In this document: positions 1 to 51,933 of the stretch, one piece after another
How positions within the stretch are numbered: the stretch's first letter is position 1
Layout of the letters: each line of letters starts with the position of its first letter
Assembly (NCBI GenBank): GCA_024244705.1
Contig: JAAEOK010000110.1
Coordinates: forward strand, 1 to 51,933
DNA: 51,933 nucleotides
Direction: 5' to 3'
DNA from: Alphaproteobacteria bacterium
Lineage (GTDB): Bacteria; Pseudomonadota; Alphaproteobacteria; JAAEOK01
Notes under the pieces: model-generated
Told to the model about the DNA's origin: nothing
Database searches by the model: none
The model's input: the letters and a program-made list of their open reading frames with translations, nothing else
Position numbers and translations under genes: made by a program

Positions 1-26
1 GGCGCGGCGAATTCACCCGGGCTTGC

Positions 27-55
27 TTGACAGGGTCGCGGACCGGCTCTTATAT
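27..55 (+). promoter_or_regulatory. sigma-70-type promoter of the tRNA-Val gene
   Basis: A perfect -35 hexamer TTGACA lies at 27-32. After a 17-base spacer comes the -10-like hexamer TTATAT at 50-55. A start about seven bases downstream would fall just before the tRNA 5' end at 67, so the leader would be only a few bases. This is the most consensus-like promoter I found in the window, as expected for a stable RNA gene. Assignment is by inspection only. Confidence 0.7.
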
Positions 56-66
56 GCGGGCCATCC

Positions 67-141
67 GGGCGCTTAGCTCAGCGGGAGAGCGCTGCCTTCA
101 CACGGCAGAGGTCGCAAGTTCAATCCTTGCAGCGCCCACCA
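67..141 (+). tRNA. tRNA-Val (anticodon CAC)
   Basis: A complete cloverleaf can be folded by eye. The acceptor stem pairs GGGCGCT (67-73) with AGCGCCC (131-137), followed by discriminator A and an encoded CCA at 139-141. The D stem pairs GCTC with GAGC. The anticodon stem pairs CTGCC with GGCAG around the loop TTCACAC, giving anticodon CAC, which reads the valine codon GTG. The T stem pairs GCAAG with CTTGC around TTCAATC. Nothing recognisable fills 142-363 before the next gene remnant. Confidence 0.96.
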
Positions 142-363
142 GGTTTTTCGTGATAAATCAGAGTATTAAAAGGCACCACCCAGCGCGATCCGGCGCCGTA
201 AGGACGGCACCTACGCGAGAACCGGGTATCCCGCTGCCGCATTCGCCCGATCCGCACCAGCTTGCCACAGGGTCAGTGGGTTTGGATCGCGACTGCGTCC
301 GATGGTGGTACTTGGCCGGGTGGCCGGAGCTCAGTGAACTACGTTAGGCAAGAGGAGCCGCAA

Positions 364-656
364 ATGAGCGCGTATATGATCGCCCAAGTCAGGGTAAACG
401 ATCCCGACCAATACAAGAAATACCTGGCCGGCTTTGCGCCGAATTTCGAAAGGCACGGCGGCCAACTGCTTGTGACGTCGAGTTTCGAAACTGAAATGAT
501 CGAGGGCAATGGGCCTTTCCGCGCACGGTGATCACGAAATTTCCAAGCCTTGATCATGCCCGCAATTGGTACAATGACCCCGACTATCGAGAACTGGCGA
601 AACACCGCCATCGCTCGGCCGACGCCAATCTCGTTCTCGTCGACGGCATCGCTTAA
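364..656 (+). pseudogene. DUF1330 family protein, single-base frameshift
   Basis: The first frame, from ATG at 364, gives about 50 residues typical of DUF1330 (small ferredoxin-like-fold proteins of unknown function) and then hits TGA at 529-531. The missing second half is intact in another frame from about 522 to the TAA at 654-656. It contains the family pattern RTVITKFPS, then NWYNDPDY and the C-terminal VLVDGIA. Restoring one C in the run near 519-522 (TTCCGCGC to TTCCCGCGC) would rejoin the halves into about 97 residues, the usual family length. The lesion is either a real one-base deletion or a base-calling error in a short C run. An AGGAG-type ribosome site (aagaggagccgcaa) precedes the start. 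The gene is convergent with the GH3-type gene. Confidence 0.8.
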
Positions 657-697
657 TACCCATTGTACACTGCGCTCCAATCCGGAGCGGTCGTGCC

Positions 698-2227
698 CTA
701 TTCGCCCGCACGAGCATTTGCGAACCGGCGCAGGTCTTCGAGCAGGTCGGGGTCGTTGATGATTCGCGGGACCTTGTTCTGGCCGCCGAGTTTGCCGCGG
801 TGTTTCATCCAGGCATAGAACGTGCCCGGCTCCGCGATTTCGATCCGCGGTGCCACCATGCCGGCGCGGTGGGCGCGATAATCTTCGTTATCCGCGATTA
901 GCGCTTCGTCGACAAGGGCGCCGAAGCGGGCGACCGCATCCGGTCCCGGCGTCGCGTTCCTGAATTCGACGACATAGACATGGCCGCCGCGGGTTTGATC
1001 GGCGGTTGGAAAGACGGGCCCGACGGAAAAGTCGGCGATGTGAGCATCGATAGCCATGGCGGCGGCGCTAACCGCCGCTTCGATTTCGACATCGATCAGA
1101 TGCTCGCCGAAGGCCGACAACATATAAGTCGTCCGTCCCGTCACCAGGACACGCGGTGGGTCCCGGTCGATCAGTTTCACCGTGTCGCCGATCACGTAGG
1201 ACCACAGGCCCGAACAAGTGGTGAGCACCAGTGCGTAGTCGAGGCCGGTTTCGGCGGTTGCCAGCCAATGGCGCGTCGGATGGGCCGATGCGAGTTCGTC
1301 GCGGGGCACGAATTCGAAAAACAGTCCGTTGTCGAGGATCAATCTGAGCCCCTCGCCGTCACCGCGATCGGCAATCGCGATAAAGCCCTCACTGGCTGGA
1401 TAGACCTCACGGGTCACCGCCATACTGCCGTCCAGCCATTCGTCGAAGGATGACCGATAGGGCGCGAAGTTGACCGCGCCGTGAACGATCATCTCAAGAT
1501 TGGGGAAGTATTCGGCCAAACGCCGCGTCGGTCGTGGGCTCTTTTCGACCAGCCGGTCAAACAGGACCAGCAACCAACTCGGTGTACCGCTGATCGAACG
1601 GATATCCTCGCCGAGGGCCGCCGCGGCGAGCGCCTCGATGCGGCTTTCCCAATCCGGAATGGCCTCCAAGGCGCGCGGCGGAAAGTAGCGCAGACGCGCC
1701 CACCACGGCATGACCGTGGCCGCGATGCCGCTGAGGTCGGCGGTGGATATTCCCGGCGCCAGCCGGTGCAGGGCGGAGCTGCCGCCAAGCATGAAGTTGA
1801 GGCCACCGAGCAGGCGCGTCCGCGGCCGGTTGGCGACGTGGTGGACGAGAATATCGAGGCCGGCCCGCGTGTTGGCGCGGATCATCTCCCGGGTGCAGGG
1901 GATATGCTTGGTGCGGCCGGTCGTCGTGCCGGACGTTTCGGCAAAGAACGGGATCGTTCCCGGCCACGTACAATCGACCAGACGCGGAAAATCGGATGAC
2001 CAGTAATGCTGCCAGAATTCGTCGAATGTCCGCAAGGGGACCCGGTCTTGGAATTCCTCGATTGTTGCGACGCCATCCAGCCCGTGGTCGCGGCCGAACC
2101 TGGTACCCCGTCCGCGCTCGATCAACTTCATAAGCTGCTGCCGTTGTGCCGAGACCGGATCTTGCTTCACCAGGCGGTGCAAACGCCGCTTGGCGTAAGA
2201 CCTCAACAGGGGCGTGGCGTCGAGCAT
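698..2227 (-). CDS. GH3 family acyl-adenylating protein
   Basis: A 509-residue protein of the GH3 family, a branch of the ANL adenylating superfamily. Plant members adenylate acids such as indole-3-acetate or jasmonate and conjugate them to amino acids; bacterial members are mostly uncharacterised. The ATP-binding signature TSGTTTG is at residues 98-104. A family-typical GVNF/LGG-like core and a C-terminal segment with YAWMKHRGKLGGQNKVPRI (the GH3 'GQ-KxPR' ending) are visible. The start is ATG 2227, preceded by GGAGG at suitable spacing. It lies 25 bases after the penicillin-acylase-like gene on the same strand, so both are probably one transcript. Substrate unknown: an acid plus an amine is the family expectation, not something the sequence proves. 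Confidence 0.88.
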   Translation of the reverse strand: MLDATPLLRSYAKRRLHRLVKQDPVSAQRQQLMKLIERGRGTRFGRDHGLDGVATIEEFQDRVPLRTFDEFWQHYWSSDFPRLVDCTWPGTIPFFAETSGTTTGRTKHIPCTREMIRANTRAGLDILVHHVANRPRTRLLGGLNFMLGGSSALHRLAPGISTADLSGIAATVMPWWARLRYFPPRALEAIPDWESRIEALAAAALGEDIRSISGTPSWLLVLFDRLVEKSPRPTRRLAEYFPNLEMIVHGAVNFAPYRSSFDEWLDGSMAVTREVYPASEGFIAIADRGDGEGLRLILDNGLFFEFVPRDELASAHPTRHWLATAETGLDYALVLTTCSGLWSYVIGDTVKLIDRDPPRVLVTGRTTYMLSAFGEHLIDVEIEAAVSAAAMAIDAHIADFSVGPVFPTADQTRGGHVYVVEFRNATPGPDAVARFGALVDEALIADNEDYRAHRAGMVAPRIEIAEPGTFYAWMKHRGKLGGQNKVPRIINDPDLLEDLRRFANARAGE

Positions 2228-2252
2228 CGAGCCTCCGCAGAATCGGCTGAGG

Positions 2253-4535
2253 TCATGGGCGCAATACTGTCTCTCCGACCGCGCCTTTGCGCACGGCCTC
2301 GAGGGTCAGCGGAACCTTGATGTACTGCCCCTGACGCCACAGCGGAATCTGATCGAGAAAGGCGGCGCTATTGAACCACCCGTCCTGGCCGCCGAGTAGG
2401 ACAAAATAATTGGCATCGGGATCGGCGAGATCGGAGATGTGCCGCGCATTGGAGCCGTAGCGGACCGCATGGCGTTCGCCGGCCGGCCCGTGCGCCGTTT
2501 TCATCAGCGCTTCAGAGCTCCCGCCGGCGGGGAAGTCGCCGAACTGAAACCGGTCGCCCACCAAGGGCAAATTGCCAAGCGGGTGCTGGACGACGAGCCG
2601 GTGCCGATCCCCCCAACTGTCGCCGCTTTCCGCCGCAGCCGCGGCCGCCGCCAATCCGGCCCCAAGCGCGGCACGCAGGCGGGTCTCGTCGACGGTGGCG
2701 ATGTCCTCGCGTGTCAGACGTTGGGCCCGGTCGATGCCGGCATAGGCGGCCCAATCCTGGTCGCCAAGGGAGACCTCGTAAAATTCGGCCAGGAACGCGG
2801 CGCGGAAGGCTTCGAACACCGCGGCCGCCCGCGATTCGGCCCGGTAGTGGCCGTCCCACATCTCAATCATTTCGACGGCTTCCGCCTCGCCCGGCGCAAT
2901 ATCTCCGCTCAGGTCGAGAGCATTGATTCTGGCCACCAGCAAATCGCGCAACAGAACCGACGTTTTCATGTAAACGTCCTGTTGAAGCCGGGCCAGTGTC
3001 TCAAAGCCGACCGTGTCCGTGCCTTCGATAATTTCCGTCATCCGCTCCACGCGGTCATCGGGCGAAAAGAAATAGCCGACCGGCACCGGCGCCGGACCGG
3101 GATCGTTGTTGGCGGATACCAGATATCCAAGTTCCGGATTCATTTTCGACGGCAGGTCGGCGGTGCCGACGGTCGAACGCCAGTCCGCCGTATGGGCGTC
3201 TTCGGAAACGATCAGATCGGCTGGCGGTTCGCCATTGCGGCGTGGCAAACGGACCGCCATGATCATGCCGATGTTCCCGGCGCGGTCGGCGTAAAGCATG
3301 TTCTGGCCGGGCACGGCAAAGCTATCGAAGGCGGCCTTGAATGCTTCGAAATCCTGCGCCCGGCTTACCTTGAGAAACGTCGTAAACTCGTCGCTCGGCA
3401 TGTTGCCGATCCAACGCAACGCGAATTCGGGTCCGTCGAGATCGGCAAGCTGAGGCGCGTCGGACAGGATCGGGCCCCATTTGGTTTCGCGGATCGTAAC
3501 GTCCTCGTCCAGCCACCAACGGACGCCGATGGTTTCCTGCCGGCTTGTAATTTCCGGTGGCGAAAGCTCGCTAAGATCGACCAATTCGCTGGCAGCGGCG
3601 CGCAGATTGGTTCCACCCCAGGCAACTGCCGGATTTCGCCCGATGGCAAACAACGGCAGCCCGGACGCCATGAGCCCGACCGCATGGTACGATGGCGACT
3701 TGACGCCAACGATCAGCCACAAGTTGGGAATCAACAGCCCGAGGTGAGGGTCGTTTGCCATGATCGCGCTGCCGGTAGCGGTGCGCGACGGGCCGACGGC
3801 AACGCTGTTGCTCCCGGAGCGGCTGGTGCCGGCGAGAATATCGGCGAGGCGCAGCCGATCCTCGCGGCCGGACGATTCGAGCAACGGAACCGAGCCGTTG
3901 CCGACCAATCGCGTCCACAATTGCGGCCAATCCGCCCGCTGGCGCATCGGCAGGAGGTTGAACCACACCAGCCAATTCACGTCGGTCGCCGCAAGGCGCC
4001 CCATGACGATGATGTCGCGGACGGTCCAGACCTCCCGTTCCAGTCCCAGGATTTCAAACTCCGCCGGCAAGGACGCCGCGTTCTCGGCATAATAATTGAT
4101 CCCTGCAACAAATGAGCCGAGCCAGGCGCGGGTTTCATCCGGTAAACCAGCCTCGATCTCGGACGCGACGCGACTGAAATCGAGAATCCGCAATCCGTGA
4201 TCGATATCGGTAGCCAACGGTCCACCCATCTCGGCGATCCGACCCTGCGATATGCGACGGAACATCTCCATCTGGCCGAGCCGCAAATGGGCGTGGACGA
4301 GACCGAGCGCGAAGGCAGCATCCGTATCACTGGATGCTTCGATGAATGGGATCTGGTGGCTGTCCCAATAGATCGTGACCGGCGAATCGATCGGAGTGCC
4401 CTCCGTCGGGATGCTGTGCGCGCGATCCTGTAACGACGACGGGTCCGGCAGCGGCGCCAGGACGCCGCATGCGGGCAACAGACCCAATGCCACGATGCCG
4501 ATCACGCGCCCCATTACAATTCGACGGATCGCCAT
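2253..4535 (-). CDS. Penicillin acylase family N-terminal-nucleophile hydrolase, lipoprotein
   Basis: A 760-residue precursor of the penicillin acylase / acyl-homoserine-lactone acylase family, which hydrolyses amide bonds after autocatalytic cleavage into alpha and beta chains. A lipobox LLPAC with Cys23 follows a short hydrophobic stretch, so the enzyme should be exported and lipid-anchored. The predicted beta-chain N-terminus is Ser242 in GSNSVAVG, followed by the family motif ANDPHLG. The ATG at 4535 is chosen over one seven codons upstream because AGGAGAG sits directly before it and it gives a compact signal peptide. The GH3-type gene follows after 25 bases. Substrate could be an N-acyl amino acid, an acyl-homoserine lactone or a beta-lactam side chain; the sequence does not decide. 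Confidence 0.9.
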   Translation of the reverse strand: MAIRRIVMGRVIGIVALGLLPACGVLAPLPDPSSLQDRAHSIPTEGTPIDSPVTIYWDSHQIPFIEASSDTDAAFALGLVHAHLRLGQMEMFRRISQGRIAEMGGPLATDIDHGLRILDFSRVASEIEAGLPDETRAWLGSFVAGINYYAENAASLPAEFEILGLEREVWTVRDIIVMGRLAATDVNWLVWFNLLPMRQRADWPQLWTRLVGNGSVPLLESSGREDRLRLADILAGTSRSGSNSVAVGPSRTATGSAIMANDPHLGLLIPNLWLIVGVKSPSYHAVGLMASGLPLFAIGRNPAVAWGGTNLRAAASELVDLSELSPPEITSRQETIGVRWWLDEDVTIRETKWGPILSDAPQLADLDGPEFALRWIGNMPSDEFTTFLKVSRAQDFEAFKAAFDSFAVPGQNMLYADRAGNIGMIMAVRLPRRNGEPPADLIVSEDAHTADWRSTVGTADLPSKMNPELGYLVSANNDPGPAPVPVGYFFSPDDRVERMTEIIEGTDTVGFETLARLQQDVYMKTSVLLRDLLVARINALDLSGDIAPGEAEAVEMIEMWDGHYRAESRAAAVFEAFRAAFLAEFYEVSLGDQDWAAYAGIDRAQRLTREDIATVDETRLRAALGAGLAAAAAAAESGDSWGDRHRLVVQHPLGNLPLVGDRFQFGDFPAGGSSEALMKTAHGPAGERHAVRYGSNARHISDLADPDANYFVLLGGQDGWFNSAAFLDQIPLWRQGQYIKVPLTLEAVRKGAVGETVLRP

Positions 4536-4854
4536 CTCTCTCCTCGCTTTCAACATTCTACAGCCGAACCAAGTTGATGGAAAATCGGTCGCCGAATTCT
4601 AGAACACCAGGCGTTCATGTCATACCGAGGGCATTGAGCAGCATACCGAAGATGACCCCCCGGCACCGCGGTCCGCGGCGCGAAGGCCGGTAGGCCGCGA
4701 TTATAGCTTTGACAGTCCGTGTTCGAAACTCCCCGACCGATGCGGAATCCGAGGGAGCCCTGGAGCCCGGCCTAGGAGTGGCCCATGATAGGAAGGTTGA
4801 TTTTTCACACACCCCATAGAAGCGGCCGGCGGTCGGTGGCATAGTCGCGGAACC
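4536..4854. other. Divergent intergenic region, acylase lipoprotein / Kef antiporter
   Basis: These 319 bases separate two divergent genes and must hold both promoters. I see no small gene with a credible ribosome site and no strong hairpin or palindrome. A T-rich patch (ttgatttttcaca, about 4797-4809) near the Kef start is the only compositional break. Long open frames crossing the region on the minus strand are shadows of the Kef gene. Confidence 0.5.
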
Positions 4855-6609
4855 ATGGAATACAGCCTCGAGTTGGGCCACGAGCTGGCCTTCGACTTCA
4901 CGCCGATCCTTATCTTCCTGCTGGCGGCGGTCGTAGTCGTGCCGCTGTTTCAGCGCATCAAGGCAAGTCCCGTACTGGCCTATCTCGTTGCCGGCGCGGT
5001 CATCGGTCCCTATGCGTTCGGTCTCATCAAGGACCTGGAAACGACCCGGCATATCGCCGAATTCGGCATCATTTTCCTGCTGTTCGCGATCGGGCTCGAA
5101 CTTTCCTTCGACCGCCTCAAGGCAATGCGCCGGGAGGTGTTCGGTCTGGGCACCTGCCAGATGGTGATCACGGCTCTGATTCTGGGCACCGGGGCGTACG
5201 CCCTCGGGATGCCCATCGAGTTGGCGATTATTGTCGGAGGCGGGCTGGCCTTTTCTTCGACGGCACTCGTCGTTCAACTTCTGTCCGAGACGGGTATGAC
5301 GAACACCCGATTCGGACGGACTGCGTTTTCGATTCTGTTGCTTCAGGACCTTGCCGTCGTACCGCTGTTGGCGCTGGTCCCGTTGCTGGCCGAAGAAGAG
5401 CAAAACATTGCGACCTCGCTGGGCATCGCAGGACTGAAGGCCGTGGTGGCGCTGGTCGGTCTGACCTTGCTCGGCCGTCTCATCCTCCGCCCCGTTTATC
5501 GTGTCGTAGCGGGAACGCGAAATCCCGAGCTTTTCGTGGGCGCCACCTTGTTGATCGTCCTCGGTACGAGTTGGGCTACCGCGCAGACCGGTTTGTCGCT
5601 CGCGCTGGGCGCGTTCCTGGCCGGCCTGCTGCTTTCAGAAACCGAATATGTCCATCAGATCGAGGTCGATATCCAACCCTTCCGGGGGCTGTTCGTCGGC
5701 CTGTTCTTCATGTCGGTCGGCATGGCGATCGATCCTGCGCTGGTCCTTGCGGAGGCATACACCGTCGTCGGTCTCGTCGTGCTGTTGCTCGCGGTCAAAG
5801 GCCTGCTGATTCTAATCCTGTGCCGCCTATTCGGCTTTCCGTTGGACATTTCGGTTCGCGTCGGCGCGCTTCTCGCCCAATGCGGCGAGTTCGCCTTCGT
5901 CCTGTTCGGTCTCGCCGTCGTCGTCGGGATCATGCCGTTGACCACCGGTCAACTCTTGCTGGTCGTGGTCGGCCTGACCATGGTTGCCACGCCAGCCCTC
6001 GCGGCGTTGGGAATGCGTCTCGGGGCGGCGCTCGAACATCGCGAGCTGACCGATCGCAGCCGTCTCGGTCAGGACACCGCTGGGCTTGGGGAGCATATGC
6101 TCATTGCCGGGTTCGGCCGCGTCGGCCAGACCGTGGCTCGGCTGCTGCAGGATCATGGCGTTGCCTACATCGCGTTGGATCTAAATCAGAAAACGATCAC
6201 GAAGGCGCGCGACCAGGGCTTCCAGGTCTATTACGGGAACGCAGGCCGCTTCGACATCCTTCGTGTCGCCGGGGTCGAGCGTGCGCGGGGGGCGGTCGTC
6301 ACGCTCGACAATCCGATTGCGGCGATGAGCGCGGTGCGGGCATTGCACCAATTGTGCCCGCACGGCGATATCATCGTTCGGGCCCATGACCGGAGCAACA
6401 GCGATGAACTCAAGGCGGCCGGCGCAACGATGGTCGTGCCGGAGATCCTCGAGGCCAGTCTTCAGCTCGCCGGACAGACCCTGCGCGCCGCAGGGGTGCC
6501 AGCCGAAGTCGTCGACGCGTCTTTGGAAGCACTGCGCACCGGGGATTATGCGCCGGTCGAAGAAGTCATCGAAGAGACCAAGGCCGATACGCCGTCTGAT
6601 TCCGCGTGA
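4855..6609 (+). CDS. Kef-type cation:proton antiporter (CPA2) with TrkA-N domain
   Basis: A 584-residue inner-membrane antiporter of the monovalent cation:proton antiporter-2 family (KefB/KefC/YbaL type), which exchanges K+ or Na+ for H+. Residues about 15-395 are an almost continuous series of hydrophobic segments, consistent with 12-13 helices. After a charged linker, a cytosolic Rossmann-fold RCK/TrkA-N domain begins with IAGFGRVGQTVARLL at about residue 416 and continues to the end. It binds nucleotides in relatives. The acidic tail is typical. No dedicated ancillary flavoprotein (KefF/KefG) gene is adjacent. The ATG at 4855 has only a weak ribosome site (CGGAACC), but no better start is present. 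Confidence 0.93.
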   Translation: MEYSLELGHELAFDFTPILIFLLAAVVVVPLFQRIKASPVLAYLVAGAVIGPYAFGLIKDLETTRHIAEFGIIFLLFAIGLELSFDRLKAMRREVFGLGTCQMVITALILGTGAYALGMPIELAIIVGGGLAFSSTALVVQLLSETGMTNTRFGRTAFSILLLQDLAVVPLLALVPLLAEEEQNIATSLGIAGLKAVVALVGLTLLGRLILRPVYRVVAGTRNPELFVGATLLIVLGTSWATAQTGLSLALGAFLAGLLLSETEYVHQIEVDIQPFRGLFVGLFFMSVGMAIDPALVLAEAYTVVGLVVLLLAVKGLLILILCRLFGFPLDISVRVGALLAQCGEFAFVLFGLAVVVGIMPLTTGQLLLVVVGLTMVATPALAALGMRLGAALEHRELTDRSRLGQDTAGLGEHMLIAGFGRVGQTVARLLQDHGVAYIALDLNQKTITKARDQGFQVYYGNAGRFDILRVAGVERARGAVVTLDNPIAAMSAVRALHQLCPHGDIIVRAHDRSNSDELKAAGATMVVPEILEASLQLAGQTLRAAGVPAEVVDASLEALRTGDYAPVEEVIEETKADTPSDSA

Positions 6610-6750
6610 ACGATTCCTGCGGGACGTGCACCGTTCGCTCATTTTCTCGGAGCGCACTTCCCGGCAGTTTCAGCGCAGGCGCTATGTGTTCAAAATGCCG
6701 CCGGCAGAATGGTTCTACATGAACCCATAGTACTCTAGATTGCCGATGCC

Positions 6751-7983
6751 ATGGCAGTCGCTCTCCGATTTCGGCGTGTCGCACGCGTCTTCGAAAATAG
6801 AAACTACCGGATTTACACGACCGGCTTTGGAATCTCTCTGGTCGGAACGTGGATGCAGCGGATCTCTGTCGGTTGGCTCACATGGGAGCTGACGGAATCG
6901 GGAACTTGGCTGGGCCTCATGGCCTTTGCCAGCCTGTTTCCGGCGACCCTAATCGGGCCGCTCGCCGGCGTTGTCGCCGATCGCTGGGACCGCCTCCGCG
7001 TGATCAGGCTCAGCCAGAGCTTGGCCATGGTTCAATCCTTCGCGCTTTTCGGACTGACCCTGGCCGGCGTCATGACGCCCTGGCTGCTGCTCGCCCTGAC
7101 ATTGTTCTACGGCCTGGTGGCGGGGTTCAACCAGCCATCGAGACTGGCCCTGGTTCCGAGTTTGGTCCGCCCGGAGGATGTCGGCACCGCGGTCGCGATC
7201 AACTCAGTCATCTTCAATTGCGCCAGGTTCGTTGGACCGGCCATCGCCGGTGTCGTGATCCTGGCCAGCGGCGTACCCGCGGCCTTCGCCGCCAACGCCT
7301 TGAGCTTTGTCGCCTTTCTTATCGCGTTGTCGCGTTTGAACCTCGATCCGGTCGCGCCGCCAAGCGCGGAACGCCGCAGTTTCGTCGGCGATCTTCACGA
7401 CGGCATCAAATATATCGCGACCCACGATGGTATTGCCGTCTTGCTGTGCCTGCTGGCGGCGACCTCGCTTTGCGCCCGCCCGGTTGCCGAATTGCTGCCC
7501 GGCTTCGCCGCCGGCGTTTTTGGCGGCGACGCCGGTACACTGGCGTTGCTGACCTCCGCGATGGGGATTGGCGCTGTCCTCGGCGGCTTGTGGATGGCGC
7601 AGCGGGAGGGTGGCGACACCACGCCCATCGTGCTCTTCTCCGCCATCGCGATATCGCTTTCGCTGTTCACCTTCGTCGCCTACGACAGCCTTTGGCTCGC
7701 GGTACCGGCGATGACGATGGTCGGCACCGCACTGGTCCTCAATGGCATCGGCACCCAGACCCGGCTCCAATTGTCCACCTCCGCGCGGATGCGCGGCCGC
7801 GTACTCAGCGTCTACAACCTGATATTCCGCGGCAGTCCTGCATTGGGCGCCCTCATCCTCGGCGCGCTTTCCGAGGTCATAGGCCTGCGGACGGCGATGC
7901 TGCTCGGTGCGGCGTTGACCGGTGCCGTCGGATTGTGGGCGATGTGGCGGACCCGGCAGCACGTCGCGGCCAAGCAATCTTGA
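6751..7983 (+). CDS. MFS transporter (EntS-like, MFS_3 type)
   Basis: A 410-residue major facilitator superfamily protein with about 12 hydrophobic segments. The N-terminal pattern FENRNYRIYTTGFGISLVG and the loop GVVADRWDRLRVI match the DHA3/EntS-like branch, which usually exports small molecules such as siderophores or drugs. NQPSRLALVP and ARFVGPAIAG in the middle are family-typical. It follows the antiporter gene by 141 bases and ends 14 bases from the convergent glycosyltransferase gene. Substrate cannot be read from the sequence, and no siderophore genes are nearby. Confidence 0.88.
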   Translation: MAVALRFRRVARVFENRNYRIYTTGFGISLVGTWMQRISVGWLTWELTESGTWLGLMAFASLFPATLIGPLAGVVADRWDRLRVIRLSQSLAMVQSFALFGLTLAGVMTPWLLLALTLFYGLVAGFNQPSRLALVPSLVRPEDVGTAVAINSVIFNCARFVGPAIAGVVILASGVPAAFAANALSFVAFLIALSRLNLDPVAPPSAERRSFVGDLHDGIKYIATHDGIAVLLCLLAATSLCARPVAELLPGFAAGVFGGDAGTLALLTSAMGIGAVLGGLWMAQREGGDTTPIVLFSAIAISLSLFTFVAYDSLWLAVPAMTMVGTALVLNGIGTQTRLQLSTSARMRGRVLSVYNLIFRGSPALGALILGALSEVIGLRTAMLLGAALTGAVGLWAMWRTRQHVAAKQS

Positions 7984-7997
7984 ATGGCGGACCGGGT

Positions 7998-8801
7998 TTA
8001 ATCCCTGCTCAGGTTGGCCTCGCGTAGTTTCAGGTAGCGGTAGAACCTGGCGATCCCGGCGTGGGCGGAAATTATGAAACCATCGGCGCCGCACAGGATT
8101 CCGCGTTGAAGGAAATAGCTTCTCAGGAACGCGAACCCACCCTTGGCAACGGCCATTGGCACCCCGACCCGCTTTTCGCCGGCGTGTTGAGCGACGTAGA
8201 GTTCGGAATAGAGGCGTTCCTTGGCCTGAAAATCCGCCACCGAATCCGCCGTGTAATGGCGCACCGGATGGAGCAGGCGGACAACGCGATGGTCCGGGTG
8301 GCGCAGACCTTCATGGACCTGATCGTCGCTGAATTTCGCGTGCCGGCGGTGAAAAAGGCGCGTCTTCCATTGCGGATGCCAGCCACAACCTCGAATCCAG
8401 CGGCCGCGAAAGTAGTTGTGGAAGGGCAACGCGTAGACTTTCGACGGATCGAGGTCGAGCGACAGGATTTCATCCGCCAGTTCCCGACTCAGCACCTCGT
8501 CGCTATCGAGAGACAAAATCCAATCGTGGGAAGCAAGACCGATCGCTTTGTTCTTCAGCGGGCCGAAGCCGATGAATGCGGATTCCTCGATACGGACGTT
8601 GGGATAACCGGCAGCGATATCGAGGGTGGCATCGGTCGAGCCATTGTCGAGCACCACGACTTCAGGAAAGCCACGCACCGAATCCAAGACCTCGCCGAGA
8701 TGGGCGCTCGCATCGCGGGTGATCATGACAACCGAGACATCGACCCGGGGTAGATCGCCGGCCGTCCTGTTTTCGTCTTTGGAGTGCTCGCCGGAGTCCA
8801 T
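7998..8801 (-). CDS. Family 2 glycosyltransferase (WaaE/KdtX-like)
   Basis: A 267-residue GT-A fold glycosyltransferase. The N-terminal VSVVMITRDAS followed by VVLDNGSTDATLDIA is the GT2 nucleotide-sugar site, and LSLDSDEVLS carries the DxD-type metal motif at about residues 95-103. The later segment GRWIRGCGWHPQWKTRLFHR and HEGL resemble the WaaE group, which adds glucose to lipopolysaccharide core heptose. It lies 22 bases downstream of hspQ on the same strand. Acceptor is not determinable here. It is a soluble or peripheral protein without obvious membrane helices. Confidence 0.87.
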   Translation of the reverse strand: MDSGEHSKDENRTAGDLPRVDVSVVMITRDASAHLGEVLDSVRGFPEVVVLDNGSTDATLDIAAGYPNVRIEESAFIGFGPLKNKAIGLASHDWILSLDSDEVLSRELADEILSLDLDPSKVYALPFHNYFRGRWIRGCGWHPQWKTRLFHRRHAKFSDDQVHEGLRHPDHRVVRLLHPVRHYTADSVADFQAKERLYSELYVAQHAGEKRVGVPMAVAKGGFAFLRSYFLQRGILCGADGFIISAHAGIARFYRYLKLREANLSRD

Positions 8802-8823
8802 GGCGACCCCGCATCCCGATCCT

Positions 8824-9153
8824 TTAATTCGCTTGGCCGTGCTTCAGCACATACCGGCCATTCGTTATGCCGTCGAAGAGGTCGCAGACATTGGGATGAG
8901 CGACCGGATTCCCGCTGTCGTCCGGAACCAGGTTTTGCTCTGAAACGTAGGCTATATACGTCGTCTCCTCGTTTTCCGCGAGCAAGTGATAGAAGGGCTG
9001 GTCTTTGATCGGCCGAATCTCTTCGGGAATCGACAGCCACCATTCCTCGGTATTGTCGAATTCGGGGTCGACATCGAAGATGACGCCGCGAAACGGATAG
9101 TGGCGGTGCTTGACGATATCGCCAATATGAAATTTGGCTGTCCGGATTGTCAT
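8824..9153 (-). CDS. hspQ: Heat shock protein HspQ (YccV-like)
   Basis: A 109-residue protein matching the HspQ/YccV family. The core KFHIGDIVKHRHYPFRGVI and WWLSIPEEIRPIKDQPFYHLL, and the later YVSEQNLVPD, are characteristic. In enterobacteria HspQ is a heat-inducible adaptor and stimulator of Lon protease and binds hemimethylated DNA; that role is carried over by family. Length matches the family norm. It heads a two-gene minus-strand unit with the glycosyltransferase. No heat-shock promoter was identified by eye in 9154-9292. Confidence 0.95.
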   Translation of the reverse strand: MTIRTAKFHIGDIVKHRHYPFRGVIFDVDPEFDNTEEWWLSIPEEIRPIKDQPFYHLLAENEETTYIAYVSEQNLVPDDSGNPVAHPNVCDLFDGITNGRYVLKHGQAN

Positions 9154-9292
9154 GCAGCGACCATATCAGATTGCACGCCGGCGGCAAGTTTGGCTGATAT
9201 CTGGCGCCTCACGCGGTCGATGCCTCGCCGGCAAAGCCAAGCAATCCGACCCGGGAAATTGCGTTTCGCGGCTCGCAACCGGTGAAAAAGCG

Positions 9293-9334
9293 CGTCACCG
9301 CCGAGCCGGGCGAATCATGAGGAACCCGGTGACG
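9293..9334 (-). terminator. Possible terminator hairpin after the LigB-type gene
   Basis: CGTCACCG (9293-9300) can pair with CGGTGACG (9327-9334), extended inward by GGG/CCC pairing with a bulge. The structure lies directly after the stop of the LigB-type gene on the minus strand. The loop is large and there is no clear U tract, so termination is only an inference. Confidence 0.3.
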
Positions 9335-9338
9335 GGCC

Positions 9339-10166
9339 TTAAGCGGCGCGCTTCAGGGAAATGTTGGCGTTGCCGCTGCCGGACGATTGCCCGTAGGGGC
9401 CGAATTGCGTCGTTTCGAAGGACCCGGCGCCGGTCGCCGCGAGGCCGCCGAGCAGAAGCGCCAGCGCCTTGCCGCCCATCTCGCCGACCACGAATTGGGC
9501 GTATTGGGGAAATCCTTGCCAAGCGGCATCGAGTTCTCCCCGCAACAGCAGTTCGATGAATTCGTGATCGGCGTCGCGGCGCTCCTTGGTCGGCCACTCG
9601 GCCGGGCCGCGAACGAGTTTGTGCGAAAAACTGGAGCTCGCCGCCAAAACGGCCCGGCGCCCGGCTTTCTCGCAGGCGCGATGGATTGCCCCGCCGACGC
9701 GATAAGTTTCCTCCAAATCGGCGGCCAAAACGACGGGTACGATAATGACCGCCATCGTGGCATCCGGATCGAGGTAGTGGACGGGCACCCAGGTTCCGTA
9801 ATCCCACGTGTAATGCTCGCTGGCGTTTTCCATGCACGGATAGTCGAGGGCCCGGATCTCATCCCTGATCGCCGCACCCAATTCCGGGTCGCCACGGTAG
9901 TCGTAAGGTTGGCCGGCGATCATATCGGGCGCCTCCATAGCGACGCAGTAGCCGCAATGGCGGGCAACCATAGACGCCAGCCAATTGAAGGTGCTGAGAT
10001 AGTGGGCCGAATTGACGACCAGCACGTCCGGCTTGTCGGCGCGGATATCCTCGCCCATTTCGCAGATCCCCTTGACCAGATCCTTCGCGAAATCGGGCAC
10101 GATTTCGGGCAAACCCAAACGTGGCGCATGGGGAACGACGATTCCTCGATATATTCCTCCGCCCAT
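9339..10166 (-). CDS. Class III extradiol ring-cleavage dioxygenase (LigB family)
   Basis: A 275-residue LigB-superfamily protein. These non-heme Fe(II) enzymes open catechol-type or aminophenol-type rings next to the hydroxyls. Likely metal ligands are His13 in VVPHAPRLG and His55 in VNSAHYLSTF; an acidic ligand is expected in the DHEFIELL segment near residue 200-205, and SSSFSHKLVRG is a typical active-site region. ATG 10166 is preferred because AGGAAGG precedes it and it starts 10 bases after the RidA stop; an upstream in-frame codon would overlap RidA. It is the last gene of the unit CoA ligase-RidA-dioxygenase. With a 2-aminomuconate-type dehydrogenase and tautomerase next door, an aminophenol or catechol substrate is plausible. 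Some LigB relatives are amine-forming or non-cleaving enzymes, so the substrate is open. Confidence 0.85.
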   Translation of the reverse strand: MGGGIYRGIVVPHAPRLGLPEIVPDFAKDLVKGICEMGEDIRADKPDVLVVNSAHYLSTFNWLASMVARHCGYCVAMEAPDMIAGQPYDYRGDPELGAAIRDEIRALDYPCMENASEHYTWDYGTWVPVHYLDPDATMAVIIVPVVLAADLEETYRVGGAIHRACEKAGRRAVLAASSSFSHKLVRGPAEWPTKERRDADHEFIELLLRGELDAAWQGFPQYAQFVVGEMGGKALALLLGGLAATGAGSFETTQFGPYGQSSGSGNANISLKRAA

Positions 10167-10176
10167 TTTCGCCTTC

Positions 10177-10584
10177 CTATTCGTCGAACATGGCAACGCA
10201 ATCGATCTCGACGTTGACGCCTTTGCGGTGCGGCGTCCCGCCGATACAGGTCCGAGTCACTTTTTCTCCGGCCATAATCTCACGGAATGTCTCGTTGAAG
10301 GACGGAAAATCGGTAACGTCCCGCAATATCACGCGCATGTTTACGACATTGGCGACGGTGGCGCCGGCGGCGTCCAGCACGCTCATTAGATTGGACATCG
10401 TCTGCCGGGTCTGCGCCTGGATGTCGCCGGAAACGACTTCTTTGGTCTCCGGGTCCAACGGTCCCTGTCCCGATACGAAAAGCATGTTGCCCATCCGGAT
10501 CGCCTGACAGATCGGCGGTTCCTTGCTCTTGTCGGTAAAGCCCGTGGTCGGCGCCTTCTTCGATGTAATGATTTCCTTTGCCAT
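10177..10584 (-). CDS. RidA family enamine/imine deaminase, possible 2-aminomuconate deaminase
   Basis: A 135-residue RidA (YjgF/UK114) family protein, normally a trimer that hydrolyses reactive enamines and imines. The key arginine (Arg111 in VTRTCIGG) and the glutamate (Glu126 in VNVEIDC) are both present, so it should be catalytically competent. 2-Aminomuconate deaminases of aminophenol and nitrobenzoate pathways (AmnD/NbaF type) belong to this superfamily. The position between a CoA ligase gene (34 bases upstream) and a ring-cleavage dioxygenase gene (10 bases downstream), and opposite a semialdehyde dehydrogenase, favours a pathway-specific role over general housekeeping. That assignment is inference from context. 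Confidence 0.85.
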   Translation of the reverse strand: MAKEIITSKKAPTTGFTDKSKEPPICQAIRMGNMLFVSGQGPLDPETKEVVSGDIQAQTRQTMSNLMSVLDAAGATVANVVNMRVILRDVTDFPSFNETFREIMAGEKVTRTCIGGTPHRKGVNVEIDCVAMFDE

Positions 10585-10618
10585 TGCCTCCTCCCAGATT
10601 GCCTCGCCGAGATGCCTT

Positions 10619-12166
10619 CTACGCTGTCACGCCACGCAACCGGTAGCGTTGCACCTTACCGGTAGCCGTACGCGGAATTTCGTCGATAAACTTGATCCAC
10701 TTCGGACATTTGTAGGGTGACAAATGCTCGACCAGATAGCTTCTAAGCTTCTCTTCAAGCGCCGCGGCATCGTATCCGCCATCGGGGGCCACGGCAAAGA
10801 GCGTCGTCCGCAGGAGCTCGTCGTCGGTCTCGGTGGCGACCAGAGCGGCGTCCCGAACCAACGCGCTCTCGGTGATCAAATCCTCGATTTCGGCCGGGCT
10901 CACCCATTGGCCCGAAATTTTCAACATGTCGTCGTAGCGACCCTGATGGAACCAATAGCCCTCTCGATCAACGACATACATATCACCGGTTCGGAACCAA
11001 TCGCCCCGAAACACCTCGGCTGAAATATCGGGCTGGCCCCAGTAGGCGCTGCAGCGGGACTGGATTCGGGCCCACAGGATGCCCGGTTCGCCGGCCGTGA
11101 TATCGCGTCCGTCCGCGTCGGCGAGGCGGACTTCGGCCTCCGGCGCCGCGATCCCCGAGCTGCCCGGCTTGACCTGTGCGGGCCGGTTGCTGAGCAGCAT
11201 GTAGATGGTTTCCGTCGTGCCCATCCCGTCGAGGATTTCAATTCCGGTGGCGCCGTGCCAGCGATGCCATAGCGATTCCGGCAACCGCTCCCCGGCGGAG
11301 ACACAATGGCGAACGGAATTGAACGCCGCTTGTTCGGCCACGCCGTCAGCCAGCATGTTGCGATACATCGTCGGGACCGAAAACACGACCGTCGGACGAT
11401 GCGATTCGACCAGTCTTGCCACCGCCGCCGAATCGGGCCAACCGTCATAGAGCAAGGTCGTCGCGCCCAATTGCAACGAGGCGAAGAGGCAGGTACCCAA
11501 GGTATAAGCAAAGAACAGTTTCGACGTGCCGAACAGGGTATCGTCCTGGGTGATTCCCAAGACCTCCGTGGCGTAGGCGGTGGCCAGCAACACGTCCCGG
11601 TGGCCGTGCACTGCCGCCTTGGACGCACCCGTGGTACCGGAGGTATAGATCCAGAACGCCATGTCCGAGAGCCGGCGCTCGACGGTTTCGAAAAACCGCT
11701 CATGCGTGGCGAGACGGTCTCGAAGCGGCGTCGGCCCCGCCGCCGCGGTGTCGGTAACGATCACTTCGGGCGGGCGGCGCAACGACCCACGGATGCTCTC
11801 ATAGAGCGGCAGGAAGTCGTCATCGATGATCAGGAATCGGGCATCGCTGTCGTCCAGAACATGATGAAGATCCCGCGCCGCGCCGCGCAGGTTGATCGCA
11901 ACCGCAACGCCGCCGGCCTTGATCGCACCGAGATAGCAAGTGACGAAGTCCGGACCGTCCTTGACCATAAGGACGACACGCCCGTCGATTTCCAGACCGC
12001 CGTCGGCGAACATATGCGCTGCCTGGCACACCCGGCCGCACAGATCGCTGTAGGTCACCTCGTCGAGGGGCGAGATCAGGGCCGGCTTGTCGCCCAGGCC
12101 CATACCGATCGCCGGCATCAGAACCGCGTCGGCGGCATTGATCAGATCAGGCATGGGCATTTCCAT
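10619..12166 (-). CDS. AMP-dependent acyl/aryl-CoA ligase (benzoate-CoA-ligase-like)
   Basis: A 515-residue ANL-superfamily ligase that adenylates a carboxylic acid and transfers it to CoA. The P-loop motif YTSGTTG is at 174-180, the adenine-binding DGMGTTE around 315, the hinge region GRYDDMLKISGQWVSP in the last quarter, and the catalytic lysine in PRTATGKVQRYR near the C-terminus. The overall pattern resembles the benzoate-CoA ligase group. It is the first gene of a minus-strand operon with RidA and the LigB-type dioxygenase. Three close in-frame ATGs (12166, 12160, 12154) make the exact start uncertain; none has a strong ribosome site. The presence of a ligase suggests a CoA-bound intermediate, unlike the classical aminophenol pathway. 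Confidence 0.9.
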   Translation of the reverse strand: MEMPMPDLINAADAVLMPAIGMGLGDKPALISPLDEVTYSDLCGRVCQAAHMFADGGLEIDGRVVLMVKDGPDFVTCYLGAIKAGGVAVAINLRGAARDLHHVLDDSDARFLIIDDDFLPLYESIRGSLRRPPEVIVTDTAAAGPTPLRDRLATHERFFETVERRLSDMAFWIYTSGTTGASKAAVHGHRDVLLATAYATEVLGITQDDTLFGTSKLFFAYTLGTCLFASLQLGATTLLYDGWPDSAAVARLVESHRPTVVFSVPTMYRNMLADGVAEQAAFNSVRHCVSAGERLPESLWHRWHGATGIEILDGMGTTETIYMLLSNRPAQVKPGSSGIAAPEAEVRLADADGRDITAGEPGILWARIQSRCSAYWGQPDISAEVFRGDWFRTGDMYVVDREGYWFHQGRYDDMLKISGQWVSPAEIEDLITESALVRDAALVATETDDELLRTTLFAVAPDGGYDAAALEEKLRSYLVEHLSPYKCPKWIKFIDEIPRTATGKVQRYRLRGVTA

Positions 12167-12298
12167 CTAACCCGGGGCCGGATCATGCCCGCCCTCCGTC
12201 GGGCAGGCAACGCCTTCGGTATCGAAATAGAGGAATCGCCGTCTTGACGCCGTGCCGCCGGACATTTCATCTTGGCCCCACACATTTATCGGGGCGTC
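12167..12298. promoter_or_regulatory. Divergent control region of the ring-cleavage block
   Basis: This 132-base gap is the only space for promoters of both the minus-strand CoA ligase operon and the plus-strand dehydrogenase operon. It contains a hairpin with TGCCCG (12186-12191) and CGGGCA (12200-12205), and a TTGACG (12244-12249) that could be a -35 element toward the dehydrogenase, though no good -10 follows. No regulator gene is adjacent. Confidence 0.4.
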
Positions 12299-13768
12299 AT
12301 GAGCAGCAATCGGCGAACACTCAATTTCATCGACGGTGCCTATACCGAAGGCGCGCTCGGGCGCACGTTCGAGAATGTCAGCCCGGTCGACGGCGGCATC
12401 GTCAGTATTGTCTGCGAGGCCGGCGCCGACGAGGTCGATGCCACGGTGTCGGCGGCACGGCGGGCCCTCGCCGGCCCCTGGGCGGGATTCTCGATCCAGG
12501 ATCGGGCCGGCCTCCTCTATGCCGTGGCGGACGGCATCAACGCGCGCTTCAAGGAATTCCTCGACGCCGAAGTCGCGGACACCGGCAAGCCGACCGCTCT
12601 TGCCTCGCATATCGACATCCCGCGCGGAGCGGCTAATTTCAAGGTCTTCGCCGACCAGATCAAGTCGATGGCCGGCGAATATTTCGAGACCGCGACTCCC
12701 GACGGCAAGGGTGCGATCAACTATTCGACCCGTGTCCCCAAAGGCGTGATCGGCGTCATCTGTCCGTGGAACCTGCCCTTGCTATTGATGACATGGAAGG
12801 TCGGCCCCGCGCTCGCCTGCGGTAATGCCGTCGTGGTCAAGCCGTCCGAGGAAACGCCATCGACGGCGGCGCTGCTCGGCGAGGTCATGAACGCCGCCGG
12901 GGTACCGCCCGGCGTCTATAATGTGGTCCACGGTTTCGGCCCCGATTCGGCGGGCGAATTGCTGACCCGGCATCCAGGTGTCGACGCCATTACCTTCACC
13001 GGCGAAACGGTCACCGGCGAAGCGATCATGAAGAACGCCGCGGTCGGCGTCCGCGATGTATCCTTCGAACTCGGCGGCAAGAACCCGGGCATCGTGTTCG
13101 CCGATTGCGATTTCGAGGCCGCGATCGAGGGTACCATGCGATCGGTTTTTGCCAATTGCGGCCAGGTTTGTCTCGGCACCGAACGCATGTATGTCGAACG
13201 CCCGATCTTCGACCGCTTCGTCGCCGCCCTGACGGAGCGGGCGGCGAGGTTGCGCCCCGGCCGGCCCGAGGAGGAAACAACCTCTCTCGGTCCGCTGATC
13301 AGCCAAGCGCATCGCGAGAAGGTCAGGTCCTATTACGACAAGGCGCGTCAAGAGGGCGCCGAAATCACCATCGGCGGCGGCATTCCCGAAATGGGCAACG
13401 GCCTCGATGGCGGCGCCTGGATCGAGCCCACCATTTGGACCGGGCTTGCCGACGGGTCGCCTGTCGTGCGTGAGGAAATTTTCGGGCCGTGTTGCCATAT
13501 CCGCCCGTTCGACGACGAGGACGAGGTCATAGGCCTCGCCAACGACAGCCCCTATGGGCTCGCGACATCGATCTGGAGCCAGGACATCGCCAGGGCCAAC
13601 CGGGTCGCCAAACGGGTCGAGGTCGGCATCACTTGGGTGAATTGCTGGTTCTTGCGCGATTTGCGGACACCCTTCGGCGGCGCCAAGCGCTCCGGTATCG
13701 GCCGCGAAGGCGGCGTCCACTCGATGGAGTTCTACACTGAGCTCCGCAACATCTGCGTCAAACTTTAG
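12299..13768 (+). CDS. Aldehyde dehydrogenase, 2-hydroxy/2-aminomuconic semialdehyde type
   Basis: A 489-residue NAD(P)-dependent aldehyde dehydrogenase. Catalytic residues are visible: Asn158 in PWNLP, Glu257 in FELGGKNPGI and Cys291 in NCGQVCLGTERMYVERP. That last segment, together with NFIDGAYTEG at the start, is what I recall from the 2-hydroxymuconic semialdehyde (XylG/DmpC) and 2-aminomuconic semialdehyde (AmnC/NbaE) group. It would oxidise the ring-fission aldehyde to the dicarboxylate. ATG 12299 follows GGGGCG and removes nine unconserved residues. It is 17 bases upstream of the tautomerase gene, forming a two-gene operon divergent from the dioxygenase unit. Confidence 0.88.
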   Translation: MSSNRRTLNFIDGAYTEGALGRTFENVSPVDGGIVSIVCEAGADEVDATVSAARRALAGPWAGFSIQDRAGLLYAVADGINARFKEFLDAEVADTGKPTALASHIDIPRGAANFKVFADQIKSMAGEYFETATPDGKGAINYSTRVPKGVIGVICPWNLPLLLMTWKVGPALACGNAVVVKPSEETPSTAALLGEVMNAAGVPPGVYNVVHGFGPDSAGELLTRHPGVDAITFTGETVTGEAIMKNAAVGVRDVSFELGGKNPGIVFADCDFEAAIEGTMRSVFANCGQVCLGTERMYVERPIFDRFVAALTERAARLRPGRPEEETTSLGPLISQAHREKVRSYYDKARQEGAEITIGGGIPEMGNGLDGGAWIEPTIWTGLADGSPVVREEIFGPCCHIRPFDDEDEVIGLANDSPYGLATSIWSQDIARANRVAKRVEVGITWVNCWFLRDLRTPFGGAKRSGIGREGGVHSMEFYTELRNICVKL

Positions 13769-13785
13769 CTACGGGGGACCGGTCC

Positions 13786-13974
13786 ATGCCGATCGTCGAT
13801 ATCAGCATTCTCGAAGGCCGAACCGACGACAAGAAAGCCGAACTGATCCGCGAAGTCACCGACACGGTGTGCCGGGTTCTCGACTCAGAACCGGCGCGCG
13901 TCCGTGTGCTGATCCGCGACGTGCCCCATGCCAATTGGGGCGTCGCCGGCACGCCGAAATCGCAGAGCGATTAG
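13786..13974 (+). CDS. 4-oxalocrotonate tautomerase family protein
   Basis: A 62-residue protein of the 4-oxalocrotonate tautomerase family, which uses its N-terminal proline (Pro1 after Met removal, here MPIV) as general base. The pattern PIVDISILEGRTDDKKAELIREVTD-like is typical; the middle arginine in RVRVLIRDV is also a family position. It converts the enol form of 2-hydroxymuconate to 2-oxo-3-hexenedioate in meta-pathways. It lies 17 bases after the dehydrogenase gene, with a good GGGGGA ribosome site (acgggggaccggtcc). Its stop overlaps the stop of the convergent AlkP-type gene by four bases. Confidence 0.92.
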   Translation: MPIVDISILEGRTDDKKAELIREVTDTVCRVLDSEPARVRVLIRDVPHANWGVAGTPKSQSD

Positions 13975-15515
13975 GAAACCGCCGGCAGCGGCCGGCCATC
14001 CATCCAGTTCGGCACCGGCACATCCAACAGGCGGAGGACGGTCGGCGCGATGTCGAGCGCGTGTGCCGGCGGCAGATCCTGGCCATCGGCGATCGCAGTC
14101 GACCGCAACCACAGCCGGGATTCCGGCGTGTGGTCCCCGGTCCGCGGGTTGTAGGCGCGGTTTATGGCGACCCGAACACGGCCCAGGCGCGGCGATTCGC
14201 AGGCTTCCAAGATACCGAGATCGTGACGGAAACGGACCAGTATGTCGGGTAGGTCGGGATGATGGTCGGGACCAAATATCTCATCGACCGGCCGCACCCA
14301 CTCGACGATGGGGGTCTTCGTGCCGGGCAAGACCAGAGCTCGGAATTCATCCGCGATCTCTGCACTCAGCGCTGATGCTTCGTTGCCCGGCTGGACGCGG
14401 CCAAAAGGTTCGCGGCCGACCAAATTCAATCGAATGGCGCCAGTTCGGTTGTTGGGCAACGCGATGGCGCGGGTACGCGTCGACTGCAGCGGGTTGACCA
14501 GGCATCCGCTGCGGTCTTGCAGGCTCCGAACGACGCCGACCCCCGCGATCCGGTAGACGAGAGGCAGGGCCGACATCGGCACAATGTATTTCAGGGCATT
14601 GTTGGCACGGCGCAGCCAACTGTCATTCGCCCGGCCCTCATCCGAACCCATCCCCAACCGCGCCAGTACCTCGGGCACCAACTGATAACCCGCCGTGTAG
14701 GGACCCATACCGTGACTGGTGAAAAGCAGGACGTTCGCATCATTCCCAGCCGCCTCGATGATTTTGCCCACGGCATCGTCGATCTCACGATATACGGCCA
14801 ACACCGCTCCCTTGAGGTCATCCGGCCCATCGGTGCGGTACCACGGGGCATTGGGGTCATGGAAATGCCAGAAATGATGACCGGCGCAGTGACTCTCGCT
14901 GAACGTCAGCGCGAACAAATCCCAATCCTCGCGCGAAAGCAGGTCGAGAACCAACCGCTTCCGGCGCCGCACACCGTCAACAAGATTTTCGAGAAGGCGG
15001 CGGTAACCGGCATCGTCGGTGGAATAGTGATCGCAATTCGAGACCGGGTGATCGCCATGGCTGGCTCGAATATCGGCGAGCAGGGATCCGGGCGACGAAC
15101 CGGCTGCCCGCGTGCGGTCGTGGAGCCCCCAATCGGTCAGCTGAATGCCATTGAAATCGGGATTCCGCGCCGCGTCGTTGATGTCGATCGCGGCAACCCG
15201 GCGACCGGCACGGCTGGCAACGCTCCAGTAGGATTCTTCCGGCCCCAGTTCTTCCTGCGACAAGGGCCGCAAGACCGCCTCGCCGGTGTGCAACTGCCGT
15301 TCCAGAAAGTAGCGGCCATGGCGATAGCCGGCGCGACCGCTGTTCAATTCCGGCCAGATGGCGCCCTGCAACGTTTAGGCGCAATTCGCCAGCCTCGCCG
15401 TGCCCGCCGACCGCTGCAGCCTCGCCAGCGTGGGCAAGTCGCCGCCCCGCGCCGCCGTTTCGAGGGTGGGCGCGTCGGCGGCATCGAGGCCGATGACGAG
15501 GACTTTGGCTACCAT
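13971..15515 (-). pseudogene. AlkP-superfamily type I phosphodiesterase-like gene with in-frame TAA
   Basis: From ATG 15515 the first 46 codons read VLVIGLDAADAPTLE and LPTLARL, the classical N-terminus of alkaline-phosphatase-superfamily phosphodiesterases with the first metal-binding Asp. Codon 47 is TAA (15375-15377), and the same frame then continues for 466 codons to 13971. A TTG at 15371 could restart translation, but would lose the first strand and the metal ligand. Downstream, TFSESHCAGHHFWHFHD and LLFTSHGMG look like the metal-binding regions of this family. The gene is therefore broken by one nonsense codon, or the base is wrong. It precedes nothing obvious; its neighbours are a methyltransferase and glycosyltransferase unit on the same strand, 178 bases upstream. 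Confidence 0.75.
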
Positions 15516-15693
15516 CGGGTAACTTTGCCAGATTCCCGGCCCCGAGAGCTATCGGAAATGGGCCTGACAAGACCCCGGCGTGAATCTTCGCTTTGGGTGG
15601 CAACCGGCGCCGGTTTGTCGGCGGGACACGGCACCCGAAATAGTCTATTGGCGTGACGGTTTCGGGTCATGGAGGATCGCGGAAAGAGGGCCG

Positions 15694-16398
15694 CTAAGGA
15701 CGCGCCCAGATATAGTATTGGGCGCCCAACGGCAGCCACCCCAACATCGGTTCCAGGCCGCGAAAGGCGGCCAACGGCCTGGGAAAGAACGTGCAGTAGC
15801 GCCGCCGGACATCCCGGTAGCCGGTCTTGCGGACGCGACGCGCCATTTCGCTAGGGCGCACGAGGACGGCGTCGACGTCGAACGGGCAGGTGTTGACGGC
15901 ATGCAGGGTCAACGGATTGTAGGGATTGTGCTCGAAGAGAAAGAGATGTCCGTCGGGTCGGAGGCAACACCGCAGCCGGTCGAGCGTCGCCGCGTGCCGT
16001 TCCGGCGCAATATGGTGAAAAACACAGGCAACGAAGACGACGTCGCAGCTCTGGTCGGCGACCTCAGAAATCCGCTCGCTGGTCTGGACGAACTCGGCGA
16101 TCGCGCCGTGCCGGCGCTCGGCCGCGGCAAGGAACTCGGCCGAATGGTCTGCGCCGATGAGGGGGCTGGCGGGAAAATATTGATGCAGGAACGGAATACT
16201 GCCGCCGAGTCCGCAGCCGAAATCGAGAATCGTCGCGACCTCGTAATCCGACAGGCAGTGCGCCATCAGGCGGGCCTTATAGTCGGCGAAATAGGCCGGC
16301 TCCTCGCCGGTAATTTCGATGTTCTCAGCATGGAGGGTTTCATAGGTGGTGGCAAAGCGGTCGAACCCGGCGTTACCTAATCGGGTTCCGATCGTCAT
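15694..16398 (-). CDS. Class I SAM-dependent methyltransferase
   Basis: A 234-residue methyltransferase with motif I ILDFGCGLGGSIPFL at about residues 58-72, the acidic motif II GADHSAEFLAAAERR, and motif VVFVACVFHHIAPERH near 125. The C-terminal part RRYCTFFPRPLAAFRGLEPMLGWLPLGAQYYIWA has a form I associate with methyltransferases of surface-polysaccharide or lipid-linked sugar clusters. Start ATG 16398 overlaps the stop of the upstream glycosyltransferase gene (ATGA), indicating translational coupling. The substrate is unknown. Confidence 0.85.
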   Translation of the reverse strand: MTIGTRLGNAGFDRFATTYETLHAENIEITGEEPAYFADYKARLMAHCLSDYEVATILDFGCGLGGSIPFLHQYFPASPLIGADHSAEFLAAAERRHGAIAEFVQTSERISEVADQSCDVVFVACVFHHIAPERHAATLDRLRCCLRPDGHLFLFEHNPYNPLTLHAVNTCPFDVDAVLVRPSEMARRVRKTGYRDVRRRYCTFFPRPLAAFRGLEPMLGWLPLGAQYYIWARP

Positions 16399-17468
16399 CC
16401 GCCGGCCCGCCCTCTCCGTTCCGATGGCGCTTCCGCCTGCTGCCCCGTCGCGCCGGCCTTGAAGGGATCCTCGGTCTCAGAACCCGGCGCTTGCGTGGCG
16501 GCGACGTAGCCGAGCCGCTCGGCATTGCTGATATCCACACGGCCCCGGCAGGCGATGTCCTGGATCAAAAAAAGCGGCCGATTCTTAGCCTGCATATAGA
16601 GGCGGCCCAGATACTCGCCCATCACACCAAGAACAACCATTTGTACGCTGCCCAGCACGAGCACAACGGCCATCAGGCTGGTCCAGCCACGAACCGTGTC
16701 GCCGCTCAACCAAGCAATTAAGATATAGGCGACAAGAAGAGCACCCAATCCGCCCAGCGCGACCCCGATTTGGCTAGCGAAGCGTAACGGTTGAATCGAA
16801 AAGCCGGTAATGGCGTCGAAGGCGAATCGCATCATCTTTCGAATCGGATAACTCGTCGCGCCGGCAAATCGCTCCTCGCGGTCGTAGGACAGCGCCGTCT
16901 GGGCGAAGCCAATCCAGCTCACCATTCCGCGCACGAAGCGATGCTGCTCCGGCATGGCCAGCAACGCGTCGAGCGCCCGCCGGCTTATAAGGCGGAAATC
17001 CCCCGAGTCGGGTGGAATTGGCGTATCGCTAAGCCGCATCAGAATCCGATAAAACAGAGCCGCGCTTGATTTCTTGAACATATTGTCGCCATGGCGTCGA
17101 ACCCGCTGGCCATAGACGACGTCATAACCGTCGTCCATTTGCGCCATCATTTTCGGTAGCAACTCGGGCGGATCCTGAAGATCGGCGTCGAGAACAAAAA
17201 TACGCTCACCCTGGGCCATGCAGAGCCCGGCCGTCAGCGCAAGCTGGTGACCATGGTTGCGAGATAGATTTACGCCAACGATTCGCTCGTCTGCCGACAC
17301 CAAAGATTCGATCGTCGGCCAAGTGCTATCGCGCGAACCGTCATTGACCAAGATCAGCTCGTAACCGCCCGGCACCAGGTCCTCGCAGACGGCCGTGACC
17401 CGTCGATGCAACTCGGCCAAACACTCCGCCTCATTGAAACAAGGAACCACCACAGAAAGCTTGTGCAC
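16395..17468 (-). CDS. GtrB/DPM-like polyprenyl-phosphate glycosyltransferase (GT2)
   Basis: A 357-residue family 2 glycosyltransferase. The N-terminal catalytic domain has LSVVVPCFNEAECLAEL, ILVNDGSRDST and the DxD region VLDADLQDPPELLPKM. Two hydrophobic helices follow at about residues 235-260 and 268-295, matching GtrB-like enzymes that load a sugar onto undecaprenyl phosphate at the inner membrane. The tail QAKNRPLFLIQDI is family-typical, then comes an unconserved charged extension. It is the first gene of a coupled pair with the methyltransferase. A GtrA-type flippase is not present in the window. Confidence 0.9.
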   Translation of the reverse strand: MHKLSVVVPCFNEAECLAELHRRVTAVCEDLVPGGYELILVNDGSRDSTWPTIESLVSADERIVGVNLSRNHGHQLALTAGLCMAQGERIFVLDADLQDPPELLPKMMAQMDDGYDVVYGQRVRRHGDNMFKKSSAALFYRILMRLSDTPIPPDSGDFRLISRRALDALLAMPEQHRFVRGMVSWIGFAQTALSYDREERFAGATSYPIRKMMRFAFDAITGFSIQPLRFASQIGVALGGLGALLVAYILIAWLSGDTVRGWTSLMAVVLVLGSVQMVVLGVMGEYLGRLYMQAKNRPLFLIQDIACRGRVDISNAERLGYVAATQAPGSETEDPFKAGATGQQAEAPSERRGRAGG

Positions 17469-17614
17469 ACCCTCACCTGTTCGGCCACGGTAATACTACG
17501 TACGTCATCCCGTGCGGTCGATCATATGCCAAACCATCTTTTTCACACGGACGGACGCAAAGATCGATGATGAGTGTCGGCGTCGAAGGCAACCGATTGG
17601 ATCATCACGGTCAA

Positions 17615-18875
<1,261 letters not shown>

Positions 18876-18915
18876 CGTTTCGGCCCTGTTACTGCGGAAT
18901 CACCGGCGCACCTCG

Positions 18916-20256
18916 CTAGACCTTGGGCACGACATCGAAGGCAATCGTGATGCGCGTCTCTCCCGTCGGCGAGGTATACGGCGTCGTCCCGTGATAGAAA
19001 TAGCCGGGAAACTGCAGCATCTTTCCGGGCACCGGCTGAAAGGCCCGTGGGGTCGGACTGGCATGACAGGCCAGTTCTTCGGGTGGCCGGCCGAGTTCGA
19101 ACCACCCTTCCTGTTGGTCCGGATCGGCCACCTCGCGTGGCAGCTTGACGTAGTAGGACCCGCCGAGATAACCGTCGAGATGGATGTGAGGAACCAGATT
19201 GCCTTCGCCTTGCAGCACCACCGACCACGCCGAAATCTCCCACTTGCGCGGGCGGTTGGCGAGAAACGGGTGGTAAGGATCGTCGCCGACGCGCCGCCAA
19301 TAGTCGACCACGCTATCGCGCATGACGGCTTCCATGACAGCCATCGGTCCCTTCTGGTCGCCGAGGAGTTCACCGGTGATCTGCAATTTGGGATGGTGGT
19401 AGGTCGGATCGTCGGCCGGTGGCACCTTCAAGGTTGGGTGGGCCACAACGTGGTCCGCGAGGGCGGCATTGAACTCGGCCAGTGATCTGTAGCCTGGCGG
19501 TGGATCGATTATTCTCTCAACGATAAAGCGGTCGGAATCGAGCAGGAAGTCCAGCGCCTGGGGGTCGCCGGCATCGTTGAGCGAGGCGCACTTCAGCACC
19601 AGCGCCTCGATATGACCCGGATGCCTGGCCAGCCACTCGTCGCAGACGCCGACCGCATCCTCGGGATCGCGCATTTCGAGCAAGACCTGAACAAGATTGC
19701 TCGCCGCCGGAGGCCAGCCTGGTTGCAGCGCCAAGGCGCCGCGATAGGCGGCGGCATCGTCGATCCGGCCTAGTTTCTGTAAGGCGATACCCAGATTGCG
19801 ATGGGTATCCGGATTGCTGGCATCGATGGCAATGACGCGACCAAAGGCGTCGACGGCGTCGCCCGCGCGCTCCTGCGCCAGCAGGACGTTGCCCAGATTG
19901 TGCCACGCCGGCGCCAAGTCGGGCCGGAGTTCGATCACGCGGCGGTAGGCGCCCTCGGCATCGCCCATGCGGTCGAGCATTTTGAAGGCATTGCCGAGAT
20001 TGTAGAGCGCTTCGGCATAGTCGGGACGAAGCGCGACCGCGGCTGCGTACGCTTCGGCCGCGGTCGCGGCATCGCCCTGCCGCAGGGCGATCATGCCGGC
20101 GAAGGCATGGGCGTCGGCGCGTTCCGGTGCCTGGGCCAGCAGCGTCCGGCATACGGCCATGGCCTCACTCAGCCGGCCGGCCTGAAATGCGGCGCTCGCT
20201 TGACGTCGCAGGGCTTCGATCGACGATCCCTCGCCCGCTTCGGCCCGGGTCCCCAT
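18916..20256 (-). CDS. TPR protein with C-terminal 2OG-Fe(II) oxygenase domain
   Basis: A 446-residue two-part protein. Residues about 10-240 form tetratricopeptide repeats (for example YNLGNAFKMLDRMGDAEGAYRRVIELRPDLAPAW-type units repeated at 34-residue spacing). Residues about 300-446 are a putative 2-oxoglutarate/Fe(II) dioxygenase of the 2OG-FeII_Oxy_5 type: His359-x-Asp361 in PHIHLDGYLGG, distal His422 in YFYHGTTPY, and Arg435 in ETRITIAFD for the co-substrate. The TPR array probably binds a protein or peptide partner for hydroxylation, which is inference. AAGGA precedes ATG 20256. It is first in a probable three-gene unit with the 74-residue protein and adenine deaminase, and diverges from the TetR gene. 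Confidence 0.87.
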   Translation of the reverse strand: MGTRAEAGEGSSIEALRRQASAAFQAGRLSEAMAVCRTLLAQAPERADAHAFAGMIALRQGDAATAAEAYAAAVALRPDYAEALYNLGNAFKMLDRMGDAEGAYRRVIELRPDLAPAWHNLGNVLLAQERAGDAVDAFGRVIAIDASNPDTHRNLGIALQKLGRIDDAAAYRGALALQPGWPPAASNLVQVLLEMRDPEDAVGVCDEWLARHPGHIEALVLKCASLNDAGDPQALDFLLDSDRFIVERIIDPPPGYRSLAEFNAALADHVVAHPTLKVPPADDPTYHHPKLQITGELLGDQKGPMAVMEAVMRDSVVDYWRRVGDDPYHPFLANRPRKWEISAWSVVLQGEGNLVPHIHLDGYLGGSYYVKLPREVADPDQQEGWFELGRPPEELACHASPTPRAFQPVPGKMLQFPGYFYHGTTPYTSPTGETRITIAFDVVPKV

Positions 20257-20458
20257 GACATGTCCTTACGGTTTCGGTGCCTGGACTTTAGTCGATCCGA
20301 GGGTTTCGGCAAGGTGCATCGGTTGCGGCACCGGGGTGGCTCGGCATGGCGGCGGAGGTCCCCAATGCCCGTGACACCGGCCGCGGCCGGAGCCGAATCT
20401 ACCCACCCCCATAATAAGAGTGGAGGAAATCGGGCGCCGGCATGTTAATCTCTCTTAC

Positions 20459-21118
20459 ATGGAACGAACGAAGCATAGGCGACAGGGCCGGCGCGGCTAC
20501 CACCATGGCAACCTCAAAGAGGCTCTGGTTTCGGCGGCGCGTCAGCTGATCCTCGAAAAGGGCCCCCATGGATTTTCGCTCATCGAGGCGGCGCGGATGG
20601 CCGATGTCAGTCCCGCCGCCCCGTATCGTCATTTTCGCGATCGTCGGGCGCTGTTGGCCGAAATCGCGCGCCTCGGCTACGAGAAATTCTCCGACCGCCT
20701 CGAAACCGCCTGGAACGACGGACTACCCGACCCGGCCGACGGGCTGCGCCGCATGGGTGAGGCCTATATCGATTTCGCGCTCGAGGACCGGGCATCCTAT
20801 GCCGCCATGTTCGAGGCCGGTCTCACGGTGTCCGACGACGAAGCGCTCAAAGAGGCCGGACAACGCGCCTATCGGACATTGGCGCTGGCGACGGAGACAC
20901 TGACCGCGCGGCTACCCGAAGGGCAGACGGTGTCACCCGAGTTGGTGTTCTTTCACATCTGGTCGCTGACCCACGGGGCGGTGACGCTGTTCCGCAACGA
21001 TCTCCAGTCGAGGGCGCTCAAGGAGATTGGCCTGTCGCCGGCCTTGGACAGCGGTATCGAGATCTATCTCAGGGGTCTCGGAAGTGTATCGCCAGGCGTC
21101 GACGATGGCGCCCAATGA
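20459..21118 (+). CDS. TetR/AcrR family regulator with WHG-type C-terminal domain
   Basis: A 219-residue TetR-type repressor. The helix-turn-helix region runs over GYHHGNLKEALVSAARQLI, then ARMADVSPAAPYRHFRDR at about residues 35-52. The ligand-binding part ends with LVFFHIWSLTHGAVTLF, which I associate with the WHG domain group. I chose ATG 20459 because it starts just before the conserved basic arm; an in-frame GTG at 20420 would add 13 residues, and there is a good GGAGGAAA at 20421-20429 whose spacing fits neither start well. It may regulate itself and the divergent TPR gene across the 202-base gap. Confidence 0.88.
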   Translation: MERTKHRRQGRRGYHHGNLKEALVSAARQLILEKGPHGFSLIEAARMADVSPAAPYRHFRDRRALLAEIARLGYEKFSDRLETAWNDGLPDPADGLRRMGEAYIDFALEDRASYAAMFEAGLTVSDDEALKEAGQRAYRTLALATETLTARLPEGQTVSPELVFFHIWSLTHGAVTLFRNDLQSRALKEIGLSPALDSGIEIYLRGLGSVSPGVDDGAQ

Positions 21119-21252
21119 CCCAATCATTAGGGTGCCGCGGACCGGATGTGGGCTGAAATCCGCCGGTTAATTTTTTCGTCCGCCGCTACTTGAAGCGCGC
21201 CGCGCCGTCCCTACCTATGTAAAAGGCCATTACATTGCAAAAGGAGCGAGCG

Positions 21253-21603
21253 ATGTCGGTTGCGGCGGCTGCCAACGATCTACCCAAACCGGCCTGGATC
21301 GTCTTGATGATCCTTGGCTTTATCGCGTTCTGGCCGATCGGCCTGGCGATTCTCTTTTATCTTCTATGGAGCGGAAAGATGCGGTGTTGGAAGGACGGTA
21401 ACTTGAAGGAATGGACGCACAAGAGGACCCGCTTCAGTTCGACGGGAAACAGCGCCTTCGACGAATACCGCGAGGAAACCTTGAAGCGCCTCGAAGAGGA
21501 ACAGCGCGAATTCACCATGTTCGTGAAGCGGCTGCGCGATGCCAAGGACCAGCGGGAATTCGACCAATTCATGGCCGAACGCAACGGCCACAGCCCGGCC
21601 TGA
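21253..21603 (+). CDS. DUF2852 domain protein
   Basis: A 116-residue protein of the DUF2852 family, which I know mainly from Alphaproteobacteria and which has no assigned function. One hydrophobic segment (IVLMILGFIAFWPIGLAILFYLLW) spans about residues 14-38, followed by a conserved GKM-W region and a charged helical C-terminus with a heptad-like EETLKRLEEEQREF stretch. It is probably a membrane-anchored protein with a cytosolic coiled coil. AGGAGCGAGCG precedes ATG 21253. A promoter-like context is not obvious. It is convergent with the amidotransferase gene. Confidence 0.87.
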   Translation: MSVAAAANDLPKPAWIVLMILGFIAFWPIGLAILFYLLWSGKMRCWKDGNLKEWTHKRTRFSSTGNSAFDEYREETLKRLEEEQREFTMFVKRLRDAKDQREFDQFMAERNGHSPA

Positions 21604-21648
21604 ACCACCCCAGACCGCCGGGCGGCCAACGCCTGGCGGTCCAGTCCC

Positions 21649-22377
21649 TTACCGCACGCGGCGCATGAAATTGTCGTAGAGTTGGCGCGCCTCGCGATTG
21701 AACCCATCCATGCGCGCGTCGGTCCCTGATTTCATGATTTCCAGCCCACCGGGTCCGAGCGCCTTCTCGAGCGCTTTCTTGTAGGTTGGGATCTCGGCCC
21801 AGTCGTGCACCGTCGTCGGCGTCAGCTCGATGTGATATTGAAGACCGAGGGCGTGGTCGCCGACGGAAATCGCCTGAAACCGGCAAGCCTCGGACACCGC
21901 CAACACGGTGGCGTCGTCCGGGGCCCGCGTCACCTCGGCCCCATGCCATTGCAAATAGCGCTCGCGCCGCGGCATGTCGGTGTAGAAGGTCGAGCGCTGC
22001 CCGTCCTCGGTCAATTCGACCTCGAGCACGCCGACCTCTGGCGTTTGAGCCCTGTCGACCGCGCCGCCGAGCGCATCGGCGAGGAGCTGATGGCCGAGGC
22101 AAAAGCCGATAAAGGGCATCTCGCGCTCGACCACGGCTTCTCTGATTACCGCCTTTTCCCCGTCCAGCCAGGGATATTTGTCGACCTCCCAGACATCCTG
22201 CGGCCCACCCATGACCATCAGCGCGTCGAATGGCTCGAGGTCGGGTATCGATTCCCCCTCATCGATTTCGATCGGCGTCCATTCGATCCCATCCTCGCGC
22301 ATGAAATCGCGAAAGATGCCGGGGTGCTCGGTACTTATGTGCTGAAAAACGAGAACTCGGGGAGAATCATTCGGCAT
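21649..22377 (-). CDS. Class I glutamine amidotransferase-like protein (GMP-synthase type)
   Basis: A 242-residue stand-alone type 1 glutamine amidotransferase domain. The catalytic triad is visible: Cys93 in GFCLGHQLLA, His182 and Glu184 in GLQYHIELT. The oxyanion region is MVMGGPQDVWE. Such free-standing proteins (YfeJ/GMP synthase-like) have mostly unknown acceptors; some transfer ammonia in gamma-glutamyl metabolism. The ATG at 22377 is chosen; a GTG 12 codons upstream (22413) is also possible and neither has a strong ribosome site. It follows the AhpD-like gene on the same strand by 53 bases. Confidence 0.85.
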   Translation of the reverse strand: MPNDSPRVLVFQHISTEHPGIFRDFMREDGIEWTPIEIDEGESIPDLEPFDALMVMGGPQDVWEVDKYPWLDGEKAVIREAVVEREMPFIGFCLGHQLLADALGGAVDRAQTPEVGVLEVELTEDGQRSTFYTDMPRRERYLQWHGAEVTRAPDDATVLAVSEACRFQAISVGDHALGLQYHIELTPTTVHDWAEIPTYKKALEKALGPGGLEIMKSGTDARMDGFNREARQLYDNFMRRVR

Positions 22378-22430
22378 GAGGATAGTCCATCGCGTGGCGT
22401 CGTGTCGAAGCACCTATATCAAAACCGGCG

Positions 22431-22811
22431 CTAGTTGGCCTCATTTTCGTGGTTCTCGAAGATCTTGTTGATCAGCTCGGCGCCGAGATTGAAGGCGGGT
22501 AAGCCGCGAAACAAAAAGGCGAGCGCCGCCGTGGCGTGCAGTTCCTCCTTGCTGGCGCCGGCTCGCTGTGCGGCGCGGCCGTGATATTCGGCCGCCGGCG
22601 AGACTTGCCCCAAAAGAACGGCGAACAGGATCAGTTGCGCCGTCTTGACGTCGAGACAAGACGGGTACATTGCCGATTCGCGGATGTTCTCGACTTGCTC
22701 GAGAAGCCCGGGATCGACCTCCAGACCCAGCTTGATGCGTTCGTGAATTCGCGGCGGCGTGAATCCGATCAGTTCGCTGTAAATGCGTTCGTATTCTTCC
22801 TGGGTCGTCAT
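22431..22811 (-). CDS. Carboxymuconolactone decarboxylase family (AhpD-like) protein
   Basis: A 126-residue all-helical protein of the CMD/AhpD family. Start ATG 22811 is preceded by GGGGGAG; a longer open frame upstream lacks support. Only one cysteine is visible (in YPSCLDVKT), so the CxxC redox pair of AhpD is absent and a peroxidase role is unlikely. The family histidine is present in AAEYHGRAAQRAGASKEEL. In aromatic clusters this family includes gamma-carboxymuconolactone decarboxylase and uncharacterised relatives. It diverges from the ABC transporter operon across a region with a strong palindrome, so it may be co-regulated with aromatic uptake. Confidence 0.82.
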   Translation of the reverse strand: MTTQEEYERIYSELIGFTPPRIHERIKLGLEVDPGLLEQVENIRESAMYPSCLDVKTAQLILFAVLLGQVSPAAEYHGRAAQRAGASKEELHATAALAFLFRGLPAFNLGAELINKIFENHENEAN

Positions 22812-22848
22812 GACTCCCCCCTGTGGTCCTCGTTGGTCTTTCGTTGGA

Positions 22849-22893
22849 CGAGACAAATGCCGGCAAAAATTAGCCTTTCGTCTCGTGCGAGAC
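22849..22893. promoter_or_regulatory. Palindrome and half-site in the AhpD-like/ABC transporter divergent region
   Basis: GTCTCG-TG-CGAGAC is a perfect 14-base palindrome at 22880-22893. A further half-site CGAGACA lies at 22849-22855. Both CGAGACA copies are followed by a GC-CGGCAAAA or GGCAAAA-like stretch, so the arrangement also reads as a direct repeat. The position between two divergent genes suggests an operator. The cognate regulator is not identifiable. Confidence 0.5.
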
Positions 22894-22954
22894 ATGGCAA
22901 AATACCGGCGATCAATCAAACCGTACACACCCCAATCGGGACAGGGAGGAAGGA

Positions 22955-24160
22955 ATGAGGAAGTTTTCCGGGTTTGCCGTCGGCATGGCTGCCGCGCTGA
23001 TGCTGGCAGCGACGGCCGCGACAGCCGAAAACGTGAAAGTCGGGGTCGTGCTCACGACTTCCGGAGGCGCGGCCGAATTCGGCCAGCAGATTCTCCGCGG
23101 CATGGAACTTTATTTGAAAGAGCATCCTGAGGCGCTGGGCGGCCACGACGTGGAATTGGTCATTCGCGATTCGAAGCGCCCCGGCGGCGATATCGCCAAG
23201 ACCGCGACACAGGAGCTCATTACCCGCGACGAAGTCGACATTCTGGCCGGTTATGTATTCTCGCCGAACGCCATGGCAATCGCCCCCATGATCAGTCAGT
23301 CGAAGACGCCGACCGTGATCATGAACGCGGGCACCGCCTGGATCCCGAGCATGTCGCCGTATTTCGCGCGCGTCTCGTTCACCATGTGGCAGGCGGGCTA
23401 CAACATGGGCCAATACGCGGCCACTTCCCTGGGCGCCAAGACGGCGGCGGTGGGCTACACCGACTACCCGCCCGGGAAGGATAGCCTGGCCGCTTTCAAG
23501 ACCGGATTCGAAGCCGCGGGCGGCAAGGTCGTCGACGAGATTCCGATGGGCGGGCCCCGCGAAGTGCCGGACTTCACCCCGTGGTTCCAACGCGTCAAAG
23601 ACGAAAAGCCCGACGTGTTCTTCGTTTTTGTCCCCGCCGGCAACCACGCCACCGCGGTGGTAAAAACCTACGCCGATCTCGGCATGGCCGCCGCCGGAGT
23701 CAAGCTCATCGGCCCCGGCGACATTACGCAGGATACCAAGCTTCAGGGCATGGGCGACGCGGCGGTCGGCATGGTTACCATCCATCACTACTCAGCCGAC
23801 TACGATACGCCGGACAATCGGGCCTTCGTTAAGGCGTGGAAGCAGGCGTACGGCGCCGACAGCACGCCGGATTTCATGGCCGTTGGCGGCTGGGACGGCA
23901 TGGCGGCGATCGCCACCGTCATTCGTGAACTCGACGGCAACATCGAGGGCGACGCGGCAATGCAGGTCTTGCGGGGTTGGACGTTCGACAGCCCGCGCGG
24001 GCCGATCTCGATCGACGCCGAAACTCGCGACATCGTCCAAAACGAACAGGTCCACAGGGTGGTCAAGAAGGGAGACCGCCTTGGCATCGAGGTCATTGGC
24101 CAAATCGAACAGGTCAAGGATCCCTGCAAGGAGCTGAAAATCGGTAAATGCGGCCAATAG
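22955..24160 (+). CDS. ABC transporter periplasmic substrate-binding protein (LivK/HAAT type)
   Basis: A 401-residue type 1 periplasmic binding protein of the hydrophobic amino acid/aromatic acid uptake family. A signal peptide of about 25 residues ends at ATAATA before ENVKVGVV. The mature start VGVVLTTSGGAAEFGQQ is the ligand-domain strand typical of the family; GYVFSPNAMAIAPMISQSKTP and the C-terminal INRxxR-like segment fit. It delivers ligand to the permease encoded by the following genes. GGGAGGAAGG precedes ATG 22955. Given the downstream ring-cleavage and FAH genes, an aromatic or dicarboxylic acid is more likely than leucine, which is inference. A short stem-loop separates it from the permease genes. 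Confidence 0.92.
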   Translation: MRKFSGFAVGMAAALMLAATAATAENVKVGVVLTTSGGAAEFGQQILRGMELYLKEHPEALGGHDVELVIRDSKRPGGDIAKTATQELITRDEVDILAGYVFSPNAMAIAPMISQSKTPTVIMNAGTAWIPSMSPYFARVSFTMWQAGYNMGQYAATSLGAKTAAVGYTDYPPGKDSLAAFKTGFEAAGGKVVDEIPMGGPREVPDFTPWFQRVKDEKPDVFFVFVPAGNHATAVVKTYADLGMAAAGVKLIGPGDITQDTKLQGMGDAAVGMVTIHHYSADYDTPDNRAFVKAWKQAYGADSTPDFMAVGGWDGMAAIATVIRELDGNIEGDAAMQVLRGWTFDSPRGPISIDAETRDIVQNEQVHRVVKKGDRLGIEVIGQIEQVKDPCKELKIGKCGQ

Positions 24161-24209
24161 CAGCCGCGTGACGGGCAGGCCCGCCATCGCGGTCCGCCCC
24201 GAACTAGAA

Positions 24210-24243
24210 AGCCGCCGTCCGCGCATTTAGCGCGGCGGCGGCT
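24210..24243 (+). terminator. Intercistronic stem-loop between binding protein and permease genes
   Basis: AGCCGCCGTCCGCGC (24210-24224) pairs with GCGCGGCGGCGGCT (24230-24243), leaving one bulged T and a five-base loop ATTTA. The stem is very GC-rich but lacks a U tract. Such structures commonly protect or partly terminate the binding-protein message so that it is made in excess over the permease. That role is inferred. Confidence 0.6.
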
Positions 24244-24254
24244 TCGTTTGCCGG

Positions 24255-25139
24255 ATGCATGCGCCCATGGACCCATTCCTCAACACCGCGATCAGCATCG
24301 TCTTCGACGGATTGGCTTATGCCATGGTGCTGTTCGTCGTCTCCGTCGGCATGTCGGTGACGATGGGACTGATGGGTTTCGTGAATTTGGCGCACGGCGC
24401 CTTCGCCATGGCCGGCGGTTACGTCGTCGTAAGCTTGATGAATAGGTTTGGCGTGCCGTTCCCGATCGCCTTGGTGGTCGCGTTCTTTGGCGTCGGGCTG
24501 TGCAGCGTTGCCTTCGAGCGCGGCCTTTATGCGCGGTTCTATAAAGCCAGCGAACTAGACCAGGTCTTGCTCACCATCGGCCTGGTTTTCATGGCCATCG
24601 CCGCGGCGACCTTCATCTTCGGTCCGGCGCCGTTGCCGGTGACCTTGCCCGACTATCTGAAGGGCCAGGTCGATCTCGGCTTTCGCGCGTTTCCGACCTA
24701 TCGCGTGTTCATGATCGTGGCCGGCGGGGTCATCATCACCGCCCTCTGGCTGACGTTCGAGAAGACCCGATTGGGCGCGCAAATCCGCGCCGCCGTCGAC
24801 AACCGACGCATGGCGCAGTCACTCGGCATCGATGTCGACCGTCTGTTCACCGTCACCTTCGCGCTGGGCAGCGGCCTGGCCGCTCTCGGCGGTGGGTTGA
24901 GCGTCGATATCGTCGGACTCTCGCCGGGCTATGCCATCGAATATCTGGTGTTTTTCCTGATCGTGGTCGCGGTCGGCGGCCTCGGCAGCGTCAAGGGCGC
25001 CTTCTTCGCCGCGCTGGTGCTCGGCATCCTCGACAACGCCGGCAAATATCTCTACCCGGAGGTCGGCGCGTTCATGATTTACGCGGTGACGATCGCCATC
25101 TTGCTGTGGCGCCCCAACGGCCTTTTCGGGCGGACGTAG
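24255..25139 (+). CDS. livH: Branched-chain/aromatic acid ABC transporter permease (LivH type)
   Basis: A 294-residue inner-membrane permease with about eight hydrophobic segments. MSVTMGLMGFVNLAHGAFAMAGGYV near residues 28-55 is the hallmark N-terminal motif of LivH, and GGGLGS-like VAVGGLGSVKGAFFAAL with GILDNAGKYLYP forms the characteristic C-terminal part contacting the ATPase. The start is ATG 24255 or ATG 24267 (MDPFLNT); neither has a clear ribosome site. It lies 4 bases before the livM-type gene. Transports the ligand presented by the upstream binding protein. Confidence 0.92.
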   Translation: MHAPMDPFLNTAISIVFDGLAYAMVLFVVSVGMSVTMGLMGFVNLAHGAFAMAGGYVVVSLMNRFGVPFPIALVVAFFGVGLCSVAFERGLYARFYKASELDQVLLTIGLVFMAIAAATFIFGPAPLPVTLPDYLKGQVDLGFRAFPTYRVFMIVAGGVIITALWLTFEKTRLGAQIRAAVDNRRMAQSLGIDVDRLFTVTFALGSGLAALGGGLSVDIVGLSPGYAIEYLVFFLIVVAVGGLGSVKGAFFAALVLGILDNAGKYLYPEVGAFMIYAVTIAILLWRPNGLFGRT

Positions 25140-25143
25140 CGAC

Positions 25144-26133
25144 ATGGACGGCCCCAGCCCGGCTGCTGCTTTCCTGCTTGCCAGGCACCGCTGGCATTGG
25201 GCGGAGGCCCTGCCCTGGCTGATTGCCGCGGCGGCCTTCTTTTTGTTTCCCGGCTGGCTGGCGCTGGGCACCCAAATCCTGATCATGGTGTTGTTCGCCT
25301 TGTCCCTCGACCTGGTTCTCGGTTACGCCGGCATCGTCACCCTCGGCCACGCCGCCTTCTTTGGCACCGGGGCTTATGCGGCCGGCATGCTCTCCGTGCA
25401 CCTGGGCTGGAACGAGCCGATCAGTGGACTGGTCTTCGCCGCCTTCTGCGCGGCGGTTGTCGGGCTTGTCGCGGGGTTGATCCTGCTGCGGACACGCGGG
25501 CTCACCTTGCTGATGCTGACCCTGGCGACGACCATCCTGCTGCAGGAATTCGCCAACACCTATGACGGCATCACCGGCGGCTTCGACGGCCTCCACGGCA
25601 TCGCGCCGTCCGCCCTGCTTGGTCTGTTCGAGTTCGATCTCTGGTTCAAGGTTCCCTATCTCTATTCGTTGCTGGTTCTGCTGCTGATGTTTCTCGTCGC
25701 CCGGCAGATCGTTTACTCCCCGTTCGGACGCGAACTCGAAGGCATTCGGGAGAATGTCGCACGGATGCATGCGATCGGCGCGCCGGTACGCCAGAGGCTG
25801 GTCACGATCTATACGATCTCCGCCGCCATGGCGGGCGTCGCCGGTGGCCTTTTCGCCCAGGCCAATGCGTTCGTCACGCTGGACGTGCTCAGCTTTCAGC
25901 GTTCCGGCGCGGTATTGATCGTGCTGATCCTGGGCGGCTCCGGACGGCTCTACGGCGCCTTCGTCGGCGCCGTGGTCTACATGCTGATGGAGGATCAACT
26001 CGCCAAATTGAGCCCCGAGTTTTGGGAGTTCGGGATCGGTTTGCTGCTCGTGCTGACCGTCCTCTTCGCCCGCCGCGGCCTGTTTGGACTGGTCGAAGAT
26101 CTAGCCCGTCAGGCCGCCAGGAAACGTCCATGA
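25144..26133 (+). CDS. livM: Branched-chain/aromatic acid ABC transporter permease (LivM type)
   Basis: A 329-residue permease, the heterodimer partner of the LivH-type subunit. About nine hydrophobic segments are visible. The LivM signature LVLGYAGIVTLGHAAFFGTGAYAAGML spans roughly residues 58-84, and the cytoplasmic coupling region EGIRENVARMHAIGAPVRQRLVTIYTISAAMAGVAGGLFAQ is near 199-240. Its stop overlaps the start of the LivG-type gene (ATGA at 26130-26133), so translation is coupled. Confidence 0.93.
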   Translation: MDGPSPAAAFLLARHRWHWAEALPWLIAAAAFFLFPGWLALGTQILIMVLFALSLDLVLGYAGIVTLGHAAFFGTGAYAAGMLSVHLGWNEPISGLVFAAFCAAVVGLVAGLILLRTRGLTLLMLTLATTILLQEFANTYDGITGGFDGLHGIAPSALLGLFEFDLWFKVPYLYSLLVLLLMFLVARQIVYSPFGRELEGIRENVARMHAIGAPVRQRLVTIYTISAAMAGVAGGLFAQANAFVTLDVLSFQRSGAVLIVLILGGSGRLYGAFVGAVVYMLMEDQLAKLSPEFWEFGIGLLLVLTVLFARRGLFGLVEDLARQAARKRP

Positions 26134-26885
26134 CCGGCACCGTCCTGGAAACCCGCGAGCTGTACAAATCCTTCGGTGCCCTCGAGGTCGCCCGCAATAT
26201 CAATTTCCGTCTCGAGCCGGGGGCGCGGCACGCGCTTATCGGGCCCAACGGCGCGGGCAAAACGACGTTCGTCAATTTGATCACCGGGGCGCTCTCGCCG
26301 ACGCGCGGGCAGGTTTTGCTCGACGGCCACGACATCACCGCGATGGCCCAGCATGAGCGCGTCAAACACGGCCTGGCACGGACCTTTCAGATCAACACCC
26401 TGTTCAATGGTCTGACCGTGCTCGAGAACATTTACCTCGGCATTGCCGAACGCCACGGATTGGGCAACGCGATGTGGCGGCCGGCGGGAACCAACCAGGA
26501 AGTGGTCGACGAGGCGGTCTCTCTGATGGATCGGCTGAGGCTGACCGAGGACGCGCTCAAGACGGTCCGCGAGTTGCCCTATGGCCGGCAACGGCTCGTC
26601 GAAATCGCGATCGCGCTGGGCCTCAATCCGCGGGTGTTGCTGCTCGACGAGCCCGCCGCCGGTGTCCCCACCGCGGAACACGGGATTTTGCTCGATGTCA
26701 TCGATAGCCTTCCGCAGGAAATCGCGATCCTCATCATCGAGCACGACATGGATGTGGTGTTCCGGTTCGCGGAGGAGATTACGGTATTGGTCGGTGGCGG
26801 TGTGCTGACCGTCGGCACGCCCGATGAAATCGGGCGCGACGCGCGCGTGCGCGCCGTCTATCTCGGCCAAGAAACCCATGTCTGA
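26130..26885 (+). CDS. livG: ABC transporter ATP-binding protein (LivG type)
   Basis: A 251-residue ATPase of the LivG group. Walker A is GPNGAGKTTF at about residues 37-46, the family-specific GLARTFQINTLFNGLTVLENI follows, and Walker B is VLLLDEPAAGV with the H-loop in IEHDMDVV. The signature motif is degenerate: where LSYGQQ/LSGGQ is expected it reads ELPYGRQRLVEIA, with Pro for Ser; related LivG proteins carry LPYGxQR, so it is within family range. ATG 26130 overlaps the livM stop. It energises the permease together with the LivF-type subunit. Confidence 0.93.
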   Translation: MTGTVLETRELYKSFGALEVARNINFRLEPGARHALIGPNGAGKTTFVNLITGALSPTRGQVLLDGHDITAMAQHERVKHGLARTFQINTLFNGLTVLENIYLGIAERHGLGNAMWRPAGTNQEVVDEAVSLMDRLRLTEDALKTVRELPYGRQRLVEIAIALGLNPRVLLLDEPAAGVPTAEHGILLDVIDSLPQEIAILIIEHDMDVVFRFAEEITVLVGGGVLTVGTPDEIGRDARVRAVYLGQETHV

Positions 26886-27600
26886 AGCGCTGAACGGGCG
26901 CAGTCTCCGGTTGGATGGGGTGTCGGCCGGCTATGGCGCCACGGTCGTCGTAGAGGACCTCGAACTATCGCTCGAGCCGGGAGAAAGCATCAGTCTCATT
27001 GGCCGCAATGGGGTCGGCAAGACCACCTTGCTGGCAACCATAATGGGCCACACCAATCTGCACGGCGGTCGGATTCGGTTCCGCGATCAGGAAATAACGT
27101 CGATGGAAATCCACCGCCGCGCCCGCATCGGCATCGGCTACGTCCCGCAGGAACGGGAAATCTTTCCGTCACTTTCGGTCCAGCAGAACCTGATGGTCGC
27201 GACGCGACAGGGCCGTTGGACAATCGATAAGGTCTTCGAGTTGTTCCCGCATCTCCGCGAACGCGCCGACAACATGGGGAACCAGCTTTCCGGCGGTGAG
27301 CAGCAAATGCTGTCGATCGCTCGCGCCCTGGTTGGCAATCCGTCGGTGCTGCTTATGGACGAACCGTCGGAAGGGCTTGCGCCGGTTATCGTCGAAGGCC
27401 TGGTGGCCGCCATGCGGACATTGCAGAGCGACGGCGATCTTGCCATCCTTTTGGTCGAGCAGAACACGCGCATCGCGCTCGATTTCTCGCCCCGGGTCGT
27501 CGTGATGGACAAAGGCCGTATCGTTTTCGACGGCGCAAGCGCCGATCTGCGCGATGACCCCGACCGCCTCGACAGCCTGATCGGCGTCGGCGGCACATGA
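26878..27600 (+). CDS. livF: ABC transporter ATP-binding protein (LivF type)
   Basis: A 240-residue ATPase, the second nucleotide-binding subunit. Walker A GRNGVGKTTL, Q-loop region GIGYVPQEREIFPSLSVQQNL, signature LSGGEQQMLSIARAL and Walker B VLLMDEPSEGLAP are intact. The H-loop is replaced by VEQN (LLVEQNTR), which is normal for LivF. ATG 26878 overlaps the livG-type reading frame by eight bases. The extradiol dioxygenase gene follows after 15 bases, so transport and catabolic genes form one operon. Confidence 0.94.
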   Translation: MSEALNGRSLRLDGVSAGYGATVVVEDLELSLEPGESISLIGRNGVGKTTLLATIMGHTNLHGGRIRFRDQEITSMEIHRRARIGIGYVPQEREIFPSLSVQQNLMVATRQGRWTIDKVFELFPHLRERADNMGNQLSGGEQQMLSIARALVGNPSVLLMDEPSEGLAPVIVEGLVAAMRTLQSDGDLAILLVEQNTRIALDFSPRVVVMDKGRIVFDGASADLRDDPDRLDSLIGVGGT

Positions 27601-27615
27601 ACAGGACTGGATGCC

Positions 27616-28461
27616 ATGACTGACGCTCCCGAAATTTGGCCGTCGCGCCTCCATCACATACGCATCGATTCCACCGATCCGAGCCGCTTGATTCCGTTCT
27701 ATCGCGATGGGCTCGGTCTCCGCGAGCGGCCCCTGGCCGAGGGGCAATCGCTGATGGACGGACGCAAACGGCGTGTCGTGATCGGTCGCGGCGAGGCCAA
27801 CAGGCTTTCCTTCGCCGCGTTCGCGATGGCCGATCGGGCGGCCGTCGCCGCCCTACGCCGAACATTGGAACGCCGCCAGGTGCCGATCGAGCCGTCGCCG
27901 ACCCCATTGTTCGAGGACGACGCCTTCGCGGTCACCGACCCCGACGGCGGTCGGATCGTTTTCGGCCTGCCCAACACGGCCTATGACGGCGATGACGAGC
28001 TACCCGGACGGCTCCAGCATTTCGTCATGGCGACGACCGATTTGGAGCGGCTTCACGAGTTCTATTCGGATGTCCTGGGGTTCGTCGTTTCGGACGAGGT
28101 CGTCGATGAGGACAGCGGCCGGATCACCGCGCGCTTCTATCGCTGCGATCCCGAACACCATAGCTTCGCGGCCTTCGTAGCGCCCGAAACGGGACTGGAC
28201 CACCACGCCTACGAAGCCGATTGCTGGAATGACATCCGCGATTGGGCTGACCATTTCTCGCGCCTGCGTGTGCCGCTATGGTGGGGTCCGGGCCGGCACG
28301 GTCCCGGCGACAATCTGTTCTTCATGGTCCTCGACCCCGACGGCAACAAGGTCGAGATCTCCGCCGAGCTCGAGCATATGCCGCTGTCGATGGCGAAACG
28401 GACATGGCCCCATTGCGAACGGACCCTCAACTATTGGGGCCAGGCGTGGATGCGCAGCTGA
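27616..28461 (+). CDS. Two-domain type I extradiol dioxygenase (VOC superfamily)
   Basis: A 281-residue protein with two vicinal-oxygen-chelate modules (about 10-122 and 130-255), the architecture of catechol 2,3-dioxygenase and BphC. The Fe(II) ligands can be placed in the second module: His135 in RLQHFVMATTD, His196 in GLDHHAYEA and Glu247 in NKVEISAE, with spacing close to BphC. It should cleave a catecholic ring with O2. The gene follows livF by 15 bases and precedes an FAH-family gene by 37 bases, which would hydrolyse a ring-fission product. Substrate not deducible; relatives act on catechols, dihydroxybiphenyls and homoprotocatechuate. Confidence 0.9.
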   Translation: MTDAPEIWPSRLHHIRIDSTDPSRLIPFYRDGLGLRERPLAEGQSLMDGRKRRVVIGRGEANRLSFAAFAMADRAAVAALRRTLERRQVPIEPSPTPLFEDDAFAVTDPDGGRIVFGLPNTAYDGDDELPGRLQHFVMATTDLERLHEFYSDVLGFVVSDEVVDEDSGRITARFYRCDPEHHSFAAFVAPETGLDHHAYEADCWNDIRDWADHFSRLRVPLWWGPGRHGPGDNLFFMVLDPDGNKVEISAELEHMPLSMAKRTWPHCERTLNYWGQAWMRS

Positions 28462-28498
28462 ACGAACGAAACCGCGAGACCGACTGGAGGGTACAAGG

Positions 28499-29344
28499 AT
28501 GAAATTGCTGAGCTTCCGGCATGGTGGAATCGATGGCTACGGCATCGCCGTCGACGACGGCGTCGTCGATGCGTCGCGGCGACTGGGAACGAAGTTTCCC
28601 GATCTCAAGTCCGCGCTCGCCGACGGCATGGCGGAACTCGCCGCGCTCGACAGCGGAACCGACGCCGATTTTTCGCTCGACGAAATCGAATTCCGGCCGA
28701 CGATCCCCAACCCCGACAAGATCATCTGCGTCGGGCTCAACTACAAGAAGCACGTCGAGGAAACCGGTCGCGGCGACGCCGACTATCCGGCCCTGTTCAC
28801 GCGCTTCGCCAATACCCAGGTCGGTCATGAACAACCCCTGGTGCTGCCGACTCATTCGGATCGTTTCGACTACGAGGGCGAGTTGGCAATGGTCATCGGC
28901 AAGGCCGGTCGCCATATTCCGGCCGAGAGGGCGTTCGACCACATCGCCGGATACGCCTGCTACAACGATGGCAGCATCCGCGACTGGCAACGTCACACCC
29001 ATCAGTTTACGCCGGGCAAGAACTTTCCCCACACCGGCGGCTTCGGGCCGTGGATCGTGACCACCGATGAAATCCCGGACCCGACCGCGCTGACCCTGGT
29101 GACGCGGCTCAACGGAACCGAGATGCAGCGGGCGACCACCGACCAGCTGATCTTCGATATCCCTTATCTGATCAACTATCTGTCGACCTTCACCGAACTC
29201 GTCCCCGGCGACGTCATTCCAACCGGCACCCCGGGCGGCGTCGGTTTCAAGCGCACACCACCGGTCTTCATGAGGGCAGGCGACACCGTCGAGGTCGAGA
29301 TCACCGGCATCGGCACCCTGGTCAATCCGATCGTCGCCGAATAG
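28499..29344 (+). CDS. Fumarylacetoacetate hydrolase family protein
   Basis: A 281-residue FAH-family enzyme. The metal-binding cluster is visible in FDYEGELAMVIGKAGRHIPAERAFDHIAGY followed by NDGSIRDWQ, and the C-terminal TGTPGGVGF is the family fingerprint. FAH-family members in aromatic pathways hydrolyse fumarylpyruvate or act as hydratases, decarboxylases or isomerases on oxo-dicarboxylates. GGAGG precedes ATG 28499. With the neighbouring gentisate-dioxygenase-like gene, fumaryl- or maleylpyruvate hydrolysis is a reasonable hypothesis. It is seventh in the transporter operon, 12 bases before the MFS gene. Confidence 0.92.
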   Translation: MKLLSFRHGGIDGYGIAVDDGVVDASRRLGTKFPDLKSALADGMAELAALDSGTDADFSLDEIEFRPTIPNPDKIICVGLNYKKHVEETGRGDADYPALFTRFANTQVGHEQPLVLPTHSDRFDYEGELAMVIGKAGRHIPAERAFDHIAGYACYNDGSIRDWQRHTHQFTPGKNFPHTGGFGPWIVTTDEIPDPTALTLVTRLNGTEMQRATTDQLIFDIPYLINYLSTFTELVPGDVIPTGTPGGVGFKRTPPVFMRAGDTVEVEITGIGTLVNPIVAE

Positions 29345-29356
29345 CAATTCGCCATC

Positions 29357-30571
29357 GTGTCCCCTTCGACCGCTACCCCCGCGACCCAATGGCGGATTGT
29401 CCTGTTGGTGGTCGGCGCGGGAATCGTCGCCGCCTTTCAGATCGGCAAGGTGCCCGCCGCGCTGCCGGTCCTCCGCGCCGAACTCGGCATCGACCTCGTC
29501 ACCGCGGGCTGGATCCTGTCGATCTTCAATGTCGTCGGTGCGGCAATTGGAATTCTCGCCGGCGCTACCGCCGACAAGCTCGGCCACCGCCGCCTAGTCC
29601 TGTTTGGACTGTGGGCGGTCGCCATCGGCAGCGCCCTCGGCGGCCTGGCGCCCGGCGTCACGACGCTGTTGCTGAGCCGCTTCCTCGCCGGATTCGGCTT
29701 CATCACCATCATCGTCGCGGCGCCGGGCCTGATCGTCAGGTCGGCAAGGCCCGAGGACATGGGCATGGCATTCGGATTTTGGGGCACCTACATGCCGCTC
29801 GGCACGGCGGCGATGATCGTGGCCTCGCCGACTTTGATCGCGGCCCTGGGTTGGCGTGGTCTTTGGGAAATCAATGCCGGACTGGTCGCCGCCTATGCCA
29901 TCGCCCTTGCCGCGGCAACCCGCAATTTGGGCGGACGGCCCCCGCCCGACACCGCCGGCCCGCGGCATTTGGCGCGCGACATCCGGACCACCCTATTCGC
30001 CCCCGGTCCTCTGCTTCTGACCCTGTGCTTTATGACCTACACCAGCAATTTCATCGCGGTGATGGGCTTTCTGCCGACGTTCCTGGTCGAAACCCGCGGC
30101 ATGGGCGCCGGACTGGCCGCATCGATCACCGCGCTCGCGGTGGTCGTCAATGCAGCCGGCAACCTGACCGCCGGCTGGCTGCTGCGCCATGGCGTGAGGC
30201 GATCGCTGCTGATCACCGTCGCCAGCGCAACGATGGCCGTTACCGCCATCGGCATCTACAGCGAAGCCGTGCCCGACGGCGCGCGCGTCGTCCTGTGCAT
30301 CGTCTTTTCGGTTGTCGGCGGCCTGTTGCCCGCCTCCATCCTCGGCGCGACGGCGGATTTCACCCCGCGCCCGGCCCTCATCGGTACCACCAACGGGCTC
30401 GTCATGCAGGGATCCAATATCGGCCAGATGATGGGGCCGCCGATCGCAGGCGCTCTCGTCGCCGCTACCGGGACCTGGAGCGCGGCGCCGATTCCCGTCG
30501 TCTTCTCGGCGGCGGTCGGGATCGTGCTGGCACTGATGATCGGCCGCCTCAAACCGCCGATGCACTCGTAA
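29357..30571 (+). CDS. MFS transporter, aromatic-cluster associated
   Basis: A 404-residue major facilitator superfamily carrier with about 12 hydrophobic helices. The loop DKLGHRRLVLFG (with the A-motif-like position after helix 2) and the even distribution of helices fit the CynX/NimT-like or general MFS_1 type. The start is GTG 29357, 12 bases after the FAH gene, and it is the last gene of the plus-strand transport-catabolism operon. It may export a by-product or import a second aromatic acid. Its stop is 10 bases from the convergent unknown gene. Confidence 0.87.
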   Translation: MSPSTATPATQWRIVLLVVGAGIVAAFQIGKVPAALPVLRAELGIDLVTAGWILSIFNVVGAAIGILAGATADKLGHRRLVLFGLWAVAIGSALGGLAPGVTTLLLSRFLAGFGFITIIVAAPGLIVRSARPEDMGMAFGFWGTYMPLGTAAMIVASPTLIAALGWRGLWEINAGLVAAYAIALAAATRNLGGRPPPDTAGPRHLARDIRTTLFAPGPLLLTLCFMTYTSNFIAVMGFLPTFLVETRGMGAGLAASITALAVVVNAAGNLTAGWLLRHGVRRSLLITVASATMAVTAIGIYSEAVPDGARVVLCIVFSVVGGLLPASILGATADFTPRPALIGTTNGLVMQGSNIGQMMGPPIAGALVAATGTWSAAPIPVVFSAAVGIVLALMIGRLKPPMHS

Positions 30572-30580
30572 CGCGGCGAC

Positions 30581-31147
30581 TCAAAACACGCGCAAGGCGC
30601 CGCCGACGATACCGAGCGGCCAGCGGCCGGCGCGAAACAGGTCGAATTTGGCAACAAAGAGGTCGGCCGCGTCTTCCCCGGCGAGACGGGCAAGCGCCGC
30701 CTGATAGACGGCCTGGGCGGCGGCGCCCGCCGCGACGCGCGCGAGAAATGGATCGATGGTGCCGAAGCGGGCAAGCGCGTCGGACGCCGCATCGAGGACC
30801 ACCGCATTCGCCTGCTCGGTAACGGTGGTCAATAGATCAAGCGCCGTCTTCTCGCCGAGGGCGCCGGCGCAGGCGTCGAGGAGGTTGCGCCGGTGGGCCT
30901 CTTCCCGCGCCCACCAGCCCTGCTCCCAGGCCGGGTCGCGGGTGACATCGGCCGCCGCGCGCCAATCGGAAACGGATCCAACGGTCACATCCCGATAGCC
31001 GAGCCCGATCAGATAGCGCGACGCGGTCGCCACGACGGTTTTCGGGAGCGGCAAACCGACCGCGGCAAACCAGGCGACGGCCGGCAATTCGGCGGCGAAT
31101 TGTTCAAGCGAACCTCGGCCGTCGGGGCCGCCGCCGCCGCGCGGCAT
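30581..31147 (-). CDS. Unknown helical protein, 188 residues
   Basis: I do not recognise this family. The product is Ala-rich and predicted largely helical, with an E82-x-x-H85 pair in WWAREEAHRRNLL and a conserved-looking aromatic C-terminus FRAGRWPLGIVGGALRVF. GAGGG precedes ATG 31147, which starts nine bases after the cupin gene stop; a TTG or GTG four or two codons upstream is possible. It is last in the reductase-SDR-diiron-cupin operon. One possibility, not shown, is a structural partner for the PaaA-like subunit (PaaC role); another is an accessory protein for the cupin enzyme. Confidence 0.75.
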   Translation of the reverse strand: MPRGGGGPDGRGSLEQFAAELPAVAWFAAVGLPLPKTVVATASRYLIGLGYRDVTVGSVSDWRAAADVTRDPAWEQGWWAREEAHRRNLLDACAGALGEKTALDLLTTVTEQANAVVLDAASDALARFGTIDPFLARVAAGAAAQAVYQAALARLAGEDAADLFVAKFDLFRAGRWPLGIVGGALRVF

Positions 31148-31155
31148 CGTCACCC

Positions 31156-32190
31156 TCAATCTTCCGCGTTGCCGCGCTGCTCGCGAAACAGGCCGAGTTT
31201 TTCCTGAACCGGACGGTTGGAAAAACTGAAGACGACCGCATCCTCATCGGCCTCGAAGTAATTCCAAGCCCATGCCGGGACAACGAAAACGTCGCGCGGA
31301 CCCCATTCGAGGGTTACGTCGCCGACCGCCAATCGGCCCTTCCCCTCGACCGCCGAGAACACGGTGGCGTCGGTCGATCGGTAGGGTGTGGTGGCGAAAC
31401 CCTTGGGCAAAAGCTGGATCGACGTTCCCATGGTCGGCATCGCCCAGCCGCCGTCGACCGGGTTGACGTAGCGCATCTTGAGCCCGTGACAGGGATCCCA
31501 ATCCTCGGTCCGGCGCATCGTTTCCAATGCCGCACGGGTTCGGTCATAGCGATAATTAAAGATCGGCGAGCATAGCGAACCGGACTGATAGCCGTCCGGC
31601 AGCAGGCCCTGGCCATAGCGCGCCGGCGCGTCGCCGACCGGCCGGCCGATCGGCTGCACGGCTTCGGGATATTTCTCGGCGAAGCCGGCATCGAGATAAT
31701 TGACCAACGGCACGTCGAGGCCGTCCATCCACACCATGGGCCGATCCGATTCATTGCCGTGGTCGTGCCAGGTCCAGGGCGGCGTGATGACGAAATCGCC
31801 CTCGTGCATGATCGTCCGTTCGCCGTCGACGGCGGTATAGGCGCCGTCGCCTTCGATAACGAAGCGCAGCGCCGACTGGGTATGGCGATGGCTGGGCGCG
31901 ATCTCGCCGGGCAGGATGAGCTGGAGCCCGGCATAGAGCGACGGCGTGACCTGGTTGGTCCCCTGGAGGCCCGGATTCTCCAGCACCAGGACCCGACGCT
32001 CCGCCTCCTCAGCGGTGATCAGATCGCCGGCCTCGAGCACGAAGTGGCGGATCTTGTCGTAGTGCCAAATATGGGCCGCGCAGGTCCGCGGCGGCTCCTT
32101 CGGCACCAAATTGTGGAGCACCTCCCACAGCGGCGCCAGGCTGTCGGCGCCGATGCGGTCGTAATAGGCCTGACGTTCCGCTTTCGCCAT
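31156..32190 (-). CDS. Gentisate 1,2-dioxygenase-like cupin
   Basis: A 344-residue bicupin of the gentisate 1,2-dioxygenase/1-hydroxy-2-naphthoate dioxygenase family. The Fe(II) ligands of the first cupin are clear: His101 and His103 in PSHRHTQSALRFVIEG and His142 in WHDHGNES. The second cupin (about 240-335) lacks these histidines, as in gentisate dioxygenases. The family cleaves between carboxyl- and hydroxyl-bearing carbons to give maleylpyruvate-type products. AGGAGAACGAG precedes ATG 32190. Genes upstream encode a diiron oxygenase, dehydrogenase and reductase, so its substrate is likely formed by that oxygenase. Gentisate, salicylate or a substituted analogue cannot be told apart. Confidence 0.92.
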   Translation of the reverse strand: MAKAERQAYYDRIGADSLAPLWEVLHNLVPKEPPRTCAAHIWHYDKIRHFVLEAGDLITAEEAERRVLVLENPGLQGTNQVTPSLYAGLQLILPGEIAPSHRHTQSALRFVIEGDGAYTAVDGERTIMHEGDFVITPPWTWHDHGNESDRPMVWMDGLDVPLVNYLDAGFAEKYPEAVQPIGRPVGDAPARYGQGLLPDGYQSGSLCSPIFNYRYDRTRAALETMRRTEDWDPCHGLKMRYVNPVDGGWAMPTMGTSIQLLPKGFATTPYRSTDATVFSAVEGKGRLAVGDVTLEWGPRDVFVVPAWAWNYFEADEDAVVFSFSNRPVQEKLGLFREQRGNAED

Positions 32191-32229
32191 CTCGTTCTCC
32201 TCGCCGCGATCTTAGCCTTTGAAGCGCGG

Positions 32230-32952
32230 CTACGCAGCAGCCAGTTCGACCGCGGGCAAGGTTAGTCCGAGTTGATCCTCGACGACCTCGCGGGCGCGGG
32301 CGACATAGTCGGCGCGCATCGCCTCGTTGGTGCGCTCCTTGATGCCCCACTTGCGGAAAATCTCATTGTTCTTCGATTTGTCACGGCCGAAAAACGCGGG
32401 CAACGACGGAAAGATGCGGTCGATCCCGGCCTGCACCGCCGTGCGTCCGGCCTCGCTCTGGCACAGGTCACCGCAGAAATCGACGCCGAATTGGGCGTGG
32501 AACCGCTCCTCCGGCATCGTCATGCGGGCGAGGTTGCGGAGCGGATGGAACGAACATTTGACCAAATCCTCGACCTGCAGGATTTCGGCCAGATCGCCGA
32601 GCATCTTGATGACGCAGAATTCTTCCCAGGTCTCGAGCGGATAGTCGAAAATCGACAGCGGCCGTTTCTCGGCCCGCTCGGGGACCATGTCGGCCTCGGC
32701 GATCCCCATCTCGCGGCCGAGCTCGAAGAACCTTACATGGTGCCCGTATTCCTCCATCGCCACGCGGCAGGTCAGCCACTTGGCATAAGGCGTCGGCGCC
32801 AGGGCGACCGCCGGTTCATCGAACACCCGCGCACCCTGCAGCTCGTTGATGGCGTGGCTGATCACCAGCTTGCGCACGGCGTTCCCGTATTCTTCCGGGT
32901 AATACTTCAAATCTTCGCAGGTATCGACCTGGGGTATTTCGTGGGTCGTCAT
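32230..32952 (-). CDS. PaaA-like diiron oxygenase subunit
   Basis: A 240-residue ferritin-like protein of the phenylacetic acid catabolic (PaaA/PaaC) family. Two ExxH motifs expected of a carboxylate-bridged diiron centre are present: E68-x-x-H71 in EEYGHHVRF and E149-x-x-H152 in PEERFHAQFG. Glu37 in INELQG and an acidic residue at 120-123 in LGDLAEIL complete the likely set. It is shorter than PaaA of phenylacetyl-CoA epoxidase (about 310). No PaaB, PaaC, PaaD, PaaG or PaaZ gene lies in the window. A ferredoxin-type reductase gene lies upstream, separated by the SDR gene, and a CoA ligase gene is divergent, so oxygenation of an aromatic CoA ester is the leading idea. Confidence 0.87.
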   Translation of the reverse strand: MTTHEIPQVDTCEDLKYYPEEYGNAVRKLVISHAINELQGARVFDEPAVALAPTPYAKWLTCRVAMEEYGHHVRFFELGREMGIAEADMVPERAEKRPLSIFDYPLETWEEFCVIKMLGDLAEILQVEDLVKCSFHPLRNLARMTMPEERFHAQFGVDFCGDLCQSEAGRTAVQAGIDRIFPSLPAFFGRDKSKNNEIFRKWGIKERTNEAMRADYVARAREVVEDQLGLTLPAVELAAA

Positions 32953-32962
32953 CGCGCACCTC

Positions 32963-33889
32963 TCATACGACGGGGTCCGTGTTGAATGATTCGAGGTCGG
33001 TTTCCAACGGCGTAAACGACGGGACCATCGCCGACATGCCGCCGGCGATGTTCTCGGCGCGCCAGTCCTCCTCCTCGTCGACCAGCCAGGAGACCGGCCG
33101 CGGCTGCGAGAACAGAAAGATCTCGCGGCCGCGAACGCCGAACAATTGGCCGGTCACGTTCTGCGCGTCCGCCGAACACAGATAGGTCACGAAGGCGGCG
33201 ACGTGCCGCGGCAACACCTTCATGGCCCGTTCCTTGTAGGCGGCCTGGGCGTCATTGGCCGGCTTGATGATGTCGGTGACGCGGGTATGGGCGAACGGCG
33301 CCACCGAGTTGGCGGTGACCCCCGTCCGTGCCATGTCGAGGGCGGCGATCCGAGTCAAACCGACCAATCCGGCCTTGGCGCTGCTGTAGGCCGCCTGACC
33401 GTAGTTTCCGTAGAGGCCGGCGGTCGAGACGATGCTGACCAGCCGGCCCGGCGGCCGACCGGCTTTGGCCTGATTTCTCAGCACCGGCGTCACCGCAGTC
33501 ATCAGGTAGTAGGCCGCCGACAGGTTGTTGCGGATAACCGCGTCCCAATCGCCCGAATCGCCTTTGAAGACAAAGGCATCGCGCAGGATCGCCGCATTAT
33601 TGACCAGTATGTCGAGGGCGCCGAAGGCATCGAGCGCGGCGTCGACGGCTGCCTGCGCCGCCGATGGGCTGGCGACGCTTTCGGTGAAGGCCCTCGTATT
33701 GTCGCCCAGTGCGCCCGCCAAGTCCGTCGCCGGCGACGGGTCGGCACCGGCGCCGTCGATCCCGGTACCGCTGTCGGCGATGACCACGCGGGCGCCATGA
33801 TCGACGAGATCCTCGACGATCGCCTTGCCGATGCCGCGCGCGCCACCGGTCACCAGGGCAACCCGGTCCTGCAACAATGTCGATGGCAT
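32963..33889 (-). CDS. Short-chain dehydrogenase/reductase
   Basis: A 308-residue classical SDR. The cofactor motif TGGARGIG is at residues 14-21, NNAA at 97-100, and the catalytic Ser155, Tyr168 and Lys172 are in place (YSSAK). The middle and C-terminal extension resemble the dehydrogenase domain of peroxisomal multifunctional enzyme type 2, which acts on 3-hydroxyacyl-CoA. It could oxidise a dihydrodiol or hydroxyacyl-CoA intermediate made by the neighbouring oxygenase. ATG 33889 shares its A with the TGA of the reductase gene (TGATG), so the genes are translationally coupled; a longer upstream frame would overlap it heavily. Confidence 0.88.
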   Translation of the reverse strand: MPSTLLQDRVALVTGGARGIGKAIVEDLVDHGARVVIADSGTGIDGAGADPSPATDLAGALGDNTRAFTESVASPSAAQAAVDAALDAFGALDILVNNAAILRDAFVFKGDSGDWDAVIRNNLSAAYYLMTAVTPVLRNQAKAGRPPGRLVSIVSTAGLYGNYGQAAYSSAKAGLVGLTRIAALDMARTGVTANSVAPFAHTRVTDIIKPANDAQAAYKERAMKVLPRHVAAFVTYLCSADAQNVTGQLFGVRGREIFLFSQPRPVSWLVDEEEDWRAENIAGGMSAMVPSFTPLETDLESFNTDPVV

Positions 33890-34920
33890 CAAGCCCCCTT
33901 CCCGGCCGCTTTGTCGGCCTCGGTATAGAATGCGTCGGCGTGGCAATCCTGGCGCCTGATGCCGAGCGATGTCAAAACGCGTGTCGCGGCCTCGACCATC
34001 GGCGGCGGGCCCGCGAGATAGCCCTTGCAGCCGTCGAGATCGGTAAAGTCCGAGCGCACCGATTCATGGAGGAATCCGGTGCGCCGCGTCGTCTCCTTAG
34101 TGGGCTCGGACAAAACCGGGATGAAATGAAAATTGGCATGGGTCGCCGCCAATTCGTCGAAGTAGCGTTCGAGATAGAGATCTCGTTCGTCGCGCACGCC
34201 GAAATAGAGGTAAATGCTCTGCCCGATCTCCGCATCCAGCGCCGAATCGATGATCGACTTGATGGGCGCGATGCCCGATCCGCCGGCAAGTGCAACAATA
34301 GGCCCGTTGTGATTGCGGCGAAGATAGGAGGTGCCGAACGGCCCGCGGACGCGCACCTCGTCGCCGACCTTGAGCGCCTCCTGGACATAGGGCGTGACGG
34401 CGCCATCCGGGATCAGGCGGATGTGAAACTCGAGCTCGTCGCCGCCGGGCATGTTGGCCATCGAATAGTCGCGGGGCGGCAAATCCGGAAAGACGAGGCT
34501 CGCATATTGACCGGGCGAGAAGTCGAACGGCCCGCCGGACTCGATCCTCAGCCGGATGACACGGATGTCGTGGGTCGCGGGTTCGGCCGAAATCACCGAG
34601 CACCTCAAGTGGCGGCTGGGATGGGTCTCCACATCCTCCGATTCGAGGTGGGCGACCTCGCAGTCCGACCAGGGCACCGCCCGACAGGCGAGAATCAGCC
34701 CGCGCGCGCGTTCTTCCGCGGTTAGCGCGAACTCCGAGTAGGGCGACAGCTCGACGTCGCCCGCGATTAGCTCCGACTTGCAGGCGCCGCAATTGCCCGA
34801 GCGGCAACCGTGAGGATAGGGCAATTCCAAGCGCAACGCGGTTTCGAGGATGGTATCGCCCATCTCGACCGACACCGGCGTTTCGAATTGGCTGACCTTG
34901 ACCGTAAAGCTCATGCTCAT
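33889..34920 (-). CDS. 2Fe-2S ferredoxin/FAD/NAD(P)H oxidoreductase (oxygenase reductase)
   Basis: A 343-residue electron-transfer component. An N-terminal plant-type ferredoxin domain carries Cys39, Cys44, Cys47 and Cys79 (PHGCRSGNCGACK and ILACR). An FAD-binding domain follows with the RDYSMAN motif (residues about 159-165), then an NAD(P)-binding domain with ALAGGSGIAPIKS and a C-terminal GPPPMVEA. The order matches phenol hydroxylase component DmpP, BenC and PaaE-like reductases. It is the first gene of the minus-strand operon and very likely feeds electrons to the diiron oxygenase. Its promoter overlaps the double palindrome at 34956-34997. Confidence 0.92.
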   Translation of the reverse strand: MSMSFTVKVSQFETPVSVEMGDTILETALRLELPYPHGCRSGNCGACKSELIAGDVELSPYSEFALTAEERARGLILACRAVPWSDCEVAHLESEDVETHPSRHLRCSVISAEPATHDIRVIRLRIESGGPFDFSPGQYASLVFPDLPPRDYSMANMPGGDELEFHIRLIPDGAVTPYVQEALKVGDEVRVRGPFGTSYLRRNHNGPIVALAGGSGIAPIKSIIDSALDAEIGQSIYLYFGVRDERDLYLERYFDELAATHANFHFIPVLSEPTKETTRRTGFLHESVRSDFTDLDGCKGYLAGPPPMVEAATRVLTSLGIRRQDCHADAFYTEADKAAGKGA

Positions 34921-34955
34921 AGAACAGAGATTCGACCGGTCCGATATAGGTCAAT

Positions 34956-34997
34956 ATTGTTTGGATTTCAAACAATTTGTGATACAAACAAATTGTT
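34956..34997. promoter_or_regulatory. Two overlapping operator-like palindromes between reductase and MarR genes
   Basis: The first is ATTGTTTG (34956-34963), five bases, then CAAACAAT (34969-34976). The second is AACAATTTGT (34971-34980), seven bases, then ACAAATTGTT (34988-34997). They share six bases. Toward the MarR gene, TTGTTT (34957-34962) and TGATAC (34980-34985) are spaced by 17 bases and could be -35 and -10 boxes inside the operators. The AT-rich palindromes contrast with the GC-rich surroundings. MarR dimers classically bind such sites next to their own gene. Confidence 0.75.
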
Positions 34998-35021
34998 GGA
35001 CAGAAACGACGGACGCAGGTG

Positions 35022-35486
35022 ATGGGTCGAACCGGCCGGAGCGGCATCCGGAGCACCGAAGAGCTGCGTTACGCGCCGCTCGGTGAGCTTCTGGGCTATG
35101 GCCTTCGGCGTGCTCAATTGCGCGCCTTCCAGGACTTCGCCGAGACCATGGCTCCGTTCGACATCAGCCCCGGACAGCTCGGGGGCCTGTTGCTGGTCGA
35201 CACCAATTCCGGTCTCAACCAGTCGGCTTTGGCGCGCGCGATGGGGCTGGACCGGTCGACAATCGTCGCGGTCATCGACAATCTCGAAACACGCGGGCTG
35301 ATACGGCGCCGGCCCGCCCCCGGAGACCGCCGTGCCCATGCCCTTTTCCTAACCGATGCGGGGCGTCGGTTCCTCCGCCGCATCGAGCCGCATCTGCGCG
35401 CGCATGAAGACAGGCTATCGGCCGGGCTGTCGACAGATGAACGCCGCACGCTGACCGATTTGCTGAAGCGGATAAACGGACTTTAG
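35022..35486 (+). CDS. MarR family transcriptional regulator
   Basis: A 154-residue winged-helix regulator. The HTH region LNQSALARAMGLDRSTIVAVIDNLETRGLIRRRPAPGDRRAHALFLT is the textbook MarR core with the DRR wing. GTG 35019 lies directly before ATG 35022 and either may start translation; no strong ribosome site is present. The gene diverges from the oxygenase operon and precedes a CoA ligase gene by 67 bases. MarR regulators of aromatic clusters often respond to the acid or its CoA ester; here a CoA ester of the ligase product is a plausible ligand. Confidence 0.92.
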   Translation: MGRTGRSGIRSTEELRYAPLGELLGYGLRRAQLRAFQDFAETMAPFDISPGQLGGLLLVDTNSGLNQSALARAMGLDRSTIVAVIDNLETRGLIRRRPAPGDRRAHALFLTDAGRRFLRRIEPHLRAHEDRLSAGLSTDERRTLTDLLKRINGL

Positions 35487-35553
35487 AATACTGTCGTTTC
35501 TCGGGGTCACCCGGCGATAGGCGGTCTTCGAGCGCGGCACGGGGAGTGGACAG

Positions 35554-37101
35554 ATGTTGGCAGGACGGATGTTGGAATTGCCGGCGCGCCGAACGCCCCA
35601 CCGCGTCGCGTTGACCGCCGGCGACCGCAGGATGACATTTCGAGAACTTTCCGATGCGGCGAATCAATTCGCCAACGCACTCCATTCGTCCGGTGTAGCC
35701 AAAGGCGAACGCATCGCGGCCATGCTGCCCAATGTTGCCGAATATGCAGCGGTGCATTTTGGCGCCGCGCGCGCCGGCGCGATCTTGGCCCATCTTTCGT
35801 TCCGCTATGCACCCAAGGACCTGGTCTATGTTCTGAACAAGATCGGTGCGACTTCGCTCGTCTTCGACGCCGAATATGCGGCGCTGGTCGCCGAAATCGC
35901 GCCACAGATCGGGTCGCTTCGTCGCATCGTCGTCGTCGACGGTCCGGCCGACGCGCTGCCGGAGGCCACCGCCTATGACGATTTCGTCGCCGGCCAGCCG
36001 ACGGCGGAGCCGACGGTCGAACTGTCCGACAGCGACCCCTACGCGATCACGTTCACCGGCGGCACCACCGGGTTTCCCAAGGCCGTCCTGGTCTCGCACA
36101 AATGCCGCACGGCGTCGGCGGTCACCATCGTCGCCCAGCACGGGTTGAGCGATGCCGAACGGGCCGCGGTGGTAACACCGATCTTCCACGCCGTCGGCTT
36201 GTTCGTTTGGTTCCAGCCGTTGCTGTGGCTCGGCTGCAGCTGTTCGCTGCTCAGGACGTGGAACCCGGAGCGATTCATGGATCTCGTCGAGCGCGACAAG
36301 ATCACCGCCGCCTTTCTTGTCCCGACCCAACTCAATGGGCTGGTAAGGCATCCGCGGTTCGAGCCGTCGCGACTCGCCACTTTGCGCCATATCGGATTCG
36401 CCGGTTCGCCGATGCCATCGGCACTCATCGCCGAACTTCGCGCCCTCTTCCCCAACATTCTGTTCACCGAGAACTATGGCCAGTCGGAAACCGGTCCCAT
36501 GACGGTCAAGCGTCATTGGGAGCACACCGACAAGCCGGACAGCATCGGGCGGCCCTCGTTCAACGTCGAGCTCGACATTTTCGGCCCCGATGGCCGCCCC
36601 GTCGCCGCCGGCGAGGTCGGCGAGATCGTGACTCGCGGCGACCATCTCATGGTCGCCTACGACGACGATCCCGAGCAGACCGCGGCCCTGTTCAAGTCGG
36701 GCGACGGGTGGCTGTGGACCGGGGACCTCGGATTCCGCGACGCGGAAGGCTATTTCGCCCTGGTCGACCGATCGAAGGACATGGTCATCTCGGGCGGCGA
36801 GAACATCTATCCCAAAGAAATCGAGGATGCGCTCTACAAGCACCCGGCGGTCGCCGAATGCGCGGTCTTCGGCATTCCGGACGACCATTGGGGCGAGGTT
36901 CCGGCCGCCCACGTCGTGCTGCGCGACGGCAATTCCATTAGCGCCGAGGATTTGATCGACTTCAGCCTCCGGACGCTCGCCCGCTACAAGCGCCCACGCC
37001 TGATCGAATTCGTCGCCGCGATCCCGAAGACGCCGGTCGGCAAGATGCAAAAACACCTCATTCGCGCGCCCTACTGGAAGGGGCGGGATAAATTTCTTTG
37101 A
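35554..37101 (+). CDS. AMP-dependent acyl/aryl-CoA ligase
   Basis: A 515-residue ANL-superfamily acid-CoA ligase. ATP-binding FTGGTTGFPK is at 167-176, the adenine site ENYGQSETG near 308-316, TGDLGFRDAEGYF near 388-400, hinge DRSKDMVISGGENIYPKEIE after it, and the catalytic lysine in IPKTPVGKMQKHL near the end. GGGGAG precedes ATG 35554. It is downstream of and probably co-transcribed with the MarR gene, opposite the diiron oxygenase operon. It likely makes the aromatic CoA ester on which that system acts. It differs clearly in sequence from the ligase at 10619-12166. Confidence 0.92.
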   Translation: MLAGRMLELPARRTPHRVALTAGDRRMTFRELSDAANQFANALHSSGVAKGERIAAMLPNVAEYAAVHFGAARAGAILAHLSFRYAPKDLVYVLNKIGATSLVFDAEYAALVAEIAPQIGSLRRIVVVDGPADALPEATAYDDFVAGQPTAEPTVELSDSDPYAITFTGGTTGFPKAVLVSHKCRTASAVTIVAQHGLSDAERAAVVTPIFHAVGLFVWFQPLLWLGCSCSLLRTWNPERFMDLVERDKITAAFLVPTQLNGLVRHPRFEPSRLATLRHIGFAGSPMPSALIAELRALFPNILFTENYGQSETGPMTVKRHWEHTDKPDSIGRPSFNVELDIFGPDGRPVAAGEVGEIVTRGDHLMVAYDDDPEQTAALFKSGDGWLWTGDLGFRDAEGYFALVDRSKDMVISGGENIYPKEIEDALYKHPAVAECAVFGIPDDHWGEVPAAHVVLRDGNSISAEDLIDFSLRTLARYKRPRLIEFVAAIPKTPVGKMQKHLIRAPYWKGRDKFL

Positions 37102-37188
37102 ACCAGTTTGTCGCGCAATCGCCGTTGAACCCGATCACCGACAATTATCGGCGTCGGGAGTTAGCGGAGACGCTTCGTCACTCTGAAA

Positions 37189-37935
37189 TCATGGAACCGA
37201 TTCCACCGAGGGCCGGTTGGCAAGCATCGTCTTGAAGCGTTCGCAATAGCGTTCGGAGAGCTCGTCGCTTTGTTTGCAGAAGGTGCTCGAAATATTGAGA
37301 CCATCGACATTGTCGACCCCGATCCAGTCGAGCGCACGCCGCGTACCCGCCCTGAAATCGTGCTCCAGATCATCTTCATAGAAGAGCCTTAACGGATCAA
37401 TTCCGCGATGTCGTAGGAATCCATCCCAGAAGCGATCGAAATTCTTAAGCTCTTGGCAACGCTCGAGAATATCGTCGAAATCAAACGGAAACCCCATCGC
37501 CGAAACCGGGTCGCCGCGTCTCCGATAAAACTGTTGGTTAAGCGACGCTCTCGACCACGAAATAGCCTGCCGCACCCTATCGCGACGGCGCAACCAGACA
37601 AATTCCACGTTGGGCAGATGATCGACCAAGCGGTCGAGTCCCGTCGTCGGTGATCCATCCGACTGTCCTCGAAATACCTCATCGATCAATAGCCGATGCA
37701 GGGCATGAATCTTGACCCCAAAGATGCCGTTCGCAGTGGTCGTCATCGAAATCATCCGGCGCACGTAATCGGGATAGTCCCGCACCCCCCATTTCTGCCA
37801 ATAAATGGGCATGGTTTCGCGGCCGAAGTATTCATCGGGCTGGCCGGCGCGGCCGGTCGTCCACAAGGCCTCGCAGAGAACGCCGCTGCCGCTCCGCGGT
37901 GACGCACATACGATATAGGCTTTTCTCGCGTTCAT
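37189..37935 (-). CDS. Stf0-like sulfotransferase
   Basis: A 248-residue protein resembling Stf0-type sulfotransferases, which move sulfate from PAPS to a sugar or lipid hydroxyl. The PAPS 5'-phosphosulfate-binding loop is ASPRSGSGVLCEAL near the N-terminus, and VWLRRRDRVRQAISWSRA carries the 3'-phosphate-binding Arg/Ser region. The middle GVKIHALH is family-typical. ATG 37935 puts the loop at the usual distance from the start; ATG 37956 is possible. It lies 45 bases after the FAH-type gene, yet functionally stands apart from the aromatic genes. A cysQ gene, which would recycle the by-product PAP, is 12 kb away. Confidence 0.82.
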   Translation of the reverse strand: MNARKAYIVCASPRSGSGVLCEALWTTGRAGQPDEYFGRETMPIYWQKWGVRDYPDYVRRMISMTTTANGIFGVKIHALHRLLIDEVFRGQSDGSPTTGLDRLVDHLPNVEFVWLRRRDRVRQAISWSRASLNQQFYRRRGDPVSAMGFPFDFDDILERCQELKNFDRFWDGFLRHRGIDPLRLFYEDDLEHDFRAGTRRALDWIGVDNVDGLNISSTFCKQSDELSERYCERFKTMLANRPSVESVP

Positions 37936-37980
37936 GACTGCCGGCGACGGAACCATTTCGCTTGGACCCGATCGGTTGCG

Positions 37981-38838
37981 CTAGGCTGCACGCACCGCGA
38001 CCCGCATCGCACCGATCCCGTCCATCGTAAAGTCGATGACATCGCCGGCTTTGACCGGGCCAACACCTTCGGGGGTCCCGGTCATGATCAGGTCGCCGGG
38101 ATAAAGGGTATAAAAGGACGAGGCGTATTCGACCAAACGCGCGATATCAAAAATCAAGTGACGCGTGTTCGAGGCCTGGCGCACCTCGCCATTGACGCGA
38201 AGCTCGAAATCGATGGCGTCGGGATCGGCGATTTCGTCCGCCGTCACCAACCAGGGCCCGATCACCGCATAGCTGTCGACCGACTTGCGTAAAGATCGAT
38301 CCTCGGTGCCACGCACCGTCATGTCCAATCCCATCGTATAGCCCGCGATATGATCGAAGGCGCGATCGCGCGGGATATCCGACCCGCCTTTGCCGATGAC
38401 GGTGACCAACTCCGCCTCATGGTCGTTGCGGCGGTCGGTGAAGCGGAGCGCGATGCCCTCACCGGGACCGACGAGCGCGCTGTTCGCCTTGAGGAACAGG
38501 CCATAGTGATCGATGGTCTTGATATCCTGGCCGAAATTGATGCCGGCGTCGGCCTGCGCCTCGTCGAGGTGCTTGTGATAATTGACCGGGGCACCAATCA
38601 CCTTGGTCGGATTGGCGACCGGGCTGAGCAGCCGGACGTCGGCCAACGGTCTCGCCGCCGCCGAGTCTACAAGGTCGGCAGCGCGCTCGACGATCCGGTC
38701 GAGATGCGCGATCAACGCGTCGCCCGGGGGAACCGGCCATGACATGGCCGGCAACACAGCGAGGGCCCCCGTCACGTCATGGATCCTCTCGCCATCAGTC
38801 ACGCCCAGGCGATCCTCGTCAAAACGGCATAGCTTCAT
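37981..38838 (-). CDS. Fumarylacetoacetate hydrolase family protein (second copy)
   Basis: A 285-residue FAH-family enzyme distinct from the one at 28499-29344. The metal-binding segment RRNDHEAELVTVIGKGG, then FDHIAGYTMGLDMTVRG, and C-terminal IMTGTPEGVGPVKAGD are clear. GGAGGGGAA precedes ATG 38838, which fits the family length; an upstream frame would overlap the MarR gene region. It probably hydrolyses, decarboxylates or isomerises an oxo-dicarboxylate from ring fission. It follows the second MarR gene by 28 bases and precedes the sulfotransferase gene. Confidence 0.92.
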   Translation of the reverse strand: MKLCRFDEDRLGVTDGERIHDVTGALAVLPAMSWPVPPGDALIAHLDRIVERAADLVDSAAARPLADVRLLSPVANPTKVIGAPVNYHKHLDEAQADAGINFGQDIKTIDHYGLFLKANSALVGPGEGIALRFTDRRNDHEAELVTVIGKGGSDIPRDRAFDHIAGYTMGLDMTVRGTEDRSLRKSVDSYAVIGPWLVTADEIADPDAIDFELRVNGEVRQASNTRHLIFDIARLVEYASSFYTLYPGDLIMTGTPEGVGPVKAGDVIDFTMDGIGAMRVAVRAA

Positions 38839-38866
38839 TTCCCCTCCACACACTTGGAAACATGGT

Positions 38867-39352
38867 TCATTCCGGGTCGCGGCCTGGCACCGCATCGCGT
38901 TTGGCATCGGCCATCGTCCGCAAGCAGCTCATGAACTCCGACCGCCGTGCCGGCGCTAGAGGCGCCAGGATCCGTTCTTGTGCGGCATTAATGGCCGGCA
39001 CCGCCCGCTCCAGGATTTGCTCGCCCTCGGTCGTCACATAGAGGGCATAGGCGCGCGCGTCCCTGCTCGTTCGCCGCCGCCTCAGCCAGCCCCGTCGAAT
39101 CAGGCGGCTGATCAAATCGCCGATCGTGCTGCGGTCGATGCCGGTCAAATTGACCAGGTCGGTCTGGCTCAGGCCGGGGTGCTGCCGCACCGTGATCAGC
39201 GCCGCGAACTGACGCGGTGTGGGTCCGTTCCGGCCGACTTCACTGACATAAATCTCAACGGCGCGTTGCTGGCACCGACGCATGAGGTGGCCGGGGGCCT
39301 CGAGGAGCCGGTAGTTCGTCACCGCCGGCTGCCCCTTTCGCGGATGGTTCAT
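38867..39352 (-). CDS. MarR family transcriptional regulator (second copy)
   Basis: A 161-residue winged-helix regulator. LSQTDLVNLTGIDRSTIGDLISRLIRRGWLRRRRTSRDARAYALYVT is the MarR HTH and wing. An N-terminal helical extension and the arginine-rich wing are unremarkable. ATG 39352 has GAGGGAAACGGG upstream. It heads a unit with the FAH-type gene and diverges from the luciferase-like gene, so it probably controls both directions through the 250-base gap. Confidence 0.92.
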   Translation of the reverse strand: MNHPRKGQPAVTNYRLLEAPGHLMRRCQQRAVEIYVSEVGRNGPTPRQFAALITVRQHPGLSQTDLVNLTGIDRSTIGDLISRLIRRGWLRRRRTSRDARAYALYVTTEGEQILERAVPAINAAQERILAPLAPARRSEFMSCLRTMADAKRDAVPGRDPE

Positions 39353-39529
39353 TCCCGTTTCCCTCTACCCATGGAATCGAATTGTTGGAGTCATATTGGC
39401 AACACGGCGCCCAATCGGCAACGAGTCCCGAGACATCCGCGGACTGGCCAATCACACATTGTCGTGGGCGCACCTTCCGAACCGGCGGTTTAATCGGTAT
39501 ACGGAGTAATGATATGCTACGTGTTGGAT

Positions 39530-39544
39530 GCCGGAAACCGGCAG
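39530..39544. promoter_or_regulatory. Palindrome upstream of the luciferase-like gene
   Basis: TGCCGG-AAA-CCGGCA is a perfect inverted repeat at 39530-39544 in the divergent gap between the second MarR gene and the LLM gene, about 58 bases before the LLM start. It could be an operator, but short GC palindromes arise by chance in such DNA, so support is weak. The rest of 39353-39602 shows nothing firm. Confidence 0.3.
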
Positions 39545-39602
39545 CGAACCTCGCGGACCTCGATCTAACCGGCGGGTTATGTTCCGAAGTGGAGTTAGCA
39601 AC

Positions 39603-40661
39603 ATGCAATTCGGCATTCAATTCTTTCCCGACATCGGGCCCGACGTCAAAACGGCGGACGCGTATTTCGCCGAATGCATGGATTTGGTCGAGCTCTGCGA
39701 CCAACTCGACTACACCCACGTCCGCACCGTCGAGCACTACTTCCGTGAGTACGGTGGTTACAGCCCGAACCCGATCATTTTCTTGACCGCCGCCGCCGCC
39801 CGCACGCGAAAGGCGCGCCTGGTGACCGGCGCCGTCCTGCCGGTGTTCAACAATCCGCTCAAGCTGGCTGGTGAGATCGGCATGCTCGACGCGATTTCCG
39901 GCGGGCGACTCGATGTCGGATTCGGGCGCGCCTTCCTACCGCATGAGTTCGACCGCTTCGGTATCAGCCTCGACGAAAGCAAGGCACGGTTCGACGAAGG
40001 CATGGAGCAGGTCCGGCGTCTACTGGAGGAAGAGAATCTTTCGATGGACGGCCGGTTCCACGCCTTTCGCGACGTGACATCGCTCCCCAGGCCGACTCAG
40101 AAACCGCGGCCACCGTTTTACGTTGCCGCCTTGGCCACCGAGGAATCGTTCGTCAAAGCGGGCACCGCAGGCCACTCCATCATGGCCATCCCGCTGGCCG
40201 GCGGTAAGATGAAGGCGCTGCTCGGCCTGTATCGTGAGGCCTGGCGCGAGGCGGGACACCCCGGCAATGGAACCGTCATGCTGGCCTTCCATCTCTTCTG
40301 CGACGAATCGGATGAACGCGCTCGCGACATTGCCCGCGAGCCGCTCAATCGCTACCTCAAGTCATTGGTCGATGCGGCCTCGGATTGGACCGGCGGATCG
40401 AGTTCCGCAGATTATCCAAACTACGACAAGATCATCGCCGGCCTGGCTAAGGAGACATTTGAATCCCAGGTTGAAAAGGGCGCCGCCTGGGTCGGTGACC
40501 CCGACCGTCTGGCCGATGTCATCGCGGGCTATGACGATATGGTCGGCGGGTTTGAAATTGCCTCCCTGCAGGTCAACTTCAATACGATTTCGGGCGCCGA
40601 GGCCGCGGCCTCGATGCAGTTGTTCGCCGAACGGGTCATGCCCCGGTTCACCGGTGCTTGA
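39603..40661 (+). CDS. LLM class flavin-dependent oxidoreductase
   Basis: A 352-residue bacterial-luciferase-like monooxygenase (FMN-dependent TIM barrel). MQFGIQFFPDI at the start, FLTAAAARTRKARLVTGAVLP and the LDVGFGRAFLP segment are hallmarks. Such enzymes oxidise aldehydes, sulfonates, aromatic or heterocyclic compounds using FMNH2 supplied by a separate reductase; no flavin reductase is adjacent. GTGGAG precedes ATG 39603. It diverges from the MarR/FAH unit, suggesting it acts on the same compound. Substrate unknown. Confidence 0.9.
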   Translation: MQFGIQFFPDIGPDVKTADAYFAECMDLVELCDQLDYTHVRTVEHYFREYGGYSPNPIIFLTAAAARTRKARLVTGAVLPVFNNPLKLAGEIGMLDAISGGRLDVGFGRAFLPHEFDRFGISLDESKARFDEGMEQVRRLLEEENLSMDGRFHAFRDVTSLPRPTQKPRPPFYVAALATEESFVKAGTAGHSIMAIPLAGGKMKALLGLYREAWREAGHPGNGTVMLAFHLFCDESDERARDIAREPLNRYLKSLVDAASDWTGGSSSADYPNYDKIIAGLAKETFESQVEKGAAWVGDPDRLADVIAGYDDMVGGFEIASLQVNFNTISGAEAAASMQLFAERVMPRFTGA

Positions 40662-40683
40662 TTCGGCACCGAATTATCATTCG

Positions 40684-41376
40684 TCAGATCAATTGCGGCG
40701 CACTCTCCGCTGTCTCGAAGCAGGCGGGTGAGTCATTGCGAACATTGTTTACGGCAGTCGATACCGGGGTCGCATCCAAATCACCTTCGTAGGCGATCAG
40801 AAAATTCCCCAATGCCGCCGTCTGTGCATCGGGGTCGAGCCACGCCGCGTAGGCCGCCGACGGTAATATGACCGGCATGCGAGGATGAATATCGGCGAGG
40901 GCCGCGCTCGCGGCAGTGGTCAATATCGTAAACGATTCCAGCCGGTCATCCCGATCGGGGTGCCAAGATTCCCAAAGGCCGGCGAAGGCGAACGGACCGC
41001 CGTCGGGTCGGGAAACGCGGAACGGCTGTTTGCGGCCATCGATGGTTTTCCATTCGTAGAATCCGTCGGCCGGCACCAGACAGCGGCGATGACGCATGGC
41101 GGATCTGAATGATGGCTTCTCGGCCGCCGTTTCTGCCCGGGCATTGATGAGACGGGACGCGATTTTGATATCCTTGGCCCATGACGGAACCAAGCCCCAA
41201 TGCAGCAGCACAAGCTCTCGGTCCCCACCGCCGTCCGCATCACGCTGGCGCACCACCGGCAGCGCCTGCGTCGGCGCGGCGTTGTAGCGCGGGCGCAAAT
41301 TCAGCCCCGGCCCTGAAAAATCGAACAAGGCCCGCATCGCCTCGACCGGCGTGGTGATCGAATACCGCCCACACAT
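40684..41376 (-). CDS. SOS-response-associated peptidase family protein (YedK/HMCES, SRAP)
   Basis: A 230-residue SRAP-domain protein. Catalytic Cys2 (MCGRYS) forms a thiazolidine crosslink to abasic sites in single-stranded DNA in characterised relatives. The conserved RPRYNAAPTQ, WGLVPSWAKD, NARAET, PADGFYEWK and HPRMPVIL motifs are all present, so the protein appears intact. The start must be ATG 41376, since Cys2 has to follow the initiator Met. It is convergent with the LLM gene (22 bases) and diverges from the Memo-AMMECR1 gene. Confidence 0.96.
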   Translation of the reverse strand: MCGRYSITTPVEAMRALFDFSGPGLNLRPRYNAAPTQALPVVRQRDADGGGDRELVLLHWGLVPSWAKDIKIASRLINARAETAAEKPSFRSAMRHRRCLVPADGFYEWKTIDGRKQPFRVSRPDGGPFAFAGLWESWHPDRDDRLESFTILTTAASAALADIHPRMPVILPSAAYAAWLDPDAQTAALGNFLIAYEGDLDATPVSTAVNNVRNDSPACFETAESAPQLI

Positions 41377-41515
41377 GAACAAAGTCTACGCGGTCGTATC
41401 GATGGCCGCACCTGCTCAGTTCCCCTGGCCGACAACGGCGAGCTGTGCCCGCTCTTCCGCGACGATCGGAATTGGCTTAGTCTTGGGCACATTCCAAGCC
41501 AGGACGGAAGAATCG

Positions 41516-42895
41516 ATGGAGCTGGTAAACGATGTGCGGCCGCCGGCTATCGCCGGGACGTTTTTTCCCGCCGACGCCGGCCCGTTGGCCGCATCCGTGG
41601 ATGGCCATCTGGCGCAATCCGCTGCCGCTGAATACACGCCGAAGGCGATCATCGCGCCCCATGCAGGTCACGTCTTTTCGGGCCCGATCGCGGGCGCCGT
41701 GTACGCCACGCTTCACGCCGTCTCAGCCGAGATACGGCGGGTCGTCATGATTGGCCCATGCCACCGCGTCCCGGTTCGCGGATTCGCCGTGCCCAGCCAT
41801 CGGCTGTGGCGATCGCCGCTCGGCGATGTCCCCCTCGATCGGGTCACGATCGACCGGCTGTCTTCGTTTGCCGGGGTCGAGGTCAAGGATGAGTGCCACA
41901 CGGAGGAGCATTGCCTCGAGGTACAACTCCCCTTTCTTCAGCGCATTCTCAGCGATTTTTCGATCGTACCAATCCTCGTCGGCAGAGCGGACCCGCCTCA
42001 AGTCGAAGCACTTTTGCGGGAGCTCTGGGGAGGCCCCGAAACGTTGATCGTGATCAGCTCCGACCTCAGCCACTATCACGACTACGCATCGGCGCAGAAA
42101 CTCGACGGCGCGGCGTCGCTCGCCATCGAATGCCTCCGCCCCCGGCAAATCAACGACGACCAGGCATGTGGACGAATCCCGATCAAGGGCTTGCTGCGCC
42201 GGGCCCGTGCCCTCGACATGCGTGTGACCACGCTCGATCTGCGCAATTCCGGCGATACCGCGGGGACCAAGGACCGTGTCGTCGGCTATGGTGCGTATGG
42301 TTTCGAGTATGCCCACTCGGCGCGGTTGTCCGATGAGCATCGAAAAATGTTGGGCGACCTCGGCCGTGGGGTCATTTCCGCTGCGGTCGAGAACGGCGGC
42401 CGCATGCCTCGCGTCGTCGCCAATACGCTCGCGCCTCAGTTGCGCAGTGCGCGCGCCACGTTCGTCACGCTGAAGATCGGCGGCAAGCTGCGCGGCTGCA
42501 TCGGGTCGATCACGCCCAGCCGCTCGCTCGCGCTCGATGTCGCGGAAAACAGCTTTAAGGCCGGGTTCGGCGATCCTCGATTCCCCGCGTTATCGGCGGA
42601 AGATCGCGACCGCATAGACATCAGCGTTTCTATCTTGAGTACGCCACGCCAACTCGAATGCCGGACGGAGGCTCAATTGGTCGCCGATCTTAACCCCGAC
42701 CGGGACGGCGTGATTCTGGTCGATGGCGAGAAGCGCGGGCTGTTCCTGCCCCAGGTGTGGGAGAGCCTACCCGACCCACAGGATTTCGTCCGCCACCTCA
42801 AAGGCAAAGCCCGCCTGCCCGAAGACCACTGGTCCGATGCCATTCAGTTCTACCGGTTTTCGACGGAAAGCTTCGATTGTCCGCGGCAGAATTGA
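41516..42895 (+). CDS. Memo-AMMECR1 fusion (AmmeMemoRadiSam proteins B and A)
   Basis: A 459-residue fusion. Residues about 8-270 are a MEMO1-like domain with His49 (PHAGH), His83 (GPCHR), the EEHCLEVQLPFL region, His186 (SDLSHYHD) and Cys218 in QACGR, which together match the metal site reported for human MEMO1 (three His and one Cys). Residues about 280-455 are an AMMECR1 domain with the invariant LRGCIG at 325-330. Function of the system is unknown; the domain combination with a radical SAM enzyme is conserved across life. GGAAG precedes ATG 41516. The radical SAM partner gene is immediately convergent, with stop codons back to back in TGATCA. Confidence 0.95.
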   Translation: MELVNDVRPPAIAGTFFPADAGPLAASVDGHLAQSAAAEYTPKAIIAPHAGHVFSGPIAGAVYATLHAVSAEIRRVVMIGPCHRVPVRGFAVPSHRLWRSPLGDVPLDRVTIDRLSSFAGVEVKDECHTEEHCLEVQLPFLQRILSDFSIVPILVGRADPPQVEALLRELWGGPETLIVISSDLSHYHDYASAQKLDGAASLAIECLRPRQINDDQACGRIPIKGLLRRARALDMRVTTLDLRNSGDTAGTKDRVVGYGAYGFEYAHSARLSDEHRKMLGDLGRGVISAAVENGGRMPRVVANTLAPQLRSARATFVTLKIGGKLRGCIGSITPSRSLALDVAENSFKAGFGDPRFPALSAEDRDRIDISVSILSTPRQLECRTEAQLVADLNPDRDGVILVDGEKRGLFLPQVWESLPDPQDFVRHLKGKARLPEDHWSDAIQFYRFSTESFDCPRQN

Positions 42896-44011
42896 TCAGA
42901 CCGCGAATTCCTTGATTTTGATCGGCCGACGCTGCGCCCCCCATCGTCCCGGCTCGGAGTCGAAGACGCCGGCACAAGACGTGCCACACGCCAAGCAGTC
43001 GCCATGCGGGCCGAGGCGCCAATCGGAAAGCTCGTACCAGTCGCGGGCAATCAATCGTTCGCCACAGGCGTGACAATAGGTGCTGCTGCGGCCCTTATCG
43101 TGAACATTGCCGATATAGACGTAGCGGAGTCCATTATCCACCGCGATCCGCCGCGCTTGGCTCAACGTATCGTGGGGTGTCCGCGACTTTTCGAGCATCT
43201 TCCAGTCGGGATGAAATGCGGAAAAGTGTAGCGGCACATCGGGACCGAGATTTTCCATAATCCACTGGGTCATTCGATCGATTTCCGCCGCGCTGTCGTT
43301 TTCCTCCGGAATCAGCAAGGTCGTGATTTCGACCCATACATCGGTCTCGTGCTTCAGGAAACGAAGCGTGTCGAGGACCGGTTCGAGCGCGCCGGCACAG
43401 ATCTTGGCGTAGAACGATTCGGTAAATGCCTTCAGATCGATGTTCACCGCATCCATGTGGCGATAGAATTCGACCCGCGGCTCGGGGCAGATATAACCGG
43501 CGGAAACCGCAACGCATTTGATATCGCGCTCGCGGCAGGCAATCGCCGTATCGACCGCGTATTCGAGAAAAATGACCGGATCATTGTATGTGAAAGCCGC
43601 GCTGCGGCACCCGGTACTCGCCGCCGCCTCCGCGATTGCCGCGGGGGAAGCGGCATCGGCCAGCGTGTCGAATTCACGCGATTTGCTGATGTCCCAATTT
43701 TGGCAAAATTTGCAGGACAGATTGCAACCCGCGGTGCCGAATGACAGCACCGGCGTTCCAGGCAGGAAATGGTTCAGCGGTTTCTTTTCAATCGGATCGA
43801 TACAAAACCCGCTCGAACGGCCATAGGTCGTCAAGACCATGCGGTCGTCTTGACGCGCGCGCACGAAACAAAGCCCGCGCTGATCCTCCCGCAATTTGCA
43901 GAACCGGGGGCATAGATCGCATTGAACGCGACCGTCGTCGAGCGTGTGCCAGTAACGCCCGGGCACCGTACTCGGGAGCGCGCCTTCGATATCGGAAACC
44001 GGTTGCGTCAT
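42896..44011 (-). CDS. amrS: AmmeMemoRadiSam system radical SAM enzyme
   Basis: A 371-residue radical SAM enzyme. The [4Fe-4S] motif C96-x3-C100-x2-C103 is in GCNLSCKFCQNWD. An N-terminal zinc-finger-like set CDLCPRFC (Cys31, Cys34, Cys38) and Cys48, and a C-terminal CHACGERLI plus CLACGTSC pair, are visible. The family (TIGR04337 type, AmrS/PflA-like) is the partner of Memo and AMMECR1 proteins; its reaction is unknown. ATG 44011 gives the family-like N-terminus; upstream codons to 44062 are unsupported. It diverges from the first sulfatase-like gene. Confidence 0.94.
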   Translation of the reverse strand: MTQPVSDIEGALPSTVPGRYWHTLDDGRVQCDLCPRFCKLREDQRGLCFVRARQDDRMVLTTYGRSSGFCIDPIEKKPLNHFLPGTPVLSFGTAGCNLSCKFCQNWDISKSREFDTLADAASPAAIAEAAASTGCRSAAFTYNDPVIFLEYAVDTAIACRERDIKCVAVSAGYICPEPRVEFYRHMDAVNIDLKAFTESFYAKICAGALEPVLDTLRFLKHETDVWVEITTLLIPEENDSAAEIDRMTQWIMENLGPDVPLHFSAFHPDWKMLEKSRTPHDTLSQARRIAVDNGLRYVYIGNVHDKGRSSTYCHACGERLIARDWYELSDWRLGPHGDCLACGTSCAGVFDSEPGRWGAQRRPIKIKEFAV

Positions 44012-44079
44012 ATTTGAATTATACCACAAACCGGTGCGCGCAATCTTTCCCGGTAGAACCACATGCGGCTCATTTCCTC

Positions 44080-44131
44080 GCTGTTAACCATTGCAGCGGT
44101 ATTTGAAGAACCGCAATAGTGGCTGGAGAAG
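44080..44131 (+). promoter_or_regulatory. Leader element shared by the duplicated sulfatase-like genes, copy 1
   Basis: GCTGTTAACCATT (44080-44092) and TGGCTGGAGAA (44120-44130) occur in the same order upstream of both paralogous genes; copy 2 is at 45960-46018. The second word is the ribosome-binding region (GGAGAA). The first could be a promoter or regulator element. The spacing is 40 bases here and 48 in copy 2. Confidence 0.55.
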
Positions 44132-44134
44132 CAA

Positions 44135-45835
44135 TTGGCGGTCCGCGGAAGCAGCAGTCCGAAAAGCGCACTGGACGCCGAACATGCCGCATTCGATTAT
44201 GCTGCGCCTCTCATCGTTTTGCTGCTGCCGGCTTTCATTTTCCTGTCTCATCAGGACTATCCGCCGTATCGCGCGGAGGCCGTGGTTTTTCTCGCAGCCA
44301 TTGCATTAGTCGGGGTCGGCATCGGTGCGGCGGTCCGACGATCAGGCCATTTCGGACGCGTTTCGGCGATGGCAATTCTGCTGCTGTTCTTTATCGATAC
44401 GCAATTCAACTATCTAGACCGACATAGCGCGGCCACGCTCGGAGCGCTCCTTCTGCTTGTCGCGCTCGGATGGTTCCTCAGGACACACCTGATGCGGGTG
44501 GTCGTGATTGTTTTTGCGGCAATGTCGGTCGCGACCCTTGCATTGGTGTTCCTGAATGCCAATTCGGAGGCACGGGTTTCAGAGCGGACTAATCCATTCC
44601 CGCCCGAACGCGATCTCCCCATTCTGATCCATTTGATTCTCGATGAGCACATCGGCGTGGAAGGAATTCCAACGGATGTCGCAAGGGGAGCGACGGTGAA
44701 GAAGCGGACAACCGAATTTTTCCTGCGCAACGGTTTCCGCCTATACGGGAACGCGTTCAGCGAATACTTCAATACCTTGGTATCGGTTCCCCACATGTTC
44801 GAATTTCGGGAGACCTATGACCCGCACCTCGTCCAAGCCTACCGCGGACAAAACCGAGATGTCCTCGCTCCATACTTTCGCAAATTGACAGAATCGGGGT
44901 TCAGGCTTCGAGTAACGCAAATTCCCCATCTCAGATTCTGTGACGACAACTCCGCCTCGGTAGATAGCTGCAGAACTTACCGATCGAATCTTCGCGCCCT
45001 CGATGGAACCACGCTGTCCGTCGCCAACAAAGCCCACGTCATATTCAGCTTTTACCTCTCCTTGTCGCGGCTTCGATACGCAACTCGGGATGCCTATTTA
45101 TTCGTGCGTCAAATGTTGGCCGAGACGGGCATCGATTTGCCCAGTTGGTCGCATGGCGGCAGTGATCGCCTGGGTCCGGTCGCCACCGTACAAGAACTCG
45201 ATCGAATTCGGGCAAACCTTCTGAATTTACAAGCGGGCGACGCCATTTTCGCCCACCTGATGCTGCCCCATTACCCCTACGTTTTTCGCCGAGACTGCAG
45301 TGCACGGCCGGTGCACGAATGGATGGCCAGGTTCCCCGGCGACCGACCCTACCCGGAGTCGAATTCGAACCAGGGTAGAATCATCCGATACGAGGCCTAC
45401 CTGGAGCAAATGGAATGCCTCCATAGCATGCTTGGCACCCTATTCGATGAGATGCGCGAGCGGAATATTTTCGATAAATCCGTCATCATCATTCATGGCG
45501 ATCACGGCTCCCGCATTAACCTGATCGAGCCCACGGCCAGCCACATTCGCGCGCTTTCGCCGCAAGACTTTGTCGATGGTTTCTCCACCATCCTGGCGAT
45601 CAAAGCCCCAAACATTTCGCCCGAATACGACCTGACGAGAATCTCAATTCAAGCCGCATTCGCGCACTTATGGAATCATGAGCTTGCCACTCCCATGCCG
45701 GGTCCAAAGAGCGACGCCGGCGAACCGGCGGTTCATATTTTGGACCTTCAAAGCAGAGCGGTTGTGCCGGTTCAAAAATCGATTCGCCATGAGTTGCCCG
45801 ACGATTTTCCCGCTCTCGCGGGTCCGACAGATTGA
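44135..45835 (+). CDS. Membrane sulfatase-like/phosphoethanolamine-transferase-like hydrolase, copy 1
   Basis: A 566-residue protein with about four N-terminal hydrophobic helices (residues 22-140) and a periplasmic alkaline-phosphatase-fold domain. HLILDEHIGVEGIP gives the first metal-binding acid, EYFNTLVSVPHMF the probable Thr nucleophile, and IIHGDHGSRINL the Asp/His metal pair. It resembles sulfatase-like enzymes that modify surface glycans or lipids. The start is TTG 44135: it aligns with the ATG of the paralog at 46021, and GGAGAA sits at the right distance. Paralogs are head-to-tail, with the same length and motifs, and arose by tandem duplication. Confidence 0.88.
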   Translation: MAVRGSSSPKSALDAEHAAFDYAAPLIVLLLPAFIFLSHQDYPPYRAEAVVFLAAIALVGVGIGAAVRRSGHFGRVSAMAILLLFFIDTQFNYLDRHSAATLGALLLLVALGWFLRTHLMRVVVIVFAAMSVATLALVFLNANSEARVSERTNPFPPERDLPILIHLILDEHIGVEGIPTDVARGATVKKRTTEFFLRNGFRLYGNAFSEYFNTLVSVPHMFEFRETYDPHLVQAYRGQNRDVLAPYFRKLTESGFRLRVTQIPHLRFCDDNSASVDSCRTYRSNLRALDGTTLSVANKAHVIFSFYLSLSRLRYATRDAYLFVRQMLAETGIDLPSWSHGGSDRLGPVATVQELDRIRANLLNLQAGDAIFAHLMLPHYPYVFRRDCSARPVHEWMARFPGDRPYPESNSNQGRIIRYEAYLEQMECLHSMLGTLFDEMRERNIFDKSVIIIHGDHGSRINLIEPTASHIRALSPQDFVDGFSTILAIKAPNISPEYDLTRISIQAAFAHLWNHELATPMPGPKSDAGEPAVHILDLQSRAVVPVQKSIRHELPDDFPALAGPTD

Positions 45836-45959
45836 TCCGGGCCAGGGCATCGAGGGGCAATCAGCGATATACCGAATCCTGTCCAGGCGAGAGATTCCAA
45901 GCCACCGGCCGTATCGCCTGAAACGAATGATCGGGCTCCAGATTTGCCACGGTTTCCGG

Positions 45960-46018
45960 GCTGTTAACCATTTTTCGCATAAAACGGTTCGGCATGCTCG
46001 AGGCGTATGGCTGGAGAA
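45960..46018 (+). promoter_or_regulatory. Leader element shared by the duplicated sulfatase-like genes, copy 2
   Basis: GCTGTTAACCATT (45960-45972) followed by TGGCTGGAGAA (46008-46018), three bases before ATG 46021. The same two words precede the first paralog. The retained upstream word suggests each copy carries its own promoter rather than only reading through. Confidence 0.55.
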
Positions 46019-46020
46019 AA

Positions 46021-47640
46021 ATGGCGAATATCGAGACATCCGATCGGACGAACACGGACCCAGGCGCGATCGACCGTCCGATCTATGATTTTCTCGCGCC
46101 GCTGCTCGCGCTTTGGCTTCCTGCCTTCGTCTTCCTGTTCCACCACGGATATCCGCTCTACCGGCCGGAAGCCCTTTTGTTTATCTCCCTGATGACGGGT
46201 CTCGCTCTAGTCTGCGCCCTGTTGCTGAGGCGGTCGTCCCGGTTGTGGCGGGCGGTCATTGTCGCAATGCTCGTGCTGGTATTCATCGACATCCAGTTCG
46301 ATGAACTCGAACGACATTTCCTAGTCGCGTTCCTTGTCGCGGGGGCGCTCACGGCCGGCGGTTGGCTCCTGCAACGTCACTGGCTACCGCTTGTCGTGAT
46401 CGTCCTCGGCGTAATGTCCGTCGTCACCGTCATTCTCATCGGACTCGGCCTATACTTTTCTTCGAAACCGGTACAGGCGGAACGCACTGGCGATTCGACC
46501 CTTCCGTTGGCCATGCATCTGATCCTCGACGAGCACATCGGCCCCGCCGGCCTCCCTGATACCGATTTCGCCAAGGATCTCGGTGGCCGCTTGCGTTCCC
46601 TCTATGTCGACAACGGATTCCGCCTCTATGGCGGCGCCTTCAGCGAGTACTTTCATACGCGGGTCTCCCTCTCCCACCTCTTCGGGTTCGAGCCGAAATT
46701 CAACCCCGACGCAGAGCAGAACTACGAGCGGCAAGTCGCGCGAGAAAATGCCCCCTACAACGCCTATTTTCGCCGGATCGCCGACTGGGGTTACGACCTC
46801 CGGATCACCCAACTGAGGTACATGCGGTTTTGCTCCGACAGGACCACGTTTGCCTCTTCGTGTCGTACCTACAACGGCAACCTGAGCGCGCTCGATCAAA
46901 CAAACCTGCCGGTCCTCGAACGGGCCCGAATCCTGTTCGCCTTCTATTTCTCGCTGTCCCATTTCGGGGAAATGGCGCGTGACACATACCGCGACCTCCG
47001 ACCGCGCATCGCGAATGCCGGATATTCGTTGCCGGAGTGGTCGGACGGGGCGACCGAGCATGTCACTCCGATCGCGGCCATGGACGAGCTCAACGGCCTG
47101 ATAGAGCGGCTCGAATCGGCGAGGCGTGGCGAGTTTCATTTCGCACACATCCTGCTGCCCCACTATCCCTACGTCTATGATGAAACCTGCCGAATCCGCC
47201 CCTATGACGATTGGCTACTGAGGCGCGCCGCGGACCTCGAGGACGGCGCCACCAATACGGCGGAGACTCGGGCGCTCCGCTACCAGCGCTACCTCGCCCA
47301 GATCGGCTGCTTGTCGCGAAGAATTGAGGAACTGTTTGCTGTGTTGCGCCGCCGCGGCCTATACGAAGACGCGATCATCCTGGTCCATGGCGACCATGGT
47401 TCCAGGATCAATTTGGCCGACCCCAAATCGAGCCATTATCAGCGTACAGACCGGGACGGGTTTCGCGATAACTACTCCACCCTGTTCGCGATCAAGGCGC
47501 CCAGCATCCAATCGGGATACGACCCCAGCCAGACCTCAATTCACGCTCTATTCGCCGGTCTCGTCGACGCTCGGTTTCGCGAGGTACCAGCGGTACGCTC
47601 CGAAGACGAACTCGCGGAGAATCTGGGTGTCTCGCGCTAG
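46021..47640 (+). CDS. Membrane sulfatase-like/phosphoethanolamine-transferase-like hydrolase, copy 2
   Basis: A 539-residue paralog of the preceding protein with the same plan: about four N-terminal membrane helices, then the AlkP-fold domain. Matching segments are HLILDEHIGPAGLP, EYFHTRVSLSHLF and LVHGDHGSRINLADP; HILLPHYPYVYDETC corresponds to HLMLPHYPYVFRRDC of copy 1. In the nucleophile motif, proline of copy 1 (SVPH) is serine here (SLSH), a possible substrate difference. The start is ATG 46021 after GGAGAA. It converges on the NoeA-like methyltransferase gene 142 bases on. Target glycan or lipid is unknown. Confidence 0.88.
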   Translation: MANIETSDRTNTDPGAIDRPIYDFLAPLLALWLPAFVFLFHHGYPLYRPEALLFISLMTGLALVCALLLRRSSRLWRAVIVAMLVLVFIDIQFDELERHFLVAFLVAGALTAGGWLLQRHWLPLVVIVLGVMSVVTVILIGLGLYFSSKPVQAERTGDSTLPLAMHLILDEHIGPAGLPDTDFAKDLGGRLRSLYVDNGFRLYGGAFSEYFHTRVSLSHLFGFEPKFNPDAEQNYERQVARENAPYNAYFRRIADWGYDLRITQLRYMRFCSDRTTFASSCRTYNGNLSALDQTNLPVLERARILFAFYFSLSHFGEMARDTYRDLRPRIANAGYSLPEWSDGATEHVTPIAAMDELNGLIERLESARRGEFHFAHILLPHYPYVYDETCRIRPYDDWLLRRAADLEDGATNTAETRALRYQRYLAQIGCLSRRIEELFAVLRRRGLYEDAIILVHGDHGSRINLADPKSSHYQRTDRDGFRDNYSTLFAIKAPSIQSGYDPSQTSIHALFAGLVDARFREVPAVRSEDELAENLGVSR

Positions 47641-47781
47641 GCCGAAATCGTGCTTTGGATTGAAGGAAGGATACCCGGCTACCGGAGTTGCGGGTCGATA
47701 AACGCCTCCGAGCACTGGCTACGCCATATTATCGAGCGCGGCGGAGCGATCGGAACGCCGGAACTTCAAGAGCTGGCGGTA

Positions 47782-49173
47782 CTACGTCCTTTCGAACCAA
47801 TAGAGTGTGCGGCCCGTATCGGAGACTGTCTGCGTCGTAACGATCGCCGCCAGGCGTCGCAAGCCAGCCTCGAATGCCTCGCGACTATAGTTCGCGAAGA
47901 TATCTTCGCGCAGTGCCAGCATCTGCCGTACCGTCGGATCGGACTTCTCGACGAACTCGATTACGCCGTTTGGTGCGAGGCCGACGATCCAAGCGATGAC
48001 CTGGTCGAGAGGGATGTTGCGGGCGATGGCCAGATGGTGGATGAATGCCAGCGCGACCACCGCATCAGCCTTGCCGCGATCGCCGAAACTTTGCCGCTCG
48101 CGATGGCACCATCCCTGCGCCGGGCTGGGGTTGGCCGCGTCGAGATAAAGCGGGGTAAGGGAGAGTCCCTTGGTCCGCGCTCGGGCATACGCGGCATCGA
48201 GGGCGCCTTGATCGAAATCGAAGCCGATCACGCGGCGCGCGCCGACATCCAACGCGACCTCCGAATATTCGCCTGAATTGCAGCCAAGATCGATCGCCAG
48301 GTTCGGCGCGACCTTGGAAATGAATGCGCGGACGAAGTCGGATTTCGCATCCGCCTCGGCCACCGCATAGGTATTCGACGCCGCATAATCCTGCCAGGTC
48401 GTCGCCCGGCCGTCGGCGGGGTGTAGTCTCTTTATCCAATTTCGCAGTTGCGAGAGCATGTTGCGGTACCCCGACTGGGGAAAGGACCGTCGCGGCGCGG
48501 CGCGCGGGCGATCGCCCTTGGCGGACGACTGTAGGCGAGCCGGAGCCGCGACATGCATGAGCACACGCAACGACAGCTTGTGACGCAGGCTCAGAACGCG
48601 GGCCAGCGCCTCGGTCGGAATTCCTTCGAGTTGGCCCCGGTACCATGAATTATGCGGGATTCCGAGCAGGGACCTGAGCAGTAGAGGATTGAGGAACTGC
48701 TCACAGAACTGCCGGTGGCCGAGCCAGTATTCGCCGGGACGGTAACGGCGGAACGACAGGTAGTCGATGAAGATCGGGTCAACGCCGAGAAATTGCACAT
48801 TGTATGCGCTGGCGTCGGCGAGCGAGATGCCGTGATCGAGGGCGCGAATTTGGATGTCGAGATGGAGAAGCGCTGCCGAGCGCAACATCTCGAACGGCCA
48901 TTCATAGGGATAGGAAATATAGGGCAGCCGCGGGTGCTCGAGGGTATAGCAACTGGATTGAGTTTCCGGGTCGCCGGGTAGGTCATTCAATTCCTGGCCA
49001 GAGACGACAAGCCCTTCCGCGATGAGCTGGCTCAGCAGTGTTCCGTCGCGAACGAACTCGTAATCGGCGCGTCCGATCTCCGTAACCGTGCGCAGCACCC
49101 GCTCGCCGATCGCGAAGACATGGCCGGATGGATCGCGGAACGACGCGCCATCGACCGGGTGGGTTCCATCCAT
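47782..49173 (-). CDS. NoeA-like class I SAM-dependent methyltransferase
   Basis: A 463-residue protein with an N-terminal region rich in aromatic and conserved residues (YISYPYEWPFEMLRSAALL, GVDPIFIDYLSFRRYRPGEYW) that I recall from NoeA-type proteins of rhizobia. The SAM-binding domain is at about 320-440 with motif I AIDLGCNSGEYSEVAL and AFIHHLAIARNIPL. NoeA is tied to host-specific nodulation factor or glycan modification; that function is not implied here. ATG 49173 begins seven bases after the stop of the small membrane-protein gene; a longer frame to 49221 would overlap it. Confidence 0.82.
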   Translation of the reverse strand: MDGTHPVDGASFRDPSGHVFAIGERVLRTVTEIGRADYEFVRDGTLLSQLIAEGLVVSGQELNDLPGDPETQSSCYTLEHPRLPYISYPYEWPFEMLRSAALLHLDIQIRALDHGISLADASAYNVQFLGVDPIFIDYLSFRRYRPGEYWLGHRQFCEQFLNPLLLRSLLGIPHNSWYRGQLEGIPTEALARVLSLRHKLSLRVLMHVAAPARLQSSAKGDRPRAAPRRSFPQSGYRNMLSQLRNWIKRLHPADGRATTWQDYAASNTYAVAEADAKSDFVRAFISKVAPNLAIDLGCNSGEYSEVALDVGARRVIGFDFDQGALDAAYARARTKGLSLTPLYLDAANPSPAQGWCHRERQSFGDRGKADAVVALAFIHHLAIARNIPLDQVIAWIVGLAPNGVIEFVEKSDPTVRQMLALREDIFANYSREAFEAGLRRLAAIVTTQTVSDTGRTLYWFERT

Positions 49174-49180
49174 CGTGCGT

Positions 49181-49426
49181 CTAGGGACCGCGAGACGCGC
49201 CGTCAAGAGAATCGGCGCCATGCCGGCGCCGCATGAAAAAATCCTTGGTTTTGGACCAGTACAACCGTCCCACGATCGCGGCGGCAGCGACGGCGCCGAC
49301 GATGGCTTGGAGCATCATACTCCCGGTGCCCGGATCGAGGTAAGCGTGCGCCAATGGAACGTGCCCCAACATCGCACAAACGCATACGCCGGACAGCATT
49401 ACGATCTGTCTCTTGGGAGAACTCAT
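49181..49426 (-). CDS. Small exported/membrane protein with YLDPGTGS motif
   Basis: An 81-residue protein. A signal-like hydrophobic stretch ends at AHA before AYLDPGTGSMML, followed by one membrane helix (QAIVGAVAAAAIVGRLYW) and a basic tail. I recall small proteins with a YLDPGTGS start beside sulfatase-like and methyltransferase genes, but know no function. GGAAAG precedes ATG 49426 well. It directly precedes the NoeA-like gene on the same strand and was probably co-transcribed. It could be a membrane anchor or scaffold for the surface-modification enzymes. Confidence 0.78.
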   Translation of the reverse strand: MSSPKRQIVMLSGVCVCAMLGHVPLAHAYLDPGTGSMMLQAIVGAVAAAAIVGRLYWSKTKDFFMRRRHGADSLDGASRGP

Positions 49427-49883
49427 TTGTCATCTTTCCAATAATTTGGCCGGCGTCGAACGTAATCCGAACTTGCTTAACGATCGGTTTACAGGGCCGT
49501 ATCGAAGTGTCGTGTCCGCTAACGGCGACAGCACCCGTCCTGCACATGTTTCCGGCCGATTTGATCGCGCGGATCCAATCGGTGGCAGCGCGTTAGGGAA
49601 AACTTCGACGGAATTGGTAGGACGACATTAGGAATGTGACGTTCGATCCGCGGTTTGTGGCGGCATCTGTTCCTGCCGACGAAGGCAGGATTATCGACCG
49701 ACCCAAGGGCATGCCTTGCGCAACGATTTCGCCTGGCATAAAGGGGAGCGTGTATCCAGTGTCGTCGCGGTGATGCTGGCGCTCGACAACGAGGCCGTTC
49801 ATGCATTGGCCCGCCTGGTATCCGCCTTCTATAGCGGGCTACGTGAATGTGTCCGTGACTCGCAATCTGGAGAACCAACGATC
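49427..49883. other. Intergenic region without a recognised gene
   Basis: These 457 bases lie between the small membrane-protein gene and cysQ. A 69-codon frame on the minus strand (49593-49802) and a 56-codon extension upstream of cysQ in its frame have no ribosome site or family resemblance. The segment carries promoters for divergent genes. I see no strong hairpin. Confidence 0.5.
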
Positions 49884-50669
49884 ATGACCAGCCCAACTGG
49901 TACCGCCGCCCCCTCTCGGCAGCTCCTTCGGGCGATCATCGATATCGCCGAGGCTGCCGGTGCGATAACGTTGAAATATTTTGGCGATAATCCGACGTTT
50001 GTCGAAAAGCCCGACAAGTCGCCGGTGACGGAGGCCGATCTCGCCGCCGAAGACCTAATTTTGAAAAGACTGCGCCGGCTGGCACCGAATACGATGATCG
50101 TCTCCGAGGAAGCGGACGGTGACCGGGATGAATCGGCCGTTCCAATGGACGAATTTTGGCTCGTGGATCCGCTGGACGGGACCAAGGAATTCATCGCCGG
50201 CCGCGACGAATTCACCGTAAACATCGGCCTTATCCGAGACGGCCGTCCCATCCTCGGAGTCGTTCACGCGCCCGCGCGGGCCTTGACCTATGCCGGCTAC
50301 GCTGGCTTCGCCATCGAACTTGCCGGCGGCAGCGAACGCAAGATCGCGGCGCGGACGCCGCCCAAAAGCGGGCTCATCGCGGTCGCGAGTCGGTCGCACC
50401 GCACCGAACAAGAAGATGCAGTCCTTGGGCGCTACCTTATCGACCGCGTTGTAGGTGCCGGAAGTTCGCTGAAATTTTGTCTCATTGCGGCCGGAGAGGC
50501 CGACATCTATCCGCGTTGCGGCCGGACCATGGAGTGGGACACCGCGGCGGGACACGCCATCTTGTCGGCGGCAGGCGGCACGGTTACGACACTCGAGGGT
50601 ACAGCTTTGGGGTATGGAAAAACCGGTTTTTGCAACCCATATTTTATCGCACGTGGCGATTTTTCTTAG
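49884..50669 (+). CDS. cysQ: 3'(2'),5'-bisphosphate nucleotidase CysQ
   Basis: A 261-residue inositol-monophosphatase-fold enzyme. The metal-binding sites are visible: SEEADGD, the DPLDGTKEF motif at about 92-100 and the C-terminal WDTAAGHAILSAAGG. KSPVTEADLAAED is the family N-terminal signature. It hydrolyses PAP to AMP and phosphate, relieving PAP inhibition after sulfotransfer or PAPS reduction. ATG 49884 is the family-like start; the longer frame upstream is unsupported. It is transcribed alone, and the Stf0-like gene in this window would generate its substrate. Confidence 0.95.
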   Translation: MTSPTGTAAPSRQLLRAIIDIAEAAGAITLKYFGDNPTFVEKPDKSPVTEADLAAEDLILKRLRRLAPNTMIVSEEADGDRDESAVPMDEFWLVDPLDGTKEFIAGRDEFTVNIGLIRDGRPILGVVHAPARALTYAGYAGFAIELAGGSERKIAARTPPKSGLIAVASRSHRTEQEDAVLGRYLIDRVVGAGSSLKFCLIAAGEADIYPRCGRTMEWDTAAGHAILSAAGGTVTTLEGTALGYGKTGFCNPYFIARGDFS

Positions 50670-51139
50670 CATTCATCTTGTGTTCGTTTATTTATTACTT
50701 AGATTTACATCAAATTTTTTATTTTTAAGTTTTTCGCGTCACCCGTTGGATGGCGAACTTTCTCAACCCGGCACGCCTCTAGTTCCAAATAATGGCCGAT
50801 TTCGCCCCCAAATTGCCACATTTTGGGGGCTCGCATATGCCGGTCGGCGTACCCACGTTAGGTACGGCAAATTAACCATACGGTAACAGACCGATGTGTC
50901 GGTTCGCGGTGGCAATCGAACAGGAAGCGACTGGCGATATCACATATTCGTTTATTTTAAATCACTTACGCTGTGTTTTCTGGAGCGACGAGTGAGACAT
51001 TTCGATCTAGGTGTGTGATGGATTGGCGCCTATTCTCAGTGAAGTCTTTAAGTTTTTGGAATTAACTATGTTTTTCTCTTTTTTTGGGTCCGCGTTTACG
51101 TTATGTTAATATTGTCGAGTGGTGGTCAAGAGGGTTGTA
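50670..51139. other. AT-rich intergenic region upstream of the adhesin gene
   Basis: These 470 bases are clearly more AT-rich than the rest, notably 50680-50740 and 50940-51120, with runs such as ttttttatttttaag. They contain no believable gene. A perfect hairpin lies at 50804-50830. The segment holds the probable promoter of the adhesin gene (for example the TA-rich ttatgttaatattg at 51101-51114 as a -10 area) and possible regulator-binding sites. Confidence 0.6.
50804..50830. terminator. Perfect 9-base inverted repeat
   Basis: GCCCCCAAA (50804-50812) pairs with TTTGGGGGC (50822-50830) across a nine-base loop. It lies 135 bases after the cysQ stop. No U tract follows on either strand, so terminator and operator roles are both possible. 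Confidence 0.4.
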
Positions 51140-51933
51140 ATGCTAGAGCAGGGCGGTGGCCAGGCCTCGCATGGTGTCGAGTCTCTGGAAATGCCGGCGC
51201 GGGGTCAATTAGCGCAGGCTGAAACGGCTAAATTTCCCAACGGAACTTCCGCGGTCGGTAGCAACGGAGCTAACGGCCACGGAACGGTTGTGCAACTGCC
51301 CGGCAGGGGCGCGCACCATGCCGTCGAAATCGAAGGCGGCAAGGGAATTGAGCTTGGTTTCGAGTTGTCCCGACTTAACGGAGCCGCGAACGGCGAGTTC
51401 CTCCGGGACGGTGATCTCTGGCTGATCTCAAACGACCAGGGGACTGTGGTCCTCGAGGATTTCCTTTCCGCGATGCAAAGCGGCGAGGCGGCAACTATTA
51501 CTTTGCCGAACGGCGAAACGATTTCACTTGAAGAATTTCTTGGGCGGGTTGTCGCCGCTTCCGAACCTGGCGGAACCGAGCCGGTCGGCCCCAATGACGA
51601 TCATGAAAGCGCCAGTTTTACGACCTTCGATCCGGGTGAAATTGGCCCCGGTTTGATCGCTATCGGCCCACTCGGCAATACGGATCTCGTCTTTGGGACC
51701 TTCATCGATGAGGATGAGATTGCGGGCGAGCGCGAGGAGGAGGAGGTTTTACCGGAGCCGAATCCGCCAATTGCCATAGACGACCTGTACGCCACCGACG
51801 AGGACGTGACGCTGACGGTGGGCCCGGCGGGCGTGCTGAGCAACGACACCGACACCGACACCGGGGCGTCGATCACGGTGACCTCGTTCAACGCCTCGAG
51901 CGCCGAGGGCGGTTCGGTCAATGTCGCCAGCGA
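51140..51933 (+). CDS. Large repeat adhesin, N-terminal part, truncated by the window
   Basis: An open frame from ATG 51140 runs without a stop to the window end (264 complete codons). AAGAGG precedes the start. The first 200 residues are polar, acidic and Asn/Gly-rich, with LWLISNDQGTVVLEDFL and TLPNGETISLEEFL units. From about residue 212 a cadherin-like/tandem-95 repeat begins: PIAIDDLYATDEDVTLTV, GPAGVLSNDTDTDTG and TVTSFNAS. This is the usual N-terminus of very large secreted VCBS/BapA-like adhesins, exported by a type I system. Export genes and the C-terminal RTX region would lie beyond 51933. No signal peptide is expected. Confidence 0.82.
   Translation, partial: MLEQGGGQASHGVESLEMPARGQLAQAETAKFPNGTSAVGSNGANGHGTVVQLPGRGAHHAVEIEGGKGIELGFELSRLNGAANGEFLRDGDLWLISNDQGTVVLEDFLSAMQSGEAATITLPNGETISLEEFLGRVVAASEPGGTEPVGPNDDHESASFTTFDPGEIGPGLIAIGPLGNTDLVFGTFIDEDEIAGEREEEEVLPEPNPPIAIDDLYATDEDVTLTVGPAGVLSNDTDTDTGASITVTSFNASSAEGGSVNVAS

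Follow-up and report, generated by a model that had tools for sequence, protein, structure and literature searches.

A conserved bacterial gene unit, centred on a small diiron protein (DIR) and a reductase (RED), appears with a probability we put at about 55% to serve the regulated breakdown of a hydroxylated benzoic acid, in which DIR and RED would make gentisyl-CoA, followed by thioester hydrolysis and gentisate cleavage. The unit was found in the window, i.e. the whole 51,933-nucleotide stretch analysed (contig JAAEOK010000110.1). An ORF and profile survey placed seven genes at 30581-37101, in the order given by the first-pass annotation. These genes and the adjoining features are as follows.

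RED, 33889..34920, minus strand: NADH-dependent reductase with 2Fe-2S, FAD and NAD domains; proposed electron donor of DIR
SDR, 32963..33892, minus strand: short-chain dehydrogenase resembling (3R)-hydroxyacyl-CoA dehydrogenase (MFE-2 type)
DIR, 32230..32952, minus strand: 240-aa PaaA/BoxB-type diiron oxygenase, separate clade
GDO, 31156..32190, minus strand: gentisate 1,2-dioxygenase (bicupin)
HEL, 30581..31159, minus strand: helical protein from a so far undescribed family of Alphaproteobacteria, Imm5-like immunity-protein fold
Proposed MarR operators, 34957..35000, divergent promoter: TTGTTTG-N5-CAAACAA plus a second copy that overlaps it; inverted repeats
MarR-family regulator, 35019..35486, plus strand: PF01047, 52 bits
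AMP-forming acyl/aryl-CoA ligase, 35554..37101, plus strand: PF00501, 263 bits; proposed first step
FAH-family hydrolase, 28499..29344, plus strand: HpaG-C 164 bits, under cut-off; putative hydrolase of the ring-cleavage product
MFS transporter, 29357..30571, plus strand: candidate for aromatic acid uptake
Second FAH-family hydrolase, 37981..38907, minus strand: beyond the ligase gene; PF01557, 185 bits

RED, SDR, DIR, GDO and HEL follow one another in this order on the minus strand, and the MarR and ligase genes diverge from them on the plus strand. The stop of RED is overlapped by the start of SDR, DIR and SDR are 10 bp apart, GDO and DIR 39 bp, and the HEL start shares 4 bases with the GDO stop. 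The tight operon opposite a MarR and a CoA ligase gene, as first described, is thus real, with its genes overlapping or near-touching.

DIR matches PF05138 (88 bits) and scores under each equivalog cut-off, namely PaaA (TIGR02156, 86/280 bits), PaaC (28/133) and BoxB (TIGR03225, 12/499). In a tree it forms its own clade (support 99/100) beside PaaA, PaaC and BoxB, and falls in none of the characterised clades tested. The irons of PaaA are bound by E42, E72, H75, D126, E155 and H158 (PMC4498308), and an alignment finds all six ligands in 17/17 DIR sequences; in the window’s protein, the two ExxH motifs spotted earlier are E68-H71 and E149-H152, and E37 and D120 are further ligands. PaaA also has a lysine bridge, formed by K68 with E49, E72 and D126 (PMC4498308). 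The lysine and glutamate at the K68 and E49 positions are present in 16/16 PaaA, whereas DIR has V or I at the K68 position in 17/17 sequences and D at the E49 position. The C-terminal lid region of PaaA is missing from DIR, and the predicted model (pLDDT 95.5) superposes on E. coli PaaA with a TM of 0.87. DIR probably represents a small two-iron enzyme that differs from all those characterised.

The family, the fold and the 26-27% identity to PaaA would also be compatible with a divergent PaaA orthologue, that is, a phenylacetyl-CoA epoxidase subunit whose partners are encoded elsewhere, and a topology test does not reject trees that unite DIR and PaaA to the exclusion of the remaining PF05138 proteins (AU p 0.39). 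Nevertheless, we regard this as highly improbable, given the separate clade, the shortfall of 194 bits from the PaaA cut-off, the loss of the lysine bridge and lid region, and the lack of PaaB and PaaC both in the operon and in related loci. The host genome has three PF05138 proteins only; the two besides DIR score only to PaaA, weakly, and PaaC was not found among the three. Another genome (G092) carries DIR beside a separate PaaA/PaaC pair. Measured against PaaABCE, the unit shares the family, fold and iron ligands of PaaA, but differs in its missing subunits, bridge and lid and in its reductase. The reported absence of PaaG and PaaZ holds for the unit itself, but not for the genome, which has paaG and paaN-type genes elsewhere.

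RED comprises the Pfam domains Fer2 (14-83), FAD_binding_6 (107-198) and NAD_binding_1 (211-312). All its scores lie under the cut-offs (BenC 192 bits, MmoC 166 bits, PaaE 112 vs 421, and BoxA, TIGR03224, 34 against 459), and its predicted architecture is of the BenC/MmoC type, with an N-terminal 2Fe-2S domain, not of the PaaE type. The first-pass view of a PaaA-like diiron protein with its own reductase and without PaaB and PaaC therefore stands, in a conserved gene order. Since six invariant ligands and the PaaA fold are combined with RED but with neither PaaB nor PaaC, a two-component diiron oxygenase is favoured. Some genomes that lack DIR nonetheless encode a RED orthologue (43-63% identity), and RED may thus have other partners as well.

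In this respect, the proposed DIR/RED pair resembles the benzoyl-CoA 2,3-epoxidase BoxAB, which is two-component and pairs a reductase with a single diiron subunit that acts on an aryl-CoA; BoxB further shares with DIR the six iron ligands and the V/I in place of the bridge lysine. The two systems differ in subunit size, as had been pointed out (240 aa for DIR vs about 471 for BoxB), in the reductase, RED not being BoxA, and in the presence of GDO instead of BoxC ring hydrolysis. A boxB gene is also found elsewhere in the host genome, and its product scores over the BoxB cut-off.

Gene order was compared in about 80 related genomic loci, 74 of which had enough flank for upstream-order counts. 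It is conserved across genomes: RED lies upstream of DIR in 71/74 loci, SDR in 68/74 and both in 66/74. The full set is also present in one genome outside the class (L229), and in Defluviicoccus it is split into ligase-RED-DIR at one locus and GDO-MarR-SDR at another. Related loci repeatedly place CoA ligases of the AMP- or ADP-forming type, thioesterases of the 4HBT type and genes for TRAP uptake next to DIR. The DIR clade extends over more than 80 species, mostly uncultured Alphaproteobacteria from marine, soil, groundwater and sludge habitats; Reyranella and Iodidimonas are among its cultured members.

The predicted operator lies between RED and the MarR gene, and sites within 3 mismatches lie upstream of RED in 43/71 loci, where about 1 would be expected. 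A search for other regulon genes gave no further exact operator anywhere in the 4.5-Mb genome and two-mismatch sites at control frequency, and the operator does not precede the trans-encoded GDO genes of Reyranella or Defluviicoccus. In many loci the MarR gene is a neighbour of RED or of its transport genes. Hence, the unit is conserved under a common predicted MarR-type operator. The block might conceivably consist of mere neighbours, with RED and HEL being general proteins and DIR engaged in something unrelated, e.g. resistance or biosynthesis; HEL, like some RED orthologues, does occur without DIR. Such a reading is rendered improbable by the conserved order, by the dedicated predicted operator, and by the way in which CoA ligases, a thioesterase, uptake systems, FAH and GDO join the block again and again in varied layouts.

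GDO exceeds the cut-off of TIGR02272, the gentisate 1,2-dioxygenase equivalog (565 vs 442 bits), and matches the solved relative 2d40 over its full length (449 bits). The gene labelled a gentisate-dioxygenase-like cupin is thus predicted to encode a true, full gentisate 1,2-dioxygenase. Gentisate dioxygenases act on the free acid. The idea that the cupin cleaves a CoA ester directly finds no support, in that the enzyme is of the standard kind and a 4HBT-type thioesterase, which would set the free acid loose, is encoded at related loci. GDO adjoins DIR in 35/66 loci, and about half of the loci are without GDO directly downstream. In a sample of 96 related genomes, GDO was present in 7/7 with DIR vs 9/89 others (Fisher p=1e-6 with kinship ignored, the co-occurrence being partly phylogenetic). 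The association also holds where GDO lies elsewhere in the genome, with GDO found in 20/22 DIR genomes checked, mostly picked because the operon was without it. Taken together, the score over the cut-off and the co-occurrence favour a route into gentisate.

The best solved relatives of the ligase are 8weu/8wev (feruloyl-CoA synthetase, 291 bits), and the group of its nearest relatives is too heterogeneous to indicate a substrate; other loci have an ADP-forming acyl-CoA synthetase-like gene in its place. No thioesterase gene is present at the window’s own locus. FAH genes recur next to DIR or GDO in related loci; the second FAH has counterparts next to DIR or ligase that are 66% identical in L031 and 52-58% identical in L063, L074, L081 and L094, and the MFS transporter has 43-55% identical ones beside DIR in L031, L050 and L052. 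SDR (PF00106, 131 bits) has 2et6, a (3R)-hydroxyacyl-CoA dehydrogenase, as its closest solved relative (E 3e-64). CoA ligases and thioesterases beside DIR, together with an SDR of CoA type, favour CoA-ester chemistry.

Simple hydroxylation, we would note, gives SDR no necessary place. SDR is kept almost as strictly as RED and resembles hydroxyacyl-CoA dehydrogenases, which would suit a scheme wherein DIR epoxidises another CoA ester (benzoyl-, aminobenzoyl-, arylpropenoyl- or alicyclic acyl-CoA), SDR oxidises the dihydrodiol or hydroxy intermediate, and GDO serves a later or parallel metabolite. The feruloyl-CoA synthetase likeness of the ligase and the V/I common to DIR and BoxB point the same way. 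However, the GDO association is strong both in cis and in trans, the Defluviicoccus SDR sits beside GDO, not DIR, and the host already has its BoxB for benzoyl-CoA. We therefore consider this scheme unlikely.

For the gentisyl-CoA route that we prefer, we infer the substrate, the role of SDR and the regiochemistry as follows. The MarR regulator would repress both sides through TTGTTTG-N5-CAAACAA until a ligand appears, and the ligase, judging by its family, would make an aryl-CoA from a hydroxylated benzoic acid. DIR, with electrons from RED, would then insert a single oxygen atom into the ring of this aryl-CoA. The simplest precursor of gentisyl-CoA would be salicyloyl-CoA or 3-hydroxybenzoyl-CoA, hydroxylated in the position para to the OH already present; 4-hydroxybenzoyl-CoA, with acyl migration, would be an alternative. 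SDR, being of a CoA-ester-acting type, might handle a dienone- or dihydrodiol-type intermediate, or else an upstream hydroxyacyl-CoA. A thioesterase, encoded at related loci rather than in the window, would free gentisate, GDO would cleave it, and an FAH-type hydrolase would finish.

Aromatic acids are turned into gentisate elsewhere as well. PhgABC of Brevibacillus converts 4-hydroxybenzoate to gentisate via a CoA ester, and we know of no diiron enzyme described for the NIH-shift route between these compounds. In the Sdg salicylate pathway, the ring hydroxylase SdgC is a flavoprotein; in the DIR operon, by contrast, the only candidate is the diiron protein with its separate reductase, and no flavin ring hydroxylase was found among the operon’s ORFs in the survey with Pfam and NCBIfam profiles. 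The Sdg pathway, from Streptomyces WA46, runs from salicylyl-CoA to gentisyl-CoA and gentisate (PMC4600096, PMC13215587), and the proposed route is like it in CoA ligation, CoA-ester ring hydroxylation, hydrolysis and gentisate 1,2-dioxygenase. Haloarcula sp. D1 is described as converting 4-hydroxybenzoate to gentisate by an NIH shift (Fairley et al. 2002, as cited in PMC4005966). The first-pass annotation could match the gene combination to no described pathway; likewise, none was found in the literature searched on gentisate with CoA or diiron enzymes, a coverage that mostly leaves out subscription journals.

Paa and Box are, to our knowledge, the two diiron systems that oxidise CoA esters of aromatic acids, and in each the ring is opened by hydrolysing a CoA ester that is no longer aromatic. 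We tentatively suggest, at somewhat less than even odds, that a third CoA-ester diiron ring oxygenase stands beside them, in which a minimal pair of a 240-residue diiron subunit and a BenC-type reductase would lead to gentisyl-CoA, with an SDR step unlike known gentisate routes and with a CoA-dependent diiron entry into the gentisate pathway that would extend across deep-branching Alphaproteobacteria. If true, this third diiron clade would be tied to a classical ring-cleaving dioxygenase, joining both strategies of aerobic aromatic degradation and providing a new entry route. The clade, whose members automatic annotation would file under phenylacetate catabolism, would also gain a function.

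HEL was introduced as a 188-residue helical protein of this system; it has 192 aa from its TTG start and is not system-specific. Pfam, NCBIfam and PDB sequence searches gave nothing significant, and no Pfam family exceeds its cut-off in 53 HEL members. Its predicted model (pLDDT 94) matches RhsI2 (Z 11.7) and PIM1 (Z 10.1), the next fold scoring Z 3.9. The protein belongs to a wider alphaproteobacterial family with a predicted Imm5-like immunity-protein fold, found in 20/96 genomes, most without DIR, and missing from some with DIR. This distribution contradicts a role as dedicated oxygenase subunit, and the fold matches are to immunity proteins, not to PaaC. HEL may thus be accessory at most, either a passenger or a general accessory, and its gene often lies between lolA and xthA.

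The gene set around DIR, a 240-residue PaaA/BoxB-type diiron protein, is a real, conserved system. All seven genes described in the first-pass annotation are intact and lie where it had placed them. The minus strand carries, in order, the genes for the reductase RED, the short-chain dehydrogenase SDR, DIR, the gentisate 1,2-dioxygenase GDO and the helical protein HEL, with spacings of 39 and 10 bp and otherwise short overlaps; a 98-bp promoter region separates them from the divergent MarR and AMP-forming ligase genes. A Stf0-type sulfotransferase gene (37189-37956) lies between the ligase gene and a second FAH gene. The host assembly comprises 4.5 Mb in 127 contigs and, judging by its relatives, probably belongs to the Alphaproteobacteria. 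A genome scan returned 170 related stretches, of which the best 80 (65-76% identity to DIR) are nearly all from Alphaproteobacteria, namely Rhodospirillales-like MAGs, Reyranella, Defluviicoccus, Iodidimonas and Enhydrobacter; the complete set also occurs in a genome of another class (L229). Among loci with enough flank, RED lies upstream of DIR in 71/74, SDR in 68/74 and both in 66/74. With the same proviso, GDO is the next gene after DIR in 35/66 and HEL lies downstream in 47/66. In some loci an ADP-forming acyl-CoA synthetase-like gene replaces the AMP-forming ligase, accompanied by a TRAP transporter, a 4HBT thioesterase and an FAH hydrolase, and one group with FAH and an amidohydrolase is without GDO and HEL.

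DIR matches PF05138 at 88 bits in a profile search and scores far under the equivalog cut-offs for PaaA, PaaC and BoxB. Its AlphaFold model (pLDDT 95.5) is nearest to E. coli PaaA (TM 0.87, 26-27% identity), followed by Sulfolobus SSO1313, PaaC and BoxB. When aligned to Klebsiella PaaA, all 17 DIR sequences keep the six PaaA iron ligands named in PMC4498308, whereas PaaC has lost most of them. Unlike PaaA, DIR has no lysine bridge (K68 is V or I, E49 is D), and BoxB also has V/I at the former position. Moreover, DIR ends near PaaA residue 247 and so lacks the stretch that carries the Leu286 door. Maximum-likelihood analysis places the DIR sequences in a single clade (support 99/100), as it does PaaA, PaaC and BoxB each, with the deeper branching order not resolved. 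No DIR relatives of 33-62% identity were found in 96 related genomes and 397 genomes of the phylum, and this gap marks the clade as discrete.

RED has the domain order 2Fe-2S, FAD, NAD, which is that of BenC and MmoC and differs from that of PaaE. PaaE is a class IA reductase, and the reductases of classical monooxygenases belong to class IB or III (PMC4498308). Thus, the partner of DIR differs in type from both PaaE and BoxA. RED orthologues of 43-63% identity also occur in DIR-less genomes, in varied settings (L209-L212, L172, L182).

GDO is a full gentisate 1,2-dioxygenase. Among 96 relatives, it is present in 7/7 DIR genomes versus 9/89 others (Fisher p 1e-6, uncorrected for relatedness), and 20 of 22 DIR genomes checked, mostly picked for operons without GDO, encode it. 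Reyranella has HEL and no GDO next to DIR; all six Reyranella-type genomes, counted among these 20, carry GDO (62-64% identity). Defluviicoccus, with no SDR next to DIR, has a separate GDO-MarR-SDR locus, whose SDR is 61% identical to a member of the SDR cluster considered here (L219). At L222, a separate GDO is accompanied by HEL and FAH. The case for a single pathway shared by DIR, SDR and GDO rests most strongly on these split-and-rejoined layouts. An extradiol-type (VOC) dioxygenase gene (27616-28461) precedes FAH and MFS genes in the window; since genes 54-56% identical to it lie near DIR in L050 and L052, the region may include a further enzyme for ring cleavage.

The system is probably a variant of the CoA-ester diiron oxygenases coupled to the gentisate pathway, and is apparently new to the literature, as far as open-licence papers were searched. 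The protein families, the iron ligands, the gene linkage and the operator are observed; the reaction, the substrate, the order of steps and the role of SDR are inferred. In the simplest reading, the ligase would act first, DIR with RED would hydroxylate a hydroxybenzoyl-CoA to gentisyl-CoA, and a thioesterase, GDO and FAH would follow in turn. Salicylate degradation via salicylyl-CoA and gentisyl-CoA (PMC4600096, PMC13215587) follows the same CoA logic, the hydroxylase there being SdgC; 4-hydroxybenzoate is converted to gentisate by an NIH shift in Haloarcula, according to work cited in PMC4005966. SDR, which comes closest to a (3R)-hydroxyacyl-CoA dehydrogenase, is the main part that this scheme leaves unexplained. 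Its presence keeps alive a rival in which DIR would epoxidise another CoA ester and SDR would oxidise the product.

The divergent promoter carries the palindrome TTGTTTG-N5-CAAACAA plus a second, overlapping copy. With up to three mismatches, the palindrome occurs upstream of RED in 43/71 loci, against an expectation of about one, judged by other windows within these loci, and the exact form has no copy elsewhere in the host genome. We infer from both facts a local MarR switch dedicated to the unit.

HEL has no significant relatives in Pfam, NCBIfam or PDB sequence searches. In structure comparison its model (pLDDT 94) comes closest to immunity proteins of the Imm5-like type (RhsI2, Z 11.7; PIM1, Z 10.1; next fold, Z 3.9), a likeness of fold that shows no function. 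A role as dedicated oxygenase subunit has to be rejected, because HEL occurs in 20/96 alphaproteobacterial genomes, mostly DIR-less ones and often in the order ftsK-lolA-HEL-xthA (names assigned from sequences), and was not found in 12/18 DIR genomes searched, mainly ones without an operon HEL. HEL belongs to a so far undescribed family of Alphaproteobacteria (e.g. L174, L175, L178-L183) in which a C-terminal GRWPLG motif is conserved and whose genes are commonly flanked by lolA and xthA; xthA also lies downstream of the DIR operon in several loci.

Other PaaA-like proteins were encountered. A second, solitary one in the host (contig C93, 18318-19037; L114:6265-7041) scores 65 bits against the PaaA cut-off of 280, and alignment shows the ligands at PaaA E72 and D126 to be missing. 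Its gene is directly 5' of a PaaG gene scoring over cut-off, near PaaH-, PaaI- and PaaJ-like genes, a divergent PaaN_2-type aldehyde dehydrogenase and a flavodoxin; PaaB, PaaC and PaaE genes were not seen nearby, and the locus is possibly a reduced phenylacetate system. A third, very divergent one (contig C36; L115:6143-6979) has a gene overlapping a 170-residue helical ORF of no family, with a PaaX-like regulator nearby. On a Burkholderia stagnalis plasmid (L227:6031-8428), a PaaA-like protein adjoins a radical SAM gene, a PaaI thioesterase and a cupin, close to a cluster of chlorinating-enzyme and adenylation genes; here the family probably serves biosynthesis. Finally, a Variovorax sp. WDL1 plasmid (L228:5650-7464) offers another pairing of a PaaA-like protein with a following SDR, near thiolase, MaoC and AMP ligase genes.
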